From Chitinophaga vietnamensis (GTDB lineage: Bacteria > Bacteroidota > Bacteroidia > Chitinophagales > Chitinophagaceae), in NCBI RefSeq assembly GCF_902167635.1, contig NZ_CABHMS010000006.1:372001-436000 (forward strand): a stretch of DNA of 64,000 bases, written 5' to 3'. The notes under the pieces were generated by a model. It was given only the letters and a program-made list of their open reading frames with translations. It had not been told where the DNA came from and made no database searches. The position numbers were made by a program, and so were the translations under genes. This document shows positions 1-64,000 of this stretch, piece by piece. Every line of letters starts with the position of its first letter. Position 1 is the first letter of the stretch.

Positions 1-297
1 ACAATTCCGGTTTTGAATCAGCTTTATCAAAAATATAAGGCTGGGGACAAGATAGAAGTACTTAGCATAAATACCGACAAAAAGCATACAGAGTTACTAC
101 CAGGATTTATTGATAGTAAGCACATAAAGTACCCCGTGTTGCTTGGCGGTGACACTATCGCGCACGAATATCATGTTAGATCATATCCAACTCTATTTAT
201 TATTAACAAGGGCATTATTGCCCATGTTGAAGAGGGATATTATGATGGGCTTTTAGAGAAGATAAGCCGTATAGTTGATTCTCTACTAACAAAATGA
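1..297 (+). CDS. TlpA/thioredoxin-like protein, 5' truncated by window edge
   Basis: The reading frame is open from base 1, so the gene begins upstream of the window; the TTG at 13 is only an internal codon. The visible 98 residues match the second half of a thioredoxin fold: an N-terminal helix (TIPVLNQLYQKY) like the one that follows WCxxC in TlpA/ResA proteins, a VLSINTD strand, and a cis-proline segment (SYPTLFII). The redox cysteines would lie upstream and cannot be seen. Base composition is clearly more AT-rich than the genes after the tRNA at 501-573, so this gene may belong to a transferred segment. TlpA-like proteins reduce periplasmic disulfides; the substrate is unknown. Confidence 0.75.
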   Translation, partial: TIPVLNQLYQKYKAGDKIEVLSINTDKKHTELLPGFIDSKHIKYPVLLGGDTIAHEYHVRSYPTLFIINKGIIAHVEEGYYDGLLEKISRIVDSLLTK

Positions 298-336
298 GAA
301 CCGATTGTTTATATTTTTGAGATTAATTAGTTACCG

Positions 337-417
337 TTATTCACTAAAAAACTCTTTCATATCGACTCCAAGGGCACTAATTACGCTATCTCTGAATTTT
401 GGGTTAATGCAAGTCTT
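337..417 (-). pseudogene. possible 3' remnant of an XRE-type HTH regulator
   Basis: On the minus strand, 26 codons before a TAA (337-339) read KTCINPKFRDSVISALGVD followed by MKEFFSE. This resembles the last helix of phage-type (XRE) helix-turn-helix regulators, which often end in NP..., ALGV and EFF. A TGA stands directly upstream at 418-420 and I find no recognisable HTH sequence beyond it, so only the tail seems to survive. The assignment rests on a short pattern match and could be chance. Its position in the AT-rich stretch beside the tRNA gene fits decayed mobile DNA. Confidence 0.3.
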
Positions 418-500
418 TCACATGAAAAAGTGTATCAAATCACGTATCAAGTAAATCCGTTTGAAAAACGATTATCCTCATAACTAGTTCACTTCCATTG

Positions 501-573
501 AGCCAACCATGGGACTCGAACCCACGACCTGTTATTTACGAAACAACTGCTCTACCGACTAAGCTAGGTTGGC
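501..573 (-). tRNA. tRNA-Thr (anticodon CGU)
   Basis: A complete cloverleaf reads on the minus strand from 573 to 501. The acceptor stem GCCAACC (573-567) pairs with GGTTGGC (508-502), the D-loop contains TTAGTCGGTAGAG, and the anticodon stem GTTGT/ATAAC encloses TTCGTAA, giving anticodon CGT, which reads ACG threonine codons. The T arm contains GTTCGAGTC. G1-C72 and C2-G71 match threonine identity elements. The discriminator is T and no CCA is encoded, as is usual in Bacteroidota. The 3' end faces the AT-rich stretch at 1-500. Confidence 0.95.
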
Positions 574-614
574 TGATAAAATGTATCCGAAGATAAAAAA
601 ATAAACCGGCAATA

Positions 615-1211
615 TCAATGCATCGCCGGTTCGTGTATGGTCAAAAGTGGGCTTGTTTGTTCTTCCTTCAGCAGAGGGTCGAACAACATGGCAGTACAAA
701 GGCAGTTTTTGAATCCTTTGGCCACCAGCACAGGATAGTTTACGCAACTCTTACAGCCATCCCAGAATTGTGGGTCGTGCGTGATCTCGTTATAAGTGAC
801 CGGCTCAAAACCCAGGCGGCTGTTCAGTTTCATCACGGGCAGGCCGGTAGTGATACTGAATATTTTTGCAGATGGATACAGCAGGCGGCTCAGTTCAAAT
901 ATTTTTTGCTTGATGGCCGCCGCCACTTTTTTACCGCGGAAATTGGGAGAAACGATCAATCCGCTGTTGGATACGAACTCGCCGTTTTCCCAGGACTGGA
1001 TATAGGAAAATCCCGCCCATACTCCCTCGCGGCTGAAGGCAATCACCGCTTTTCCTTCCAGTATCTTTTTCCTGATATCAGCAGGATTTCTTTTGGAGAT
1101 GCCGGTGCCCCGTGCTTTTGCAGAGGCTTCCATCTCTGCTACGATCGGTATTGCAAAATCAACGTCTGTGGCTACTGCCAACCTGACGACGATGTCATCA
1201 TCTGTTTCCAT
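615..1211 (-). CDS. GNAT-family N-acetyltransferase of the argG-associated Bacteroidota type
   Basis: A 198-residue single-domain acetyltransferase. Residues 1-145 carry the GNAT fold, with the acetyl-CoA loop near residue 90 (SPNFRGKKVAAAIKQKIFEL) and the EMEASAKARGTGI segment. The C-terminal tail has a conserved cysteine cluster (WDGCKSCVN, KNCLCTAMLFDP). This exact type is known to me from Bacteroidota arginine-biosynthesis loci next to argG, where its substrate is not firmly established. Here no arg gene is adjacent. Its ATG overlaps the stop of the upstream gene by one base (TAATG at 1213-1209), which implies translational coupling. Confidence 0.8.
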   Translation of the reverse strand: METDDDIVVRLAVATDVDFAIPIVAEMEASAKARGTGISKRNPADIRKKILEGKAVIAFSREGVWAGFSYIQSWENGEFVSNSGLIVSPNFRGKKVAAAIKQKIFELSRLLYPSAKIFSITTGLPVMKLNSRLGFEPVTYNEITHDPQFWDGCKSCVNYPVLVAKGFKNCLCTAMLFDPLLKEEQTSPLLTIHEPAMH

Positions 1212-1585
1212 TATTGCTGGTTTGTACGTTTGTTAAAGTTGAGTTGTTCTTGTATGAAGAGGCTGTATATAGATCCCGGGATCATGGAATATACCCTGAT
1301 ACGGTTCATCCCGTTGGTGATCGGTACGGCGCATAAGGCCGGCAGGAACACCCGCGTGATAGCTCCTTTTACCACCTCGTTGCCGCGCTCATAGAGCTTT
1401 CCGGCCAGCGACAGGCATTTGCCTGCCACATTAAAATTCTCTTCCCGCAGCTGTGTGCCGGTGTATTCACTGAAACAGCTAACGGTGTCGTATATATGAA
1501 ATACGGCAGGGAACTGGTGTAAGGCTTTTTTAAGTGCCGGTATATTGTCTTCAATATAGGCCGGCACTTCGTATTGGTTTATCAT
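1211..1585 (-). CDS. conserved hypothetical protein, coupled to the GNAT gene
   Basis: A 124-residue cytoplasmic protein without signal peptide or membrane segment. It looks mostly helical (residues 10-90) and ends in a hydrophilic, glutamine/asparagine-rich tail. I do not recognise the family with confidence; it resembles small uncharacterised Bacteroidota proteins (DUF7674-like) found near acetyltransferases. Its stop codon overlaps the ATG of the GNAT gene, so the two are very probably made together. The small membrane ORF at 1601-1714 lies 15 bases upstream on the same strand, which suggests a three-gene unit. Confidence 0.6.
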   Translation of the reverse strand: MINQYEVPAYIEDNIPALKKALHQFPAVFHIYDTVSCFSEYTGTQLREENFNVAGKCLSLAGKLYERGNEVVKGAITRVFLPALCAVPITNGMNRIRVYSMIPGSIYSLFIQEQLNFNKRTNQQ

Positions 1586-1600
1586 GGCTTAGCGGATTAA

Positions 1601-1714
1601 TTAGCGCCTGCTGGAAATGACCAGTTCGGCGAGCACAGAGATCAGGATGGCTCCTAGTACGATGTAATAAAAGAACCTTCCTTGTGGTACGGGCGGTTTC
1701 GGATATACTCGCAT
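1601..1714 (-). CDS. 37-residue single-span membrane protein
   Basis: A short ORF reading MRVYPKPPVPQGRFFYY followed by a hydrophobic stretch (IVLGAILISVLAELVI) and SSRR. The N terminus is basic and proline-rich, then comes one membrane helix and a basic end. It lies 15 bases upstream of the 1211-1585 gene on the same strand. No clear Shine-Dalgarno sequence is seen, which is normal in this phylum. The amino-acid pattern is that of a real small membrane protein, but no homolog can be named from sequence alone. Confidence 0.45.
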   Translation of the reverse strand: MRVYPKPPVPQGRFFYYIVLGAILISVLAELVISSRR

Positions 1715-1851
1715 AGTGATAATGTTTTATTACTGTTCAGATGCCAAATGTTATTCCAGCTATACAAAAAGAAATGCTAAAAACGATTATTTCGGCCATG
1801 AATAACGGTTTGCGGGGAGATTCAGGGGATTTTAAGAAGAGATGCCAACAC

Positions 1852-1877
1852 AAAAAAGCCTTTCATTTCTGAAAGGC
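1852..1877 (-). terminator. rho-independent terminator of the PepSY gene
   Basis: Perfect 8-bp stem GCCTTTCA/TGAAAGGC (1858-1865 with 1870-1877), loop TTTC. Read on the minus strand it is followed directly by six T residues (1857-1852). It lies 28 bases downstream of the stop at 1906. Confidence 0.85.
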
Positions 1878-1905
1878 CTATGCAAAAAATGTAAATGACT
1901 TGTTA

Positions 1906-3063
1906 TCACGCAGCTACAACGGTGGGAGTTTGCCGTTTGTTCCGGATGCTTTTTTGCTGCTTGCGTGTTCTGTTGATCCACATGATCGTACCGGTAACCG
2001 GGAAAGTTACGCCCAGCAAAGCCACTGCCAGCGCGAATATTTTGGAGGGCAGCCCGAAGATGGAACCCGTATGCAGGGGTTTGATCGTGCTGCGGATCTG
2101 CTGGCCCAGGTTCTTTTCTCCAAAGGTCTGCGATTGCAGCACCTTGCCAGAGAACTGATCGAGATAGTAAGTGGTAGAAGCTCCTTCATGGCGGGTACCG
2201 GCAGGCAATAAGGTAACTGTGATAGCGGCGGCGCTGTCTTTCGGGGCCGACACTATGTACCAGCTGGCATCAGGCACTTGCTGCCTTACCCCTGCCAATG
2301 CCGCTTCAAAGCCAATACTGCGGCCGGTTTCAGGCTGAACAGATAAGGGCGGTTCCATCGGCTTGGGCGAGGTGCGCAGTGCGGCGTACATCCCTTTGCT
2401 GAACCACTCGAACGACCAGGTCAGGCCTGTGAAGGCGGCAATAAACAGGAAGATAGCCGTATAAAAGCCAAGCACTACGTGCATATCGTGGTTGATGCGC
2501 TTCCAGCCGCCATCTACCTTCATCTTCAGGCGTTGCCTCAGGATGTTGCGGGTCTTGGGCCACCAGAGGACAATGCCGGTGATAAGAATAAAGAGGAAGA
2601 TGAAAGTGCTGATCCCGGTAATGGTTTTGCCCACTGCGCCGGCCAGCAGCCAGCGATGCATCGCGAATATCTTGTAGTAGAAAGTTTCCTGGTAACTGTA
2701 AAGTTCGATCACCTTACCGGTATAGGGATTTACAAAGGCCTGACGGCCCTTTTCCTTCTTGTTTTCTTTTTTACGCTCGCCTTTCCTGCCTTCTTCTAAC
2801 GACACTACCATGCTGCGGGCAGGATCGCTGTATACCTGTATGCGGCCGATGCCTGCGCCTGGCGCCTGTTGCTTCACCATCCTGGCGATCTCGTCCAGCG
2901 GCAAACGCTGCGCGCCAGGCCTTACATAGTAACGGTCATGGTTACACGCCTCCGTGATCTCCTTCTCAAATACCAGCAGGGCGCCGGTAAGACAGGTATT
3001 GATGATGACCAAACCCGCTACAAGGCCCAGGTACAGATGTATACGGCGAAAAAAAACTTTCAT
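1906..3063 (-). CDS. PepSY-associated TM-helix protein (iron-uptake type)
   Basis: A 385-residue inner-membrane protein. A first membrane helix (LYLGLVAGLVIINTCLTGAL, residues 10-29) is followed by a periplasmic PepSY-like region with a Lys/Glu-rich insert near residues 95-105. Helices follow at about 138-165 (GISTFIFLFILITGIVLWW), 193-215 and 338-362. Histidines in MHRWLL and NHDMHVVLG resemble the conserved positions of this family. Members commonly neighbour TonB siderophore receptors and are thought to reduce or handle iron, but no receptor lies beside this copy. It has its own terminator at 1852-1877, so it appears monocistronic. Confidence 0.85.
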   Translation of the reverse strand: MKVFFRRIHLYLGLVAGLVIINTCLTGALLVFEKEITEACNHDRYYVRPGAQRLPLDEIARMVKQQAPGAGIGRIQVYSDPARSMVVSLEEGRKGERKKENKKEKGRQAFVNPYTGKVIELYSYQETFYYKIFAMHRWLLAGAVGKTITGISTFIFLFILITGIVLWWPKTRNILRQRLKMKVDGGWKRINHDMHVVLGFYTAIFLFIAAFTGLTWSFEWFSKGMYAALRTSPKPMEPPLSVQPETGRSIGFEAALAGVRQQVPDASWYIVSAPKDSAAAITVTLLPAGTRHEGASTTYYLDQFSGKVLQSQTFGEKNLGQQIRSTIKPLHTGSIFGLPSKIFALAVALLGVTFPVTGTIMWINRTRKQQKSIRNKRQTPTVVAA

Positions 3064-3153
3064 ATAGGTAGTTCGTAAACAGCAAAGAAACGAGCTGTTC
3101 GTAAAAGAATCTCCTCAAAAAGGGAAAATCATTTACGGATTTGGGAATTTCCG

Positions 3154-3205
3154 GATTTACGGATTTATTGATCAATCTCCCCGCAAATCTATAAATCCGT
3201 AAATC
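3154..3205. repeat. inverted repeat with TTTACGG motif
   Basis: GATTTACGGATTTAT (3154-3168) is repeated as a perfect reverse complement at 3191-3205, with a 22-base loop. A further partial copy, ATTTACGGATTTG, lies just upstream at 3131-3143. It sits just beyond the 3' end of the YbaB gene and before the PepSY start, so it may end transcription of the former. Related TTTACGG words occur elsewhere in the window. Confidence 0.6.
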
Positions 3206-3223
3206 AAAAAATCCCCCAATATT

Positions 3224-3526
3224 TTACAGGAGGCCGCCGAGCATGCCGCCAGCGGCGCTCTTCATTTCGGCTTCCCAGGAGTTCTCGGCAGCTTTCAGGG
3301 CGCGGTTCAGCGCGGTGATCAGCAAGTCTTCCAGCTCTTCTTTCTTATCTGCCACCAGCAGTTCCGGAGCAATATCGATGCTTTTCACCTGGCGATTGCC
3401 ATCTACAGACACTTTTACGGCGCCGTTGCCGGCGTCGCCATCGAGGGTCACATTTGCAAGACGTTCCTTGCCTTCTTTCATTTTTTGCTGGATCTGTGTC
3501 AGCTTACCAAATAAATCACCAAACAT
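3224..3526 (-). CDS. YbaB/EbfC family nucleoid-associated protein
   Basis: A 100-residue protein of the expected length for the family. It has a short N-terminal helix (MFGDLFGKLTQIQQKMKEG), a central beta sheet (VKVSVDGNRQVKSIDIAPEL) and a C-terminal helix rich in alanine and glutamate, ending in a glycine-rich MLGGLL tail. Homologs form tweezer-like dimers that bind DNA and are often linked with dnaX/recR, although those genes are not here. The gene stands alone, with an inverted repeat downstream at 3154-3205. Confidence 0.9.
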   Translation of the reverse strand: MFGDLFGKLTQIQQKMKEGKERLANVTLDGDAGNGAVKVSVDGNRQVKSIDIAPELLVADKKEELEDLLITALNRALKAAENSWEAEMKSAAGGMLGGLL

Positions 3527-3656
3527 GTTCGTGCGTTTTTTAAGGCTGCAAAGATAAGCGATCCGGGCAGTGTCTATTCATATAGCTTCTTTTCATTATA
3601 CAGATACAACAATGCAATATTCCGTATCTTCCGGGCAGCTTATATTATCAGCAATA

Positions 3657-4892
3657 ATGGAAACAAAAGTTTGTATCATCGGAGCCGGCCCTGGTGGCGC
3701 ATGTGCAGCCCTTCAGCTGGCTCAGCTTGGCATTTCATGTATCGTAGTGGACAAAGCTATTTTCCCGAGAGATAAAGTGTGTGGAGATGGCCTCAGTGGA
3801 AAAGTGCTCACCATCCTGGAACGTATCGACAAAGGCATCGGCGAACGCCTGCAAAAGGCGGCCTTTAAAGCCGACAGCTGGGGCGTTACCTTCGTTGCGC
3901 CGAACCGCATCGGCATGGACATCCCCTACAAACCCGACTATCAAAAACAAATGAACGACCCAAGAGGTTTTGTTTGTAAACGCATAGACTTCGACAATTT
4001 TCTCGTGGATGAACTCAAACGCCGCCCGGAAATTCGTTTATTCGAAGGCGTTAGTATTGATAAATATGAGCTGCAGGCAGACGCTTATCATCTTTCCAAC
4101 AACGATGGCTCCTTCCAGGTGAAAGCACAAGTAGTGATCGTCGCAAACGGCGCCCACTCCTCGTTTACCAAAGATGTGGCAGGCATCAAAATGGAACCAG
4201 AGCACTATGTGGCAGGCATCCGCGCCTATTATAAAGGCATCAAAAATCTGCATACCGACAACTTCATCGAGCTGCACTTCCTTAAAAATATGCTGCCCGG
4301 ATACCTCTGGATATTCCCGCTGCCCAATGGCGAAGCCAATGTGGGCGTGGGTATGCTGAGCAATACCGCCCGCAATAAAAAGGTGAACCTGAAAAAGCTC
4401 ATGCTCGATACCATCGCTACCGATCCTGTGATGAAAGAGCGTTTCGACGGCGCTACGCTCGTGGGCTCCATCGATGGCTATGGCCTGCCTCTCGGCAGCA
4501 AAAAACGCAAGCTCCACGGCGAACGTTATATGCTCGTAGGCGATGCCGGCTACCTCATCGATCCATTTACCGGCGAAGGTATCGGCAATGCGCTCTACTC
4601 CGGCCGTATCGCGGCACAACAGGCCGCCAGGGCTATTGAAGCCAACGACTTCTCCGATCAGTTCTTCAACGCCTACGATGAAGGTGTATACCGCATCCTC
4701 GGACCTGAGTTACAAGTGAGCACCAAATTGCAGAAGCTCATCAAATACCCCTGGCTGTTCAATATGCTCATGAAAATGGGCTCGCGCAACAAACAGCTGA
4801 AAGAGCTGATGTCGTGCATGTTCCATGAGGTAGACCTCCGCAAGAAACTCGGCAAACCCATGTTCTACGTAAAATTGTTGTTTAACAAATAA
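3657..4892 (+). CDS. FAD-dependent oxidoreductase, geranylgeranyl reductase family
   Basis: A flavoprotein of 411 residues if it starts at ATG 3657 (METKVCIIGAGPGGA); the 29 in-frame codons upstream look non-coding. The Rossmann FAD motif GAGPGGACAALQLAQLG is at residues 9-25. The DKVCGDGLSG loop follows near residue 42, and the second FAD-contact motif GDAGYLIDPFTGEGIGNAL is near residue 295. This pattern is typical of geranylgeranyl-reductase-like enzymes that reduce isoprenoid or lipid double bonds, or of related monooxygenases. The substrate is not predictable. The DUF2891 gene follows after 14 bases and is probably cotranscribed. Confidence 0.85.
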   Translation: METKVCIIGAGPGGACAALQLAQLGISCIVVDKAIFPRDKVCGDGLSGKVLTILERIDKGIGERLQKAAFKADSWGVTFVAPNRIGMDIPYKPDYQKQMNDPRGFVCKRIDFDNFLVDELKRRPEIRLFEGVSIDKYELQADAYHLSNNDGSFQVKAQVVIVANGAHSSFTKDVAGIKMEPEHYVAGIRAYYKGIKNLHTDNFIELHFLKNMLPGYLWIFPLPNGEANVGVGMLSNTARNKKVNLKKLMLDTIATDPVMKERFDGATLVGSIDGYGLPLGSKKRKLHGERYMLVGDAGYLIDPFTGEGIGNALYSGRIAAQQAARAIEANDFSDQFFNAYDEGVYRILGPELQVSTKLQKLIKYPWLFNMLMKMGSRNKQLKELMSCMFHEVDLRKKLGKPMFYVKLLFNK

Positions 4893-4906
4893 ACATTTAT
4901 CCCGCT

Positions 4907-6016
4907 GTGAAATACCTGACCAGAATATCATTTATCACACTTTTTGCTTTTACGATGAATGCCAACGGCCAGCAACCTTTGTACACCCATACGCAGCAAG
5001 GGCAGCTACAACTCACTACCGCCGGCGCCGATCATCTGTCGGGCTTGCCGCTGAAGTGCCTGGAGCTGGAATTTCCTTATAAAACAGGCATCGTATTTTC
5101 TGATAGCTCGCTGGTAACCGCACCCAAAAATTACCATCCGGCATTTTACGGTTGCTTCGACTGGCACAGCAGCGTGCACGGCCACTGGATGCTGGTAAGG
5201 CTGCTCAAATCCTTTCCTGACCTGCAACAGCGGGAGCTCATCAAAAAGAAACTGGCCACTCATCTTACAGCTGAAAATATCAAAGGAGAACTGCAACTCT
5301 TTTCCGATAAGGAAAACAAAAGTTTCGAGCGCATCTACGGATGGAGCTGGCTGCTGCAATTACAACGCGAACTGCTCACCTGGAACGACCCGCTGGGCAA
5401 GGAATTGAGCCAGCATGTACAACCGCTCGCATCTAAATTCTCCGCATCTTACATCGATTTTCTCGGCAAGATCATGTACCCCATCCGCGTGGGCGAACAT
5501 ACCAACCTCGCCTTCGGCCTTTGCCTCGCCTGGGATTACGCAGAAACGGCCCATGACACAGCATTACAAACTGCCATCCGCAATGCCGCCATGCGCTTTT
5601 ATGCCAATGATAAAAACGCGCCTGTGAGCTGGGAACCGGGCGGTTATGACTTCCTCTCCCCTTCGCTCACCGAGGCCGACCTTATGTGGCGCGTGATGCC
5701 AGCGGCCAACTACCGTACATGGCTACACGATTTTCTGCCGGGACTCTTCGAAAAAAAGATCAGCATCCTGCAACTCGCAGAAGTGAAAGACCGTACCGAC
5801 GGCAAGCTCGTTCACCTCGATGGCCTCAACCTGAGCCGCGCCTGGTGCCTGTATAACATTGCCAGGCATGCCGGCCAAAATGAGGCTGCTATCCGCGCAC
5901 TGGCCAACCACCACCTGGAAGCGGCCATCCCGCATGTAGCCAGTGGCGACTATGCCGGCGAACACTGGCTCGCCTCCTTCGCGGTATATGCGCTCACCGC
6001 CGAAAAACAGCCATAG
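4907..6016 (+). CDS. DUF2891 family secreted protein
   Basis: A 369-residue protein starting at GTG 4907, 14 bases after the preceding stop. A signal peptide covers about residues 1-21 (ends ANGQQ). The mature part is helix-rich, like an alpha/alpha barrel. The motifs FYGCFDWHSSVHGHW (near residue 82), EHTNLAFGLCLAWDYA and EPGGYDFLSPSLTEADLMWRV match the DUF2891 family, whose function is unknown. The conserved aromatic and acidic residues suggest a carbohydrate-related role, but that is inference. It converges on the Dabb gene with a gap of two bases. Confidence 0.85.
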   Translation: MKYLTRISFITLFAFTMNANGQQPLYTHTQQGQLQLTTAGADHLSGLPLKCLELEFPYKTGIVFSDSSLVTAPKNYHPAFYGCFDWHSSVHGHWMLVRLLKSFPDLQQRELIKKKLATHLTAENIKGELQLFSDKENKSFERIYGWSWLLQLQRELLTWNDPLGKELSQHVQPLASKFSASYIDFLGKIMYPIRVGEHTNLAFGLCLAWDYAETAHDTALQTAIRNAAMRFYANDKNAPVSWEPGGYDFLSPSLTEADLMWRVMPAANYRTWLHDFLPGLFEKKISILQLAEVKDRTDGKLVHLDGLNLSRAWCLYNIARHAGQNEAAIRALANHHLEAAIPHVASGDYAGEHWLASFAVYALTAEKQP

Positions 6017-6018
6017 TA

Positions 6019-6345
6019 TCAGATCGTCTCGGAATCGAAGATGATCACCTTCTCCCAGTATTGTTCACATGCTTCAATAAACCGGAGATGGGTAGGATGT
6101 TCCTGGTAGATGTCATGATCCGCCATGTTGTGGAATACGCACAGCAAACAGTAATGGTAGCTGCGGTCAATAACCGGGCGGTTTGTGGGAGCGGGTTTTC
6201 CTACATTAAATACCACTACTTCTTTTATCGTACCGAGGCTGGACACCCCAGCCTCAAATTTTTTTATCTCTTCTTCATTCAGTCCTGGCTTCAGGTAGAA
6301 GTTCACTACATGTACAAATTTCTTGTCGTCAGCTAACATGGTCAT
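6019..6345 (-). CDS. Dabb-family (stress-responsive alpha/beta barrel) protein
   Basis: A 108-residue protein with the Dabb pattern: FVHVVNFYLKPG near residues 10-21, a central helix, a VVVFNVGKPA strand, and the HPTHLRFIEACEQYW helix close to the end. Dabb proteins form dimeric ferredoxin-like barrels; some are enzymes of polyketide metabolism, and most have no assigned reaction. Two ATG codons (6345 and 6339) are possible starts. It follows the ABC permease gene by 30 bases with an inverted repeat between them, so it may be the last gene of that unit. Confidence 0.8.
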   Translation of the reverse strand: MTMLADDKKFVHVVNFYLKPGLNEEEIKKFEAGVSSLGTIKEVVVFNVGKPAPTNRPVIDRSYHYCLLCVFHNMADHDIYQEHPTHLRFIEACEQYWEKVIIFDSETI

Positions 6346-6375
6346 CTGTTTTTAGACCATTAAATTAACAGATGA
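6342..6375. promoter_or_regulatory. inverted repeat spanning the Dabb start codon
   Basis: TCATCTGTT (6342-6350) and AACAGATGA (6367-6375) form a 9-bp stem with a 16-base loop. One arm contains the Dabb start codon and the other abuts the stop of the permease gene. It could weaken translation of the Dabb gene or act as a weak terminator. Confidence 0.35.
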
Positions 6376-7572
6376 TCATTGTTCCTGCAACACATATTTA
6401 CGCACGGTGTAAAGATTTACCAGGTACACCAGGGCCAGTACAGCCAGCGCGCCAGCAAATACCAGCCAGGCTGGCCAGGGGCTCACCACCATATCATGTT
6501 TCGCCAGCGCAGTAGCGGCCATATACTGCAAAGCCGCCACCAGGGCCAATGATATCACCCCGATGATAAAGTACAGCGGCACGAACTGTTTCAGTAAATA
6601 GCGTTGCAATTGCTTCGGAGCTGTGCCCAGCGTCACCAGCAGTTGTATTTCTTTTTTACAGGAGGCTATGATCAGTTGTATGAACATGCTGAAAACCAGC
6701 AGGGCAAAGAAAAGCAGGATCAACCCGAAAAAGCCAACTACAGAAACGATCGTTTGTACGATCACCCTTGTTTTGCTGAATTTGAGTTTGTCCTGGTTGG
6801 TGGTATAGCCATGATCGTCCAGGAACTTTACCAGTTGCGGGTTAGAGGGGTCTGGCGTTTTGATGATGAGCCGCGAGGGCAGCGGCGCGGTAGCGGCGCC
6901 ATACTTTTCATTGGCCCATTCCATAAAGTTTTGTGGTACGAGGAAGGAGGAGATACGGTCAGAAAACCCGACCACATGCCCCAGGTATTGTTCAGAGATG
7001 ATATTATTGGAGATGTTCACCTGCAATGGCAGCGCTTTAGCTGTTTCCTGCGATATCTGTGGCAGGTCCTGGCTGAGGGAGAAACCGAAATTATAAAGAT
7101 TCAGGAAGTCGTTGGGTAAGATGATGGGGATGGTGCGGCTGCCGGGAGCCCATTGCCAGTCGGCGCCTTTCACATCGAGGAAGCTGTCGGGCACAGCTTC
7201 AAAGAACATATCAGTGGCGAAGTGCAGATCGCCGGGGGCTTGCACCACTACTTTGAACTGGCTGGAGGTCACTAACCCGAACGCCTGTACGAAAGGTTGC
7301 TTTTTAAACTCGTTGATCTCTGCTGCGGTGAACACGCTTTTGCCGGGGAGGCCCATGCTGCTGTTGGTCACTTTTTTATTGATCACGAGAAAGTCGGCGG
7401 TTTCGTTCTGGTTTTTTTCGCTGTAGAGCAGCTGGCTGAAGTTGGAATGGGCTTGCAACGCTATAAGGATCAGGAGCATGGCGATGCCCAGTCCTATGGA
7501 AGCCATGATGAACCGGCTTTTGCCGACGCCGGTTTGAATGATCTGTTTAAGTAATCCAAAAAATGGGCGCAT
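6376..7572 (-). CDS. FtsX-like ABC transporter permease
   Basis: A 398-residue membrane protein. One helix lies near the N terminus (FIMASIGLGIAMLLILIAL, residues 21-39). A large extracytoplasmic domain of about 230 residues follows, then three helices near 280-310, 330-355 and 365-388. This is the MacB/FtsX topology of type VII ABC systems, which work mechanically on periplasmic or lipoprotein substrates rather than by classical transport. The ATPase gene ends 12 bases upstream, so the two make one exporter. Confidence 0.85.
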   Translation of the reverse strand: MRPFFGLLKQIIQTGVGKSRFIMASIGLGIAMLLILIALQAHSNFSQLLYSEKNQNETADFLVINKKVTNSSMGLPGKSVFTAAEINEFKKQPFVQAFGLVTSSQFKVVVQAPGDLHFATDMFFEAVPDSFLDVKGADWQWAPGSRTIPIILPNDFLNLYNFGFSLSQDLPQISQETAKALPLQVNISNNIISEQYLGHVVGFSDRISSFLVPQNFMEWANEKYGAATAPLPSRLIIKTPDPSNPQLVKFLDDHGYTTNQDKLKFSKTRVIVQTIVSVVGFFGLILLFFALLVFSMFIQLIIASCKKEIQLLVTLGTAPKQLQRYLLKQFVPLYFIIGVISLALVAALQYMAATALAKHDMVVSPWPAWLVFAGALAVLALVYLVNLYTVRKYVLQEQ

Positions 7573-7584
7573 GAATACGTTACA

Positions 7585-8235
7585 TTAAAGCTGAAAATGC
7601 TGATCATAGCGGAAGTGCTGATCATTGTCCAGGTCTGTGAGGATGAAGCCGGCGCCCCGCGCTTTGCATTCCTCTGCGATGAGGGCGGCAGCGCGGCGGG
7701 TGTTCTCTTCATCGAGGTGACTGAAAGGCTCGTCCATCAGCAGCCACTGGAAAGGTTGCGCCAGTGCGCGGATGATGGCGATGCGCTGACGCTCGCCATA
7801 GGAAAGCGTTTTGCTGCTTTGCTGTAACACATGCGTTACTTGCAGGCGGCTGGCCATCTCTTTTATTTTCTCTGCCGTACAGTATGGCTCCGGGATCATC
7901 ACTCTTTTCAGTTCAATATTTTCCTGTGCGCTGAGCTGTTCAAAAAGGCGGAGGTCCTGGAAAACGATGCTCATCTGTTGTTGCCGGATAGCGGCGATAG
8001 CATTGCGATCGTAGGCTGGCCAGGGCTTGCCGTTGATCAGCACATTTCCCGTATAGTCGTAACGGATATGATAAAGATAATGTACCAGCGTGGTTTTGCC
8101 GGTACCGGAAGGCGCTTTTATTTTCACAAAGCTACCCTGCTGAAAAGTAACATCCTGGTTCCAGATGCCGGAAGACCGCTGCAGGAGCTTGTCTTTAAGC
8201 GGCACGGGCAACAACTGTTGTAACTGAATCTGCAT
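7585..8235 (-). CDS. ABC transporter ATP-binding protein (MacB/LolD type)
   Basis: A 216-residue ATPase. It has Walker A (APSGTGKTT, near residue 41), a Q-loop (MSIVFQDLRLF), the signature TLSYGERQR near residue 140, and Walker B with D-loop (LLMDEPFSHLDEE). I place the start at ATG 8235 (MQIQLQQLL) rather than at the upstream ATG 8289, because the codons in between run through a GC-rich hairpin (8265-8301) and do not look like protein. Partner of the permease gene 12 bases downstream. Confidence 0.88.
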   Translation of the reverse strand: MQIQLQQLLPVPLKDKLLQRSSGIWNQDVTFQQGSFVKIKAPSGTGKTTLVHYLYHIRYDYTGNVLINGKPWPAYDRNAIAAIRQQQMSIVFQDLRLFEQLSAQENIELKRVMIPEPYCTAEKIKEMASRLQVTHVLQQSSKTLSYGERQRIAIIRALAQPFQWLLMDEPFSHLDEENTRRAAALIAEECKARGAGFILTDLDNDQHFRYDQHFQL

Positions 8236-8264
8236 GATCTTGTGCTGGGTTGCTTTTAAGTGAA

Positions 8265-8301
8265 CCGCCCCTTGAGGCGCTTCAGGCACTTCAAGGGGCG
8301 G
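8265..8301. repeat. GC-rich intergenic hairpin, family shared with 27422-27464
   Basis: CCGCCCCTTGA (8265-8275) pairs with TCAAGGGGCGG (8291-8301); the inner part pairs further with one mismatch around the loop TTCAG. It lies between the DUF4836 gene and the ABC ATPase gene. There is no T-tract on either side, so it may be a Rho-type or processing element rather than a classical terminator. Its core is nearly identical to the hairpin at 27422-27464. Confidence 0.7.
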
Positions 8302-8319
8302 CGTACTGAATAATATGAA

Positions 8320-10125
8320 TTAGTGCGCAGCGGCCGGAGCGATCGAGCTATCTGCGCCAGCCACAGGTGCGGCGAAGAGGCTATCTTCCAGCGCCTGGTT
8401 AGCGGCTTCTTTCTTTTTCTTGGCTTCTACCATTTTCGCAGCTTCAGTGCCAAATTCAACCAGTTGTACCAGGCTGTTCTTGTCCTGGTCTTTGAAGTTG
8501 AGCACGGCTTCAGAATGCTGGATATCACCGCTGGAAGTTTGAGCGGAGAAGGTAGCATCTTTCAGCAGATTTTTCAGTTTCACGATCATGGATTTTTCAG
8601 TGCTATCCACTTTATCTTCAGGGATGTTCTTCATGATCTGCTCTACGTTAAGGTAGCCGCCCATCATGCTGCCTTTCACTTTGCTTTCTACGCCTTCAGG
8701 CAGTTTGATGCTGCCTTTACCCGCGAGGTATTGTTGCAGCAGTGCGCTGTCGGAACCGAGCGTCACAGATTTTTCGGTGATGTTGAAGCTCGGCGCCATC
8801 GCAGCCATGGCGGGGTTGGCCATCACATAGTGATCGCCTTCTTTGGTGAAATATTGTTTCACCATCGGAGAGGTCATCACTTTATTGAAAGCGTCTTTGT
8901 TACCTACTTTCAGGTTGAAGATCCATTTAGCGGAAGGCTCATCGCGGAATTCACCGGGGAAGTACTGAGATTCTTTCTTGGTAACGGTGAAGTCGGAAGC
9001 GACGTAAACCAGCTGACCTTCAAATGCGTTGAGGATATCATCCATGGTAAGGCCGGCGTTTTGCAGGCCCATATTCACGAGGCCATCAGCGCCGGTGGAT
9101 TTGATGATCTCGCCGATTACATGCAGGTCGATTGCATAAGACAGGAAGCCGGTGATATTTTCAGAAGGATATTTCTTCAGCATATCCATATCCACTTCTT
9201 TCTTGCCGAATTTTTTGTAGATGGCCGCCAGTTCTTTACCATAGTAGGTATCACCGTTGAAGAGCACTTTGCCTTTTTCAAAGTTGAGGGTACCGGTATA
9301 GTAGGTGCCTTCCATCAGCTTTTTGAAGTTGGCCGGGATCATGGCGAATTGGCCGCTGTTGTAGATGGATTCAGGGTTTACGAAAACCGCGATATCAGCA
9401 GGATCTTTCATGAGCTTTTTGAAAGGCTCGATGGTGCCGGCAGTTTCATTCTCTTTCAGGTGGAAGAGGTGATCTGTTTCGGCTACCCAGGTGGCGGCTT
9501 CATCTTCTGTTACCTGGGCGGCAGGAGAAGCAGTAGCAGCAGGTGCGGCGGCAGCGCTGTCCACATCGCCGTCGCCATTGGCATCGGGGAGGGTGGGCAT
9601 TCCGTTGTTATTGAGCTGGTCGAGTTTGTTCCTGTCCAGCGGCGCTACGTAGATCAGCGTGGATTTGGTCCAGCCGATCACTGCATGCTGTTTGGCATCC
9701 CAGATATATTTGAAGTCGTTCTTGTTCTTCAGAGAAAAATCGGCTACATTTTTTTTCAGATAGGCTTCGAACTTGTCGGCATCTTTCAGGCTGCCAGTGA
9801 TAGAGAGATAGGATTTTCCTTCTCTGATATCGCCTCTGAAGATGAAGGAGGCAAAGAAGTTGCTGGCAAGGTCGATACCGGAATTTTTAGCGTCATTCCA
9901 GGCGTTGGTGATGCTGGTATCTTTTGTTTGTGCGGCATTGAAGAGCTTTTCCATGCTCAGCCCGTTGGTAACGAGCTTCTGGGTGAGTTGTTTGGCGTTC
10001 AGTTCCAGTACCACGCCAGCTTCTTTGGGGATATACTTGCTTTCCTCGGGTACTTTCGAGCAGGCAGACAACACGACCGCTGCGGTGACAGCGGTTAACA
10101 AAACTTTGGAAATTGTTTTTTTCAT
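8320..10125 (-). CDS. DUF4836 family lipoprotein
   Basis: A 601-residue protein. ATG 10125 (MKKTISKVLLTAVTAAVVL) is chosen over the in-frame ATG at 10209 because it gives a proper lipoprotein signal ending in the lipobox LSAC (Cys near residue 22). The mature protein starts SKVPEESKYIPKEAG, typical of DUF4836. A low-complexity Ala/Asp/Pro linker (DANGDGDVDSAAAA) lies near residue 180 and the C terminus is Ala-rich. Members are surface or periplasmic lipoproteins of unknown function in Bacteroidota. A leader of roughly 190 bases is implied by the promoter box at 10328-10321. Confidence 0.85.
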   Translation of the reverse strand: MKKTISKVLLTAVTAAVVLSACSKVPEESKYIPKEAGVVLELNAKQLTQKLVTNGLSMEKLFNAAQTKDTSITNAWNDAKNSGIDLASNFFASFIFRGDIREGKSYLSITGSLKDADKFEAYLKKNVADFSLKNKNDFKYIWDAKQHAVIGWTKSTLIYVAPLDRNKLDQLNNNGMPTLPDANGDGDVDSAAAAPAATASPAAQVTEDEAATWVAETDHLFHLKENETAGTIEPFKKLMKDPADIAVFVNPESIYNSGQFAMIPANFKKLMEGTYYTGTLNFEKGKVLFNGDTYYGKELAAIYKKFGKKEVDMDMLKKYPSENITGFLSYAIDLHVIGEIIKSTGADGLVNMGLQNAGLTMDDILNAFEGQLVYVASDFTVTKKESQYFPGEFRDEPSAKWIFNLKVGNKDAFNKVMTSPMVKQYFTKEGDHYVMANPAMAAMAPSFNITEKSVTLGSDSALLQQYLAGKGSIKLPEGVESKVKGSMMGGYLNVEQIMKNIPEDKVDSTEKSMIVKLKNLLKDATFSAQTSSGDIQHSEAVLNFKDQDKNSLVQLVEFGTEAAKMVEAKKKKEAANQALEDSLFAAPVAGADSSIAPAAAH

Positions 10126-10320
10126 AATAAAAATAAAAATTATAAAAATGATGGCATTGCATGACAGTCCTGGTTTCGCACTCCACTTGGCGGTGTTATT
10201 GCAGCACAATCCTGCGGCAGAAAAGGGATCCGGGGCAGGTCTTTCAAAACAAACATAGCGAATCAGTGTCTATCCACGATTTCTGTTGAACTTTACAACA
10301 ATCGTGGTATTTCAATGCTG

Positions 10321-10340
10321 CAAAAGTACGTATATTTTTG
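10321..10340. promoter_or_regulatory. divergent TAnnTTTG -7 boxes in the 10126-10450 intergenic region
   Basis: TACTTTTG reads on the minus strand (10328 to 10321) toward the DUF4836 gene, and TATTTTTG reads on the plus strand (10333-10340). Both match the Bacteroidota -7 consensus TAnnTTTG. Another box, TACCTTTG (10399-10406), precedes the YciI-like gene by 44 bases. The 325-base region also holds an imperfect stem (CCACGAT near 10273 with ATCGTGG near 10303) in the DUF4836 leader. No gene is seen in it. Confidence 0.45.
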
Positions 10341-10450
10341 TAAGCTCATATGTCTCTATTTCCCGGGTCACACAATATTTCTTTACCGATATAGTTAATA
10401 CCTTTGTGCTTTGCTATGAAACTATTTTTTAAAACCATAGAAAAACCGAT

Positions 10451-10729
10451 ATGTTCCTGATCTTATTACAGTATATCCGTCCTGTGGCGGCTGTAGAGCA
10501 CTTCATGGAGGCGCATACAGCTTTCCTTCAAAAACATTATGAAACGGGGCAGTTCATTCTTTCGGGCAGGAGAAAGCCCAAATCCGGTTCTTTGATCCTG
10601 TGCAAGGCCTCGAGCCGGAGAGAAGTAGAGCAAATCATGGCGGAAGACCCGCTGGAAAAGAATCAGTTGGCTTTATATGAAATCATTGAGTTTGAGCCTA
10701 CGATGTACGCGAATGCACTGGAGAGATAA
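10451..10729 (+). CDS. YciI-like protein
   Basis: A 92-residue protein with the YCII ferredoxin-like fold. It opens with FLILLQYIRP, has the conserved HTAFLQKHYETGQFILSGRR segment at residues 22-41 (including the usual histidine), and ends in a LALYEIIEFEP strand. YciI-like proteins are small dimeric enzymes, some with dehalogenase- or hydrolase-like activity; most have no assigned substrate. It is a single gene with a likely promoter box at 10399-10406. Confidence 0.85.
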   Translation: MFLILLQYIRPVAAVEHFMEAHTAFLQKHYETGQFILSGRRKPKSGSLILCKASSRREVEQIMAEDPLEKNQLALYEIIEFEPTMYANALER

Positions 10730-10799
10730 GCATGTTATTAGTATCTGTCGTTCAATTTAAGCTGCCAACTATCCCTTAGTTTCCTTTCTATTGTAAATC

Positions 10800-11816
10800 C
10801 TACTGCATAAAGTAAATGACTTTTGTGAGCCATTTGCTGGTATCTTTTTCTGTTCCGGGATCTGTCACATACATTTCCATCATGGGCGGAACTATCTTTT
10901 TACCCTTGTTAGCTATGAATTTGCGCAGTGCCACATGGGCATTGGCGGTATTGTTGTATGCGCCATAGTAGTCCACATAAGCGGCCCTGGCGGCGGGCAG
11001 GGAGATGATTTCGAAGCCGGCGCCGGCTTTGCTGCCTTCCGGTACAGGGATGGCGGCAGCCATATCCGTTTCATGCCTGATGGTATCCCAGGTGAAGAAA
11101 AGGCCGCAGGGTACGCCCGGCTGCAACTTCGCTTCCATGGAGGCTTTGTAGATCGTTTCCAGGTGACTGCGGTAGAAAGAGCCGATATTTTTCACCGGGA
11201 TGGTTTTTCGTATAGCCATGTAGGTGGTAGCCGGAAAATCCATCTCTTTCACCGTTACGTCGATGCCATTGGGCGTTCCAGGGCCTTTTTTATCGGCTTC
11301 GGCCATGCTTTTGAGGTTATTGAGGCCCTGGTCGAAGTCTTTTTCAAGCGCCCCTTTCATGAACCACGACATTACATTCTGGGGTCGGGCATAGCGGGCG
11401 TCAAAGCCCCAGGTGATCTTTGTTTTGCCGGCAGCTTCGGTAAGATTGAAGAAAGCATCGGCCTCAGACTTGAAAGGCTTGATAAAAGTGAGTTTCTGCT
11501 GAACGCTCTTAAAGGGGTCCAGCGCGAGGTGTTCCAATTGCCCCTCCCCGATCTTGTCGCCCTTCCAGGCATCGATCGCACCAACGGTGCCATCTTCACC
11601 GGTGATGGTATACTTTGCGGCGGAGTCCATCTTCTTCCAGGTGCTCCACTCATTGAACCGCTCAAAGCGAACAATATCATTCCAAACGATGCTGGCAGGC
11701 GCATTGATCTCGATGGTACGCTCCACATGCAGGGTAGTGGGCGCAAGGAAAACAAGCACTATAAAAGTGAACAGCAAAATACCAATGATCCAGGCGAGTG
11801 CTTTTAGAATTTTCAT
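10800..11816 (-). CDS. SRPBCC domain plus GyrI-like effector-binding domain protein
   Basis: A membrane-anchored protein of 338 residues starting at ATG 11816 (MKILKALAWIIGILL); the 23 codons upstream look non-coding. Residues 5-25 form one membrane helix. Residues 32-175 resemble a START/SRPBCC (polyketide cyclase-like) domain (VERTIEINAPASIVWNDI), and residues 185-338 a GyrI/AraC-type effector-binding domain (VKEMDFPATTYMAIRKTIP). This pairing is common in Bacteroidota, and binding of a small hydrophobic ligand is inferred. The gene is followed by a 70-base gap to the convergent YciI-like gene. Confidence 0.8.
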   Translation of the reverse strand: MKILKALAWIIGILLFTFIVLVFLAPTTLHVERTIEINAPASIVWNDIVRFERFNEWSTWKKMDSAAKYTITGEDGTVGAIDAWKGDKIGEGQLEHLALDPFKSVQQKLTFIKPFKSEADAFFNLTEAAGKTKITWGFDARYARPQNVMSWFMKGALEKDFDQGLNNLKSMAEADKKGPGTPNGIDVTVKEMDFPATTYMAIRKTIPVKNIGSFYRSHLETIYKASMEAKLQPGVPCGLFFTWDTIRHETDMAAAIPVPEGSKAGAGFEIISLPAARAAYVDYYGAYNNTANAHVALRKFIANKGKKIVPPMMEMYVTDPGTEKDTSKWLTKVIYFMQ

Positions 11817-11899
11817 AATCGGGAGGGGTTGGTTACAATAAAAATACGCTTTTTTATTGTGTGCCCCTTCACCATGTTGGCACAAGCAAAACGAACAAC

Positions 11900-12472
11900 C
11901 TATTCTTTTTCTTTTTTCTGATTATCCTGGTAACGCTGGGATGCATCCTGGGCCTTTTCAAAGTCGAGGATCACTGAGTTGATACAATAGCGGAGGTTTG
12001 TTGGCGGCGGGCCATCGTCGAAAACGTGTCCCAGATGGGCTTTACAACGACCGCAGAGCACTTCCGTACGGTGCATGCCATGTGAATTGTCCGGGGCATA
12101 GATCACACTGCTCTTGGTAATAGGTTGAAAAAAACTGGGCCAGCCACAGCTGCTTTCAAATTTGGCATCTGACACAAAGAGCGGATTGCCGCATGCTGCG
12201 CAGTAGTAAGTTCCTTTCTCCTTGCTGTTCCAGTATTTTCCTGTAAAGGCCCATTCAGTGCCTTTTTCACGGGCAATATTGTAAACATCATGAGGCAGGA
12301 TCTTCTTCCATTCTTCGTCCGTCAGATTAACCTTGCCCGTGTCGGTACGGGAATAAATGTCCACCTTCTTTTTTCCGTCTTCCATTGATTTCTTTTTTTC
12401 GCCAGTTTGCGAGTAAGTACAGTTGGTAACCAAAATAGAGATACTCAAAATTATCAGATTCCGCAGGTTCAT
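11900..12472 (-). CDS. msrB: peptide-methionine (R)-S-oxide reductase, exported
   Basis: A 190-residue enzyme that reduces methionine-R-sulfoxide in proteins. A signal sequence covers about residues 1-20 and is followed by cysteine (LVTNC), possibly a lipoprotein site. The SelR/MsrB domain covers residues 50-180, with zinc-binding cysteine pairs CAAC and CGRC, the motif SSCGWPSFF, and the catalytic cysteine in RYCINS. No MsrA domain or gene is adjacent. The charged C-terminal tail (NQKKEKE) is unremarkable. Export suggests repair of envelope proteins. Confidence 0.92.
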   Translation of the reverse strand: MNLRNLIILSISILVTNCTYSQTGEKKKSMEDGKKKVDIYSRTDTGKVNLTDEEWKKILPHDVYNIAREKGTEWAFTGKYWNSKEKGTYYCAACGNPLFVSDAKFESSCGWPSFFQPITKSSVIYAPDNSHGMHRTEVLCGRCKAHLGHVFDDGPPPTNLRYCINSVILDFEKAQDASQRYQDNQKKEKE

Positions 12473-12709
12473 CGTAGTAGATTTGATGCGTTAACTTCCT
12501 ATTAACTATCGTCGGCCTTTTTTTGCTGATACCCTATATTAATTTTTCTCATTATAAAATTACGTATCAATGGCCGTAATGGATTGTTAAAAACAGGCAA
12601 ATCAGCAACGTATTTCACAAATCCTGTATCATTTTGTTGAAAACAGTCTGATAATCACCGGCGATCAACTGATTTTAAATTATTAACTTTACGCCAAAAG
12701 GCTAGTTAA

Positions 12710-14605
12710 GTGGCGGATATCATCAATTTATTACCAGACAATATAGCGAACCAGATAGCTGCGGGAGAAGTGATACAAAGACCGGCATCGGCGGTAAAAG
12801 AGTTACTGGAGAATGCAGTGGATGCAGGTGCAACGGAAATTCAGCTGATCATAAAAGATGCAGGCAAAGAATTAGTGCAGGTAATTGATAACGGCGGCGG
12901 AATGAGTGAAACCGATGCCCGTATGTGTTTTGAACGTCATGCTACCTCCAAGATACAAACCATCGAAGATCTTTTCTCTATCCGTACCATGGGCTTTCGC
13001 GGTGAAGCCCTCGCCTCTATTGCTGCGGTATCACAGGTAGAACTGAAGACCCGCAAGAAAGGCACCGATATCGGTACTTATATAGAGATAGATAATAGCC
13101 TGGTCAATAAACAGGAACCCTGTCAAACTTCAGAAGGCACCAGCATCGCCATGAAGAACCTCTTCTTCAACGTGCCGGCACGACGTAACTTCCTGAAAAG
13201 CAATACCGCGGAGATGCGCCATATCGTGGATGAATTTATCCGCGTGGCTATGGCATTCCCACAACTGCAATTCTCGCTCACCAGCAATAACCAACAACTT
13301 TTCCACCTGGAAAAAGGCTCGCTCAAACAGCGTATCATCGCCATCCTGGGCCAGCACTACAATGCCAAACTGGTGAACGTTAAAGAAAGTACCGACTACA
13401 TGAACGTATACGGCTTCGTGGGCAAACCGGAAACGGCCAAGAAAACCCGCGGCGACCAGTTCTTCTTCGTCAACAACCGCTACATCAAAAGCCCCTACCT
13501 GCATCATGCAGTGATGAACGCTTTTGCAGATATCATCCCGGCCGACAGCTTCCCGCTGTACGTCCTCTTCATTGATGTCAACCCGGAACATGTAGACATC
13601 AACGTACATCCTACCAAACAGGAAATCAAATTCGATGATGAGAAAGTGATGTACGCCTTCGTACAGGCCGCAGTGAAACATGCCCTGGCCCAGTTCAGCG
13701 TAACGCCCACACTGGATTTCGACCTGGATCCCAATATCCAGCACCTCGATGCCGTGAGCAAACCTTTCACCGCAGAAAAACAACACGAATCCACCCACTC
13801 ACCACTGTACAAGTCCTTCACACAGGCCAACCAGGCCCATATGATCGACCGCAGTAACAGTAACCTGAAGCACTGGAAAGACCTCTACGAATCCGGCAGC
13901 GGCCAAACGCAGCATAACGCTCCCGCCTATACGGAAGATGACGAAGCCGAAACCCGCCCCGCCGTTACGTATGAAACCCACGCTCCTGCCACCGCTTCCG
14001 CCATCGATGAGCGCTGGCAAGATACTTCCAAAGACCAGAAAGTACCGGTACAGGTACATCAGCAATATATCCTGTCGCAGATCAAGTCAGGCTTCATCCT
14101 GATCGATCAGCACGCGGCACACGAAAGGATCCTGTACGAACGCTATCAGCGCGCCTTACACGAAACGCCGATGGCCACCCAGCAAAGCCTCTTCCCGCAA
14201 ACCTTACAGCTGCCCCCCGCAGATGCCGTACTGGTAAGCGAAATGCTGCCCGACCTCCAGGCACTGGGCTACGACCTCGAACCTTTCGGCAACCACACCT
14301 TCGTGGTGCGCGGCACCCCGGCCGATATCGCCCAAGGCAACGACCAGGCCACCATCGAAGGACTGCTGGAACAATTCAAACACTTCAGCCACGAACTCAA
14401 AGTGAACAGGCGCGAACACCTGATCCGGTCCATGGCGCGCAATAACGCCATCCCCGCCGGCAAAACCCTCAGCGCCCGCGAAATGCAAAACATCATCGAC
14501 GAACTCTTCGCCTGCAGCATGCCCAACGTAGCTCCCGGCGGCAAGTTCACGTTCATCTCCTTCAAACTCACTGACCTCGCGCGAATGTTCGAACGCGGGA
14601 ATTAA
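12710..14605 (+). CDS. mutL: DNA mismatch repair protein MutL (endonuclease type)
   Basis: A 631-residue protein from GTG 12710 (MADIINLLPDNIANQIAAGE). The N-terminal GHKL ATPase shows ELLENAVDAG, DNGGGM and GFRGEALASI. A transducer domain extends to about residue 335, followed by a variable linker rich in Thr/Ala. The C-terminal dimerisation domain contains DQHAAHERILYE, which fits the DQHA(X)2E(X)4E metal-binding motif of endonuclease-active MutL, as expected in bacteria without MutH. The gene ends two bases before the giant palindrome at 14608-14803. Confidence 0.96.
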   Translation: MADIINLLPDNIANQIAAGEVIQRPASAVKELLENAVDAGATEIQLIIKDAGKELVQVIDNGGGMSETDARMCFERHATSKIQTIEDLFSIRTMGFRGEALASIAAVSQVELKTRKKGTDIGTYIEIDNSLVNKQEPCQTSEGTSIAMKNLFFNVPARRNFLKSNTAEMRHIVDEFIRVAMAFPQLQFSLTSNNQQLFHLEKGSLKQRIIAILGQHYNAKLVNVKESTDYMNVYGFVGKPETAKKTRGDQFFFVNNRYIKSPYLHHAVMNAFADIIPADSFPLYVLFIDVNPEHVDINVHPTKQEIKFDDEKVMYAFVQAAVKHALAQFSVTPTLDFDLDPNIQHLDAVSKPFTAEKQHESTHSPLYKSFTQANQAHMIDRSNSNLKHWKDLYESGSGQTQHNAPAYTEDDEAETRPAVTYETHAPATASAIDERWQDTSKDQKVPVQVHQQYILSQIKSGFILIDQHAAHERILYERYQRALHETPMATQQSLFPQTLQLPPADAVLVSEMLPDLQALGYDLEPFGNHTFVVRGTPADIAQGNDQATIEGLLEQFKHFSHELKVNRREHLIRSMARNNAIPAGKTLSAREMQNIIDELFACSMPNVAPGGKFTFISFKLTDLARMFERGN

Positions 14606-14607
14606 CG

Positions 14608-14803
14608 CGAAGGTTGTCTTACTCAGGATTATAATGATTGAAAGGATTCGCAGGATTTTTTACAGGATTTATAAAGATTAAAAAAGGATTCGCGGAGATC
14701 AGCTCGAATTGATCTTCCCGAATCCTTTTTTAATCTTTATAAATCCTGTAAAAAATCCTGCGAATCCTTTCAATCATTATAATCCTGAGTAAGACAACCT
14801 TCG
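14608..14803. repeat. 196-bp near-complete palindrome with 85-bp perfect arms
   Basis: The left arm (14608-14692) is the exact reverse complement of the right arm (14719-14803). Pairing continues inward (14694-14702 with 14709-14717, including wobble), leaving only a few bases unpaired. Each arm holds several AGGATT words at irregular short spacing (such as AGGATTCGCAGGATT). The element lies between convergent mutL and the gluconokinase gene and covers the last 27 bases of the latter. It could act as a bidirectional terminator, but the size is far beyond what termination needs. Confidence 0.95.
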
Positions 14804-16231
14804 GAATCTATCAAACTTAGGCCTGTATATTTCGTGCAGCCTCATATCTGGCTGGAACAGTTTTTCTTTTGCGGAGGCCAAACCCGCTATGGGTGGCATT
14901 TTGAGCGCGGAGGCGGCTAGTATGATGGCGCCCAGGGCGGAGGCGTCGCTTTGTTGTTGCAGGGTCATGGGCTGCCCGAAGATGTCGGCCAGTAGCTGGA
15001 TCCAGGCGGGGGAATGTGTAAAGCCGCCACTGACGGATATCTTGCGGACTTCGCCGGCGGTTTCCTGTAAAGCGTTTTTGATGTTGAGCAATGCAAAGCA
15101 GGTGCCTTCCAGTACGGCACGCGTGAAATGAGGCGCACGATGCTGTGGCTGTATACCGATGAAAGCCGCTGTAGCGCCGCTATCCCAGATGGGCGCCCGC
15201 TCGCCGAGCAGGTAGGGCAGGCATAGCAGCCCGTCTGGCGGCAGCGCCAGGGCCTCGTTGATCAGCCGGTCGGTGTTTTCAGGCGGCTGTTGGAGGAAAT
15301 CGCGCAACAACCATTGCAACACCACGCCGCCATTGTTGGTAGCGCCGCCCATGATATAGACATCGTCGGTAAGCAGGTAGGTGAAGAGCCGCGCCTGTGG
15401 ATCAGTGACGGCCCCGGGAATGGCCATCCGCACCGCGCCGCTGGTGCCGATAGTGAGGGTGGCATGGCCAGCGTCCATGGCGGCGCTGCCCAGCTGGGCA
15501 AGGCATCCGTCGCTGCCTCCCATCACAAGCGGGGTATCGGGCGGGATGCCCAGTTCCTTTGCTATGGCGGATTTCAGTCGACTGATGATATGATCCGCCG
15601 GCACGGGCTGTGGCAGGCGTTGGACTTGAAGACCGGCAGCTTCCAGCGCAGGCACGCTCCATTGCAGGGTGTGGATGTCAAAGAGGCCAGTGGCCGATGC
15701 GATGGAATGATCGACGAGGTATTCGCCGGTAAGATGATGGATGATATATTCCTTGATGCCGATAAACAGCTTCGCGGCAGCAAACACGGACGGCTGCTCC
15801 TTTTGCAGCCATATGGCTTTGCTCAGCGGCGACATGGCATGTACCGGTGTGCCGGTGCTGTGGTAGATCGCCGCGCCTGCCGGTGTGGCGCGCAGGGCTT
15901 CCGCGAGTAGCTGGCTGCGGTTATCCGCCCAGATGATGAGCGGGGTAAGCGGCGCCCCTGCTGCATCTATGGCCATGAAGCTATGCATGGCGCTACTGAA
16001 GGAGATAGCCGCCGGCGGATGCCCCACCTGCTGTATTACTGCACGGATGCCGGTCATCACAGCCTTCAGAATTCTGTCGGGGTCCTGTTCGCTAAATCCG
16101 GGCGCCGGGTGCGCCGTTGGATAGGCTTCCTTCCAGCTGGAGAGCACCTGGCCGTTCATGCCTAGCCCAATCGTTTTAGCACTGCCCGTGCCGATATCTG
16201 AGCCGATAATATATCTGTATCTCTCACTCAT
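14777..16231 (-). CDS. gntK: FGGY-family carbohydrate kinase, gluconokinase-like
   Basis: A 484-residue kinase from ATG 16231 (MSERYRYIIGSDIGTGSAK), preceded by GGAAAGG at a good distance; another in-frame ATG lies at 16255. FGGY-N carries the DIGTGSAKT phosphate loop and the SSAMHSFMAIDAAG and WADNRS segments that are typical of gluconokinases. FGGY-C carries MGGSDGCLAQLG, TIGTSGAVR and VSGGFTHSPAW. Xylulokinase is the alternative. The last codons (RRLSYSGL) lie inside the right arm of the 14608-14803 palindrome, so the C-terminal tail derives from the repeat. It is divergent from the GMC gene across 80 bases. Confidence 0.8.
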   Translation of the reverse strand: MSERYRYIIGSDIGTGSAKTIGLGMNGQVLSSWKEAYPTAHPAPGFSEQDPDRILKAVMTGIRAVIQQVGHPPAAISFSSAMHSFMAIDAAGAPLTPLIIWADNRSQLLAEALRATPAGAAIYHSTGTPVHAMSPLSKAIWLQKEQPSVFAAAKLFIGIKEYIIHHLTGEYLVDHSIASATGLFDIHTLQWSVPALEAAGLQVQRLPQPVPADHIISRLKSAIAKELGIPPDTPLVMGGSDGCLAQLGSAAMDAGHATLTIGTSGAVRMAIPGAVTDPQARLFTYLLTDDVYIMGGATNNGGVVLQWLLRDFLQQPPENTDRLINEALALPPDGLLCLPYLLGERAPIWDSGATAAFIGIQPQHRAPHFTRAVLEGTCFALLNIKNALQETAGEVRKISVSGGFTHSPAWIQLLADIFGQPMTLQQQSDASALGAIILAASALKMPPIAGLASAKEKLFQPDMRLHEIYRPKFDRFRRLSYSGL

Positions 16232-16311
16232 AAAAAACCTTTCCTTTTTACGCATTTAATTTATAGATTTAAAACCGGTGTTCTTAAAATAAAGACTAAA
16301 ATTTCCACGAA

Positions 16312-18051
16312 ATGGCTTTTGAAATTAAAAAACAGGGAAAGGTCTATGATGTTTGTATTGTTGGTTCCGGCGCCGGTGGCGGTATGGCAGCCAAAATATT
16401 ATCTGAAGCCGGTCTCAAAGTAGCGCTCCTGGAAGCGGGGCCTAAATATGATCCGGCAGATCCGGAGCAGGCCACGCAGCTCAAGTGGCCCTATGAATCG
16501 CCCAGAAGAGGCGCCAGCACTACCCGCCCCTTCGGCGACTTCGACGCCGCCTATGGCGGATGGGAGATTAACGGTGAACCATATACGAAAAAGAACGGCA
16601 CCGAATTCGACTGGTTCCGCTCCCGCATGCTGGGCGGCCGCACTAACCACTGGGGGCGCATCTCCCTGCGTTTTGGCCCGCGCGACTTCAAACATAAAAG
16701 TTATGATGGCCTCGGCGACGACTGGCCGATCTCCTACGAGGACGTAGCGCCTTTCTACGACCGTGTTGATAAGATGATCGGCGTTTTCGGCACCAGAGAA
16801 AATATACCTAACGAACCCGATGGATTCTTCCTCCCTCCTCCCAAACCCAGGCTCCATGAGCTGATGATGCAGAAAGCCGCTACCAAACTGGGGATCCCCA
16901 TGATCCCTTCCAGGCTCTCCATCCTCACCCGCTCTGTTAATAAAGACCGCAGCCCCTGCTTCTATTGCAGCCAGTGTAACCGCGGATGTACTGTTTATGG
17001 CGACTTCTCCTCTTCTTCTGTACTGGTAAAACCAGCCATGAAAAACGGCCACGTAGACCTCTACACCAATGCCATGGCCCGCGAAGTGCTTACAGACAAT
17101 AACGGAAAAGCCACAGGCGTACTGTATGTAGATAAAAATGATCTGCAGGAATATGCGGTGAATGCAAAAGTTGTGGTGCTCGCCGCCAGCGCCTGCGAAT
17201 CTGCCAGGCTGCTGCTCAACTCCAAGTCGGCACAGCACCCGAACGGTCTTGCCAACTCAAGTGGCGTAGTAGGCAAATACCTGCACGACTCTACCGGCGC
17301 ATCCCGCTCCGGGTTTGTACCTGCGCTGATGGACCGCAAACGTTATAATGAAGATGGTACCGGTGGCATGCACCTGTACATTCCCTGGTGGGGCGACAAC
17401 AAAAAACTCGACTTCCCCCGCGGATACCACGTGGAAGTAGGTGGCGGCCTGCATATGCCCGGCTATGGCTTCGGTTTCGGTATAGAACATAGCAACGGCA
17501 AATATCCCGGTCGCGATGGCAAGCCTAAAAAAGCCGGTGGCTATGGCGCTTCGCTGAAAGATGACTACCGCCGCTTCTATGGCGCCCAGGTGGGCTTTGC
17601 CGGTCGTGGTGAATGTATCGCACGTGAAGAAAACTATTGCGAAATAGATCCTAACGTAGTAGACAAATGGGGTATCCCGGTACTGCGTTTCAACTACACC
17701 TGGACCGATCACGAGATCAAACAGGCGAAACACATGCAGGATGTTTTTGAACAGCTCATCGTGGAAATGGGCGGCGTACCCAATGGCGCCAAACCCGGTG
17801 CAGACACGAACTACGGGCTGGAGAACCCGGGCCGCATCATCCATGAAGTAGGTACTACCCGCATGGGCGATGATCCTAAAAAATCTGTTCTCAATAAATT
17901 CAACCAGGCGCACGAAGTAAAAAATCTCTTCGTGGTAGATGGCGGAGCTTTTGTTTCCCAGGCAGATAAAAATCCTACCTGGACCATCCTCGCCCTTTCC
18001 CTGCGCGCATCTGAATACATTGTAGATCAATTGAAGAAACAAAATATTTGA
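16312..18051 (+). CDS. GMC-family oxidoreductase, large subunit of a sugar/glycoside dehydrogenase
   Basis: A 579-residue flavoprotein. The FAD motif [17 protein letters not shown] is at residues 18-34. Other family regions include LGGRTNHWG and the C-terminal [12 protein letters not shown] and [12 protein letters not shown], which hold the catalytic His/Asn region. Four cysteines at 216, 219, 222 and 226 ([11 protein letters not shown]) could bind an Fe-S cluster as in FAD-dependent glucose dehydrogenases. No signal peptide is seen; the partner protein encoded next has a Tat/lipoprotein signal and could carry it across the membrane. Homologs with such partners oxidise sugars or glycosides, often at C-3. 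The substrate here is inferred only. Confidence 0.88.
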
Positions 18052-18114
18052 TAATTACGGATTACGAATTAAGAATTACGCGTTTCGTAATTCTTAATTC
18101 GTAATCCGTAATTA
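18052..18114. repeat. 29-bp-arm palindrome abutting the GMC stop codon
   Basis: The arms 18052-18080 and 18086-18114 are perfect reverse complements with loop CGTTT. The repeat begins at the base after the TGA of the GMC gene. The word GAATTAAGAATTACG (18066-18080) recurs exactly at 30928-30942 in the second copy of this family, which also directly follows a TGA stop. Confidence 0.9.
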
Positions 18115-18139
18115 AAAACCCAAATAAAAACACCTTATC

Positions 18140-18832
18140 ATGGATAGAAGAGAGTCGCTCAGGGCGCTTGCACTGGGAACCTTATCTGTAAGTGCCATTA
18201 TATCCGCCACTGGCTGCGATGATAAAAAAGAAGCCGGTAAAAAAGAAGGTAGCGCCGGAAGCGGCGCTGGATACGGCCGCACAGCCGATGAAGTACTGCG
18301 GGATAAAAAGCTGAACGATGAAAAATTCTTCACCGACCAGGAGATGAAAACGATCACGGTATTGGCAGATATCATCATTCCGGCAGATGAACATTCCGGC
18401 AGCGCCTCTGATGCCGGCGTTCCGGCATTCATAGAGTTTATCGTGAAAGACAAGCCCGAACATCAGCTGCCGATGCGCGGCGGCCTGCGCTGGCTCGATG
18501 TTCAGTGCGCCAAACGTTTCCATAAATCATTCACCGAATGCAGTAACCAGCAGCGTACAGAAGTGGTAGACCTCATCGCCTACCCCGAACAGGCAGCACC
18601 TGAAAACAGCCAGGGCGTTGCTTTCTTCAACCTGATGCGCAACCTCACTGCCACCGGATTTTTTACCAGTAAGATCGGCATCAAAGACCTCGGTTACGTA
18701 GGTAACACGCCCAACGAATGGGACGGCGTGCCCGCAGATGTGTTGAAACAATACAACCTGGCCTACGACGAAAAAACATTGCAGCAATGTTTGAAGATCG
18801 AAGACCGCGGCAAGCTGATGACCTGGGACTAA
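18140..18832 (+). CDS. gluconate 2-dehydrogenase subunit 3 family protein (small subunit)
   Basis: A 230-residue protein. The N terminus has twin arginines (MDRRESLRAL), a hydrophobic stretch and a lipobox-like SATGC near residue 28, then a charged Lys/Gly/Ser linker. The domain (residues 62-215) begins FFTDQEMKTITVLADIIIPAD, the hallmark of this family. Small subunits of this type chaperone, export and complete GMC dehydrogenases. It follows the GMC gene with only the palindrome between, and precedes the Gfo/Idh/MocA gene by 45 bases. All three are probably one operon. Confidence 0.88.
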   Translation: MDRRESLRALALGTLSVSAIISATGCDDKKEAGKKEGSAGSGAGYGRTADEVLRDKKLNDEKFFTDQEMKTITVLADIIIPADEHSGSASDAGVPAFIEFIVKDKPEHQLPMRGGLRWLDVQCAKRFHKSFTECSNQQRTEVVDLIAYPEQAAPENSQGVAFFNLMRNLTATGFFTSKIGIKDLGYVGNTPNEWDGVPADVLKQYNLAYDEKTLQQCLKIEDRGKLMTWD

Positions 18833-18877
18833 CGCAAACAACCACTATTTATATCTCATTAAAAACTATTCATTCTC

Positions 18878-20332
18878 ATGGCACCAGAAAAAAAGAATGA
18901 AGGGAACCAGGTTTCCAGGAGATCATTCCTGCGAAACGGCGCACTGGCCGCCGCTGGCTTCATGATCGTTCCACGTCACGTTTTAGGCAGAGGCTTCACA
19001 GCCCCCAGCGACCGCCTGCGCGTAGCAGGGATCGGTGTGGGTGGTAAAGGCTATAGCGATCTTACCGGCTTCTCCGAAGGCCCTGCTGATATCAATTTCC
19101 TCTGCGATGTGGATACCCGCCGCGCCGCAGATGCTGTAAAGAAATTCCCGAAAGCGAAGTTCTATACCGATTTCCGGGAGATGCTCGAAAAAGAACACAA
19201 GAATATCGATGCAGTATCTGTATCCACCCCCGACCATCAGCATGCTGTTGCCGCTATGGCCGCCATGCAGCTGGGCAAACATGTGTATGTACAGAAACCG
19301 CTTACGCACGATATCTACGAAGCGCGCATGCTAACGGAAGCGGCTAAACGCTACAAGGTAGTGACCCAGATGGGCAACCAGGGCGCTTCCGGCGACGGCG
19401 TACGTCAGCTCATGGAATGGTACAATGCCGGCATCATTGGCGATGTACACACCGTGTACGTTTGGACTGACCGTCCCGTGTGGCCGCAAGGCATTGCCTG
19501 GCCCAACACTTCCGCTCCTGTTCCCAAAGAACTCAACTGGGACCTCTGGCTCGGTACCGCGCCAAAAAAAGATTATGTAGACAACCTCGTGCCCTTCAAC
19601 TGGCGCGGCTGGTGGGATTACGGCACCGGCGCCCTCGGCGATATGGGCTGCCACCTCATAGAACCTCCTTTCCGTGTGCTCGGCCTGGGCTACCCCACTT
19701 CCGTGGAATGCAGCGTGGGCAGCGTGTACGTAGGTGAATTCAAACGTGGCTACTTCCCCGACAGCTGTCCTCCTTCTTCACATGTGATCATGAAATTCCC
19801 GGGTAAAAACGGAAAAGAAGTGACCATGCACTGGATGGATGGCGGCATACAGCCGGAACGCCCCGAAGAACTCGCACCCAATGAAAGAATGGGCGACGGC
19901 GGCAACGGCGTTATCTTCATCGGTACAAAAGGCAAGATGATGTGCGGCACCTACGGTATGTATCCTACCTTGCTGCCCACTTCCCGCACAAAAGAAGTGA
20001 ATGTGCCGCAAACCATTGCCCGCGTGCCGGAAGGCCACTACGTGCAATGGGTGAACGCCGCGATCGCAGGGCATAACAGCGCGAAACACAAAGCGCTCAG
20101 CTCTCCGTTTGATATCGCTGGGCCGCTCACAGAGTCTATCCTGATGGGTAACCTCGCCATCCGCAGCTATGATGTGCGCACACCGAAACCTAACAAACCG
20201 GATGCTTTCGATTATCCGGGCCGCTACCTGAAACTATTGTGGGACGGGCCTAACATGAAGATCACCAACTTCGACGCAGCTAACCAATTCGTGAAACGCA
20301 AGTACCGCGATGGCTGGTCGCTCGGCGTATAA
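18878..20332 (+). CDS. Gfo/Idh/MocA family oxidoreductase, Tat-exported
   Basis: A 484-residue NAD(P)-fold protein. A Tat signal (SRRSFLRNGALAAAGFMIV, residues 13-31) is followed by the Rossmann region (RVAGIGVGGKGYSDL) and the family motif YVQKPLTHD near residue 147 (in place of the usual EKP). The C-terminal domain includes WRGWWDYGTGALGDMGCHL. Exported members of this family occur in Bacteroidota with sugar isomerases and GMC dehydrogenases and act on 3-keto-sugars or glycosides, using tightly bound cofactor. That role is inferred from context. A strong terminator follows at 20336-20371. Confidence 0.9.
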   Translation: MAPEKKNEGNQVSRRSFLRNGALAAAGFMIVPRHVLGRGFTAPSDRLRVAGIGVGGKGYSDLTGFSEGPADINFLCDVDTRRAADAVKKFPKAKFYTDFREMLEKEHKNIDAVSVSTPDHQHAVAAMAAMQLGKHVYVQKPLTHDIYEARMLTEAAKRYKVVTQMGNQGASGDGVRQLMEWYNAGIIGDVHTVYVWTDRPVWPQGIAWPNTSAPVPKELNWDLWLGTAPKKDYVDNLVPFNWRGWWDYGTGALGDMGCHLIEPPFRVLGLGYPTSVECSVGSVYVGEFKRGYFPDSCPPSSHVIMKFPGKNGKEVTMHWMDGGIQPERPEELAPNERMGDGGNGVIFIGTKGKMMCGTYGMYPTLLPTSRTKEVNVPQTIARVPEGHYVQWVNAAIAGHNSAKHKALSSPFDIAGPLTESILMGNLAIRSYDVRTPKPNKPDAFDYPGRYLKLLWDGPNMKITNFDAANQFVKRKYRDGWSLGV

Positions 20333-20335
20333 GCT

Positions 20336-20371
20336 AAAAAAAAGGACCACCGGGCGGTGGTCCTTTTTTTT
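20336..20371. terminator. bidirectional rho-independent terminator
   Basis: AAAAAAAAGGACCACC (20336-20351) pairs with GGTGGTCCTTTTTTTT (20356-20371), loop GGGC. It serves the Gfo/Idh/MocA operon on the plus strand and the SusCD operon on the minus strand; its last bases overlap the susD-type stop codon. Confidence 0.92.
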
Positions 20372-22112
20372 ATTTGTAAGGTGCATTCTGGTCGAGATTA
20401 CTATTCTTCCTGATCTCCGCCACCGGTATCGGTAGCAAATATTTTGAAGAATCATAACTGCGATCCTGCATATTGAATACATGATATACAAACGGATGGC
20501 CCGCCACCATGGAACCTAATACCTCTATGCCCTGGGCTGGCTGGTTGAAGAGAAAGGCAGAGCCATTCCATCTCCGTACATCAAAAAAGCGGTGCTCTTC
20601 AAACGCAAGCTCATAGCGCCTTTCATAACGATAGATATCCCACAGCGCCGCGCCGGTAGCAGTAGTAGCAGGCATTCCTGCACGGGTACGTACCTGGTTG
20701 ATGCGGGTAATGGCATTTGCTTCATCGCCCAACAGCAAACTGGCTTCTGCATAGTTCAGCAACACTTCTGCATAACGGAAAAATATCCAGGACTGATCTC
20801 CGGAGAAGAATTGCGCATCCAGTGTTTTGTCCATGAACTTACGGATATAGTAACCAGAGAAAGTGCCATTCCAGTTTTCGATGGTGCTGTTCCGCGTATC
20901 GAGGCCCCAGATGCTGTCTTTGCCATTGGGCGACTCATATTTACCGGTTTGGATGATGCCCACAGGATCAGCCTGTGCAGCATCCGCCGGGCGGGCTTTC
21001 CATTTGGCGCCATCATAGAGGATGGTAGCGTAGAAACGTGGATCGCGGTTTGCGTAGGGCGCTTTCGCTTTTGCAGGATCATTCCATGAAAACGGCGTAC
21101 CGTCTTTCATCTGGTAACCAGTCACGAAGTTTTCCAAAGGCACATTGCCTCCCCAGTTGTGATAACCGTTAGGACCATTGTAGAGGTCATGACGGGTACC
21201 GAGCAAGGCTTTATCATACAGTTTCACGAAGATCATCTCCACATTATCCTTATCTAAAAATACGCGCGCGTAGTTATCAGCAGCGGAATCAGTAGGATGA
21301 TACAGCGCATAACGGCCCATCCTGATGATGCTGTCCGCAGCGGCGCGGGCCAGTGTGGCGTATTGTACGGTTTTGTTGGAGCCATTGCCCATCAGGGTAT
21401 CAGCGCCGGTGTTGAAAGAAGCGCTGGCAGCGTATAACATCATACGCGATTTCAGTGCAAATGCAGCGGCGCGTGTGAGACGGCCTTTGCTGCCGATATC
21501 GCTATAGCTGTCTGGCAACAGCGCGGCGGCGCTGTCGCACTCCTGCCCGATGAAGTCCACACACCTGCTGAAAGAAGCGCGCCTTACATTTCCATAATCG
21601 CTGTGCTCACCATTAAGATTGAAGGTGTAAGTGATCAAAGGCACGCCACCAAAGTATTTCACGAGCATATGATAATACCAGGCGCGCATGAAATGTACTT
21701 CTCCTTTCATTCTTTTCAGCGCATCAGGATTGATCCCTTTTACAGAATCTATCTTTTCGAAGAACATGTTACAATTACGGATCACTTTGTAGTGACCTCC
21801 CCAGCGGCTGAAATCTCCCAATGCGCCGAAGTCGTCAGGTGTAACATTGCCCTGCACCACGCGGGAGGTGTTGTAGTCGTGGATAAAGCGGCTTTCGTCC
21901 GACATCGATGATAGCATTACTTCTCCAAAGCCGGGCCGCATCTGTGCGTACATATCGTTTACGAATGCCTGTATCAGGCCCTGGTCTTTCCACACATCCT
22001 GTTCACTGAACTGGTCCAGCGGCTTTTTGTCGAGGAAGTCTTTATTACAGGCCGCCATACCGCACATTAACAGGGCGCCCGCCATATATTTTATAAGCGT
22101 ATTTTTTTTCAT
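20370..22112 (-). CDS. SusD/RagB family nutrient-binding outer-membrane lipoprotein
   Basis: A 580-residue lipoprotein; the signal peptide ends in the lipobox MAAC near residue 22. The N terminus CNKDFLDKKPLDQFSEQDVW is typical of SusD. The helical TPR-like core and a C-terminal region with RYAEVLLNYAEASLLLGD and RYERRYELAFEEHRFFDVRRW match RagB/SusD domains. It binds glycans at the cell surface and acts as lid of the SusC-like pore encoded 10 bases upstream. No glycoside hydrolase lies next to it, so the ligand cannot be told. Confidence 0.95.
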   Translation of the reverse strand: MKKNTLIKYMAGALLMCGMAACNKDFLDKKPLDQFSEQDVWKDQGLIQAFVNDMYAQMRPGFGEVMLSSMSDESRFIHDYNTSRVVQGNVTPDDFGALGDFSRWGGHYKVIRNCNMFFEKIDSVKGINPDALKRMKGEVHFMRAWYYHMLVKYFGGVPLITYTFNLNGEHSDYGNVRRASFSRCVDFIGQECDSAAALLPDSYSDIGSKGRLTRAAAFALKSRMMLYAASASFNTGADTLMGNGSNKTVQYATLARAAADSIIRMGRYALYHPTDSAADNYARVFLDKDNVEMIFVKLYDKALLGTRHDLYNGPNGYHNWGGNVPLENFVTGYQMKDGTPFSWNDPAKAKAPYANRDPRFYATILYDGAKWKARPADAAQADPVGIIQTGKYESPNGKDSIWGLDTRNSTIENWNGTFSGYYIRKFMDKTLDAQFFSGDQSWIFFRYAEVLLNYAEASLLLGDEANAITRINQVRTRAGMPATTATGAALWDIYRYERRYELAFEEHRFFDVRRWNGSAFLFNQPAQGIEVLGSMVAGHPFVYHVFNMQDRSYDSSKYLLPIPVAEIRKNSNLDQNAPYK

Positions 22113-22122
22113 GGCTCGATGA

Positions 22123-25100
22123 TTAGAAGGTTATGTTTAATCCCACGTTATAGATCTTCGTTTGCGGATAGTACTGGCCGCTGCCCTGAGGCGCTTCCGG
22201 ATCGAAGATCTTCACTTTATCGATGGTGAGCAGGTTCTGGCCGCTCACATATACGCGGAAGTCCTGGATGCCTACGCGTTTGCAGAGTGCTGACGGAATG
22301 TTGTATCCGATATCCAGTGTTTTAAGACGAGCATAGTTGGTATTCCAGTACCAGAAAGTGTTCTGTCGGTTTACCCAATACTCACGGTCACGGTCATACG
22401 CTCTTGGCCAGCTGGCGTCGGTGTGGGTGGGCGTCCAGCGGTCTTTTACAAATGCGTCGGGGAAGTTGCCTATCAAACCGGATTCTGTGCGGATATACTG
22501 GCTGGCGCCGGCAGCTCCTTGCCACAGCATGGTGAAGTCGAAGTTCTTGTATTTAGCGGTAAGCGTAAGACCGAAGATCCAGGTAGGATACTGTGTGCGG
22601 TCTATTCTCACGCGGTCCAGATCATCGATCTTTCCATCTCCGTTCACATCTGCAAAGATGATATCTCCCGGACGTGCGCCAGAGATGTGCGGTGTTTTAT
22701 TCACCTGGTCCTGATCTTTGAAGATGCCCACTGCTTCCCAGTACAGTGGCGCTTCGATCTGCTTGCCGGTAGCTTGCTGCCATGCAGGCACATTCGGCTG
22801 TTCTGCCCAGTAGAGTATCTTGTTTTTCGCACGGGTAACAGTTCCTGTTACCTCGTAGTGGAATTTCCTGATATCATTTTTATGACTCATCACCAGGTCA
22901 AAGCCCTGGTTTTGTACGCGGCCAATATTTTCATCGGGCAGCGTAATACCGGTGTAATCGGGCACCTGCGCATTACGCGGGATGAGGATGTTGGAACGGC
23001 GGGAGTAAAAATAATCTGCTTCGATGGAGAGTTTATCTTTAAACAATTTCGCTTCGATACCTGCATCGTAGTTATTCGCTACTTCCCAGGTGATGTTTGG
23101 ATTGGGCGTACGCACCTGGTACAACGTTTTGTTGAGGTCTGTACCAAACATCACACCGCCGCCGCTCAGCGCATAGGTAGTGATGTACTGGAAATTGGGT
23201 ATCTGGTCGTTACCCATCTGGCCCCATGAGGCGCGTACTTTAAAGTAGCTGACAGTGGGAATATTTTCTTTCCAGAAATTTTCGTTAGACAGCACCCATC
23301 CTGCGGAAGCGCCGGGGAAGAAGCCATAGCGGTGATTGCTGGGGAAGTTCTGCGAACCGTCGTAGCGACCGTTGAAATCAAAGAGGTATGTTTCCTTGTA
23401 GTTATAAGATACACGGCCGAAATAGTTGCGGCGGGCATATTCAATACCGGAACCGCTGTTATCTTTTTCTCTGTCGCCGCCAACAGACAGCTGATCCAGC
23501 TTATCGGAGATGAAGTACTTACGGCTGGCGGCGAAGTTGTCGCCTTTGATATTGTTCTGTTCTACTGCGAGGAACCCGCTGAAGTTATGTTTGCCGAAAG
23601 ACTTTACATAGTTCAGTTTGAGGTTGACGGTAGAGCTCCTGTTAGAGAAGAAGGCTTCGTTAAGCTGTGGCGCGCTCACCCCTCTGGACGCGGGATTCAG
23701 CTTATGCGCAGAAGGATCGTTGGGATCGAGGGTATAGAGTGTCCAGGGCTTCACGAAGTTCTTCTGGAAGTCGAAGTTCTGATCGTAAGCGAAGCTACCA
23801 TCTACAAACATCCCTTGTACCCATGGGATATTGATCACTGCGGAGAAGGTTCCGTTCACGACGTAGTTTTTATCGAACGTGTAGCCGATAGCGTTAGTAC
23901 CGGTTACAACGGGGTTGTCGCCGTATTCGATATCCGGGCCGGGCAAACCATTAGGCCAGATGGCATTTTCGGTAGGGCGGCCGCGCATCAGCGCACGGAA
24001 GATAGAGCTGGCGCTGCGTGGCGGGAAGTTCCTGTTTTCTAGACGGCCGGCCAGATCGAAGCGCAGGCGGATATTGTCGGTCACCACTGCATCCAGGTTG
24101 GCGCGCACGTTTTGTTGACGATAGTTGGTAGCGCTGTTCTTATACAAGCCATCCTGGAACAGCGATCCGAGCGATACATAGTAAGTCATTTTTTCGGAGC
24201 CGCCACTCAGCGAGAGGTCATGCCTGTTTTGCAGCGATATCTTTTTGATCACGGCATCATACCAGTTGGTGTTAGGGTAGAGCCATGGATCGGACCCATC
24301 GCCGAACTTTTTGATCTGGTCGGGCGTATAGCGCGGGTTATCGCCACCATACTGCAGTATTTCGTTCACCACCTGCGCATACGTAGGCGCATCGGCCATT
24401 TTAGGCAAACGGGTAGGTGTTACGAACGACTGGTTAAAGCCATAGCGCAGCGTGGGCTTGCCGCCTTTACCGCGTTTGGTGGTAACGAGGATAACGCCGT
24501 TGGCCGCGCGGGAGCCATAGATGGCGGCGGCGGCATCTTTCAGGATGGACACGCTTTCGATGTCATTCGGGTTCATGCGGTCGAAGCCATCTCTGGGAAA
24601 ACCGTCTATCACCACCAGCGGGTCGCTGTTGCCCAGCGTGCTGCGGCCACGGATGAAGATCTTGGAGCCATCATAACCGGGCTCACCGCTTTGGTTCACC
24701 GCAATGATACCGGGAATGCGGCCCACCAGCGAGTTTGAAATGTTGACGTTAGGCGATTGCTGCAGCTCGGAACCCTTTACCATGGATACTGCGCCGGTTT
24801 TGGTCACTTTCTTCTGCGTACCATAACCAACAACTACATACTCATCCAATGTTTTCTGGTTTTCTTTCATCACAATGATGATACTGCTGCGTCCATCTAC
24901 TTTTACTTCCTGCGAGTCGAAGCCGATGTACTGAAAAACAAGTACAGCGTCTTTACTTACATCTGTGATCGTGTAGTCGCCTTTAGCATCGGTAGTAGCT
25001 CCTTTCTTGGAGTCTTTCACCAATACAGTCACACCAGGCAAGGGATTGCCATTCAGATCTTTTACTTTTCCCTTGACGGTGATATGGGCTTGTTGCCAGA

Positions 25101-25188
25101 CGGTGGGCAACGAAGGATTGGCGCTGAGCGGGTGAGCGCTCGCCAGAAGACATAGCAAAGCTATCGCCTTCCCATAACGTGGAACCAT
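22123..25188 (-). CDS. SusC/RagA family TonB-dependent outer-membrane transporter
   Basis: A 1021-residue protein. The signal peptide (about residues 1-23) is followed by a carboxypeptidase-like regulatory domain (ITVKGKVKDLNGNPLPGVTV), a TonB-box region (YVVVGYGTQKK), a plug (VSILKDAAAAIYGSRAANGV) and a 22-strand barrel that ends KIYNVGLNITF. Oligosaccharides or glycosides are imported with the SusD-like partner downstream. No anti-sigma or hybrid two-component regulator is adjacent, and the N terminus lacks a signalling (STN) domain. The start at ATG 25188 is preceded by a 261-base AT-rich regulatory gap. Confidence 0.95.
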   Translation of the reverse strand: MVPRYGKAIALLCLLASAHPLSANPSLPTVWQQAHITVKGKVKDLNGNPLPGVTVLVKDSKKGATTDAKGDYTITDVSKDAVLVFQYIGFDSQEVKVDGRSSIIIVMKENQKTLDEYVVVGYGTQKKVTKTGAVSMVKGSELQQSPNVNISNSLVGRIPGIIAVNQSGEPGYDGSKIFIRGRSTLGNSDPLVVIDGFPRDGFDRMNPNDIESVSILKDAAAAIYGSRAANGVILVTTKRGKGGKPTLRYGFNQSFVTPTRLPKMADAPTYAQVVNEILQYGGDNPRYTPDQIKKFGDGSDPWLYPNTNWYDAVIKKISLQNRHDLSLSGGSEKMTYYVSLGSLFQDGLYKNSATNYRQQNVRANLDAVVTDNIRLRFDLAGRLENRNFPPRSASSIFRALMRGRPTENAIWPNGLPGPDIEYGDNPVVTGTNAIGYTFDKNYVVNGTFSAVINIPWVQGMFVDGSFAYDQNFDFQKNFVKPWTLYTLDPNDPSAHKLNPASRGVSAPQLNEAFFSNRSSTVNLKLNYVKSFGKHNFSGFLAVEQNNIKGDNFAASRKYFISDKLDQLSVGGDREKDNSGSGIEYARRNYFGRVSYNYKETYLFDFNGRYDGSQNFPSNHRYGFFPGASAGWVLSNENFWKENIPTVSYFKVRASWGQMGNDQIPNFQYITTYALSGGGVMFGTDLNKTLYQVRTPNPNITWEVANNYDAGIEAKLFKDKLSIEADYFYSRRSNILIPRNAQVPDYTGITLPDENIGRVQNQGFDLVMSHKNDIRKFHYEVTGTVTRAKNKILYWAEQPNVPAWQQATGKQIEAPLYWEAVGIFKDQDQVNKTPHISGARPGDIIFADVNGDGKIDDLDRVRIDRTQYPTWIFGLTLTAKYKNFDFTMLWQGAAGASQYIRTESGLIGNFPDAFVKDRWTPTHTDASWPRAYDRDREYWVNRQNTFWYWNTNYARLKTLDIGYNIPSALCKRVGIQDFRVYVSGQNLLTIDKVKIFDPEAPQGSGQYYPQTKIYNVGLNITF

Positions 25189-25449
25189 AGTGCGTAGAAT
25201 TTGGGTTGATAATATCAGTTTTTACAATATCAGTTTTTCGTTGGATAGCCTCTTTTCATCGCTTAACGGGCTTATCACATCTATCAGCCAATTTATTCAC
25301 AAAATCATTAATTATTTTCTAAAAATAAGCGTATTTCAAACCCGTTTTTTAAAAAAACATATAATATAAAAGAAGTATTTAAAAAGACGGGGGTTTTCGC
25401 ATAATTTTATAGTTATCAGCGTTATTTATCAAAGCCCTTCCCCCGGTTT
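25189..25449. promoter_or_regulatory. divergent intergenic region upstream of susC-type gene, with direct repeat
   Basis: An AT-rich region between divergent genes. AATATCAGTTTTT occurs twice in tandem (25211-25223 and 25226-25238, period 15), 23-50 bases before the SusC start, so it lies in the leader or promoter of that operon. The spacing of about 1.5 helical turns could suit a dimeric regulator, but none is known. I see no ORF of note in this gap. Confidence 0.4.
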
Positions 25450-26094
25450 ATGAAAAGCTTATACTACCTTGGAACCATCTTGCTCTCATGTCTGCTGCTA
25501 TTCTCCTGCAGCAAGGAAATGAGCAGGGAAGGTACAGGTCCGGTAAGCACCTGCGATTACGCTCCTTACACGCAAGGCTCTACTTTCACTTATCTCAATT
25601 TCAATCAGGCAAAAGATTCCGCCACCTACACGCTTACGGTTGATGGAGATACGACTATCAACGGAAATGTGTATAAAAAACTGCGGGACGACAGTGTGTT
25701 CATGTGCTCCGGCTGCAAAGACGGCACCTATTCGCAAGTGGCCAGCATCATGAGTTTCCAGGGATTTAAAGCCAGTGATCTCCGCCTCAATTATCTGAAA
25801 GATTTTCTTCCTGCGGGCAGCGTCTGGAAAGACACCATCACCGCCAGCAACGGTACTATCGCTACCACCGGCGTGTTGCAATATACCATCCTCGGCAAGG
25901 GCGCAGGCAAAACGGTTAACGGTAAAGCCTATACGGACGTGATCACCGTACAGATGGAAGCCGCTGCCATAGTGGGTGGCAACCCGGTACCTGTGGGCAT
26001 ACTCTCCACCAGCTACTATGCAAAGGGTGTGGGCCTCATCGAAGCCGACCAGGCGCAGGACACCACCATCCTGCTCTCCTACCGCATCAATTAA
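25450..26094 (+). CDS. hypothetical lipoprotein
   Basis: A 214-residue protein with a lipoprotein signal (LLFSC, Cys near residue 20). The mature part begins with a Ser/Glu-rich linker, then a predicted all-beta domain with YAPYTQGSTFTYLNF and TYTLTVDGDTTINGNVYKK. A FMCSGC pair lies near residue 82. This style of domain, a property strand followed by a TINGKxYxK motif, is frequent in uncharacterised Bacteroidota surface proteins. Its function is unknown. It overlaps the convergent carboxypeptidase gene by four bases. Confidence 0.75.
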   Translation: MKSLYYLGTILLSCLLLFSCSKEMSREGTGPVSTCDYAPYTQGSTFTYLNFNQAKDSATYTLTVDGDTTINGNVYKKLRDDSVFMCSGCKDGTYSQVASIMSFQGFKASDLRLNYLKDFLPAGSVWKDTITASNGTIATTGVLQYTILGKGAGKTVNGKAYTDVITVQMEAAAIVGGNPVPVGILSTSYYAKGVGLIEADQAQDTTILLSYRIN

Positions 26095-27386
26095 TATTCA
26101 TTACGGATCATCGTCAGGAATTTTTCTACCGCTCTTCTCACGCTGCTGGCGCTGTCTTTATTGTTGTTCACCAGTACGCTGAACACCAGCGTTTTATTTT
26201 TCCTGGTTACCAGGTAACCGCTCAAAGCCACGCTACCCGTGAGCGTGCCGGTTTTTGCATGTACAAACTGCTGCTGGTAATAGTTGCGCAAGGTGCCTTT
26301 GCCGCCGGTAGGAAATATATCCCAGAGCCTTTCTTTCGGAAACTCTTTGAATAGCTGTGTGAGCACAGTAACAAAATCGCGCGGCGTGAAAAGGTTATAG
26401 CGCGAAAGCCCCGAACCATCCACCCATTGCGGGACCTGTGGCAATGCCTGCAAATAATTATCGAGCATATGCGCGATGGCGCGTTTGGTGCTGATGCTGT
26501 CCCAGAGCAGTGCCGCGCACATCATCAGTGTTTGCTCTGCGAAGAAATTATCACTGCGGTGCATCATGGGGATGAAGAGAGAATCTGCCGGGATGCTGCG
26601 CAATATTTTGTACGAAGCGCGGGGGGCAGTAACGGCAACGCCTATACTTTTATGAAGCGTGTCTTCCAGCCGCTCGCGCAGGTCCTGGAGGGAGCCAGTA
26701 ATGAAAGGCACTTCTTCTTTGGTGACGGATTTGTCTTTGCGGTTATATTGCAGGAAGAAATGATTGCTGCGTTCATCCCGGCTGGTAAGGGCGCTGCTGC
26801 TGGTATCATCCGCGGTTACAGCCAGATCATAGTTACCGGGGGAGATATAAGTAGTATCGTTATGATGATAGATACGCGCCACATTGCCATACATAGGCCA
26901 CTCAGTAAGTTCGGGCTGGTAGTCGTCCGCAAAATCGTTCCAGGCCCATCCCGGGCCATAACGCTTGTTGCCATTGCCTGCCGGCACAATGTATATTTGT
27001 TTCTTTGTTTGCTGCAGCAAGGAAAGCAGCGGCTGAAAAGTGTAATCAGGATGCAGGAAAGAAGGATCGGCCATGCCTTTCACAAAAAGCGCCGTATCAT
27101 TTTCATAATAACGGGCAGCAGGCAGCGAGTCGCCCAGTATCTTCATGCCGGCATAGAGTGAGAATATCTTTGTGTTGGAAGAGGGTGTAAAATATTTATC
27201 ATCCTGGTATTGATACCAATACTTTCCCGTAGCAGGTTCATAGATGCAGATACCGGCGTGTGCGGCTTCCAGCGGGGCATCGTGCAGGAGCTGTGCATTG
27301 GCCCATTTGGCGATGGCGGTTGTTTGTGCATGCACACTTACAACCAGGATGCAAAGCGCCGCTGTAAAGAGAGAGATGATTTTCAT
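26091..27386 (-). CDS. dacB: D-alanyl-D-alanine carboxypeptidase/endopeptidase (PBP4, family S13)
   Basis: A 431-residue exported enzyme that trims peptidoglycan stem peptides. The signal peptide ends at VHAQ (about residue 21). The three active-site motifs of serine penicillin-binding enzymes are present: SNTK in TPSSNTKIFS (near residue 71), SDN in MHRSDNFFAEQ, and KTG in HAKTGTLTGSV near residue 380. The length is close to the usual S13 size. It lies between a lipoprotein gene (convergent, 4-base overlap) and a Gfo/Idh/MocA gene upstream, separated by a hairpin. Confidence 0.9.
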   Translation of the reverse strand: MKIISLFTAALCILVVSVHAQTTAIAKWANAQLLHDAPLEAAHAGICIYEPATGKYWYQYQDDKYFTPSSNTKIFSLYAGMKILGDSLPAARYYENDTALFVKGMADPSFLHPDYTFQPLLSLLQQTKKQIYIVPAGNGNKRYGPGWAWNDFADDYQPELTEWPMYGNVARIYHHNDTTYISPGNYDLAVTADDTSSSALTSRDERSNHFFLQYNRKDKSVTKEEVPFITGSLQDLRERLEDTLHKSIGVAVTAPRASYKILRSIPADSLFIPMMHRSDNFFAEQTLMMCAALLWDSISTKRAIAHMLDNYLQALPQVPQWVDGSGLSRYNLFTPRDFVTVLTQLFKEFPKERLWDIFPTGGKGTLRNYYQQQFVHAKTGTLTGSVALSGYLVTRKNKTLVFSVLVNNNKDSASSVRRAVEKFLTMIRNEY

Positions 27387-27421
27387 AGCACAAAAATTAC
27401 GGATTTACAGGGATATTTAAT

Positions 27422-27464
27422 GGAGAAGCCCTTGAAGCGCTTCGGGCGCTTCAAGGGCTTCTCC
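27422..27464. repeat. 19-bp-arm hairpin with TTCGG loop, family shared with 8265-8301
   Basis: GGAGAAGCCCTTGAAGCGC (27422-27440) pairs perfectly with its reverse complement (27446-27464) around TTCGG. It sits between the Gfo/Idh/MocA stop and the dacB start. There is no T-tract. The core CCCTTGAAGCGCTTC is nearly the same as in the hairpin at 8265-8301. Confidence 0.85.
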
Positions 27465-27482
27465 TTCATTCGTATTGATACA

Positions 27483-28814
27483 TTAGCTGAAATACTTGGT
27501 GATACCGGGTTTCGCGTAAGCGTAGTTGCCGGATGCATCGGGCATTACTGGCGGCTGTGCATCAAAGGCATATACTTTCGGATGTATATCCAGGCCGGAA
27601 TTGAGTGCCACGTTCCAGTCGATCACCTGTCCGGAATAGGTGGCCAGGCGGCCGATGATGGCCGACAATGTTGCCTGCGCGCCTCTTTCTGCATCCTGGA
27701 ATTTGTATTCTCCTTTCGCGATGGCGGCAAACAGTTCATCATGTTCTGTTTGATAAGGGTTGTTCTCTTTCGCTTTCTTATCAAACTGGAATAATACTTT
27801 TCCTTTGTGGTCCACGATCCTGGCCTGGTCGCAGAAGATGCGGCCTTTGGTGCCGATGATCTCTTCATCTACGCGGCTGGGCGCATCTTTCCAGTGGCGG
27901 CATTGGCTGTTCATGATCACGCCATTGGCGAAGCGGTATTCTACGGCATGGTGGTCAAATATTTCACCAAACTCCTTGCCGGTGCGCACGGCGCGACCGC
28001 CCATACCCAGCGCGGTTTGCGGCGTAGCGTTCATGAACCAGTTGCCCACGTCGATATTGTGGATATGTTGCTCTACGATATGATCGCCGCAGAGCCAGTT
28101 GAAGTAATACCAGTTACGCATCTGGTATTCCATTTCAGTGTATTCAGGCTTACGCGGCTTTACCCAGAGCGCGCCCTGGTTCCACCATACGTTCATAGAT
28201 ACAACATCGCCGATGATGCCGTCCTGCGCACGTTTATAGAGCTCGCGGTAAGAGTTCTGGTAACGGCGTTGGAGGCCCACTACCACGTTAAGTTTCTTGG
28301 ATTTGGCCACAGCTGCGGCATCCAGCACTTTCTTGATACCCGCAGGATCAGTAGCTACCGGCTTTTCCATGAACACGTGTTTGCCTTGCCTGATGGCTTC
28401 TTCAAAGTGTATAGGCCTGAAACCCGGAGGGGTGGCCAGTATTACCACATCGGCCAGCGCGATGGCTTGTTTGTAGGCATCGAAACCGATGAATTTATTT
28501 TCTTCTTTTACCGCCACCCTGCTGGCTTTATCGCCCAGGGCTTCTTTGATATTGTTGTAGCTGTCCGCCAGTCTGTCGGGGAAGGCATCTGCCATAGCTA
28601 CCAGCTGCACATTTTCTTTTGTGCTGAGGGCTTGCGTAGCGGCGCCTGTGCCACGGCCACCACAGCCTATCAGCGCTATTTTGATCACATCGGAAGAACC
28701 CGAAAAATAATTGGCTTTAGATAAGATGGGCATGGCCAGCAAGCCTCCTGCCAGCAGGGAAGACTGCTTCATGAAATCGCGGCGGCCCTGATCGTGGAAT
28801 TTTTGTTTGTCCAT
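27483..28814 (-). CDS. Gfo/Idh/MocA family oxidoreductase, Tat-exported
   Basis: A 443-residue protein. A Tat-type signal (GRRDFMKQSSLLAGGLLAM) is followed by the Rossmann motif ALIGCGGRGTGAA, the substrate/cofactor motif FMEKPVATD near residue 146 with the usual EKP lysine, and the C-terminal domain (GDHIVEQHIHNIDVGNWF). Only distantly like the first copy at 18878-20332. It probably converts an oxidised sugar in the periplasm, in parallel with the isomerase at 29987-30913. It is cotranscribed with the SUMF1-type gene 26 bases upstream. Confidence 0.9.
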   Translation of the reverse strand: MDKQKFHDQGRRDFMKQSSLLAGGLLAMPILSKANYFSGSSDVIKIALIGCGGRGTGAATQALSTKENVQLVAMADAFPDRLADSYNNIKEALGDKASRVAVKEENKFIGFDAYKQAIALADVVILATPPGFRPIHFEEAIRQGKHVFMEKPVATDPAGIKKVLDAAAVAKSKKLNVVVGLQRRYQNSYRELYKRAQDGIIGDVVSMNVWWNQGALWVKPRKPEYTEMEYQMRNWYYFNWLCGDHIVEQHIHNIDVGNWFMNATPQTALGMGGRAVRTGKEFGEIFDHHAVEYRFANGVIMNSQCRHWKDAPSRVDEEIIGTKGRIFCDQARIVDHKGKVLFQFDKKAKENNPYQTEHDELFAAIAKGEYKFQDAERGAQATLSAIIGRLATYSGQVIDWNVALNSGLDIHPKVYAFDAQPPVMPDASGNYAYAKPGITKYFS

Positions 28815-28840
28815 AGATAATCAGATTTAAGGAATGAGTT

Positions 28841-29809
28841 TTAGCGTGCTCCTTTATATTTGTCAATAATGTCGGCAAAGAATTTCTCCGCTTCCTCTTT
28901 TGTGGGCTGGCGTACGGGCTGTACGATGCGGAAACCTACGAAAGGCGCGTCAGCATTCCACCAGGAGCTTTTAGGTATCTGGGGGTCGCGGCGGTTCCAC
29001 ACGGGATCAGACTTCACCCTGGCGGCGCAGCGCAGCTGTGCAGCGAAATCATCGAAACTGCCGCCTTTGAGTGTGCGCGGTGTTTTAGCTGTGGGCACTG
29101 TCCAGGGATTGTTGTCGCTGGCATTGGCCACTCCTTTCTCATCGTATTGATCCATGGTCCATTCTTCCACATTACCAAGCATGTCGTAAAGGCCCCAGGC
29201 ATTGGGTTTCAGCTGTGCTACCTTGTGGTATTTATCTTCGCTGTTACCTTTATACCAGGCATATTCTTTCAGCTTTGACGTATCGTTACCGAAAGGATAA
29301 GCGGTGGATGCGCCGGCACGGCAGGCATATTCCCATTCGGCAGCAGTAGGCAGGCGATAGAAGATGCCGGTTTTTGCATAGAGCCAGCGGCAATACATCA
29401 ATGCCCCGTATTGACTCATGCTGTTGGCCGGAAAGCCGCCAGCCTTACCCATTCCCAGCGTCAGGTCGATGTAGGGCGGGCTTGGGCGGGTCATACCATC
29501 GGGGATGGGAGTCTTATCTTTTTCACTGTCGGCATACACATCATATTCATCAAATGTTACTTCGGTGGCGCCCATGTAAAAGTCGTCGATCTTTACTTGT
29601 TTGGCGGGGCCTTCATCAGCATGACGGCCTTTTTCTGTATCGGGGCTACCGAGTGTGAAGGCGCCGCCTTTGATGGGCACCATGCGGAAACGTACGTCTG
29701 TTCCGGGAATTTTCTGTTCGTAAGCATTGAAACCCTGTTGGGCATTTTGCGCAATCGCAGTCTGGCTAAGCATCCCGCCCAGCAATACGGTCACATACAG
29801 TCTTCTCAT
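28841..29809 (-). CDS. formylglycine-generating-enzyme (SUMF1) domain protein, secreted
   Basis: A 322-residue protein with signal peptide (ends AIAQ, about residue 20). The SUMF1 fold covers residues 42-305: MVPIKGGAFTLGSPD, MGATEVTFDEYDVY, YRLPTAAEWEYACRAG, WGLYDMLGNVEEWTMD, GGSFDD and FVGFRIV. The cysteine pair that makes true formylglycine generators active is not seen in the usual place, and no sulfatase gene is near. So a binding or structural role is more likely than sulfatase activation. It forms an operon with the downstream Gfo/Idh/MocA gene. Confidence 0.85.
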   Translation of the reverse strand: MRRLYVTVLLGGMLSQTAIAQNAQQGFNAYEQKIPGTDVRFRMVPIKGGAFTLGSPDTEKGRHADEGPAKQVKIDDFYMGATEVTFDEYDVYADSEKDKTPIPDGMTRPSPPYIDLTLGMGKAGGFPANSMSQYGALMYCRWLYAKTGIFYRLPTAAEWEYACRAGASTAYPFGNDTSKLKEYAWYKGNSEDKYHKVAQLKPNAWGLYDMLGNVEEWTMDQYDEKGVANASDNNPWTVPTAKTPRTLKGGSFDDFAAQLRCAARVKSDPVWNRRDPQIPKSSWWNADAPFVGFRIVQPVRQPTKEEAEKFFADIIDKYKGAR

Positions 29810-29986
29810 CTAACGTGATTAAAAAAATATAAGTGGGTGAATTTAAAAAATACAATGACGTTTGCAATATTTTTTTGATGAACGCGAAAAAATGGCCCTG
29901 ATTTGAAAAATCTTCATCAATATTAGTATTTCTATGTAAAACCTGTTAAATTTAGTCCCGTCCTTTATACACTTAATCTACGCGTT

Positions 29987-30913
29987 ATGGAAAGACGAAA
30001 ATTCTTGCAACAAGGCACGCTGGCAGGCATCTCCGCGATGGCGCTGGGCGGCATCACAGGCAGCGCCAAAGCCGCTGCCGCCGCGGGTTCCGGCCTGTCT
30101 GAAAAACCCTTCCAGATGAACTATGCGCCGCACGACGGCCAGTTCAAAAATAATGGCGGCGCCAGTTTTCTCGATCAGATAAAATTCATGTATGACCAGG
30201 GCTTCCGGGCCATAGAAGATAATGGCATGCTGGGCCGCGATGCCGCCGAACAGGAAAAGATCGGCAACCTCCTCGCCCAGAAAGGCATGACCATGGGCGT
30301 TTTCGTAGTGGATACCGGTAACAACTGGAAAACTTCACTCACCACCGGCAAACAGGAATTTAAAGACGCTTTCCTGAAAACCTGCCGCGAATCCGTTACA
30401 GTGGCCAAAAGAACCAATGCCAAATGGATGACCGTTGTTCCCGGATTCTTCGACCGCAGCATTCCGATGGGTATTCAAACCGCTCATGTAGTAGATGCAT
30501 TGCGCCGCGGCGCAGAGATATTCGAGCCGCATGGCCTTGTAATGGTGCTGGAACCCCTCAGCGATACGCCCGAACTCTTCCTCCGCACGGCAGAGCAGAG
30601 CTTCGAAGTATGCAAGGCGGTGAACAGCCCGTCCTGCAAAATATTATACGATATCTATCATATGCAACGCAACGTAGGTAACCTGATCCCCGTGCTGGAC
30701 ATGTGTTACGAAGAAATTGCGTATATCCAGATTGGTGATAATCCCGGCCGTAAAGAACCCGGCAGCGGAGAGATCAACTACCGCAACATCTTCAAACATC
30801 TGCATCAAAAAGGCTACAAAGGCGTGCTGGGCATGGAACATGGCATGACCGGCCAGGGTAAGGAAGGAGAGATCGCTTTGATCAAAGCATACAGAGACGC
30901 AGATAATTTTTGA
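29987..30913 (+). CDS. sugar phosphate isomerase/epimerase-like TIM barrel, exported
   Basis: A 308-residue protein. The N terminus MERRKFLQQGTLAGISAMAL is a Tat-type signal ending near AKAAAAA. The rest is an AP-endonuclease-2-like TIM barrel with VLEPLSDTPE, KILYDIYHMQ, IAYIQIGDNPGRKEP and GVLGMEHGM; Glu, Asp, His and Glu at these places are the metal ligands of hydroxypyruvate isomerase and related enzymes. Exported members accompany Gfo/Idh/MocA proteins in keto-sugar pathways. It is transcribed divergently from the FGE/Gfo operon. Its TGA stop touches the palindrome at 30913-31008. Confidence 0.85.
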   Translation: MERRKFLQQGTLAGISAMALGGITGSAKAAAAAGSGLSEKPFQMNYAPHDGQFKNNGGASFLDQIKFMYDQGFRAIEDNGMLGRDAAEQEKIGNLLAQKGMTMGVFVVDTGNNWKTSLTTGKQEFKDAFLKTCRESVTVAKRTNAKWMTVVPGFFDRSIPMGIQTAHVVDALRRGAEIFEPHGLVMVLEPLSDTPELFLRTAEQSFEVCKAVNSPSCKILYDIYHMQRNVGNLIPVLDMCYEEIAYIQIGDNPGRKEPGSGEINYRNIFKHLHQKGYKGVLGMEHGMTGQGKEGEIALIKAYRDADNF

Positions 30914-31008
30914 TAATTACGAATTGCGAATTAAGAATTACGGCTTTATGGGGAGATCATGTGATCTCCCCATAAAGCCGTAATTCTTAATTCGCAATTC
31001 ATAATTAT
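30913..31008. repeat. 47-bp-arm palindrome at the epimerase stop codon
   Basis: Arms 30913-30959 and 30962-31008 are reverse complements with one mismatch (30920/31001) and one two-base centre. The outer part is shared with the 18052-18114 palindrome (GAATTAAGAATTACG exactly, the rest with two differences). The inner part (CTTTATGGGGAGATCA) is specific to this copy. It starts in the TGA stop of the preceding gene and ends 36 bases before the holin-like gene. Confidence 0.9.
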
Positions 31009-31044
31009 TTTTTCGTTATCTTAATTGACAAAAGCTTTTTTCAT

Positions 31045-31398
31045 ATGGGTTTTTTAGTGCGCATTCTGGTGAGCGCTTTAGCTGCGATGTTAACTACATA
31101 CTTACTTAAACCGGCCGTGAGGATCGACAGTTTTGTTACCGCCCTCTTACTCGCGCTGGTATTGGCTTTGCTAAACGCGCTGGTAAAACCGCTGCTGGTA
31201 ATATTCACCTTTCCGGTCACCATCATTACACTCGGGCTGTTCCTTTTTGTGATCAATGCCATCATTATATTGCTGGCCGCCAAGATCGTTCCCGGTTTCA
31301 AGGTAGACGGTTTCTGGTGGGCCATGTTGTTCAGCATCGTGATGACGATCATCAACAGTATCATGATCTCGCTGGCTGGCGGCAACAACAACAACTAG
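31045..31398 (+). CDS. small four-helix membrane protein of the 'phage holin IV' family (PF04020-type)
   Basis: A 117-residue integral membrane protein with four hydrophobic segments (about residues 3-22, 28-50, 54-78 and 90-112) and the conserved LNALVKPLLVIFTFPVTIITLGLF-type centre. The protein ends in an asparagine run. Despite the database name, members of this family are chromosomal and widespread and are not evidence of a prophage; their role is unknown. It lies 30 bases upstream of the E1 dehydrogenase gene and may share its transcript. Confidence 0.85.
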   Translation: MGFLVRILVSALAAMLTTYLLKPAVRIDSFVTALLLALVLALLNALVKPLLVIFTFPVTIITLGLFLFVINAIIILLAAKIVPGFKVDGFWWAMLFSIVMTIINSIMISLAGGNNNN

Positions 31399-31428
31399 GC
31401 TTTCCTTTGCCAGTTAAATATCCAACGC

Positions 31429-33402
31429 ATGTATTTCGATCGGTCCAATATCAGTGACACACAGCTGCTGGCCTTTTACAGATCGCTTGTATATCCACGG
31501 CTGATAGAGGAAAAAATGCTGCTGCTATTACGGCAGGGTAAGATCAGTAAATGGTTTTCAGGGATCGGGCAGGAAGCCATCGCCGTAGGCGCCACGCTGG
31601 CGCTGGATGCAGATGAATGGATCATGCCGCTGCATCGCAATCTCGGCGTATTCACGACCCGGCATATGCCGCTCGACAAACTGCTACTGCAATGGCAGGG
31701 CAGCGAAAATGGCTACAGCAAAGGACGTGAGCGCTCTTTTCACTTTGGCAGCAGCGCGCATCATATCTGTGGTATGATCTCTCACCTCGGGCCGCAGCTC
31801 TCCATCGCTGATGGCATAGCCCTCGCCCACCGCCTCCGTAAAGAAAAGAAAGTAGCGCTCGCCTTCACCGGCGAAGGCGGCACCAGCGAAGGCGAATTTC
31901 ATGAAGCGCTCAATGTGGCCGCAGTATGGGGTTTGCCGGTCATCTTCCTGATCGAGAACAACGGCTACGGCCTGAGCACGCCGGTACAGGAACAATACCA
32001 CTGCGCACGGCTCGCCGATAAAGCCATCGGCTATGGCATGGAAGGCGTCCGCATCGATGGCAACAACCTGCTGGAAGTATATCAAACCATCCGCACGGCG
32101 CGCAACTATGCCATCAACGAAAACAAGCCGGTGCTCATCGAGGCAATGACCTTCCGCATGCGTGGCCACGAAGAAGCCAGCGGCGTGAAATACGTGCCCC
32201 CGGCCCTTTTCGAGGAGTGGGGCAAAAAAGATCCCATCGCGCAATATGAGTCTTTCCTCCTGTCTTCCCAACTCATCACCGAACAGGAACTGCAACATGT
32301 CCGCGAAGAGCTGAAACAGTCCATCGATGCCGAAGTGGCCAAAGGACTGGTAGAAACGCCGCTCATCCCCGACACACAAGCGGAACTGCATGATGTTTAT
32401 GCGCCGGCGCCCTTGCCCATCGCGGCTTCCGGCCCGGGCGCCGACAAACGCTTTATTGACGCCATCTCCGAAGGATTGCAGCAGTCTATGGAAACGTATC
32501 CCGAGCTGATCCTCATGGGGCAAGACATTGCCGAATATGGCGGCGCCTTCAAGATCACAGAAGGATTTGTGGAGAAATTCGGTACGGACCGCGTGCGCAA
32601 TACGCCGCTCTGCGAGAGCGCCATCATCGGCGCCGCGCTGGGCTTGTCCATAGCGGGTTTCAAGAGTATGGTGGAAATGCAGTTCGCTGATTTTGTAACC
32701 TGCGGATTTAACCAGATCGTCAACAACCTCGCTAAAATACACTACCGCTGGGGCCAAACGGCCGATGTGGTGATCCGCATGCCCTCCGGCGGCGGCGTAG
32801 GCGCAGGGCCTTTCCACTCACAAAGTAATGAAGCCTGGTTCACACATGTGCCCGGCCTGAAGATCGTATATCCCTCCACCCCAGAAGATGCCAAAGGGCT
32901 GCTGACCGCCGCCATCGCAGACCCCAACCCGGTCCTGTTCTTCGAACATAAAGCACTGTACCGCAGCATCAGCGGGCCGGTGCCTGAAAAATATTATACT
33001 ACCGAGATCGGAAAGGCACGCCTGGTGCAGGATGGCGAAGATGTAAGCATCATCACTTATGGCAGCGGCGTACATTGGGCCACCGACTATGCCCGGCAAC
33101 ACCCCGAATTGTCTATTGCCATCCTCGACCTCCGCACCTTGTTGCCGCTGGACTACGACGCTATTCATAATGTGGTAGCCGCCACCGGCAAAGTGCTGGT
33201 ACTGCATGAAGACACGCTCACCGGCGGCTTCGGCGCCGAGATCAGCGCCTGGATCGCCCAGCACTGCTTTCACCTGCTCGACGCCCCCGTGATCCGCTGC
33301 GCCAGCCTCGATACCCCGGTTCCCTTTGCCCTGCCCCTCGAAAAAAATTTCCTCGCCAAATCCAGGCTGGATGGCTATCTGCAACAATTAACAGCCTGGT
33401 AA
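31429..33402 (+). CDS. alpha-keto acid dehydrogenase E1, fused alpha and beta subunits
   Basis: A 657-residue thiamine-diphosphate enzyme. Residues 1-310 are E1-alpha, with the ThDP motif AFTGEGGTSEGEFHEALN (GEG near residue 146) and IENNGYGLSTP. Residues 335-657 are E1-beta, with LILMGQDIAEYGG, CESAIIGAALG, PSGGGVGAGPFHSQS and VLVLHED. Such fusions belong to the branched-chain 2-oxoacid (or pyruvate) dehydrogenase group in Bacteroidota and decarboxylate the keto acid for lipoyl transfer to E2. E2 and E3 are not adjacent. Substrate choice between branched-chain and pyruvate cannot be settled here. Confidence 0.92.
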   Translation: MYFDRSNISDTQLLAFYRSLVYPRLIEEKMLLLLRQGKISKWFSGIGQEAIAVGATLALDADEWIMPLHRNLGVFTTRHMPLDKLLLQWQGSENGYSKGRERSFHFGSSAHHICGMISHLGPQLSIADGIALAHRLRKEKKVALAFTGEGGTSEGEFHEALNVAAVWGLPVIFLIENNGYGLSTPVQEQYHCARLADKAIGYGMEGVRIDGNNLLEVYQTIRTARNYAINENKPVLIEAMTFRMRGHEEASGVKYVPPALFEEWGKKDPIAQYESFLLSSQLITEQELQHVREELKQSIDAEVAKGLVETPLIPDTQAELHDVYAPAPLPIAASGPGADKRFIDAISEGLQQSMETYPELILMGQDIAEYGGAFKITEGFVEKFGTDRVRNTPLCESAIIGAALGLSIAGFKSMVEMQFADFVTCGFNQIVNNLAKIHYRWGQTADVVIRMPSGGGVGAGPFHSQSNEAWFTHVPGLKIVYPSTPEDAKGLLTAAIADPNPVLFFEHKALYRSISGPVPEKYYTTEIGKARLVQDGEDVSIITYGSGVHWATDYARQHPELSIAILDLRTLLPLDYDAIHNVVAATGKVLVLHEDTLTGGFGAEISAWIAQHCFHLLDAPVIRCASLDTPVPFALPLEKNFLAKSRLDGYLQQLTAW

Positions 33403-33462
33403 TTGGGAATTTAAAACCGAATGCTTTAATTTGCACCCGGATAATAATAAACTCGTTATACT

Positions 33463-33606
33463 ATGTTGATGAATCTTTTAACAGTAGTAAATACCACCAA
33501 CTTTTATAAAGTAGGTGACGCTATTGGTCATTTTTTCGCTCCGGTAGCCATCATCGTTTTTGCAATAATGTTCGTGTATGCCTGGGTTAAATATGCAAAA
33601 CCTTGA
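33463..33606 (+). CDS. 47-residue membrane protein
   Basis: A short ORF starting MLMNLLTVVNTTNFYKVGD, with a membrane helix (APVAIIVFAIMFVYAWV) and the end KYAKP. It has its own terminator (33634-33675) and lies 60 bases after the E1 gene. The hydrophobic pattern, the length and the tight terminator support a real gene. No family is recognised. Confidence 0.55.
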   Translation: MLMNLLTVVNTTNFYKVGDAIGHFFAPVAIIVFAIMFVYAWVKYAKP

Positions 33607-33633
33607 TCATTCATCCGTTTTTTACATCGCATT

Positions 33634-33675
33634 ATAATAAAGAAGGCTACCCTGCGAGGTAGCCTTCTTTATTAT
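33634..33675. terminator. bidirectional terminator
   Basis: An 18-bp stem (33634-33651 with 33658-33675), GGCTACC/GGTAGCC core, loop CTGCGA, A-rich on the left and T-rich on the right. It ends the small membrane gene on the plus strand and the TlpA gene on the minus strand. Confidence 0.9.
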
Positions 33676-35063
33676 CAACCCTTGAGAAGCTCTTCTATCA
33701 AGGCTTTCAGCTCCGGCGTAGAGGGCCGCGGCGCATCTACATTCACGATCTTGCCGTTTTTATCAAACACCATAAACCGTGGAATGCCATTGATACCATA
33801 GAATTTGGTGATATCGCTCCAGCCATTCACAAATAACTGTACGCCTTTCATTTCCTTTTCTTTTACAAAGGCTTTCCATTTTTCTTTGTCTTTGCCTTCG
33901 TCAACAGACACGCCTACAAACGTGACATCCTTGCCGTTCATTTCTTCCTCCAGCTGTTGCAGGTGCGGCAGCTCGGCCTTGCAGGGGCCGCACCAGGTGG
34001 CCCAAACGTCCACCACCACTACTTTTCCTTTGAGGTCGTTGAAGGATACGGGCTTGCCGCTCAGGTCCTCGCCGCTGAAATTGAAACCGGCTTCTCCTTT
34101 CGAAAATTTACGTACCGACTTTTCATATTCGAGGTAGCGCTTTTTCTCTACATCGGTAGCAAGATATTTTTTCACCGGCTCGATAGCCGCGATCAACGAC
34201 TCATAGGTCCTGTAGCTACCGAGGCTGCTGGTGATGAACAGTGCCTTTACACGATCGCTGCAAAATCCGTCCACACCCTTTTGGAACATCTCCTGGGGTT
34301 TGGGCCTGTCGGCTGCAGTCTTTGTCAGCAGCAGGTTGTAGGTGTTGTAGAGACGTAGCAGGTCTTCTGCTTCGGCCAGTTGCAGCAGTTTATCGTCGCA
34401 GTATTTTTTATCCTGCACAATGGTTTTGTAATAGGCCGGGTAATCCTTCAGCTGCGGGTGTTCGGAATGCGGGATGAGCAGGAAGCGTAATGCGGCATGC
34501 TCAATATCCACGTCTGTGGCGAATTTCAGCAGTTCGTTGAAAGATTTGTTCGGTGTGTTCACTGTTTTTTTGAAGGCGGCTACTTTGGGCAGCGTTTTTT
34601 CCAGCGTGGGGAAATACGATTTGTAAGTAACGGTATCCATGCCCATGGCAGGTTTCAGCACTGGCGCTGCCAGCTCGTTCCATTGTTGCAGGAGCTTGTT
34701 TTCGGCAGAACCGGATTTCACCGTATAGGCGGCGCCGTTAAGTTCAACGTTCAGCTGGTCGCCGGGCTTCAGGTATACGCGAACACCATTGCTGCGGGCG
34801 GCAGACGAGAGATAATAGAACCCTTCCTGCGGGTGGGGCAGCGCAAAGGCAAAGGCGTGCTTGTCATCTACCCACGCAGACGCCACCTCTTTGGTTTTGC
34901 CTTCTTCTACGGCCAGCAAGGTGATCTTTTCTACTTTGACATCAGCTGAAATACCCTGGATAACGGTAACGGGTACACGGGCGGGTTTCTGGGCCAGGAG
35001 GGCGCCGGGTAGCGCCATGCAGGCCACAACCGGCAAGAGCCGGTTAAGGTTCATGTGTTTCAT
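33675..35063 (-). CDS. TlpA-family thiol-disulfide oxidoreductase with N-terminal DUF4369-like region
   Basis: A 462-residue exported protein; the signal peptide ends near LLAQ (residue 25). Residues 30-130 form a beta-rich region with VRVYLKPGDQLNVEL, as in DUF4369-type TlpA proteins, followed by a helical middle part. The C-terminal thioredoxin domain (about 325-462) carries the redox centre ATWCGPCKAELPHLQQLEEE and the cis-proline GIPRFMVFD. It probably reduces disulfides in the periplasm. It has the common Bacteroidota size of about 370-470 residues. Monocistronic, with terminator at 33634-33675. Confidence 0.9.
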   Translation of the reverse strand: MKHMNLNRLLPVVACMALPGALLAQKPARVPVTVIQGISADVKVEKITLLAVEEGKTKEVASAWVDDKHAFAFALPHPQEGFYYLSSAARSNGVRVYLKPGDQLNVELNGAAYTVKSGSAENKLLQQWNELAAPVLKPAMGMDTVTYKSYFPTLEKTLPKVAAFKKTVNTPNKSFNELLKFATDVDIEHAALRFLLIPHSEHPQLKDYPAYYKTIVQDKKYCDDKLLQLAEAEDLLRLYNTYNLLLTKTAADRPKPQEMFQKGVDGFCSDRVKALFITSSLGSYRTYESLIAAIEPVKKYLATDVEKKRYLEYEKSVRKFSKGEAGFNFSGEDLSGKPVSFNDLKGKVVVVDVWATWCGPCKAELPHLQQLEEEMNGKDVTFVGVSVDEGKDKEKWKAFVKEKEMKGVQLFVNGWSDITKFYGINGIPRFMVFDKNGKIVNVDAPRPSTPELKALIEELLKG

Positions 35064-35163
35064 GGTGTAATGGTGGTTTTATGGTGGTTCGGTCGTAAAA
35101 ATAATATGGCGGGGCGAAACTTTCACCACATTGTGGCTAACGGCGCAAAACAGGGATGCATTA

Positions 35164-35703
35164 TTATTCCGGCCGGATGTATTGATTGTAGAATTGTTCG
35201 GTATAGGCCAGGTTCTCTTCATCAAAACAAACCAGCACTACTTCTTCCAGGGAAGTTGCTTCTTCTTCTAAAAATTTCACGATGGTATCCATCGCGATGC
35301 TGGCAGCGAGATCTTTGGGGAAATGATAGATGCCAGTGCTGATATTGGGAAACGCGATAGAACGGAGATGATGTACAGTAGCCAGTTCCAGCGAATGACG
35401 GTAACAGTTGGCCAGCAGCTGTGGTTCCTGTTTGTTGCCGCCGTTCCATACGGGACCTACGGTGTGGATCACATACTTTGCGTGCAGCCGGCCGCCGGTG
35501 GTGATCACAGCTTCGCCGGTTTTGCAGCCGCCCTGGCGGGCCACAATAGCGCGGCAGTCTTCCAGGATGGCCGGCCCGCCTGCACGATGGATAGCGCCAT
35601 CCACGCCGCCACCGCCCATCAGCGAGGAATTAGCTGCATTCACGATGGCATCGGTTTCCATCTTCGTTATATCTCCTTTGATAACCGTTATTTTCTTGTT
35701 CAT
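35164..35703 (-). CDS. ymdB: macro-domain O-acetyl-ADP-ribose deacetylase
   Basis: A 179-residue single macro domain. It has [19 protein letters not shown] with the [10 protein letters not shown] loop (residues 9-40), [22 protein letters not shown] and [12 protein letters not shown]. These match MacroD/YmdB enzymes that hydrolyse O-acetyl-ADP-ribose and remove ADP-ribose from proteins or nucleic acids; the catalytic Asn and Asp are kept. It lies two bases after the NYN gene and is very likely cotranscribed, so a link between RNA handling and ADP-ribose turnover is possible. Confidence 0.9.
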
Positions 35704-35705
35704 GC

Positions 35706-36464
35706 TCAGATCGTTCTTACATATACCAGTTTCCCTGTTTTCTTTCCACTGTCGCGGATATCTATTTCAAAGTTGGGAAAACTTTTGATCAGTTGAACCA
35801 GTTTGTTGTAGCCGTAGTTGCGGGAGTCGAAATCAGGTTGTTTTTTTAACAGCAGGTTGCCCAGCTCGCCGAGGTAAGCCCATCCGTCTTCATCCGCGAT
35901 ATCATTGATGCTGGAAGACAGCAGGGTGATCACTTCTTTATCGGCTTTGCTGATCGCTTTCTGTTTCTCTTTGGCGGAGCGCGGCTTTCCGCCGGTTTCA
36001 GTTTTCTTTTCTTTGAGCTGCAAGATTTCCAGGTAGATGAATTTATCGCAGGCGGAGCGGAAGGCGCTGGGCGTTTTACGTTCGCCCATGCCGATCACGT
36101 ACATGCCGGCTTCGCGCAGGCGGGTGGCCAGGCGGGTGAAATCGCTATCGCTTGATACGAGGCAAAAGCCATCTACGCGGCCAGTGTAGAGGATATCCAT
36201 CGCATCGATGATCATAGCGGAATCGGTGGCATTTTTGCCGGAAGTATAGCTATACTGTTGAATGGGTGTGATGGCGTAATCGAGCAGCACGCTCTTCCAG
36301 CCAGCCACTGTGGGTTTGGTCCAGTCGCCGTAAATCCGCTTGAATGTGGGGTTGCCGTATTTGGCCACTTCTTCGAGCATGCCTTTGATATTGTGATATG
36401 GGATATTGTCGGCATCGATGAGTACGGCCAGCCGCAGATCTTTATTATCTTCTTTATTGTCCAT
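35706..36464 (-). CDS. NYN-domain (PIN-like) protein with C-terminal LOTUS/OST-HTH domain
   Basis: A 252-residue protein. The NYN (LabA/DUF88) nuclease-like domain covers residues 10-150: LIDADNIP (Asp residues near 16 and 18), [17 protein letters not shown], and [16 protein letters not shown], which supply the acidic pocket of PIN-like nucleases. A Lys/Glu-rich linker follows, then an OST-HTH/LOTUS-like domain (about 175-252; [34 protein letters not shown]). LOTUS domains bind RNA. A ribonuclease or RNA-binding role is inferred. Paired with the macro-domain gene two bases downstream. Confidence 0.88.
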
Positions 36465-36484
36465 GGTGGTAGTTTTTAAATAAA

Positions 36485-36525
36485 AACGTGTTAGCTACAA
36501 GCGTTGTGGCTGCAACTAACACGTT
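36485..36525 (-). terminator. hairpin downstream of dps
   Basis: AACGTGTTAG (36485-36494) pairs with CTAACACGTT (36516-36525), with an alternative inner stem AGCTACAA/TTGTGGCT. It lies 21 bases beyond the dps stop on the minus strand, and no strong T-tract follows. Confidence 0.55.
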
Positions 36526-36545
36526 GTAAATCTTTATAGGGGAAA

Positions 36546-37016
36546 TTATTTCAGATAAGAACGGATCATCCAGGCCATTTTCTCATGTTTTTCCATGAGT
36601 CCAGTCACGAAATCGCTCGTGCCTTTATCCTTGTATTTTTCGTCGAACTCATCGATCAGGCGGCGCAGGTTGCGCACAATGGTTTCATGATCGTTCAGCA
36701 GGGATTGCAGCTGTTTTTTCTGGTCGTTGGTATATTCTTCTTCCAGGAGATGGGTGAGCTTGAGCGCATCTACAAGGCGACCTTCTGCATAGTGACCGAT
36801 TGAACGGATCCTTTCAGCAACTTCATCACCAAATTCTTCCAGCTCTTCATATTGCCCTTCATAAAATTTGTGCATTTCCATGAAGTTGGGGCCTTCAATA
36901 TTCCAGTGGCAGTTACGGGTTTTAGCATAGATCACCAATTCATCCGCTAATACTTTATTCAGTTCCAACGCAATTTCTTTTGCATGTTCAGGAGCAACAC
37001 CGATGTTTACTTTCAT
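36546..37016 (-). CDS. dps: Dps-family ferritin-like protein
   Basis: A 156-residue four-helix-bundle protein. The Dps ferroxidase region is visible: NCHWNIEGPNFMEMHKFYEGQYEELEEFGDEV, with His-37 and the following His/Glu/Asp ligands shared between subunits. Length and helix pattern fit Dps. It stores iron and protects DNA against peroxide. It stands alone between the NYN/macro pair and the MFS gene. A dyad (TAGTAAATATACTA, near 37039-37052) lies about 25 bases upstream and could be an operator. Confidence 0.92.
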   Translation of the reverse strand: MKVNIGVAPEHAKEIALELNKVLADELVIYAKTRNCHWNIEGPNFMEMHKFYEGQYEELEEFGDEVAERIRSIGHYAEGRLVDALKLTHLLEEEYTNDQKKQLQSLLNDHETIVRNLRRLIDEFDEKYKDKGTSDFVTGLMEKHEKMAWMIRSYLK

Positions 37017-37162
37017 ATCATTGAATTTTTTGGTTATAGTAAATATACTAAATCGGAAAACAGTCTCACATGACGATTGTCAGGATTTAACAGCCGGTTA
37101 ATATAAACAGGGAACAGGTATATTTTGTTCGGCATGTATGCGGGTTTCCGGAGATCAATTAC

Positions 37163-37195
37163 TTTGCGAAAATTGTACCATAGTCGCTAATTTTG
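37163..37195 (+). promoter_or_regulatory. Bacteroidota-type promoter of the MFS gene
   Basis: TTTG (37163-37166) and TAATTTTG (37188-37195) are separated by 21 bases, which fits the -33 TTTG / -7 TAnnTTTG promoter. The -7 box ends only four bases before the ATG at 37200, so the transcript would be close to leaderless. Confidence 0.45.
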
Positions 37196-37199
37196 CAGC

Positions 37200-38378
37200 A
37201 TGTATCAGTCGACTGAGAGAATTTATAATTTACAGTTCATCCTGCTCTGTCTTAGCAACGCTCTATTCTCTGCCAGTTTTAATATGATGATACCCGAGTT
37301 ACCTGCGTATCTTACCAAACTGGGTGGAGCCGATTACAAGGGATATATCATTGGTTTGTTTACCTTGATGGCAGGGCTTTCCCGGCCTTTCAGCGGCAAG
37401 CTCACAGATACGATCGGCCGTGTGCCGGTGATGGTGTTCGGGTCGCTTATCTGCGTGGTGTGCAGCCTGATGTATCCATTGGTAAGCTCCGTAGGTGCAT
37501 TCCTGTTGTTACGTTTCTTTCATGGCTTTTCTACAGGCTTCAAGCCTACCGGCACATCCGCCTATGTATCGGACCTGGTGCCCTTTACCCGCCGCGGCGA
37601 GGCAATGGGCATGATAGGGCTGGCCAGTACCATTGGTATGGCGGTAGGCCCGGCCATTGGCGGCTGGGTAGCGTTGCATTGGAATATCAACGTGATGTTC
37701 CAGCTTTCGGCCGCATTTGCCTTGCTTTCCGTGGTGATCCTCACTGGCGCGATGAAAGAAACATTGCCCAACAAACAGCGCTTCCGTTTCTCGCTGCTGA
37801 AGATCTCCGGCGACGAGCTTTTTGAGCCTCTGGTATGGGCGCCAGTGATCATCACTTTCCTTACGTACTTCAGCTATGGCGCCATTCTTACGGTGATCCC
37901 CGATTTCAGCGCCTTTCTGGGCATTGCCAATAAGGGCCTGTTCTTTACTTTCTTCACCGGCAGTTCTATCGGTATCCGTTTGCTGGCCGGCAAGGTATCA
38001 GACCAATATGGCAGGGTGCCAGTGCTGAAAGTGGCCACCCTGCTGATTGCGGCTTCCATGCTACTGATGGCTTGCTCGTCCGGCGGCATCCTGCTGATGT
38101 CTGGCGCAGTGTTGTATGGTATTGGCGTGGGCCTCAATTCTCCGGCTGTTACCGCCTGGACGGTAGACCTGGGGAATCCGCAGTTCCGTGGCCGTGCGCT
38201 GGCCAGCATGTACATTGCTATGGAAGCGGGTATCGGGCTGGGGGCTTATCTTTCCGCTTTCATTTACAATAACAATGCAAGCCATTTCCCGCTCACATTC
38301 TATGTGCTGGCAGGCATCTCGGTATTAGCCACGCTGTACCTGGCATTTATTTACAAGCCTAAGGCTGCCACTACCTGA
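37200..38378 (+). CDS. MFS transporter
   Basis: A 392-residue polytopic membrane protein with about 12 helices. The cytoplasmic loop 2-3 motif SRPFSGKLTDTIGRVPVM (near residue 61) is the major facilitator signature, repeated between helices 8 and 9 (AGKVSDQYGRVPVLKV). It looks like a drug/metabolite efflux carrier of the DHA1 or sugar-efflux type; the substrate is unknown. It ends exactly where the convergent SnoaL-like gene ends, with no base between the two stops. Confidence 0.92.
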   Translation: MYQSTERIYNLQFILLCLSNALFSASFNMMIPELPAYLTKLGGADYKGYIIGLFTLMAGLSRPFSGKLTDTIGRVPVMVFGSLICVVCSLMYPLVSSVGAFLLLRFFHGFSTGFKPTGTSAYVSDLVPFTRRGEAMGMIGLASTIGMAVGPAIGGWVALHWNINVMFQLSAAFALLSVVILTGAMKETLPNKQRFRFSLLKISGDELFEPLVWAPVIITFLTYFSYGAILTVIPDFSAFLGIANKGLFFTFFTGSSIGIRLLAGKVSDQYGRVPVLKVATLLIAASMLLMACSSGGILLMSGAVLYGIGVGLNSPAVTAWTVDLGNPQFRGRALASMYIAMEAGIGLGAYLSAFIYNNNASHFPLTFYVLAGISVLATLYLAFIYKPKAATT

Positions 38379-38744
38379 TCATCCCGCAACAGGCTTCAGG
38401 TCACGGAAAAATTGTTCAAATACAATTTTATCGTTCTCCGTTTGGTATACGCATACCTCGCTAAAGCGCCGTGGGCCTACGTTTTTGATATCTATCTCCA
38501 TCGTGAGGATGGTAGTGAAATAACTACCGGCAAACTGCGGTTCTGAAAAATGCACGCTGATGATGCTATTGAGATTATCCAGGAACCTTTGCTCTTTTGC
38601 GTGCATGTTAGTGGCGCCGATGGTTTTGGAGCCATCAGGGTCAATGCTTACGATATCGGGATGATATAGCTCCTGTTGGGCCTGGATAAACTCCCCTGCT
38701 GTGCACAAGGCGATCAGCCTTGAAGCGATAGTAACTGCTGACAT
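38379..38744 (-). CDS. SnoaL-like / NTF2-fold protein
   Basis: A 121-residue protein of the NTF2-like cone fold. It opens with ASRLIALCTAGEFIQAQQELYHPDIVSID, the usual helix pair followed by a strand, then KTIGATNMHAKEQRFLDNL and a beta sheet ending in YQTENDKIVFEQFF. Members include ketosteroid isomerase-like and SnoaL-like enzymes, but most small bacterial ones are of unknown role. It has no signal peptide. It is separated from rmuC by 13 bases and probably shares its transcript. Confidence 0.75.
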   Translation of the reverse strand: MSAVTIASRLIALCTAGEFIQAQQELYHPDIVSIDPDGSKTIGATNMHAKEQRFLDNLNSIISVHFSEPQFAGSYFTTILTMEIDIKNVGPRRFSEVCVYQTENDKIVFEQFFRDLKPVAG

Positions 38745-38757
38745 AGTTTCCGTTATT

Positions 38758-40173
38758 TTATGGTAAGGATGGTGATGGCGTTTCTCCCTCTTCTTCTGAT
38801 GTTTCCGGTTCCACGATGAGGGTTTTCGGCATTTCTTTTTTGTTGTCGAGGCCCAGGCGGCGCATCCTTTCTGCGCGGCCTACCAGGTTGCCATGGCCGG
38901 TGGTCAGTTTGTTGATGGCGGCTTCATAAACGTGCTGGCTGCGTTTCAGGTGCTCTCCTATCAGGGCCATATCTTCAGCAAATCCGATGAACTTGTCGTA
39001 CAGCGCACTGCCTTGCCGTACGATCTCTTCGGCGTTCTTGTTCTGGTTATCGAGGCGCCACATATTGTCGATGATGCGCAGTGTGGCCAGCAGCGAGGGC
39101 ACGCTCACCAATATGATACGGCGGCGGAAGGCGTAATCATAGAGATCTTCATCGGTTTGCATGATGGCCAGCGCGTAAGCTGGTTCTATCGGAATGAAAA
39201 GGATCACGAAGTCTGTCGTGTTGCCGTAAAGGTCATGATAGGCTTTGCGGCTCAGTTCATTGATGTGGTTTTTCACGGATTGCAGGTGCATGCGCAGTGC
39301 TTGTTGCTTTTCTACTTCGTTGGTGGCGCTGCAATACTGCTCATATGCTTTCAGTGAAACCTTTGAATCGATCACCAGCTGGCGGTTTTCAGGCAGTTGC
39401 AGCACGAGGTCGGGCTTGCGCAGCTGGCCGCTGGTGTCGTATTGAGCATCCTGGGTAACGTAGTGGATTCCTTTTTCAAGGCCGGAGGCTTCCAGCACTT
39501 TTTCGAGGATCATCTCGCCCCAGTTGCCTTGTTTTTTGGTATCGGCTTTCAGTGCATTGGTGAGGTTATTGGCCTCGCGTGATAAGGTTTGATTCAATTG
39601 CAGCAAACGTTGCAGTTCATTTTTCAGTTCCGCACGTTGCGAGGTTTCCGCTACGAGCGATTGTTGTACGCTGTGACGGAAATGGTCGATCTTGTCTGCC
39701 AATGGCTTGAGCAGGTCGTCCATTTTGGCCTGGTTCTGTTCCATGAAGGTGCCGGAAATGCGCTGTAGCAAGTGCTGCGCCACGTTCTCGAACTGTAGCT
39801 GAAAATCGTCCTGCATCTTCTCCATGCGCTCTTTTTCATTGGTCAACTGAGCATGCAGGTGCTTGTTCTGTTCCAGGATACGGCCCTGTTCCGACATCAG
39901 CTGGGCAATTTCTTCGTTTAGCCGTTCAAGTTGTTCCTGCCGCTCCTGTAGCTGGGTACGCCTGTCGTCCAGCGTGGTTTGCAGATACTCCTGCCGGGCT
40001 TCCAGTTGGTGGTAACGTTCCTGCAATTGTGCATTGGCGCCCTCCAAAGCCCGCTGGCGCTGCTTTGCGGTGAGATACAAGTAAGCCAGCATCAGTGCCA
40101 GCAACCCCATAACAATCGATAAAATCAACATGATAATCTTCCCCCAACGTAATATTCGTATATCTCTACGCAT
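38758..40173 (-). CDS. rmuC: RmuC-family DNA recombination protein
   Basis: A 471-residue protein. An N-terminal membrane helix (MLILSIVMGLLALMLAYLYL) is followed by a long coiled coil (about residues 35-200, Gln/Glu/Leu-rich), then the RmuC nuclease-like domain: GNWGEMILEKVLEASGL, KPDLVLQLPENRQLVIDSKVSLKAYEQY and VILFIPIEPAYALAI. The DSKVSLKAY region holds the PD-(D/E)XK-like residues. RmuC limits inversions and repairs DNA breaks; the biochemical role is not fully settled. It follows the 40187-40687 gene by 13 bases. Confidence 0.95.
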   Translation of the reverse strand: MRRDIRILRWGKIIMLILSIVMGLLALMLAYLYLTAKQRQRALEGANAQLQERYHQLEARQEYLQTTLDDRRTQLQERQEQLERLNEEIAQLMSEQGRILEQNKHLHAQLTNEKERMEKMQDDFQLQFENVAQHLLQRISGTFMEQNQAKMDDLLKPLADKIDHFRHSVQQSLVAETSQRAELKNELQRLLQLNQTLSREANNLTNALKADTKKQGNWGEMILEKVLEASGLEKGIHYVTQDAQYDTSGQLRKPDLVLQLPENRQLVIDSKVSLKAYEQYCSATNEVEKQQALRMHLQSVKNHINELSRKAYHDLYGNTTDFVILFIPIEPAYALAIMQTDEDLYDYAFRRRIILVSVPSLLATLRIIDNMWRLDNQNKNAEEIVRQGSALYDKFIGFAEDMALIGEHLKRSQHVYEAAINKLTTGHGNLVGRAERMRRLGLDNKKEMPKTLIVEPETSEEEGETPSPSLP

Positions 40174-40186
40174 TCAATCTGCGCTC

Positions 40187-40687
40187 TCAACGGTGTTTTT
40201 TTATAAACCCGATCTCTTCCCGCGATGCGTTCTCCCATTCCAGCATCTCTTCCAAAAATTTCTCCACATAACGTGTAATATAAGGCCCATCTATTTCTTC
40301 CGGCTCCACAGTATCCAATGTGCTAGTCTTGGGGCCTTCTTCTGTAATGCCATCCACAAAAGGATAGGCCACCCAGATAACGATCTGACCATTGCGCGAT
40401 TGTGAAAACGACAACAGCCCACCTTTCTTCATCTTCTGTACAATGGCGTTGGGCGTCTTTTCCACAATACCGCTGGGGGTATAGTTGAACATTACATACA
40501 CCGACTCCATATTTTGCCATGCCTCATTCACTTCAGCCTTCCAGTCGAACATCGGGAAACGCTCTACCAGCTTGTTTAATTCACCGAGGATGAATGCCCG
40601 GGTGATGGTATGCCACTGGTTACGCCTTTCTTCAATCCTGAAAAATATCTGCGCCAGCTCCTGGCCCAGCTTTTCAATATTGTCCAT
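40187..40687 (-). CDS. conserved hypothetical protein upstream of rmuC
   Basis: A 166-residue soluble protein with no signal peptide. The N-terminal half is helical (FRIEERRNQWHTITRAFILG, ELNKLVERFPMFDW); the middle holds a strand-rich part (SVYVMFNYTPSGIVEK, RNGQIVIWVAYPFVD), and the C terminus is acidic and helical (EEIDGPYITRYVEKFLEEML). I do not recognise the family. It is the first gene of the group with rmuC and the NTF2-like gene. Its role is unknown. Confidence 0.7.
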   Translation of the reverse strand: MDNIEKLGQELAQIFFRIEERRNQWHTITRAFILGELNKLVERFPMFDWKAEVNEAWQNMESVYVMFNYTPSGIVEKTPNAIVQKMKKGGLLSFSQSRNGQIVIWVAYPFVDGITEEGPKTSTLDTVEPEEIDGPYITRYVEKFLEEMLEWENASREEIGFIKKHR

Positions 40688-40717
40688 ATCTTTTTTTATT
40701 GAAGTTACTGGAAAAAA

Positions 40718-40743
40718 AATTCCCGGCTGGTGAGCCGGGAATT
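40718..40743 (-). terminator. rho-independent terminator of the kdn operon
   Basis: AATTCCCGGCT (40718-40728) pairs with AGCCGGGAATT (40733-40743), loop GGTG. On the minus strand the hairpin is followed by TTTTTT. It lies 20 bases after the kdnB stop. Confidence 0.88.
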
Positions 40744-40762
40744 ACATCTACTTAAAATAATA

Positions 40763-41839
40763 TTAGAGTCTTTCGTACAACTTACGCAGGCGTTCGCGGG
40801 TCATGATCTCTTTCCAGTCCTTGCCCAGCGCGTTTTCCCAAAGCGGCGCCATGCCCAGCGATACATTGATCATCGTATCAAACTGTTCATCGCTGAGGCC
40901 TTTGGTGATGCCCTGCGGAATATCGATGTGATGCTTTTTCACCATCTCCTTGAACTTGGCTACGCCATCGGGATAGAACTCTTCCAGTTTATCGAACACG
41001 ATACAGTTGCCGATACCATGTTTAGTGCCCAACAGGTAAGCCAGTCCATAGCTCACCGCGTGTGCCACGCCTACCTGTGAATAAGCGATGCTCATACCGC
41101 CGGCATAGGAAGCCATCATCAGTTTCTCATCGGCATCATCATCCCACTGGTCTTTCTGCAGGAAGATCTCCTCGCAGAGGTCCTGTGCTTTTTCACCATA
41201 AGATTTGCTGAATGCGTTGAGATATGTGCCCTGTAAGGATTCCACGCAATGGATAAAGCAATCCATCGCAGTATAAAAACGTTGATTAGGTTCAACGGTC
41301 TTCGTTAATTCAGGGTCCAATACGATCTGATCGAAGGGGGTGAAATCGGAGTTCATACCCAGTTTACGCGTTGGGCCGGTGAGCACGCAGGTACGGCTCA
41401 CTTCCGCACCAGTACCGGAGATCGTAGGGATACCAGCTTTGTAAACACCAGGAACTTTCACGAGGTCCCAACCCTGGTAGTCGGCAGACGAACCGGGATT
41501 GGTCATCATCAGCGCTACGGCTTTGGCCATATCCATCACAGAACCGCCGCCGATGCCGATGATACCGGACACCTGGCCAAACTCCGCTTTCAGCTCATCA
41601 CGTACCTGGTCAACATAAGTAGTTTTGGGTTCATGTGTTACGTCAATCACCACGATCTTGTCTTTACCGCGTAAAGGCACGCGCGACAAAAACGTTTGCT
41701 TGTCTCTGAAATACTCATCCACAAAGAAGATCATGGGAGCGTCGCCATTACGCCTGGGGGCCAGTATTTCGTCCAGCTGATCGAATGATCCGCGGCCGTA
41801 AACCACATAGTCCACCATTTTAAAATTCCTGAATTTCAT
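40763..41839 (-). CDS. kdnB: Kdo 8-oxidase, iron-containing alcohol dehydrogenase family
   Basis: A 358-residue dehydrogenase that, in Shewanella, oxidises C-8 of Kdo to the aldehyde used by KdnA. It begins MKFRNFKMVDYVVYGRGSFD, and the NAD-binding motif GIGGGSVMDMAKAVALM is at about residues 95-111. The metal-ligand region of this family is present (GTGAEVSRTC, AMDCFIHCVESLQGTY, VGVAHAVSYGLAYLLGTKHG with several His). The neighbouring kdsB and kdnA support the name. It is the last gene of the operon, 24 bases after kdsB, and is followed by a terminator. Confidence 0.88.
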   Translation of the reverse strand: MKFRNFKMVDYVVYGRGSFDQLDEILAPRRNGDAPMIFFVDEYFRDKQTFLSRVPLRGKDKIVVIDVTHEPKTTYVDQVRDELKAEFGQVSGIIGIGGGSVMDMAKAVALMMTNPGSSADYQGWDLVKVPGVYKAGIPTISGTGAEVSRTCVLTGPTRKLGMNSDFTPFDQIVLDPELTKTVEPNQRFYTAMDCFIHCVESLQGTYLNAFSKSYGEKAQDLCEEIFLQKDQWDDDADEKLMMASYAGGMSIAYSQVGVAHAVSYGLAYLLGTKHGIGNCIVFDKLEEFYPDGVAKFKEMVKKHHIDIPQGITKGLSDEQFDTMINVSLGMAPLWENALGKDWKEIMTRERLRKLYERL

Positions 41840-41863
41840 ATATGCGTATTAGTTAGTTTGTAT

Positions 41864-42592
41864 TTACAATAATTTCGCGGCCTTTTCCAGGTCTTCCGGC
41901 GTATCGATCTCCACGCCCATATAGGATGTCAGCACCATTTTCATGGGGATGCCATTTTCGAGGTAGCGGAGGCATTCGATCTTTTCTGCCGCTTCCAGCG
42001 GTGTTACCGGCATTTTGGTAAAATCCAGCAGGGTTTGTTTGCGGAAAGCATAAATGCCGATATGTTCATAATAGATCGATTGAATATCCTTGTTACGGGG
42101 ATAAGGGATCACGCTGCGCGAGAAGAACAATGCGTTGGAATACTTGTCTACCGCCACTTTCACGTAGTTTGGATCTTCGATGGAGACGGGATCTTTGAGC
42201 ACCTGCATCAGCGATGCCACCTGTACTTTTTTCCCTTCTTCTCCTTCAAATACCTGTAGTAGTTTTTCCAGTGGCTCGCGTTGGGTGAAGGGTTCGTCGC
42301 CCTGCACATTTACCACAATGTCTACATCGTTCATGTCTTCCACAGCTTCGGCGATACGGTCAGTGCCACATTCGTGCTCTTTCTTGCTCATCACTGCTTT
42401 GCCGCCATTGTTCACGATCTCGTTGTAGATAATATCGCTGTCGGTTACTACCATCACTTCGTCGAATACGCCGGTTTTCACGGTGGATTCGTAGGTGCGG
42501 AGGATCACACTTTTACCACCCAGGTTGGCCATCATCTTGCCCGGGAAGCGCGTGGCGCCATAACGGGCAGGTATTAACGCTATTTTCTTCAT
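41864..42592 (-). CDS. kdsB: 3-deoxy-manno-octulosonate cytidylyltransferase (Kdo or 8-amino-Kdo)
   Basis: A 242-residue nucleotidyltransferase that activates Kdo with CTP. It has the signature [20 protein letters not shown] (residues 4-23), [13 protein letters not shown] and [15 protein letters not shown], and ends [16 protein letters not shown], all typical of KdsB. In this operon it is likely to prefer 8-amino-3,8-dideoxy-Kdo, as in Shewanella. The spacing to both neighbours is 24-26 bases, so the three enzymes are coordinately made. Whether it also uses plain Kdo cannot be read from sequence. Confidence 0.92.
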
Positions 42593-42618
42593 GTAGATTT
42601 TTTTGCTCTGCGTGGTAT

Positions 42619-43809
42619 TTATAGCGCGCTTTTCACGGCGTTCACCAGTTTCTCTGCTCTTTCTTTTATTTCAGCATCAGACCAGGAGAGGTTGATGGGA
42701 GTAGAGATATTTCTGCCGATGATGGCATCGGAAGCCGGGAACGTTTTGGTTTTATAGATCTCCATGGCTTGTTTCAGGCCGGGAGGGAATGGCGTGAGCA
42801 CATTGCCTTGTTTGAAATGATCCCATTGGCGGATGTAGTGCCAGTTGTTATCATAATAGTAGAAAGCGACCAGGCCGGCGGCTTTCATGGCAGCAGCGGC
42901 TTTGCGGGCTTGTTCCGGTTCCGGCAGGAAGAACGACAGGAAGGTAGCGCTGTCGCCGGCTTCATCAGGCAGGCGGCGGAAAGTAACGCCAGGCACCGTG
43001 GCCAGGGCATCTTTGAATATTTTCTTGGTATTGCGCTGGATAGCCAGGAAATGATCCAGTTTGCGGATCTGTGCCAGGCCTACCGCAGCATGCAGCTCGG
43101 AGATACGATAGTTATAGCCGATGAACGGGTGCAGGTCAGCGCCGCGGTCCACACCGAGGTGGTCGTGGCCATGGTCCGTATAGCCGTCACATTTAGTATA
43201 AACGTCTTTGTTATTGGTGATGATCGCGCCGCCTTCTGCACAGGTAATGGTTTTTACAAAGTCGAAGGAGAAGGTGCCCGCATCGCCGATAGCGCCCAGC
43301 GCTTTGCCTTTGTAGGTGGCTCCGAACGACTGGCAGGCATCTTCGAGCAACAGCAGGTTATGCTTTTTGCAGATGGCCTGCAAGGCGTCGAGATCGGCCA
43401 TTGCGCCGCACATATGCACCGGCATTACCGCCTTGGTCCGGGGAGTGATGGCCGCTTCCACTGCCTTGGGGTCCAGTGTGAGGGTATCGTCCACATCTAC
43501 CAGTACCGGCGTTGCGCCTACAGAGAACACGGATTCAAAGCTGGCCACAAACGTAAAGGTGGGCATGATGATCTCATCGCCGGCGCCTATTCCGAGGGCC
43601 GCCATGGCGGTGGTAAGGGCAGCGGTACCGCTGGAGGCCAGCTGTGTATAGGATACATTCAGCTTGTCGCAAATAGCCTGTTCCAGCTCCTTTGCTTTCC
43701 AGATGCCTTTACGCGGACCATCAAATCCGTAGCGCATCATAATACCTGTTTCCAGTACGTCGTTTACTTCTTTCCTTTCCTCGGCGCCAAATAGTTCATA
43801 TCCGGGCAT
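42619..43809 (-). CDS. kdnA: 8-amino-3,8-dideoxy-Kdo aminotransferase, DegT/DnrJ/EryC1 family
   Basis: A 396-residue PLP enzyme that aminates the C-8 aldehyde made by KdnB. The DegT family fold is visible: [21 protein letters not shown], the pocket [12 protein letters not shown], and the PLP-lysine segment [18 protein letters not shown] near residue 195. The C-terminal half has [16 protein letters not shown]. The family contains many sugar aminotransferases; the kdnB/kdsB neighbours point to KdnA. It is the promoter-proximal gene, with a TAACTTTG box upstream at 43866-43859. Confidence 0.9.
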
Positions 43810-43858
43810 AAACTGTTGATTTTAAAATATAATTGACAAAGATGTTTAAATCGTGCAG

Positions 43859-43866
43859 CAAAGTTA
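43859..43866 (-). promoter_or_regulatory. -7 box of the kdn operon
   Basis: TAACTTTG reads on the minus strand 50 bases before the kdnA ATG and matches TAnnTTTG. The same 8-mer precedes feoB (60899-60892). A TTTG lies 25 bases further upstream, slightly beyond the ideal spacing. Confidence 0.45.
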
Positions 43867-43924
43867 CTATAATCAATGTTGCGTTACATCGCAAAAATCG
43901 TTTATCTTTTGCTAAAAATCCGAC

Positions 43925-44362
43925 ATGCGTTTGAAGCTGTATCTTATCTTTCTGGGCGCTACCCTCGGGCTTTTCACCGCCAAAGCACAGGCGCAGCAAG
44001 GCCCCGAACAGCAGATCAGGGCCCTGATGGCCAAACAAACCACCGCCTGGAACAAAGGGGATGTAGAAACTTTCATGCAAACCTACTGGCAGTCGGACTC
44101 CCTCCTGTTCATCGGTAAGAACGGCGTCACCTATGGCTGGAAAGCCACGCTCGACCGCTATAAAAAGGTATATCCTGACACAACGGCCATGGGCAAGCTC
44201 GATTTCCATCTGCTGGAATTCAAGCCCCTGGCGCATGATGTCTATTTTGTTGTGGGCAAATGGCACCTGCAGCGCAGCATCGGCGACCTCGCCGGGCACT
44301 TCAGCCTCATACTCCGCCGCATCAAAGGAGAATGGAAGATCATCGCTGACCACAGCAGCTGA
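43925..44362 (+). CDS. secreted DUF4440 / NTF2-like protein
   Basis: A 145-residue protein with signal peptide (residues 1-24, ends AQAQQ). The mature domain begins QIRALMAKQTTAWNKGDVETFMQTYW, the standard opening of DUF4440/SnoaL-like NTF2 folds, then DSLLFIGKNGVTYGWKAT and a sheet ending GEWKIIADHSS. Such proteins often bind or isomerise small molecules, but no function is assigned here. It is divergent from the kdn operon and converges with the small gene at 44513-44701. Confidence 0.8.
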   Translation: MRLKLYLIFLGATLGLFTAKAQAQQGPEQQIRALMAKQTTAWNKGDVETFMQTYWQSDSLLFIGKNGVTYGWKATLDRYKKVYPDTTAMGKLDFHLLEFKPLAHDVYFVVGKWHLQRSIGDLAGHFSLILRRIKGEWKIIADHSS

Positions 44363-44370
44363 GCGGGCAC

Positions 44371-44397
44371 AAAAAAACCATCCCATGATTGGGATGG
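44371..44397 (-). terminator. minus-strand terminator
   Basis: CCATCCCA/TGGGATGG stem (44378-44385 with 44390-44397), loop TGAT. On the minus strand it is followed by seven T residues (44377-44371). Its direction implies a minus-strand transcript from the right, which supports the small gene at 44513-44701. Confidence 0.75.
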
Positions 44398-44512
44398 CCG
44401 CTATACACCACAACATTAAAAAAGAAGATGGAGATGATTACTATACTTCTTCTTTAAAGAATCAAATTCATCGTCGGTTTATCAATGGATATGGTAATAA
44501 GGTTCGTGGATG

Positions 44513-44701
44513 TCAGCGCTTGTCCTTCTCTTCATTGTACCTTACTGCTTTGTTCTCTTCCTCCGGCTTACTGGAAAGATCGCCATGGAGCGGGTTTCGT
44601 GTAACGCCGCCTTTATCTGTGTCCAGTATTTTCACCGGTTTCTTTTTTCGCTGGCGCCAGGCTGTTGATGCCTCTTTGTTGGCTTGTTTTTTCATCACCA
44701 T
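44513..44701 (-). CDS. small charged hypothetical protein (62 residues)
   Basis: The ORF starts MVMKKQANKEASTAW and is rich in Lys, Glu, Asp and Arg (WRQRKKKPVKILDTDKGG, SSKPEEENKAVRYNEEKDKR). There is no hydrophobic segment; it looks disordered. The second ATG (44695) is an equally good start. A minus-strand terminator with T-tract lies 116 bases downstream and has no other obvious client. No family is known to me. Confidence 0.4.
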   Translation of the reverse strand: MVMKKQANKEASTAWRQRKKKPVKILDTDKGGVTRNPLHGDLSSKPEEENKAVRYNEEKDKR

Positions 44702-45071
44702 TTATTTTCCAGGTGAAACAATGCAGGTACTTCACCTATCAGCCGGCAAAGTTTATTCCACCGTTTTCTCCCGCTGAAATCCGCTGATAGCGGGCTGGCG
44801 TCGGGGTGCATCCTCCACAAACCTGTCATGCACAATGGGCAACTAACACTACAAACCGCTGCTTTTTTACGGCAGCGCTCATTAACATCACGTTCACAAG
44901 CGGGCGTGTCTTTTTTTGAAGGCTTCGCATTACCTTTGGTGCCTCAATGATTTTAACCCATAGCCGCTGATCAACCAAGAGTAGTTTTACCCATTACCTC
45001 TGAAAATCGTTTCATTTTAATCCGTTCCTGTTTAAAACCCGGTATCTGTTTGATCATCATTAACTGGTATT
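44702..45071. other. 370-base gap between divergent genes
   Basis: No ORF with protein-like composition is seen. It holds a short stem AGGTGAA/TTCACCT (44711-44717 with 44731-44737), a stem CCCGCT/AGCGGG near 44775-44800, and a TACCTTTG box (44931-44938) that could start the CAP gene with a leader of about 130 bases. Confidence 0.4.
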
Positions 45072-45614
45072 ATGTCCGGGAAAATTTTTATTGCCGCTTT
45101 ATTGCCGGCAGTGGTATTTTTTAGTAGTTGTACCAAAGAGTCAAATGTACAACCCCTTCTCCCCAAAGGCCCTGTAGCCGTGGATTCGGTGACAGTGCCC
45201 GAAAATCATGTAGATCGCAACGCCTTGCTGGTGCTGGTAAATGGCCTCCGCAGCCGGGGCTGCAAATGCGGCGACGTACAAATGCCTGCCGTTGGCCCGC
45301 TCACCTGGAATGGCCTGCTCGAAAAAGCAGCGTACCTCCACAGCAAAGACATGTCGCTGAATAATTATTTTAATCATACCGGGCTTGATGGCTCCACACC
45401 CGGCAATCGCCTGGACAATGTGGGCTATCACTGGAATACTTATGGCGAAAATATCGCCATGGGCAATATGGACGAACAGGCTGTGATATTAGGATGGCTC
45501 AACAGCCCCAAACACTGTATGAATATGATGAATGCCAGCTACACTGAACTGGGCGTAGGCCGCTACGACAAATATTGGAGCATGGAGCTGGGGCATCGCA
45601 ATAACCCGCAATAG
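45072..45614 (+). CDS. CAP-domain (SCP/PR-1-like) lipoprotein
   Basis: A 180-residue protein with a lipoprotein signal (FFSSC, Cys near residue 19). The CAP domain covers about residues 50-178: LLVLVNGLRSRG, LEKAAYLHSKDM, NYFNHTGLDGSTPGNRLDN, YGENIAMGNMDEQAVILGW, SPKHCMNMMNASYTELGVG. The His and Glu of the CAP cavity are present. Bacterial CAP proteins are secreted and mostly of unknown role, some binding lipids or acting on peptidoglycan. A CKCGDV cysteine pair sits near residue 62. It converges on the 45622 gene, 7 bases apart. Confidence 0.9.
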   Translation: MSGKIFIAALLPAVVFFSSCTKESNVQPLLPKGPVAVDSVTVPENHVDRNALLVLVNGLRSRGCKCGDVQMPAVGPLTWNGLLEKAAYLHSKDMSLNNYFNHTGLDGSTPGNRLDNVGYHWNTYGENIAMGNMDEQAVILGWLNSPKHCMNMMNASYTELGVGRYDKYWSMELGHRNNPQ

Positions 45615-45621
45615 GCAAGGC

Positions 45622-45912
45622 TCAGGGAGCTTTCATCTTCTTGCGCCACATGCGCCATACCAGGTAAAGGTAAGCGCCAAGAGAAATAGTAAACCAGGTA
45701 TAAAAGAAGATCATGCGGCCCGGAGTGGATTCTTCCGGTACGCCGAAACCCAGGTACAGCCCGAGAAAGATATTAATGAGCATCCAGATGAGCCCAAGGA
45801 ATATGGTGCGGATGATCTTGATGAAAAACATCACCAGATCCATATCAATGTTATTCCGTTGCTCCGGAGGTGTGGATTGTTCCGGTTGTTCCGTTTTTTC
45901 AGCCATTGGCAA
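45622..45912 (-). CDS. small two-helix membrane protein
   Basis: A 96-residue protein. A Pro/Glu/Gln-rich cytoplasmic N terminus (residues 1-22) is followed by two membrane helices (FIKIIRTIFLGLIWMLINIFLG and IFFYTWFTISLGAYLYLVW) and a basic end. The loop between the helices contains GVPEESTPGR. It follows the GH25 lysozyme gene with a 9-base gap and is probably cotranscribed. No family is recognised, and its function is unknown. Confidence 0.7.
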   Translation of the reverse strand: MPMAEKTEQPEQSTPPEQRNNIDMDLVMFFIKIIRTIFLGLIWMLINIFLGLYLGFGVPEESTPGRMIFFYTWFTISLGAYLYLVWRMWRKKMKAP

Positions 45913-45921
45913 TATGCTTTA

Positions 45922-46671
45922 TCAGGGGAGGCACAGCCTGGCCAGATCGGTGCTGTCGCCCTTGAATACGTTAAAATCTACGGTAGTCCTGATCCCGTTC
46001 ACCCGGCCCTCGTCGCTATGTTGCCAGAAGAGCCAGGCCCGTTTAGAGGAAGGCCGTTCTTTCTGGTAATAGTGCGCTATCCATAGTGGATAATCATCAA
46101 ACTCGCTGCCAAGGTACGTTTCATAGAAATGTATATTGGTATAGATGATCGGTTTTACCTTATAAATCTTCTCCATCTCTTCGAGCCATATCCTGGCCGT
46201 GCTGCGGATTACCGCAGGCGGCTGGTTATTGCTCGTTTCAATATCCAGCACAGGCGGCAGGTCGCCGGATTGCAGTTCCACCACATTCTGGAAATTGATC
46301 GCCTGCTTCAAAGGGTCGCGGGTAGAATAGAAAAAGTGATAAGCCCCGCGCACGAGGCCCGCTTTGCCCGCCCGGTCCCAGTTCTGACGGAACGCCGCAT
46401 CCTGCCGGGTAATGCCCTCCGTTGCTTTTATAAAGGCAAAGGATATACGAATATTTTCCACCTGCATCTGCTTCACCGCATGCCAGTTAATATCTTTCTG
46501 GAACTTCGATACGTCAATGCCATGTATGCTGTAATTTACCGGCATATCTATTCCAAACTCATCATATCGTACAAACTCGATGCGTGCCTTCCGGTAATGC
46601 CACCACAGATAAGTTCCTATGGCCGCGCTTAAAACAATCAATACTAAAAGTCCGGTCCAGATTTTTTTCAC
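45922..46671 (-). CDS. GH25-family lysozyme, membrane-anchored
   Basis: A 249-residue protein with an N-terminal membrane anchor (GLLVLIVLSAAIGTYLWWHY). The GH25 TIM-barrel domain covers about residues 48-245: HGIDVSKFQKDINWHAVK, FAFIKATEGITRQD, GAYHFFYSTRD, the catalytic LPPVLDIET, PIIYTNIHFYETYL and FWQHSDEGRV. It hydrolyses beta-1,4 bonds between MurNAc and GlcNAc. The C terminus TVDFNVFKGD is as expected. It may work in cell-wall turnover; no phage genes accompany it. Confidence 0.92.
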   Translation of the reverse strand: MKKIWTGLLVLIVLSAAIGTYLWWHYRKARIEFVRYDEFGIDMPVNYSIHGIDVSKFQKDINWHAVKQMQVENIRISFAFIKATEGITRQDAAFRQNWDRAGKAGLVRGAYHFFYSTRDPLKQAINFQNVVELQSGDLPPVLDIETSNNQPPAVIRSTARIWLEEMEKIYKVKPIIYTNIHFYETYLGSEFDDYPLWIAHYYQKERPSSKRAWLFWQHSDEGRVNGIRTTVDFNVFKGDSTDLARLCLP

Positions 46672-46777
46672 TTTGTTTCAGTTAGTTGCAGGAATTGGGT
46701 ATGACGCTTTTTTATAGCAAGTATAGGTTATAATTTGTTGAAAGAAGCTACTTTTACAATGGTCAAGCGATTTTTTT

Positions 46778-47803
46778 ATGCCCGATTTTAACTTGAATGA
46801 CAGCCTGAACTTACTTTCCAAGTTTACTTTCCGCCGCATCTGGAATGCCGGCAAGGTATTCAGCAGCTATTTTATGAGCAAATGGACGGGAAAGCCGGTG
46901 CAGTGGGGCTACCCCATCTCCATGTCTTTTGAACCTACCACCTCCTGCAACCTCCGCTGCCCGGAATGCCCCAGCGGCCTGCGCGCGTTTACCCGCCCCA
47001 CTGGTATGTTGCAGCAGGACTTCTTCCGTAAAACAATAGACGAAATATCCAAAGAACTGTTATACCTCATCTTCTATTTCCAGGGAGAGCCTTACCTCAA
47101 CCCGGGATTTCTGGAGATGGTAAAATATGCCCATGATAAAGGTATCTACACCGCTACCTCCACCAATGCTCACTACCTCACGGATGCCAACGCGAAAAAA
47201 ACCGTGGAAAGTGGCCTGGATCGCCTTATCATCTCCATCGACGGCACCACGCAGGACGTATACACGCAATACCGCGTGGGCGGCCATCTCGATAAAGTGA
47301 TACAGGGCGCCAAAAATATCGTGAAGTGGAAAAAAGAACTCAAGTCAAAAACACCTTTTGTGTTCTTCCAGTTCCTGGTAGTGAAACCTAATGAGCATCA
47401 GATAGAAGATATCAAACGCCTCGCTGCCGAAATCGGTGTAGACCAGGTGCGCTTCAAAACCGCACAGGTATATGATTACGAGGAAGGCAACCGCCTGATC
47501 CCCACGATCGATAAATATTCCCGCTATCATCGCAATGAAGATGGCACCTACACGATCAAGAATAAACTGAGCAACCATTGCTGGCGGCTATGGCATTCGC
47601 CCGTTGTTACCTGGGATGGCCTTGTGGTGCCCTGCTGTTTTGATAAAGACGCCCAGCACCGCCTCGGTAACCTGAAACAGGAATCCTTCAAAGCTCTCTG
47701 GCATAACAAAGAATATATCCATTTCCGTAGCCAGATACTCGATACCCGCAAAAACATTGATATCTGCGCCAACTGCAGCGAAGGTACCAAGGTATGGGGC
47801 TAA
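46778..47803 (+). CDS. radical SAM/SPASM domain protein
   Basis: A 341-residue enzyme. The [4Fe-4S] SAM motif CNLRCPEC has cysteines at residues 57, 61 and 64, preceded by SMSFEPTTS. The barrel continues with FYFQGEPYLNPGFLEM and LIISIDGTTQDVYTQYRVGG. The SPASM region near the C terminus supplies cysteines for auxiliary clusters (NHCWRLWHS, VVPCCFD, DICANCSEG). Members modify peptides or lipids and sugars; the substrate is unknown and no precursor peptide is seen nearby. It is a single gene. Confidence 0.88.
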   Translation: MPDFNLNDSLNLLSKFTFRRIWNAGKVFSSYFMSKWTGKPVQWGYPISMSFEPTTSCNLRCPECPSGLRAFTRPTGMLQQDFFRKTIDEISKELLYLIFYFQGEPYLNPGFLEMVKYAHDKGIYTATSTNAHYLTDANAKKTVESGLDRLIISIDGTTQDVYTQYRVGGHLDKVIQGAKNIVKWKKELKSKTPFVFFQFLVVKPNEHQIEDIKRLAAEIGVDQVRFKTAQVYDYEEGNRLIPTIDKYSRYHRNEDGTYTIKNKLSNHCWRLWHSPVVTWDGLVVPCCFDKDAQHRLGNLKQESFKALWHNKEYIHFRSQILDTRKNIDICANCSEGTKVWG

Positions 47804-47852
47804 AATTATCCTGATAAATTTTTTGTTTCCTGATAATCAGTGCATTACTTCA

Positions 47853-47901
47853 TTTGTAGTTATACAACTACAAAAATAGTTTATAAACTACAAAAGTAGT
47901 T
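47853..47901. promoter_or_regulatory. BlaI-type operator array
   Basis: Three AACTAC/GTAGTT-type dyads lie in tandem: TTTGTAGTT-ATAC-AACTACAAA (47853-47874), AACTA/TAGTT (47866-47870 with 47877-47881) and AACTAC-AAAA-GTAGTT (47886-47901). They end 13 bases before the BlaI-like ATG. BlaI/MecI dimers bind TACA/TGTA-type dyads, so autoregulation is likely. Confidence 0.75.
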
Positions 47902-47914
47902 ATATCTTAGATGC

Positions 47915-48277
47915 ATGAAAAAGTTATCACGCAAAGAAGAAGAGCTGATGCAGATAATGTGGGACCTTGGCAAGGGCTTCGTAAAAGATGCCATAGAACA
48001 GCTGCCCGATCCCAAACCGCACTACAACACCGTTTCCACGCTCATGAAGCGTCTGGAAGAAAAAGGGTTCCTCGCCCATCATGAATATGGTGGCTCTTAT
48101 GAGTACTATCCTGTGATCGGCAAGGAAAAATACAAGCACACCTTTATGAAAAAAGTACTCCATACTTTTTTCGACAACTCCTACATCAATATGCTGGCGT
48201 ATTTCGCCAAAGAAGAAAAAATGTCGCCCGAAGAATTGAAGCAACTGGTGAAGATGATCGAAAAAGATAAAAAATAA
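47915..48277 (+). CDS. BlaI/MecI/CopY-family transcriptional repressor
   Basis: A 120-residue winged-helix regulator. It has MKKLSRKEEELMQIMWDLG, PKPHYNTVSTLMKRLEEKGF as the recognition region (residues 30-50), and a dimerisation tail MSPEELKQLVKMIEKDKK. BlaI repressors are cleaved by BlaR1-type peptidases when the cell wall is perturbed. The protease gene follows after five bases, and an operator array lies directly upstream. No beta-lactamase is adjacent, so this is the general M56/BlaI pair common in Bacteroidota. Confidence 0.93.
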   Translation: MKKLSRKEEELMQIMWDLGKGFVKDAIEQLPDPKPHYNTVSTLMKRLEEKGFLAHHEYGGSYEYYPVIGKEKYKHTFMKKVLHTFFDNSYINMLAYFAKEEKMSPEELKQLVKMIEKDKK

Positions 48278-48282
48278 CGGTT

Positions 48283-49581
48283 ATGGCTACACTCCTTTCC
48301 TACTTCGTGCAGGCTTCCTGCTGTATGGCCGTTTTCTACTTATTATATGTATTGGTATTTCGCCGGGAAACGTTTTACCGGTATAACAGGCTGCTGTTGC
48401 TCAGCGCCTTCCTCTTCTCCGCCATTCTTCCCTTGTTGCCGCTTCCATCGCTGCGCACGATAGCGGTGGAAGCGCCAGGACAGCAGGTGATCGTACAGCT
48501 TCATGATATCCCCACAGCGCAACACGCCGCCCCGCAAACCAATACTGGCGGGCTTTCTATCGGATGGCCGCAATTGATCATCGGCTTGTATGCCGGGGTA
48601 GCTATCACGCTCTTATTGGTATACCTGGTACAACTCCTGCGCATCGCACGGCTCATAAAAAAAGGAGCCGTGCAACGCTATCGCCAATACAGCTTCGTGC
48701 AATTGTCCGGGCTTACCACTCCTTTTTCTTTTCTGCGATACATCTTCATAGATACTAACCGTTACGCCTCTACGGACTTGCAACATGTGGTGGCGCATGA
48801 GAAAGCCCATGTACTGCAACACCACAGTATCGACAACCTCGTGGCCTCGCTCTGCTGCTGCCTCTTCTGGCTGAACCCCTTTGCATGGCTGTTGAAAAAG
48901 TCCCTGCAACTGAACCTGGAATTTCTGGCAGATGAAGCCGCGTTGCTACAGGAGCCTGTTTCGGAAGACTACCAATACTGCCTGCTCCGGGTAGGCCTGC
49001 AATATCATGCTCCTTCTGTGGCGCATCATTTCAGTAAGTCGTTCATTAAAAACAGAATCTTTATGATCAACAAATCCCGATCCCGCCGTAACCGCACCTG
49101 GATGTACCTGCTGGTGCTTCCCGTACTTTTTGGCACAAGCGCCGCCATCGCTTATACCAAACCGGCTACCATCAAGGCTTCCGCAGCCCTGAACAGACAT
49201 CTTGCCGAAAAAAACCAGACTATTTACGGTGTGATTACCTGTAAAACTACTGCTGCCGATATCCAAGAGATGAAACAACAACTTGGCGCCAAGGGCCATG
49301 TGCTCACTGTTGATGATATTGCCTACAACAAAAAAGGTGAGATCAAACAGATCGTAGTAAAGATCAGTAACACAGCTGGCACCACCTGGGCCCGCAGCAA
49401 CCGCGATGCAGATGGCGAAAAAGCGATTTCCCCTGTATTCTTCTATACTTCACAGGACAAGAAAAGTGTTTCTGATGGTTTTGGCGTAGATGATTACCCG
49501 GCCTCTCTTCGCTCGCTTGCCGCACAGGAAAGTGGTGATCAGGCCGCGGGCCCTCAGAAAGTAAAAAAGCAGAAAGCATAA
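48283..49581 (+). CDS. M56-family (BlaR1-like) membrane metallopeptidase
   Basis: A 432-residue membrane protease as read in frame zero. Four membrane helices lie near residues 5-25, 33-50, 95-115 and 190-210. The zinc motif HEKAH is at about 171-175 in VVAHEKAHVLQHHSIDN, followed by LEFLADEAAL. After another helix (WMYLLVLPVLFGTSAAIAY) comes a periplasmic region that has no penicillin-binding domain. It probably cleaves the BlaI-like repressor encoded five bases upstream. Near the end a slippery A_AAA_AAG (49563-49569) could shift some ribosomes to a 36-codon extension that ends at 49679. Confidence 0.9.
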   Translation: MATLLSYFVQASCCMAVFYLLYVLVFRRETFYRYNRLLLLSAFLFSAILPLLPLPSLRTIAVEAPGQQVIVQLHDIPTAQHAAPQTNTGGLSIGWPQLIIGLYAGVAITLLLVYLVQLLRIARLIKKGAVQRYRQYSFVQLSGLTTPFSFLRYIFIDTNRYASTDLQHVVAHEKAHVLQHHSIDNLVASLCCCLFWLNPFAWLLKKSLQLNLEFLADEAALLQEPVSEDYQYCLLRVGLQYHAPSVAHHFSKSFIKNRIFMINKSRSRRNRTWMYLLVLPVLFGTSAAIAYTKPATIKASAALNRHLAEKNQTIYGVITCKTTAADIQEMKQQLGAKGHVLTVDDIAYNKKGEIKQIVVKISNTAGTTWARSNRDADGEKAISPVFFYTSQDKKSVSDGFGVDDYPASLRSLAAQESGDQAAGPQKVKKQKA

Positions 49582-49679
49582 CGCTGACAGTAGGATTCAG
49601 CCTAGAAGGCGCAGAATTGAAGCCTGTGGCCGGGATGAAAGATGATGTAACGGTGATTGCTTATAGCATAATGAGATAA
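49563..49679 (+). other. candidate -1 frameshift site and extension of the M56 gene
   Basis: In the M56 frame the codons GTA AAA AAG (49561-49569) contain the heptamer A AAA AAG, the most efficient bacterial -1 slippery sequence (as in E. coli dnaX). The zero frame stops four codons later (49579-49581). The -1 frame stays open for 36 codons: it reads AESITLTVGFSLEGAEL then KPVAGMKDDVTVIAYSIMR and stops at 49677-49679, directly at a terminator hairpin. The tail has alternating beta-strand-like, protein-like composition. A simple one-base indel in the sequence or the genome is the alternative. Confidence 0.5.
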
Positions 49680-49703
49680 CGTGCAGGGCTACACGTTATT
49701 TTG
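49676..49703 (+). terminator. terminator after the M56 gene
   Basis: ATAACGTG (49676-49683) pairs with CACGTTAT (49692-49699) and is followed by TTTTG on the plus strand. It begins inside the AGA-TAA end of the -1 frame extension, which fits a true stop there rather than at 49581. Confidence 0.7.
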
Positions 49704-50060
49704 TCATTGTCCCTCCTGGGAAGCGGCCTTTTTCTTCCGCCTGTTTTCGGTTACCTTGTTGAATAGTTTAATGCCCAGTTGTACCCCTACAAACTCTAGC
49801 ACTGTCATCAGCGCCCCGGTAGCGAAGTTCTTGAACTTACCGCTTTCCCAGGCCACTCTGGCTACATTACCCACCATATTGAGTGTGCCGCGGTGTTTGC
49901 CGCTGCCGGGGATGACAGCATTCAATGCCATCTTCTTGTAATTGTCTTTAAAAAAATCCACACGGTCGCCCAGCTCGTCTTCCAATTGTTTCGAACGCAT
50001 TTTTAACCGGGCGATTTCCAGCTCCAGGGTTTCAAAGCTGTTGATTTTTACCTTACGCAT
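49704..50060 (-). CDS. hypothetical protein, last gene of the envelope-stress trio
   Basis: A 118-residue protein. A helical coiled-coil N terminus (FETLELEIARLKMRSKQLEDEL) is followed by NAVIPGSGKHRGTL, a weakly hydrophobic segment (FATGALMTVLEFVGVQLGI) and a basic tail (ENRRKKKAASQEGQ). The pattern suggests a peripheral or single-span membrane protein. It lies 28 bases after the holin-X-like gene on the same strand. Similar trios of YtxH, holin-X and a small helical protein are common in Bacteroidota. No specific function can be given. Confidence 0.65.
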   Translation of the reverse strand: MRKVKINSFETLELEIARLKMRSKQLEDELGDRVDFFKDNYKKMALNAVIPGSGKHRGTLNMVGNVARVAWESGKFKNFATGALMTVLEFVGVQLGIKLFNKVTENRRKKKAASQEGQ

Positions 50061-50088
50061 GTGTATACTTTTTTCATTTGAGGTGCTT

Positions 50089-50538
50089 TTATCTTGACTC
50101 TACAGCTTCGTCATTATGCACATATCCCGGATCGTCTGTTTTGGCGGATCTGTTATTATGCAGATGATTAGACTCCTCGTCTCTGGCGGCAATCTCGTCT
50201 ACCAGCTCTGTGATCAGCAATCTTGCCAGCGGCCTTTGGATCAGTTGTTTGCGGAACAGCAGTATCACCAGGAACAGCACCACGAACAAGCCTGCTGCAC
50301 ATGCGAAGCCGATGGTAAAGCTGCCGGTCATTTCACCGATCCAGAACCCTACCACCATGCCAAGGAACACGATCACAAAAAAGAGCAGCAGGAAAGCCAG
50401 CGTAAGGGAGAAAAACAATCCCAATGCCTTCGACAACTTTCCCGCTGCCTGGAGCTTAATCAGGTCCAGTCTGGTTTCCAGGTACTCCCTGGCTACTTTT
50501 CCCGTTTGGTTAAAGTAGTTGCTGAAATTTTCTTCCAT
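50089..50538 (-). CDS. holin-X type (PF07332-like) membrane protein
   Basis: A 149-residue protein. An amphipathic N terminus (residues 1-35, YFNQTGKVAREYLETRLDL) precedes two long membrane helices (LGLFFSLTLAFLLLFFVIVFLG and FACAAGLFVVLFLVILLF). The C-terminal tail is acidic and His/Asp-rich (EESNHLHNN). Although called phage holin in databases, this type is a chromosomal stress protein in many bacteria, and no prophage is present. It sits between the YtxH-like gene and the 49704 gene with gaps of under 30 bases. Confidence 0.82.
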   Translation of the reverse strand: MEENFSNYFNQTGKVAREYLETRLDLIKLQAAGKLSKALGLFFSLTLAFLLLFFVIVFLGMVVGFWIGEMTGSFTIGFACAAGLFVVLFLVILLFRKQLIQRPLARLLITELVDEIAARDEESNHLHNNRSAKTDDPGYVHNDEAVESR

Positions 50539-50565
50539 GCAAAAGATTTTATTCGAAAAGGGGTG

Positions 50566-50760
50566 TTATGCCAGCTCGTTTTCCAGTGCATCTTCAAAAT
50601 GGTCTTTCCTTTTTTTCCATTTGTCTTTCAGTTTGTCTGTCTGGAACTTCACTCTTTCTACCAGTTCGTCTTTCTTGTCTGAATTCAGGAAATATCCCAC
50701 TGCAACGCCTACGGCAGCACCTACGATAAATGAAACCACGGCTTTTGAACTGTTACTCAT
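50566..50760 (-). CDS. YtxH-domain protein
   Basis: A 64-residue protein. A glycine-rich hydrophobic N terminus (VVSFIVGAAVGVAVGYFL) is followed by a long charged helix (DKKDELVERVKFQTDKLKDKW). This matches the short YtxH-type stress proteins (first described as general-stress genes in Bacillus). It is the first gene of the trio on the minus strand. Its role is not known; induction by envelope or osmotic stress is inferred from family behaviour. Confidence 0.85.
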   Translation of the reverse strand: MSNSSKAVVSFIVGAAVGVAVGYFLNSDKKDELVERVKFQTDKLKDKWKKRKDHFEDALENELA

Positions 50761-50940
50761 AACAAAAGGTTTTTAGAGATGAGAGAATTAAGGTTTTCGT
50801 TTTTTTTGTATCTATTGGTTCGCAAACATTATTCCACAATTTATAAATGTTTTGCCAAACCAGGCCGATGCATCGCTTTTTAAAAACAAGCCGTCGAGAT
50901 TTTTGTTTGCCTTTCCGGATTATTTATACGAAATTAAACC

Positions 50941-51999
50941 ATGAGTTATTTAGACAATGACCGCCTCAAACAGATCGCCTTTCTGTTGATAATTGTGCTG
51001 CTGGCCCTTCTCTTGTTCCTGGAGCTGTACACCTATTTTCCCGGTTTCCTCGGGGCCGTTACCATGTATGTGCTTTGCCGCAAATGGATGTTCTACCTGG
51101 TGGAACATTATAAATGGAGAAAGAATCTCGCCGCCGCCCTGTTGATGATACTTTCCTTTCTCATCATCCTGTTACCGATCGGTATGTTGATCAACATGCT
51201 TACTGACAAGGTGACTTACGCTGCCACTCATTCTGCAGAGCTGATCAATGGCGCCAAACAGTTGAATGCGCGCATCCAGGAAAATACCGGCGTCGATCTC
51301 TTGTCTGATGGCCGCCTGCAAAAGTTGCAGGAAGGTATTACCGCAGTGTTGCCACGTTTTCTCGGCGCCACTTTCAATACGCTTACTGCCATCGCCATCA
51401 TGTATTTCATCCTGTATTTTATGCTGGTGAAAGGCCGTGAAATGGAATCCAAGCTATACGAATATATTCCGCTGAAAGATGAAAACGTGGTACGGTTGGG
51501 TAAAGAGTTCAACACACTGGTGATCGCTAATGCCGTGGGCATCCCGTTGATAGCGGTGATACAAGGCATTGTAGCATTGATCGGTTATCTCGTTTTCCAG
51601 GTGCCGGAGCCCTGGTTCTGGTTTATCGTTACTTGCTTTACGGCCATGCTGCCGGTGGTAGGCGCCGCTGCCGTGTATGTGCCTATGGGCGCATATTTCC
51701 TGGCAACAGGCCATACCTGGCAAGGTATCGCGATATTGATTTATGGCTTTGGCGTGATTGGCACTTGTGATAACATCGCGCGCTTCCTGCTGGCCAGGCG
51801 GATCGCGGATGTGCATCCCCTGATTACCGTATTCGGCGTGCTCATTGGCGTCAGCCTCTTTGGCTTCATCGGCCTGATCTTCGGGCCGCTGCTCATCTCC
51901 ATGTTCATCCTCCTGCTGGAGATCTATTCCAATGAATATCTTGTTAAAAAAAGAGAATTGCCGCCGCCTGTTTTCAGGAAGCACCAACCCGGAAACTAG
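50941..51999 (+). CDS. AI-2E family transporter (PerM/UPF0118)
   Basis: A 352-residue polytopic membrane protein. Helices lie near residues 10-32, 37-50, 58-80, 145-165 and in five further segments to about 330. The family core is visible (NTLTAIAIMYFILYFMLVKGREMESKLYEYIPL, NAVGIPLIAVIQGIVALIGYLVF, LPVVGAAAVYVPMGAYFL, DNIARFLLARRIADVHPLI). The family name comes from AI-2 export in E. coli, but members also include Na+/H+ antiporters, so the substrate is open. It overlaps the convergent nadD gene by four bases. Confidence 0.9.
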   Translation: MSYLDNDRLKQIAFLLIIVLLALLLFLELYTYFPGFLGAVTMYVLCRKWMFYLVEHYKWRKNLAAALLMILSFLIILLPIGMLINMLTDKVTYAATHSAELINGAKQLNARIQENTGVDLLSDGRLQKLQEGITAVLPRFLGATFNTLTAIAIMYFILYFMLVKGREMESKLYEYIPLKDENVVRLGKEFNTLVIANAVGIPLIAVIQGIVALIGYLVFQVPEPWFWFIVTCFTAMLPVVGAAAVYVPMGAYFLATGHTWQGIAILIYGFGVIGTCDNIARFLLARRIADVHPLITVFGVLIGVSLFGFIGLIFGPLLISMFILLLEIYSNEYLVKKRELPPPVFRKHQPGN

Positions 52000-52565
52000 C
52001 GGTAGTAGTTATTTTCAGCGATATAGTTGATAACGGTATCTGGCACCATGTACCTCACTGATTTCCCTTCCCTGATCCATTTGCGGATGTTGGTGGCAGA
52101 GATATCGAGCATGGGCGCATCCAGTATTTCCAGTTTGGCGCCGAAGGTATCACTGATCTCGTGGCCCGGCCGGCGATATACGTAGATGGGATAATGTTTG
52201 ACGATATGCTCATAATTTTTCCACCGGGGCAGGTTCTGAAAACTGTCGCTGCCCATGATGATGCAGAACTCCTGTGTAGGAAATTTTTCGCCAAGGTAGG
52301 CGAGTGTATCAACGGTAAATGAAGGACGTGGCAGGGAGAACTCGATATTGCTGGCCCTGAGGCGCGGCTCGTCTTTGATGGCCAGTTCCACCAGGTGAAA
52401 CCGGTCGTGCTCATTCAGCAGTGCCGACGAAGGTTTCAGCGGGTTTTGCGGTGAAACCACCAGCCATACTTTGTCGAGATCAGTATTGTACGCTACGTAA
52501 TTGGCAATGATCAAATGCCCCGTGTGTATAGGATTAAAAGACCCAAAATACAAGCCTATTCTCAT
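51996..52565 (-). CDS. nadD: nicotinate-nucleotide adenylyltransferase
   Basis: A 189-residue enzyme of NAD synthesis that transfers AMP to nicotinate mononucleotide. The nucleotidyltransferase motif GSFNPIHTGHLIIA is at residues 8-21, with the middle motif IIMGSDSFQNLPRWKNYE and the ISATNIRKWIREGKSVRYM signature near residue 155. Length and motifs are normal. It lies 84 bases downstream of paaD on the same strand, so it may be read from the paa transcript, although this linkage is probably accidental. Confidence 0.95.
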   Translation of the reverse strand: MRIGLYFGSFNPIHTGHLIIANYVAYNTDLDKVWLVVSPQNPLKPSSALLNEHDRFHLVELAIKDEPRLRASNIEFSLPRPSFTVDTLAYLGEKFPTQEFCIIMGSDSFQNLPRWKNYEHIVKHYPIYVYRRPGHEISDTFGAKLEILDAPMLDISATNIRKWIREGKSVRYMVPDTVINYIAENNYYR

Positions 52566-52649
52566 GTTTCATCGTGTAATGTGCCAATGGCATATCAATA
52601 ATGCGTGTAAAAATAGGCATTTCCGGCGATTGCCGCAGCATAACACCGT

Positions 52650-53141
52650 TTATTCCAATGGCTTGAATTGTTCAAATACCTGGCCGCAGGATTTGCAATA
52701 ATGGATCGCGCGGCAAAGGGTGGAACCAAAAGGAGAACGCAGGTAGGTATTTTTACTGCCACAATGCGGACAGGGAGTATTGAGCATGATCTCTGCCTTC
52801 ATTTCGCCGGCAAGCAGCTGTGGTGGCGCGATACCGAAGTTGCGCAGCTTTTCCCGGGCCGCATCGGTCATGCGGTTGCTCTCCCAATGCACGTTCTTGT
52901 CAACAGTAACGATAACGGCTATACCAAGCGCCGCTTCTACCTGTGTTTTGATATTCTGTTGAATATAGGTCACTGCCGGACAGGCCGCAAATGTAGGGAT
53001 CATGCGGATATGCGCGGCTTCTTCTTCCAGCGTTACATTTGTGATCATGCCCAGATCCAGTACGCTCAGTACGGGGATTTCCGGGTCCATCACTTTTTCA
53101 AGCGCCTGGTATATCGCCTCTATCGTGATTGTTTTTGTCAT
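52650..53141 (-). CDS. paaD: phenylacetyl-CoA epoxidase subunit PaaD
   Basis: A 163-residue protein of the PaaD/MIP18 (DUF59) type. It has VMDPEIPVLSVLDLGMI, TFAACPAVTYIQQNIK and a C-terminal zinc-finger-like part CPHCGSKNTYL ... CKSCGQVFEQF. PaaD is needed for assembly, probably of Fe-S clusters, of the PaaABCE monooxygenase that makes ring-1,2-epoxyphenylacetyl-CoA. The gene begins two bases after paaC. paaE, the reductase subunit, is not found next to it; nadD follows instead. Confidence 0.93.
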   Translation of the reverse strand: MTKTITIEAIYQALEKVMDPEIPVLSVLDLGMITNVTLEEEAAHIRMIPTFAACPAVTYIQQNIKTQVEAALGIAVIVTVDKNVHWESNRMTDAAREKLRNFGIAPPQLLAGEMKAEIMLNTPCPHCGSKNTYLRSPFGSTLCRAIHYCKSCGQVFEQFKPLE

Positions 53142-53143
53142 AG

Positions 53144-53908
53144 TTACCAGCTTGCATTAGTGTCCTGGTTGAACACCTCTCCCATTTCTTTCAATAGTGG
53201 CGCGAGATGCGGCGTGTGCTGGCCTTTGCGGCCACCGTACACCGGTTGCAGGGTATCCATATCAGGCAGGTTAAGCGAAGCTTTCACCAGCACGGGATAG
53301 ATCCGGTCCAGCCAGCGGTTGAATAGTTCTTTCTCTCCCGGATATACTTTCTCTGCTATCAGTATCTCTTCATATTCCGCGGAAGGTTCAAAAAGACCTG
53401 CCGCTAACGCGAAAGCCTCTTCCATGGCGGCACTCATACGTTCGTAGCTGTCTTCGCCGGCGCGGCACAGCTGCATGATCCAGGCATTGGCATGCAGGGT
53501 ATGGTATTTCAATTCGCCTTTTACCTTTCTGCTCAGCAGCTGAAACGGTGTAAAGCTGCTGCTGTGCAGGCTTTCATAGCGTACTGTTTCTGCATGGTCG
53601 AAAAGGAAATGGCGCATCAGGCTGAAATCATATTGGCCATTGGGCATTTCCACGAAATGGCTGCACTTGAAAGCCTCTTCTTTGCGGATGAAGGCAAAGC
53701 GATCCGGATCGCTGCCGCCCAGATGCTCTTCGAGGGCACGGTACAATGCCCATGCATGGCCGATCTTGTCCTGTGCCATGGAAGAAAATGCGATATCCTC
53801 CTCCATTACGGGGCCAAGGCCGGTCCATTCAGAATTACGGTGGCCGAGGATGAGCTCATCGTCCGCCATTTTTATGATCAGATCTGTTACTGCTTGATTA
53901 TTGGGCAT
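53144..53908 (-). CDS. paaC: phenylacetyl-CoA epoxidase structural subunit PaaC
   Basis: A 254-residue protein that forms a stable heterodimer with PaaA; it has the ferritin-like fold but no full diiron site. It has MADDELILGHRNSEWTGLGP, SMAQDKIGHAWALYRAL and the FLFDHAETVRYESL segment, with KGELKYHTLHANAWIMQL downstream. All are typical of PaaC. It overlaps paaB by 11 bases, showing coupled translation of the four subunits. Confidence 0.94.
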   Translation of the reverse strand: MPNNQAVTDLIIKMADDELILGHRNSEWTGLGPVMEEDIAFSSMAQDKIGHAWALYRALEEHLGGSDPDRFAFIRKEEAFKCSHFVEMPNGQYDFSLMRHFLFDHAETVRYESLHSSSFTPFQLLSRKVKGELKYHTLHANAWIMQLCRAGEDSYERMSAAMEEAFALAAGLFEPSAEYEEILIAEKVYPGEKELFNRWLDRIYPVLVKASLNLPDMDTLQPVYGGRKGQHTPHLAPLLKEMGEVFNQDTNASW

Positions 53909-54284
53909 GACCGGATTGTCCTTTTGCTTGTTTGAATTTATTGATCTTTTCCATCACTTTGAAACCGCTGGCATCGCGGTAAGTTTTTTCCTGGTTGTTG
54001 GCGAACATATCTTCGTCTTCCAGGTCAAATGCGAGGATGTCGGCACTTCTGACCACCCACAGGTTCACACATTTTTTGCGGCGGGCAAATTGTTCTTTTG
54101 CGAAAACGAGCGCCAGTTGCGGATCAGGGGCGTGTACACATCCCACGTGTTCGTGATGGGCGCCTCTTTTCTCCTGGTGGAATACTTCGTATACATTCCA
54201 GTTCTCTCCTTCTTCTACCTTAATAACATCCGAGGGGCTGCCGAGTTTAAGGCGGTTCACCCGGGGATCTAATGAGTCTGACAT
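53898..54284 (-). CDS. paaB: phenylacetyl-CoA epoxidase subunit PaaB
   Basis: A 128-residue protein, somewhat longer than the usual 95 because of an N-terminal extension (MSDSLDPRVNRLKLG) and a longer C terminus. The core WNVYEVFHQEKRGAHHEHVGCVHAPDPQLAL is the PaaB signature, followed by RRKKCVNLWVVRSADI. PaaB bridges PaaAC heterodimers and makes them a bigger complex. It lies 30 bases after paaA and overlaps paaC by 11 bases. Confidence 0.93.
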   Translation of the reverse strand: MSDSLDPRVNRLKLGSPSDVIKVEEGENWNVYEVFHQEKRGAHHEHVGCVHAPDPQLALVFAKEQFARRKKCVNLWVVRSADILAFDLEDEDMFANNQEKTYRDASGFKVMEKINKFKQAKGQSGHAQ

Positions 54285-54314
54285 GTAAGAAACAGGTTGT
54301 TTTTGAGATGATCG

Positions 54315-55313
54315 TTAAGCTACCGGCAGGGCGCGGCGTTCTTTCGGGTTCATGAGTGCTTTGCGTACCCAGCGGCCATGTTCTTCGGCCCATTTGCGCA
54401 CCTGCAGCCGTTCTTCGTTGCAGGGGCCGCCGCCATTGATCACTTTGAAAAACTCGTCCCAATCGGGATCGGAGTATTCCCAGCGGCCGGTGTCCGGGTT
54501 CTTGCGCAGATTAGGATCCGGCAGGGTGAGGCCCAGTTCCCATATTTTTGGCACATATGCATCCAGGAACTGGTTGCGCATTTCATCGTTGCTGGCCATT
54601 TTCACTCTCCACTGCATCAGCTTTTCGCTGTGCTGCGAGCTTTTGTCCGGCGGACCGAAGAAGTGCATGATGGGCTGCCACCAACGGTTGAGGGCATCCT
54701 GCAACATTTCTTTTTGTGCAGGCGTGCCGGTAGCCAGCTCAATGAAGGCATCGTGGCCCTGCTTGAGATGGAAGCTCTCTTCATAGCATATACGCTCCAG
54801 CGCCCGGCAGTAGGGGCCGTAGGAGCCTTTGGAATTGGCCACCTGGTTTACAATGGCGGCAGCATCGATGAGAAAGCCGATCACTGTTACATCCGCCCAG
54901 GTTTCAGCCGGATAATTAAATACATTGGAATACTTGGATTTGCCGCTGAGGAGATCGTTGATCATGGCTTCACGGGATTTGCCCAGCGTTTCAGCAGCAT
55001 TGTATAACAGCTGCCCATGGCCGATCTCGTCCTGTACCTTGGCGATCAGTGCCAGCTTGCGTTTGAAGCCCGGCGCCCGGGTGATCCAGGTACCTTCGGG
55101 CAATGCGCCAATGATTTCGGAATGCGCGTGCTGCTCTATCAGGCGGATCAGCTGCCGCCGGTATTCCACCGGCATCCAGTCGCCAGGCTCGATCTTTTCT
55201 CCCCTGGCAATACGTTCTTCAAAAGCCGCGAGCTTCTCCGGCTCATCGTGCATTTGTTCTTCCCTCAACTGTTTGCTGTTGGGTTCATCAAATATATATC
55301 CGCCGCCGTACAT
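54315..55313 (-). CDS. paaA: phenylacetyl-CoA epoxidase catalytic subunit PaaA
   Basis: A 332-residue diiron monooxygenase subunit. The iron-binding carboxylate and histidine motifs are visible: [19 protein letters not shown] (Glu/His of the first site) and [16 protein letters not shown] (Glu/His of the second). The N terminus [17 protein letters not shown] and the [23 protein letters not shown] segment match PaaA. It is the first gene of paaABCD. A 13-base palindrome CCGTAATTTACGG (55335-55347) about 20 bases upstream may be an operator. Confidence 0.95.
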
Positions 55314-55334
55314 AGTGCGATTGTTTTGGTCGAT

Positions 55335-55347
55335 CCGTAATTTACGG
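55335..55347. promoter_or_regulatory. 13-bp palindrome upstream of paaA
   Basis: CCGTAA-T-TTACGG, perfect around a single central base, starts 21 bases before the paaA ATG. It could be an operator for a phenylacetyl-CoA-responsive regulator, but the TTTACGG word also occurs in unrelated intergenic repeats. Confidence 0.3.
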
Positions 55348-55489
55348 AAAAAAGCCCGTTTGCGGCAGAAAATGATTGTTAAAATAGCCTCCGGATGAGA
55401 TAGCAGGAAATGTTATAGAATCGCAAAATTTCCCTTTGATACTACAGCATGCCGGGCATTTTCCTAATTTTAAGACAGCAAAACCTGTT

Positions 55490-56146
55490 ATGATCCTGCA
55501 ACCGCTGATACTATGTCTGCTACTGCTGTCGTCCGGAACTCCCGTATGGCATGCACGCAGGGCGCCTGCTCATCATCTGCCCTATATCAAACTGGTGTTC
55601 AGCTATCATCCACAGGTGGATTCTATTCCTTCAGATACCATTTTTTATTCTCTGGCAAGGCCGCTGAAATGGGAGGATTTCCAGGGAAGACCATCCGCCA
55701 ATGGCCCCAGTGCCGCAGTTACCTATAGTAGCTTCGCGTATGAAGGCAGCAGCCGCGCAATCAAAGATACCCTTCAGATCAACCTGGATATGCAGGTGTT
55801 CTTTATCAAAAGCGCTTCCTGGGTACGCGCCGACGCCCGCACCGCCTACGGTCTGGCCCACGAGCAACTGCACTTCGACATTACCCGGCTGGTAGTGGAA
55901 AGGTTCAAACAACGACTTAAACAAACAGCCCTGAACCGCGATGATTATGATAGTGTGATACAATATCAGTATCTTGAAGCATTCCGGGAAATGAACCGGC
56001 TGCAATATGCCTTCGACAGAGAAACCCGCCATGGCCTCGACCCCGCCGCACAACTACGGTGGCGCGACAAGATCAACGTAGGCATGAAAAATAATGGCGT
56101 ATTACCTGAAGAACTTGGCTACGAATTTGATTATCTTCATCAATAA
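55490..56146 (+). CDS. DUF922-type secreted putative metallopeptidase
   Basis: A 218-residue protein from ATG 55490 (MILQPLILCLLLLSSGTPVW); the 18 in-frame codons upstream look non-coding. A signal peptide covers about 20 residues. The mature part has LARPLKWEDFQGRP and a zinc-protease-like HEQLHFDITRLVVERF (HExxH) near residue 124. The combination resembles DUF922 Zn-dependent proteases. Activity is unproven; the third metal ligand cannot be placed by eye. The S41 peptidase gene starts 71 bases downstream. Confidence 0.7.
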   Translation: MILQPLILCLLLLSSGTPVWHARRAPAHHLPYIKLVFSYHPQVDSIPSDTIFYSLARPLKWEDFQGRPSANGPSAAVTYSSFAYEGSSRAIKDTLQINLDMQVFFIKSASWVRADARTAYGLAHEQLHFDITRLVVERFKQRLKQTALNRDDYDSVIQYQYLEAFREMNRLQYAFDRETRHGLDPAAQLRWRDKINVGMKNNGVLPEELGYEFDYLHQ

Positions 56147-56217
56147 AAGGTTAAACCTTGAGAGCTTTTCACCGTTTAAACTTGTACATCACAACACTCA
56201 TCCTTAAAAAAGCGGAT

Positions 56218-57663
56218 ATGCAACCAAATCGCTTATGGTGGCTCACGGCCAGTCTGGCACTCGCTCTGATCCTCCCTGCCTGCAAAAAAAATGATAACAG
56301 TGGTTCCCCCAATCCCACCAATTCCGGTAACGGCAAGGTGTCTGTCAATGACAGCATCTTCTTTATCTTCAAAGACATATACCTGTGGACAGATGCTACC
56401 CCCGACTCCGCCACCTTCAAGCCGGAGAGCTTCAGCAGCCCCGTGGCTATGTTCGACTCCTTAACGCATTACAAGAAAGACGCTTCCAACAATAACCTCG
56501 ACCGCTACAGCTTTATCGACGACGGCACCACCTCCCGTGCGCTGCAAGGCGGCGTAGTAGGCGACATGGGCTTCCAGGTGGGCTTCCAGACGAATACTGA
56601 ACTGCGCGTGGTATACGTATACCCCGGCTCCCCTGCCGACAAAGCAGGCATCAAACGCGGCTGGAAGATTAATACCATCAATGGTACCAGCAGCTTTCAA
56701 TATGGTTCTCAAAGCACCAATACCCTGCTGAACAATGCTCTCGGCGGCAGCTTCGCTGCTTTCACTTTCCAGAAGCCGGATGGCTCCACCCTCAGCACCA
56801 CCCTCACCGCTACCCAGTATAACCTCGATCCTATCTTCTACAGCAATGTATATACCTTTGGCACTACCAAAGTGGGATACCTGGTATTCAACAACTTCGT
56901 AGCGCTGAACCTCGTACAGGGCAAGCTGGATAACATCTTCAGCAATTTCCTCACACAAGGTGTTACCAATGTGATCATCGACCTGCGCTACAATGGCGGC
57001 GGCCTCGTGCAAACAGCAGAATACCTCGCCAACAAAATGGCGCCGGCATCTGTCAACAACACGGTGATGTACACCCAGATTTATAACGATAACATCAAGA
57101 ACGACCGCTATAGCTGGTACTTTACCGGCATGAAAGCCGTTCCGAATTATCCTAACTATAACTGGACAGATATCTTCCATTCGGAAGCTACCACTTACGC
57201 CACTACGAACTTCCAGAGCACCGGCGCACAGAAGATCGCCAACCTGCGTTTCCTGGTTACACATAACACCGTATCTGCCAGCGAACTGCTGTACAATGTG
57301 CTGAAACCCAGCATGAGCCCCCGCCTCGTGGGCCGCACCACCTACGGCAAACCTGTTGGTTTCATCAATATCACTTTCGGCAGCTACGATATGTATGCGG
57401 TAAGTTTCCAGTCTAAAAACTCGGCCGGACAAGGCGATTACTTCACTGGTATCGCTCCTGATGTAAATGTCCAGGACGACTACACCAACGATTGGGGTAG
57501 CCTCAGCGATCCTTTGCTGCACTCGGCTTTACTGGACCTGGGCATTCCTGCTAGCCAGCTGGGCAGACAGGCAAACATCGAATCTTTCCGTCTTGCAGAA
57601 AATGCAGTGAATCCTACTGCACTTGGCAAGTTCAAAGGGATGATTCTTGAAAGAAGAAGATAA
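56218..57663 (+). CDS. S41-family C-terminal processing peptidase, lipoprotein
   Basis: A 481-residue protease from ATG 56218 (MQPNRLWWLTASLALAL), with lipobox LPAC near residue 22 and a Gly/Asn/Ser linker. A PDZ domain (about residues 115-205; VVYVYPGSPADKAGIKRGW) precedes the S41 core: VIIDLRYNGGGLVQTAEYL, the catalytic-serine segment TVSASELLYN and a lysine in TTYGKPVGF. It cleaves peptides near the C terminus at the cell surface. A strong 29-bp terminator follows. The choice of start drops 20 codons of doubtful coding value. Confidence 0.9.
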   Translation: MQPNRLWWLTASLALALILPACKKNDNSGSPNPTNSGNGKVSVNDSIFFIFKDIYLWTDATPDSATFKPESFSSPVAMFDSLTHYKKDASNNNLDRYSFIDDGTTSRALQGGVVGDMGFQVGFQTNTELRVVYVYPGSPADKAGIKRGWKINTINGTSSFQYGSQSTNTLLNNALGGSFAAFTFQKPDGSTLSTTLTATQYNLDPIFYSNVYTFGTTKVGYLVFNNFVALNLVQGKLDNIFSNFLTQGVTNVIIDLRYNGGGLVQTAEYLANKMAPASVNNTVMYTQIYNDNIKNDRYSWYFTGMKAVPNYPNYNWTDIFHSEATTYATTNFQSTGAQKIANLRFLVTHNTVSASELLYNVLKPSMSPRLVGRTTYGKPVGFINITFGSYDMYAVSFQSKNSAGQGDYFTGIAPDVNVQDDYTNDWGSLSDPLLHSALLDLGIPASQLGRQANIESFRLAENAVNPTALGKFKGMILERRR

Positions 57664-57666
57664 GCA

Positions 57667-57726
57667 CAATCTATAAAAAGAAAAGCCCCACACGCAAGCG
57701 TGTGGGGCTTTTCTTTTTATAGATTG
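57667..57726. terminator. bidirectional terminator with 29-bp stem
   Basis: Arms 57667-57695 and 57698-57726 are perfect reverse complements around AA, with a GCCCCACACGC core and A/T-rich ends. It serves the S41 gene (plus) and the M28 gene (minus, stop at 57729). Confidence 0.95.
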
Positions 57727-57728
57727 CG

Positions 57729-58661
57729 TTACATTGTTTTGGCGCCACTGAATTTATCTACCGGCAGGTTTCTATCCATCTCTTCAATTACCTGTAATAT
57801 GGTCTTTACTGCGCGATAATAAAATGATGGATTAATTCGTGTATACTCATCCGTTAGTTGATGATAATCAGGATGGTCTTCTACCCCGAAATACAGGAAC
57901 GGAATTTTCTTCTGGAAAAATTCATATTGGTCGCTTTGTTGGGTCCAGTCGTCATGGCCTTGTTCGGGTTTGTCGTGCCCGGCAATCAGCCGTACAGCGC
58001 TGTTGGCGGCCACTTTATCGATGTAAGGTTTCAGATCGGGGAACTGTGAGGTACCGCAAACGTATAGTTCGTTTTTATCGTTATGCGATACCATATCCAT
58101 ATTGATGTTCTGACGGATTGTTTCCAGCGGCACGGGAGGCTGTGCTACAAAGGCTTTCGCGCCTTGCAAGCCTTCTTCTTCCCCATCCAGTGCAGCGAAG
58201 ATGATCGTATAGCGGGGCGGGTGTTGTTTGAAATATTTTGCCATGGTCAGCAAAGCCGCTACACCAGAGGCGTCATCGTCTGCGCCATTGTAAATACTGT
58301 CTTTCGCTTCATTGGGCTTGCCGATGCCAAGATGATCATAATGTGCAGATACCACAATCGCCTGGTTCAGCTTTCCGGGGATGTAACCAAAAAGATTGGT
58401 GCCCATGATCCTTTTCTCGCCCTGCTGAAAATAGAATGGATATTCGTAAGTATCGTGATAGCCCGCCAGTCCTATCTTCCGGAAACGATCGATGATATAG
58501 AACTGCGCCATGCGACTGCCGCGGGTGCCCACTTTACGGCCTTCGAACTTGTCGGCAGAAAGGGTACTGATATCCTTCATCAACTGTGACGAATCCACGG
58601 GAGCCTGTGCCATCGCGGAGGCAGCCCAGAACAGGCTGGCACTGAAAAATAGCCATCTCAT
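57729..58661 (-). CDS. M28-family aminopeptidase, secreted
   Basis: A 310-residue zinc exopeptidase from ATG 58661 (MRWLFFSASLFWAASAMAQA, signal peptide). Metal-ligand motifs are present: AIVVSAHYDHLGIG (His/Asp), YNGADDDASGVAALL (Asp), AALDGEEEGLQGAKAF (Glu-Glu catalytic pair) and NMDMVS. The last His ligand is in DHPDYHQLTDEY. An in-frame ATG at 58673 exists, but it lies inside the dyad 58663-58687, so the downstream start is preferred. Confidence 0.9.
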   Translation of the reverse strand: MRWLFFSASLFWAASAMAQAPVDSSQLMKDISTLSADKFEGRKVGTRGSRMAQFYIIDRFRKIGLAGYHDTYEYPFYFQQGEKRIMGTNLFGYIPGKLNQAIVVSAHYDHLGIGKPNEAKDSIYNGADDDASGVAALLTMAKYFKQHPPRYTIIFAALDGEEEGLQGAKAFVAQPPVPLETIRQNINMDMVSHNDKNELYVCGTSQFPDLKPYIDKVAANSAVRLIAGHDKPEQGHDDWTQQSDQYEFFQKKIPFLYFGVEDHPDYHQLTDEYTRINPSFYYRAVKTILQVIEEMDRNLPVDKFSGAKTM

Positions 58662-58662
58662 A

Positions 58663-58687
58663 GTACATTGCATTTATTGCAATGTAC
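58663..58687. promoter_or_regulatory. perfect dyad directly upstream of the M28 start
   Basis: GTACATTGCA (58663-58672) and TGCAATGTAC (58678-58687) around TTTAT. It ends two bases before the M28 ATG. It could be a repressor operator or a hairpin that hides the start region. Confidence 0.45.
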
Positions 58688-58716
58688 CCAATATTTTCTG
58701 CCGGGATGATTAGATT

Positions 58717-60849
58717 TTATTTAAAAATACTGAAGATGATAAAGCTGCACACATAGGCCAGGCCGGTCATATAGAACAGCTGCGCGACGGGGAACTTCCA
58801 TGATTTTGTTTCACGCCGTACAGTGGCCATCGTACTCATACACTGCATGGCAAATGCATAAAACAGCATGAGCGACAAACCTGTGGCCAGGGTATACACC
58901 GGCGAGCCATCGGGCCTTTTGGCGGAAGCCATCTTTTGGCGGAGCGTAACATTGTTATCATCAGGGTCCTCTCCAACACTGTAAAGGGTGGCCATTGTAC
59001 CTACAAACACTTCACGCGCTGCAAATGAAGTGATCAGCGCAATACCGATCTTCCAGTCGAAGCCCAGCGGGCGTATGGCCGGCTCTATCACGTGGCCGAG
59101 GATACCTGCATAGGAATTGGATAACTTCTCTGATTTGAACTGGCGATTAATTTCAACTGCTTCGGGTGATCCTTCCGGTACTGTTTTCAACAGCTGTTCA
59201 TATTTCGCGTGTATCGGCTGCATTCTGCTGCCAGGGCCGTAAGAGGCCAGGAACCAGAGTGTTACGGAAATCACCACGATCACTTTCCCCGCATCGGTCA
59301 CAAATATTTTTGCTTTCTCCACCATGGTGGTACCTACGTTCTTCCAGCGCGGGGCGCGGTATACCGGCAGTTCCATGATGAAATAACTTTTCTCTTTGAT
59401 GCGCACGAACAGTTTCATCAGCGCAGCGATGATGATCGCCATGAAAAAGCCCAGCAGGTAGAGGCCCATCATCACCAGGCCTTGCAGCCCGAGGATGCCG
59501 AACACCCTTCTGTCGGGGATGACCAACCCGATCACGACGGTATAGATGGGTAAACGTGCAGAACAACTCATTAATGGCGTGACGAGTATCGTGATGAGTC
59601 GTTCTTTTTTATTCTCGATCGTACGGGTAGCCATGATAGCCGGAACGGCGCAGGCAACGCCGCTGATCAGCGGCATAACGGATTTACCGTTGAGGCCCAC
59701 CTGCCGCATAAGCCGGTCTGTAAGGAAGCTGATACGCGCCATGTAGCCGGTATCTTCCAGTATCGTGATCAGTCCGAAAAGGATCATGATCTGTGGCACG
59801 AATACGGCAAAGCCACTCACGCCCGCCAATATACCGTTGATGAATACATCACTGACCATATTTTCTGGCAGCACCTGCGTGAGCCAGCCGCCCAGTGCGC
59901 CAAAGGCGCCTTCGATCCAGTCCATCGGATATTTCGCCAGCCAGAAGATGCTCTGGAATAACAGGAACATCACTACCAGCAGGATGGCATAGCCCCAGAA
60001 GCGGTGCAGCAGCACATCGTCGATCTTGTCGGTGCGCAATTGTTTTTGCAGCGGGTCTGTTTCTACTACGGTGCCTTTCATGATATGCTTGATACGGGCA
60101 TATCGCTGCGTGATCTCTTCGGCCTGTACTTTCGTTTTATTGAAATGATGTTTTGCCAGTATATTTTTGATGGCCAGTTTCTGTCCGCCATTGAGGAAAT
60201 GCAGCTCATCACTGTTCACCGCTACATGAAGGGCGGCGTAATCGCTGCGGCAAGGGCTGATCTGCTTCACGTCTTCAATCACTTCCCTGGCAAGTGCATT
60301 GTTAGGGATAAAATCGCGGGCGGGTGCGCTATATTGGCCACGGGCGGCTAATTCAATGATTTTTTTCAGTTCCTGTACCCCTTTACTTTTGCGCGGGTTT
60401 ACTGCTACTACCGGCACGCCCAGTTCTCTTTCCAGCCCGTCGATATCTATTTCCACACCTTTCTTGCGTGCAATATCCATCATGGTCAGCACAATGATGA
60501 CCGGCATTTTCAGGTCGATGATCTGGGAACAGAAGAGCAGGTTGCGTTTGAGGTTGGAAGCATCGGCCACGATCACAACAAGGTTGGGTGCTTCGGCGGC
60601 ATTGACGTTAATGAGTACATCGTAGGTGACATACTCGTCGGCACTTTTGGGATAGAGGCTGTAGGTTCCAGGCAGATCGATGATATTAGCGTTCAGCCCA
60701 GCAGCAATATGTGCCGTTCCCGTTTTCTTGTCCACCGTTACCCCGGGGAAGTTGCTTACTTTCTGGTTCAGGCCAGTGAGTGCATTAAAAAGGGAGCTTT
60801 TACCACTATTCGGATTTCCTACCAGTGCGATGTTTATGGGTGCCTGCAT
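58717..60849 (-). CDS. feoB: ferrous iron transport protein B
   Basis: A 710-residue inner-membrane Fe(II) transporter. The cytoplasmic G domain has G1 ALVGNPNSGKSSLFNALTG (residues 9-27), G2/G3 (NFPGVTVDKKTG, IIDLPGTYSLYP) and the NFeoB region to about 275. Gate-type membrane domains contain VPQIMILFGLITILEDTGYMAR and GVACAVPAIMATRTIENKKER. No feoA lies beside it, and feoA is often adjacent or fused in this phylum. A TAACTTTG box lies 43 bases upstream. Confidence 0.95.
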   Translation of the reverse strand: MQAPINIALVGNPNSGKSSLFNALTGLNQKVSNFPGVTVDKKTGTAHIAAGLNANIIDLPGTYSLYPKSADEYVTYDVLINVNAAEAPNLVVIVADASNLKRNLLFCSQIIDLKMPVIIVLTMMDIARKKGVEIDIDGLERELGVPVVAVNPRKSKGVQELKKIIELAARGQYSAPARDFIPNNALAREVIEDVKQISPCRSDYAALHVAVNSDELHFLNGGQKLAIKNILAKHHFNKTKVQAEEITQRYARIKHIMKGTVVETDPLQKQLRTDKIDDVLLHRFWGYAILLVVMFLLFQSIFWLAKYPMDWIEGAFGALGGWLTQVLPENMVSDVFINGILAGVSGFAVFVPQIMILFGLITILEDTGYMARISFLTDRLMRQVGLNGKSVMPLISGVACAVPAIMATRTIENKKERLITILVTPLMSCSARLPIYTVVIGLVIPDRRVFGILGLQGLVMMGLYLLGFFMAIIIAALMKLFVRIKEKSYFIMELPVYRAPRWKNVGTTMVEKAKIFVTDAGKVIVVISVTLWFLASYGPGSRMQPIHAKYEQLLKTVPEGSPEAVEINRQFKSEKLSNSYAGILGHVIEPAIRPLGFDWKIGIALITSFAAREVFVGTMATLYSVGEDPDDNNVTLRQKMASAKRPDGSPVYTLATGLSLMLFYAFAMQCMSTMATVRRETKSWKFPVAQLFYMTGLAYVCSFIIFSIFK

Positions 60850-60891
60850 TCCTTATCTTATCCAGTTAATTAAAATGATGTGCCGAATATG

Positions 60892-60899
60892 CAAAGTTA
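60892..60899 (-). promoter_or_regulatory. -7 box of feoB
   Basis: TAACTTTG on the minus strand, 43 bases before the feoB ATG; the same octamer precedes kdnA. No Fur box is recognised with confidence. Confidence 0.4.
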
Positions 60900-60960
60900 A
60901 ACATTAATCAGGCTGGGTAATGATCGAAAGCGGAAAAAAGCGGAGCGCTCTTTAAAAGCA

Positions 60961-60986
60961 AAAGCCATGGTCGATACCACGGCTTT
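60961..60986 (-). terminator. terminator of the PadR/PspC operon
   Basis: AAAGCC-A-TGGT (60961-60971) pairs with ACCA-C-GGCTTT (60976-60986) with one mismatch and loop CGAT; T-rich sequence follows on the minus strand. It lies about 35 bases past the PspC stop. Confidence 0.65.
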
Positions 60987-61019
60987 TACATATATTATAT
61001 TGGTGTGATGTGTGATAGA

Positions 61020-62798
61020 TCAGCTTTTATGAAGATTTAATATTCCGTATGCGATATAAGAGATGCCATCTTTTATTTGTCCGAGGGAGGCAACAGCGGC
61101 AGTAGCCCTTTCTTTGATCGATCCGGTATCTTTCTTATTATCTTTTTCTTCTCCTTTATCGTGATAACGATAATTATTTTCTAATGAATCTTTGTCCTGG
61201 CTTTTTTGTTCCACGGGGCGCTCTTTCCTGTTTTCGTCGTGAAGCCCGTCAGGCGTCATTTTCAGGTTAGCGGGTGTTTCATCATCGTCGTTGAAGTCCC
61301 AGTTATCATCAGCATTATAGCGGCGGAAGGAGAAGTAACGGTATACATCGTGGTCGATTTCCAGGTTTTTACCGTTAGGAACTTTCACGATCAGCGTAAT
61401 ATGCTGCCCGCGGTATTTGTCGTTCAATGGCAGGGAGAATCCTGAAGGGATATAAAGAACAGAGTCCTGCTGATTTAATTTGAACTGTATATCGGAAGCC
61501 AGTTGCGCGGCCTGTGATTCTGTGCGGCCTTTGGAGAAGCGCACTACGTCTACACCGAAGCTGTCTGTAGTGCTTTTCTCTATTTTGATCCTGATATCGC
61601 CGATCACTACGGTATCTTCGTCCACATAGAAGTGTTCATCCATGAATTTGAAATCGTCTTCATCATCTGACTGGATACCTGGCAGGCGTTTGAGGATCAG
61701 TTTACCTTTAGCGGGTTGCGTGATGGCAAAGGTTTGTTTGTTGGTGCTGCTTCTGCGGAAATCTTTCACGAGCGATACAGCTACCATACCGGCAAACAGG
61801 AATCCGAGCAGCCAGAGGAAGGCCAGGGTAGGCCCAACGAAGCGGCTGGTTTGTTTGGAGCCGGTGAGTTTGCGTACCAGGAAGATCACCAGTGCGATCA
61901 GCGGGATGCCTACCAGCAGGCCTACAGCGGGCCACAGCAGGAAGGTGTGCTGTTCGGCAGAGAAGATCAGGTGTTGCAATGGCATCAGGGCCGCGGAAGA
62001 GATGGCGATACTGATCGCTGCCACTACGAGGCAGAACAGCAGTACCACTGCCAGGAAGTAAAAGAATCCTTTGGTAACGAATACCAGCGCTTTGCCGAGG
62101 CCGGAGGCGAGGTTCACAAAGAAACGCTCAATGTCGTTACCTACCTGCTTTCCGCGGCCCTGCGAAAAATTTTTGATGTCGTCTCCAACACTCTTCACGT
62201 GGCCTTTCACGTTTTGCAGTTCTTCCTGGATGGTAGCGCGGATGTTGTTAAGGTCCACACGCTCCCCTCTCATTTCCAGTTTTTCAGCAGCCGTATCTGC
62301 GGATGGCGTGGCTATCCAGAGGATGAAGTATACGAGGATACCAGTACCGAAACCACCGATGGCCAGCAGGGCAAAGATGATACGGAAGATCACCGGATCT
62401 ACGTTGAAGTAGGCGCCCAAACCACTACAAACACCACTCAGCACTTTGTTGTCCGGATCGCGATAGAGGCGTTTGCGCGGACGGCTATAGTATTCGTTCT
62501 GTGTTTGCTGTTGTTGCGCCTGTTCCTTGGGGGCTTCCTCATCAAACTGCTCGGGCGTACCCATGGCGGCTTTCATGGAGGTTACATCATCGTCGGTAAT
62601 GCAATGTGCTCCTTTCTTGAGTTTGTCCTGGAACAGTTCAGCAATACGCGCTTCAATGTCCGCAACAATCTCATCTCCCCCTTCCTCTTTTGAAAAGTAT
62701 TTTTTAAGACTGTCCAGATACTGACGCAGTATCTCATAAGCGCTATCCTCTATGGGAATCAGCCTACCAGACAGGTTTATGTTGATAATCTTTTTCAT
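61020..62798 (-). CDS. PspC-domain membrane protein, multidomain
   Basis: A 592-residue protein. Residues 1-100 form an N-terminal soluble part (NLSGRLIPIEDSAYEILRQYL). The PspC domain follows near 108-170 (RDPDNKVLSGVCSGLGAYFNVDPVIFRI) and contains membrane helices. Three or four more helices lie near 235-350. A long C-terminal periplasmic region has beta-strand repeats (IEKSTTDSFGVDVVRFSKG) and a Lys/Asp/Glu-rich tail. Such proteins act in envelope stress. It is cotranscribed with the PadR gene 35 bases upstream. Confidence 0.9.
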   Translation of the reverse strand: MKKIININLSGRLIPIEDSAYEILRQYLDSLKKYFSKEEGGDEIVADIEARIAELFQDKLKKGAHCITDDDVTSMKAAMGTPEQFDEEAPKEQAQQQQTQNEYYSRPRKRLYRDPDNKVLSGVCSGLGAYFNVDPVIFRIIFALLAIGGFGTGILVYFILWIATPSADTAAEKLEMRGERVDLNNIRATIQEELQNVKGHVKSVGDDIKNFSQGRGKQVGNDIERFFVNLASGLGKALVFVTKGFFYFLAVVLLFCLVVAAISIAISSAALMPLQHLIFSAEQHTFLLWPAVGLLVGIPLIALVIFLVRKLTGSKQTSRFVGPTLAFLWLLGFLFAGMVAVSLVKDFRRSSTNKQTFAITQPAKGKLILKRLPGIQSDDEDDFKFMDEHFYVDEDTVVIGDIRIKIEKSTTDSFGVDVVRFSKGRTESQAAQLASDIQFKLNQQDSVLYIPSGFSLPLNDKYRGQHITLIVKVPNGKNLEIDHDVYRYFSFRRYNADDNWDFNDDDETPANLKMTPDGLHDENRKERPVEQKSQDKDSLENNYRYHDKGEEKDNKKDTGSIKERATAAVASLGQIKDGISYIAYGILNLHKS

Positions 62799-62833
62799 TT
62801 CTGTTGTTCGTTTAGGTTTTAGGTAATAGGTCC

Positions 62834-63172
62834 TTAAAGGAGTGCATTGTTCTGCGTTAATTGGTGAACCGCATTGGCCAGTTCATTCCAGGTTGTTTCC
62901 AGCTCAGCGTAAAAGGCGTCTCCTTTTTCTGTCATGGAAAAATATTTCCGCGGAGGGCCGGAGCTGCTTTCTACCCAGCGATAGGTGAGCAATTCGGCAT
63001 TTTTTAATCTGGTAAGTAAAGGATAAAGTGTTCCCTCCAGGATATCGAGCTTCGCTTCTTTCATCTTCTCTATAATATCTGAGGGGTAAGCTTCTCCTTG
63101 CTTGATGATGGACAAAATGCAAAACTCCAGCACGCCCTTCCTCATCTGCGATTGTGTGTTATCTATGTTCAT
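62834..63172 (-). CDS. PadR-family transcriptional regulator
   Basis: A 112-residue winged-helix protein. It has MRKGVLEFCILSIIKQGEAYPSDIIEKM, LDILEGTLYPLLTRLKNAELL as the recognition region (residues 44-64), YFSMTEKGDAFYAELETTW, and a short C-terminal helix for dimerisation. PadR/PspC operons are common in Bacteroidota, and the regulator is thought to control the operon itself. The upstream region 63173-63493 is AT-rich and likely holds its operator, but I see no clear dyad. Confidence 0.92.
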   Translation of the reverse strand: MNIDNTQSQMRKGVLEFCILSIIKQGEAYPSDIIEKMKEAKLDILEGTLYPLLTRLKNAELLTYRWVESSSGPPRKYFSMTEKGDAFYAELETTWNELANAVHQLTQNNALL

Positions 63173-63493
63173 GGCAAGTGAGCTTTTAAAATTTGTTTTC
63201 TAATGGTGGTTGTGATAGCTATTTCAACATTCCGATACAAAAATAGGAATTATTTACTACTATGCAATACACAATACCATAGAAAGCAAAATAATTGGCT
63301 TTGAACATTACCCCAATCGCCGATACAAGTATATTATAATCAATAAGTTACATTGTTAAATATAAATATTTATTAATTTGAATAATTGGGATGAACGGTA
63401 AATAGAAGCGGATGAATTGCTTTAACATTTTTTTAATTGCCGGATCAAAAAAAATATCATCCCGCTGGGTTACTTTTGTAAGAGCAGTTATGT
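63173..63493. promoter_or_regulatory. 321-base AT-rich divergent promoter region
   Basis: It lies between the PadR gene and the 63494 gene. TACTTTTG (63471-63478) is a good -7 box 15 bases before the plus-strand ATG. No protein-like ORF is seen. The base composition (poly-A and poly-T words) is clearly lower in GC than the flanks. Confidence 0.4.
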
Positions 63494-63787
63494 ATGAAGA
63501 AAATAATCGGCATATTTCTTTTGGGCCTGATGGTTTCCCAGTTACTTCCCGTAAAGGAGGTAGGAAAGCTGCTGTTTAATAATCAGATCGTAGAAGAACA
63601 TCCGGTAGATGGTTGCGGTGGCGATCATGTGAAACTGACGAAAGAACTGAAGTGCTGCACCCTGTTCGATAGTACGCTCCGCCTGGATCCACTGCTGCTG
63701 CTCACCCCTGTCCAGTATCATTTGTTTGAAGATATTCCCAGCGGCCCAGCCAGGGAAATACATACCCCGCCTCCCAACATCGCTTAA
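63494..63787 (+). CDS. small secreted protein with Cys/His-containing core
   Basis: A 97-residue protein from ATG 63494. The N-terminal signal peptide (MKKIIGIFLLGLMVSQLLPV) is followed by VKEVGKLLFNNQIVEEHPVDGCGGDHVKLTKELKCC, which contains three cysteines and two histidines, and a Pro-rich end (HTPPPNIA). Similar small exported proteins precede heavy-metal efflux or TonB genes in related bacteria, which suggests metal sensing or binding; this is inference, because the downstream gene lies beyond the window. Confidence 0.65.
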   Translation: MKKIIGIFLLGLMVSQLLPVKEVGKLLFNNQIVEEHPVDGCGGDHVKLTKELKCCTLFDSTLRLDPLLLLTPVQYHLFEDIPSGPAREIHTPPPNIA

Positions 63788-64000
63788 TGCTGATGCCTTG
63801 CTGCTGTGATCCATAGCAGCTGTTCCCTTTATTATTACCAATTAAATCATTGATCACCCGGTGCTTCGTGTATCCGTATGCGTTATACGGTTCCTGTCGC
63901 CAGCGGTGCTATTGCTATCGGTGTAGCGTCCACGGTTGCAGCTTGTTGCTGCTATCCGGAAGCGCGATCCCTGATTGAAAAGCTTATTTTATGAACAAGC
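63788..64000 (+). other. end of window, possible start of a further gene
   Basis: An ATG at 63991 (ATGAACAAG) could open another gene, but only ten bases are visible. The gap contains a hairpin CCGTAT/ATACGG near 63876-63892. Nothing else is recognised. Confidence 0.25.

Follow-up and report, generated by a model that had tools for sequence, protein, structure and literature searches.

Between the convergent genes mutL and an FGGY carbohydrate kinase of Chitinophaga vietnamensis lies a palindrome with 85-bp perfect arms, one of which runs into the kinase coding sequence. What is such a structure, how does it come to stand at the ends of two genes, and what keeps its arms matched? The initial annotation of the window (the whole stretch of 64,000 nucleotides analyzed here) left several answers side by side: that the palindrome might be young, maintained by gene conversion, or functional, either as a bidirectional terminator or as a mobile non-coding element. 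The reading favored here, with moderate confidence, is that it is a gene-less, non-autonomous hairpin mobile element that is linked to a GxxExxY nuclease and acts as the bidirectional terminator of both mutL and the kinase.

Features of the palindrome and of the two genes that it separates (window coordinates)
Feature	Position	Strand	Remarks
mutL	12710..14605	+	Stop codon 2 nt before the perfect arm; MutL_C match
Left outer arm, 85 nt	14608..14692	+	Perfect complement of 14719–14803; starts CGAAGGTTGTCTTACTCAGGATTA, the family-A end
Core: A-run, imperfect hairpin, 6-nt loop, T-run	14680..14731	.	AAAAAAGGATTCGCGGAGATCA..TGATCTTCCCGAATCCTTTTTT; limits set by eye
Right outer arm	14719..14803	-	Outermost 27 bases (14777–14803) are the last eight codons and stop of the kinase
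FGGY carbohydrate kinase (gluconokinase of the initial annotation)	14777..16255	-	Convergent with mutL; C terminus inside the palindrome

Among inverted repeats with arms at most 2 kb apart, this is the longest of the window, the runner-up having arms of 47 nt. A repeat search delimits it as two 94-nt arms (14608–14701 and 14710–14803), 98% complementary around a spacer of 8 nt, and a base-by-base check finds the 85 perfect outer pairs, starting with CGAAGG, and the non-Watson–Crick positions further in: a C·C mismatch at 14693/14718 and G·T at 14695/14716 and 14702/14709. As RNA it folds into 85 outer pairs, one mismatch, nine inner pairs and a 6-nt loop at −153.6 kcal/mol, whereas 200 shuffles average −39.75 (sd 4.21) and none of them was as low (z = −27; with DNA parameters, z = −23). 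Thus, the initial annotation was accurate as to the length of the perfect arms, the near-complete pairing, the convergent setting, the AGGATT words in the arms and the kinase C terminus, whose residues RRLSYSGL and stop codon are read from the right arm.

The same annotation had advised a search for the arm sequence in the genome and its relatives, and this reveals a dispersed family, termed family A (the family letters A–F and the rule by which repeats are sorted into them are this analysis's own). With the palindrome as query, the 6.3-Mb source genome (G000) yields at least 40 places, each matched on both strands (80 matches), with 40 scored among 131 candidates. The family-A end pattern TTGTCTN{6,8}GATTN{3,8}GATT occurs 77 times forward and 76 times in reverse in this genome, against 0 and 0 for the reversed pattern used as control. 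The ends read GCGAAGGTTGTCT or close to it. Measured from one TTGTCT to the other, the unit is 164–238 nt long in 25 of the 27 distinct copies that a motif search of the available sequence recovered with both ends, the other two being a mis-paired one of 135 nt and a gene-bearing one of 615 nt. Across the genus, 5 of 36 genomes are rich in family A, namely the source genome together with G002, G004, G027 and G034, at 58–224 matches per strand (58 on each in G004); the remaining 31 have at most two, with controls at 0–2. An assembly artefact is improbable, given at least 40 near-whole places in the source genome and, in relatives, palindromes at this slot that have a sequence of their own. Inspection of the 27 copies by eye, as filled sites, showed no target-site duplication, and Rfam at the gathering threshold had no match in loci L001, L031 and L032.

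Several individual copies merit mention in their own right. Two (L009 and L010, at C7:96655 and C7:27956 of the source genome) have both unique flanks in common, in inverted order, indicating a duplicated segment. At 649636–650502 of contig C1 (L113), family-A-like arms surround one complete ORF, presumably of a dihydrofolate-reductase/RibD-type protein, which makes cargo capture possible. Nested palindromes, with one repeat at the symmetry axis of another, occur on the same contig at 477104–477375, 966558–966754 and 1004172–1004409—e.g., family A inside family E, or a GCCCTTGAAGCGC hairpin inside family A—as though the tips of hairpins served as targets. The window, too, has a GCCCTTGAAGCGC hairpin, at 27422–27464, of the same type as those found inside family A at other places of the genome, with a looser look-alike at 8256–8310.

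The position of these repeats was surveyed on contig C1 (1.1 Mb), for which a simple gene model gives 859 genes with 135 convergent, 587 tandem and 136 divergent gaps, and on which 113 inverted repeats were sorted by word. The 20 family-A loci there fall between convergent genes in ten cases (p = 0.0004) and in tandem gaps in the other ten, with none in divergent gaps (p = 0.03) or inside genes. For 17 of the 20, the nearest stop codon is at most 13 nt away, a distance at which 0.078 of the possible points would be expected to lie. Families B (9 of 11), C (31 of 39), D (5 of 6) and E (3 of 5) and the unclassified repeats (17 of 21) are likewise found within this distance, and family F is not (0 of 11). 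From its position and anatomy, and with no other hairpin at the slot, the core of the mutL–kinase palindrome may be read as a bidirectional intrinsic terminator. The terminator option of the initial annotation gains from the terminator-like position and loses from a simple promoter and terminator scan, which called nothing inside the palindrome; the T-run after the core hairpin is visible by eye, but it pairs with the A-run, and the scan calls no terminator there.

What occupies this slot in relatives? Of 40 genus genomes, 30 yielded a locus in which the stretch behind mutL was read by eye; the kinase is the next gene in many of them, though not in all. Family A stands there in three and in truncated form in one, family C in one, families D and E in two each, an AAAGC palindrome in one and a short AAAGC relic in one; otherwise there is a terminator-like hairpin or nothing obvious. 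G027 and G034, two of the four other genomes rich in family A, carry it at this slot, and that the palindrome is young, as had been suggested, is neither proven nor needed. On the MutL tree, the distribution of family A, the truncated copy included, takes four changes, of which at least three are forced by well-supported branches, gains and losses being indistinguishable. A second slot has family A in G000, G004, G027 and G034, family C in G030 and family B in G082; G002 lacks synteny there. At a third, family A is present in G000 and G027, family B in G082 and a terminator-like hairpin in G030, another gene following directly in G002, G004 and G034. Furthermore, the mutL-slot copy of the source genome is 0.74 alike to that of G034 and 0.69 to that of G027, where random family-A pairs between the source genome and the others have means of 0.715–0.753 and pairs within the genome 0.893. 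As the copies at this slot are no more alike than random cross-genome pairs, either the sites were refilled or the copies were homogenized within species. Comparison of these slots suggests that terminators have been replaced by mobile DNA at orthologous sites, and the mobile-element option of the initial annotation gains support from dispersal and turnover alike.

The matching of the arms can be followed in the same copies. After one with mismatched ends was dropped from the 27, arm identity within a copy is 0.980, as against 0.864 between copies, and 25 of the 26 left arms find their closest right arm in the same copy. An alignment of 14 copies has, over the 83 non-apical pairs, 65 two-sided changes, none that is one-sided and five unpaired cells, whereas the apical 11 pairs of these copies show two two-sided and eight one-sided changes and eight unpaired cells. 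Similarity or intact ends guided the choice of both samples, which favors matched arms and overstates intactness, and 16 copies from four relatives are less perfect, with arm identities of 0.73–0.95. The pattern points to copying of arm onto arm at the level of DNA rather than to selection on the RNA, since stepwise RNA compensation should leave G–U intermediates and arm-onto-arm copying should not; template switching has been described, in the available text of PMC8794818, as able to create and fix stems. The gene-conversion option of the initial annotation is thereby strengthened, as homogenization acts inside single copies. These data also bear on the idea that the hairpin is selected as RNA, for mRNA 3′-end stability or as an RNase III site, with the copies being domesticated RNA elements. 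The very stable fold and the 3′-end position would suit it, as would the rRNA-inserted IVS hairpins that are cut by RNase III (according to the accessible parts of PMC4990558); however, the lack of one-sided changes in the outer pairs is unexpected under stepwise compensation, and this explanation is quite unlikely.

A candidate for the gene behind the dispersal emerges from the flanks of a single locus. A profile search of the source genome finds one PF13366 gene, whose protein is a TIGR04256 GxxExxY/PF13366 PDDEXK_3 protein; its D62, E72 and K74 are invariant when 20 of the 30 loci are aligned. The gene has a peptidase M13 gene on one side and a CBM9-domain gene on the other, and inverted family-A arms of 65 nt that are 95.4% alike (E 2e-25) enclose it; the arms of the mutL–kinase palindrome are homologous to these inverted flanks. 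In the source genome, gene arms and dispersed arms are alike at a mean of 0.919 (best 0.978), where the means for other genomes do not exceed 0.783. The gene arms of G002 also match the copies of their own genome best, with only two copies to compare there; for those of G027 and G034, the copies of their own genome are not the best match. By strict self-BLAST, 10 of 30 loci have an inverted pair flanking the PF13366 gene. These include four of the five loci at which the M13 side was recognized by eye (a CBM9-like neighbor was likewise seen in four); the one missed by self-BLAST, L058, has another gene at the CBM9 position and only the M13 side in common.

Presence of the gene and dispersal of the family go together across the genus: of the 36 genomes, four have both a type-1 gene and dispersal, one (G004) dispersal only, two the gene alone (G030 and, by a distant gene, G001) and 29 neither, for a Fisher p of 0.0012 that ignores kinship and relies on types assigned by eye on the alignment, no type being given to the broken second match of G011 or the weak match of G022. 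G004 is rich in family A, yet a profile search finds no PF13366 gene in it. A PDB sequence search with the protein gave no hit up to E = 1, and PADLOC had no hit for L031 and nothing beyond weak nuclease-type hits for L045.

A second kind of GxxExxY gene occupies one conserved place in seven relatives (L045, L047–L051 and L057), which we take to be the nuoF–nuoG junction, with GCAAAG-type words in its flanks. Four of these seven loci, assigned to this home by eye, are among the ten with an inverted pair. The GCAAAG triple pattern occurs at least five times in six of the seven genomes with the second-type gene, G017 having none; among genomes without that gene, G000 and G027 have it too, G034 has it once, and the other six searched have none. 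At two loci, an arm overlaps a neighboring coding sequence: in L031 (375–1484, minus strand), the CBM9 protein takes its signal-peptide-like N terminus (MWIKKSEKTKILLILSIIIILSKTTFA) from the element arm, and in L052, an arm likewise encodes the N terminus of a neighbor. The element arm may derive from a signal peptide or may have been put to use as one.

An alternative partner would be a RAYT, i.e., a Y1 tyrosine transposase, with family A as a REP-type element moved by it. Family A is indeed palindromic, dispersed and intergenic, and the source genome has a single Y1_Tnp gene (L251); but this is flanked on both sides by family F in tandem arrays (CTACCAATAT..CGCCCC..GGGGCG), not by family A, and looks like an ordinary REPtron. 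Moreover, G002, G004, G027 and G034 have no Y1_Tnp match despite their 58–224 family-A ends per strand, and family F keeps no proximity to stop codons. With the sole RAYT going with family F, a RAYT/REP origin of family A was rejected as highly improbable.

The link to GxxExxY reaches beyond the genus. A scan with the GxxExxY protein of the source genome retained 80 of 90 loci, which by record title belong to Bacteroidota, Gammaproteobacteria, Desulfobacteraceae, Caldilineaceae, Planctomycetaceae, Poribacteria and others, although many are metagenome bins and some labels may be wrong. In several phyla, GxxExxY genes are flanked by TTGTCTGAAC..GATT ends. Among the 76 usable loci (four had a flank below 120 nt), the motif GTCTGAA[CT] points inward on the left in 27, on the right in 17 and on both sides in 10, as against 9 and 2 in the wrong orientation, and 10 of 22 outside genomes searched have at least five end patterns on each strand (controls 0–3). 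A flank test on the 76 loci, scoring a locus's own pair of flanks above the 99th percentile of cross-pairs, was passed by 20 with inverted and 21 with direct repeats where fewer than one was expected; with direct repeats no rarer than inverted ones, the signal in this sample does not lie in inverted orientation alone. By eye, several direct-repeat loci seem to have a complete copy of the repeat to the left and to the right of the gene. Cleaner evidence than flank orientation comes from the oriented end motif.

It might still be that host terminators have grown in place into long palindromes through template switching at replication, with no mobile element at all and a GxxExxY gene that simply lies inside one of them. 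Such growth would account for arm homogenization devoid of one-sided changes and for the unclassified hairpins in the same niche, and the capacity of template switching to make and fix stems speaks for it too. It leaves unexplained why arms of 70 nt are about 86% alike at unrelated sites, why the end motif is held in common with GxxExxY flanks in other phyla, and why dispersal is nearly all-or-none between species; it is accordingly considered unlikely.

A parallel to the nuclease gene is provided by PF05635, the four-helix protein of 23S rRNA IVSs. In relatives, inverted periodic words flanking PF05635 genes exceed the cross-pair 99th percentile at 13 of 29 loci and direct words at none of the 29 (a further locus, L289, was too short). 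Among the words are those of family B (AATTACG; L296, in G029), family C (GATTTACG; L297, in G011) and the AAAGC palindrome (L283 and L285, and by eye L286). The only PF05635 gene of the source genome (L032) has family-C words beside it by eye and is not among the loci passing the flank test. As PF05635 shows the same architecture, the nuclease is not a general requirement. Within the window, there are two family-B palindromes, a separate dispersed family, at 18052–18114 and 30913–31008, and a family-C palindrome at 3139–3220. Proteins of the PF05635 family are probably kin to the Avd proteins of DGRs. This raises the question of a retro-type element, in which a host reverse transcriptase, helped by the small protein, would copy hairpin RNA into DNA. 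The preference for transcript 3′ ends and the shared architecture with the four-helix protein would be in keeping with it; it is judged very unlikely.

The favored mobile-element reading may then be phrased as a mechanism. A fuller form of the element would be a GxxExxY (PDDEXK_3) gene with the same arms, inverted, on either side. Arm-bearing DNA would be spread by the nuclease, or by host enzymes that act on the cruciform or hairpin, to terminator sites, where the A-run/hairpin/T-run core would stop transcription from both sides. Copies would be tolerated or even favored at 3′ ends, taking the place of an ordinary terminator, in this instance that of mutL and the kinase. Polymerase template switching, to judge by the pattern of changes, would copy arm onto arm and keep the arms perfect, and gene-less copies would come to dominate. 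The initial annotation, in part supported in its options, had missed both the nuclease link and the wider set of similar families.

More tentatively, GxxExxY might define a multi-phylum class of hairpin elements that target terminator sites, bring their own bidirectional terminator, are mostly gene-less and have arms copied as DNA, with PF05635 marking a parallel class of which the rRNA IVS would be a special case. If so, this would give a role to GxxExxY, a protein almost unstudied, and an origin to the AGGATT, GCAAAG, AATTACG and GATTTACG palindromes behind many genes, and perhaps to the rRNA IVS; family A would also offer a natural test bed for the persistence of very long perfect palindromes in bacteria. 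In the full-text literature searched, to which most subscription papers and all preprints are external, GxxExxY is named in two papers, only in passing in the text available, and searches there for a palindrome family–nuclease link, IVSs outside rRNA and terminator-like MITEs returned no description of the link.

Known systems resemble the palindrome in part. Like bidirectional intrinsic terminators, it occupies a slot between convergent genes and has what reads by eye as an A-run/hairpin/T-run core; unlike ordinary terminators, it belongs to a dispersed family with conserved arms and nuclease-gene kin. MITEs are by definition non-autonomous, with inverted ends held in common with a gene-bearing copy. 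The IS-derived MITEs covered by the accessible parts of PMC10969869 are akin to family A in both respects, family A and its gene-bearing copy having terminal inverted repeats in common and GxxExxY being the putative autonomy gene; family A differs in that the whole element is one palindrome, that GxxExxY falls outside the known transposase families and that no target duplication is seen. SPRITE of Streptococcus pneumoniae is likewise a terminator-like repeat near gene 3′ ends, with a duplex of 18 bp as against 94 pairs here and with no gene partner in the portions of PMC3049150 available. The IVSs, in the available text of PMC4990558, are 23S rRNA hairpins cut by RNase III, with an S23 ORF preceded in Coxiella by heptamer repeats; the GxxExxY element is comparable as a long hairpin possibly with one small ORF and with short repeated words before it, whereas the palindrome lies between mutL and the FGGY kinase rather than in 23S rRNA, and the ORF of its family is GxxExxY. 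REP/RAYT systems (REPtrons and TIRtrons; PMC3733652, in the part accessible) share with family A the gene-less intergenic palindromes and a partner gene set in the same repeats. However, a REP unit measures 20–40 nt and bears a GTAG tag, in contrast to about 180–250 nt and no GTAG visible by eye at the ends of family A; the RAYT partner is a Y1 transposase where that of family A is a PDDEXK_3 protein, and family A sits much tighter to stop codons than does family F of the same genome.
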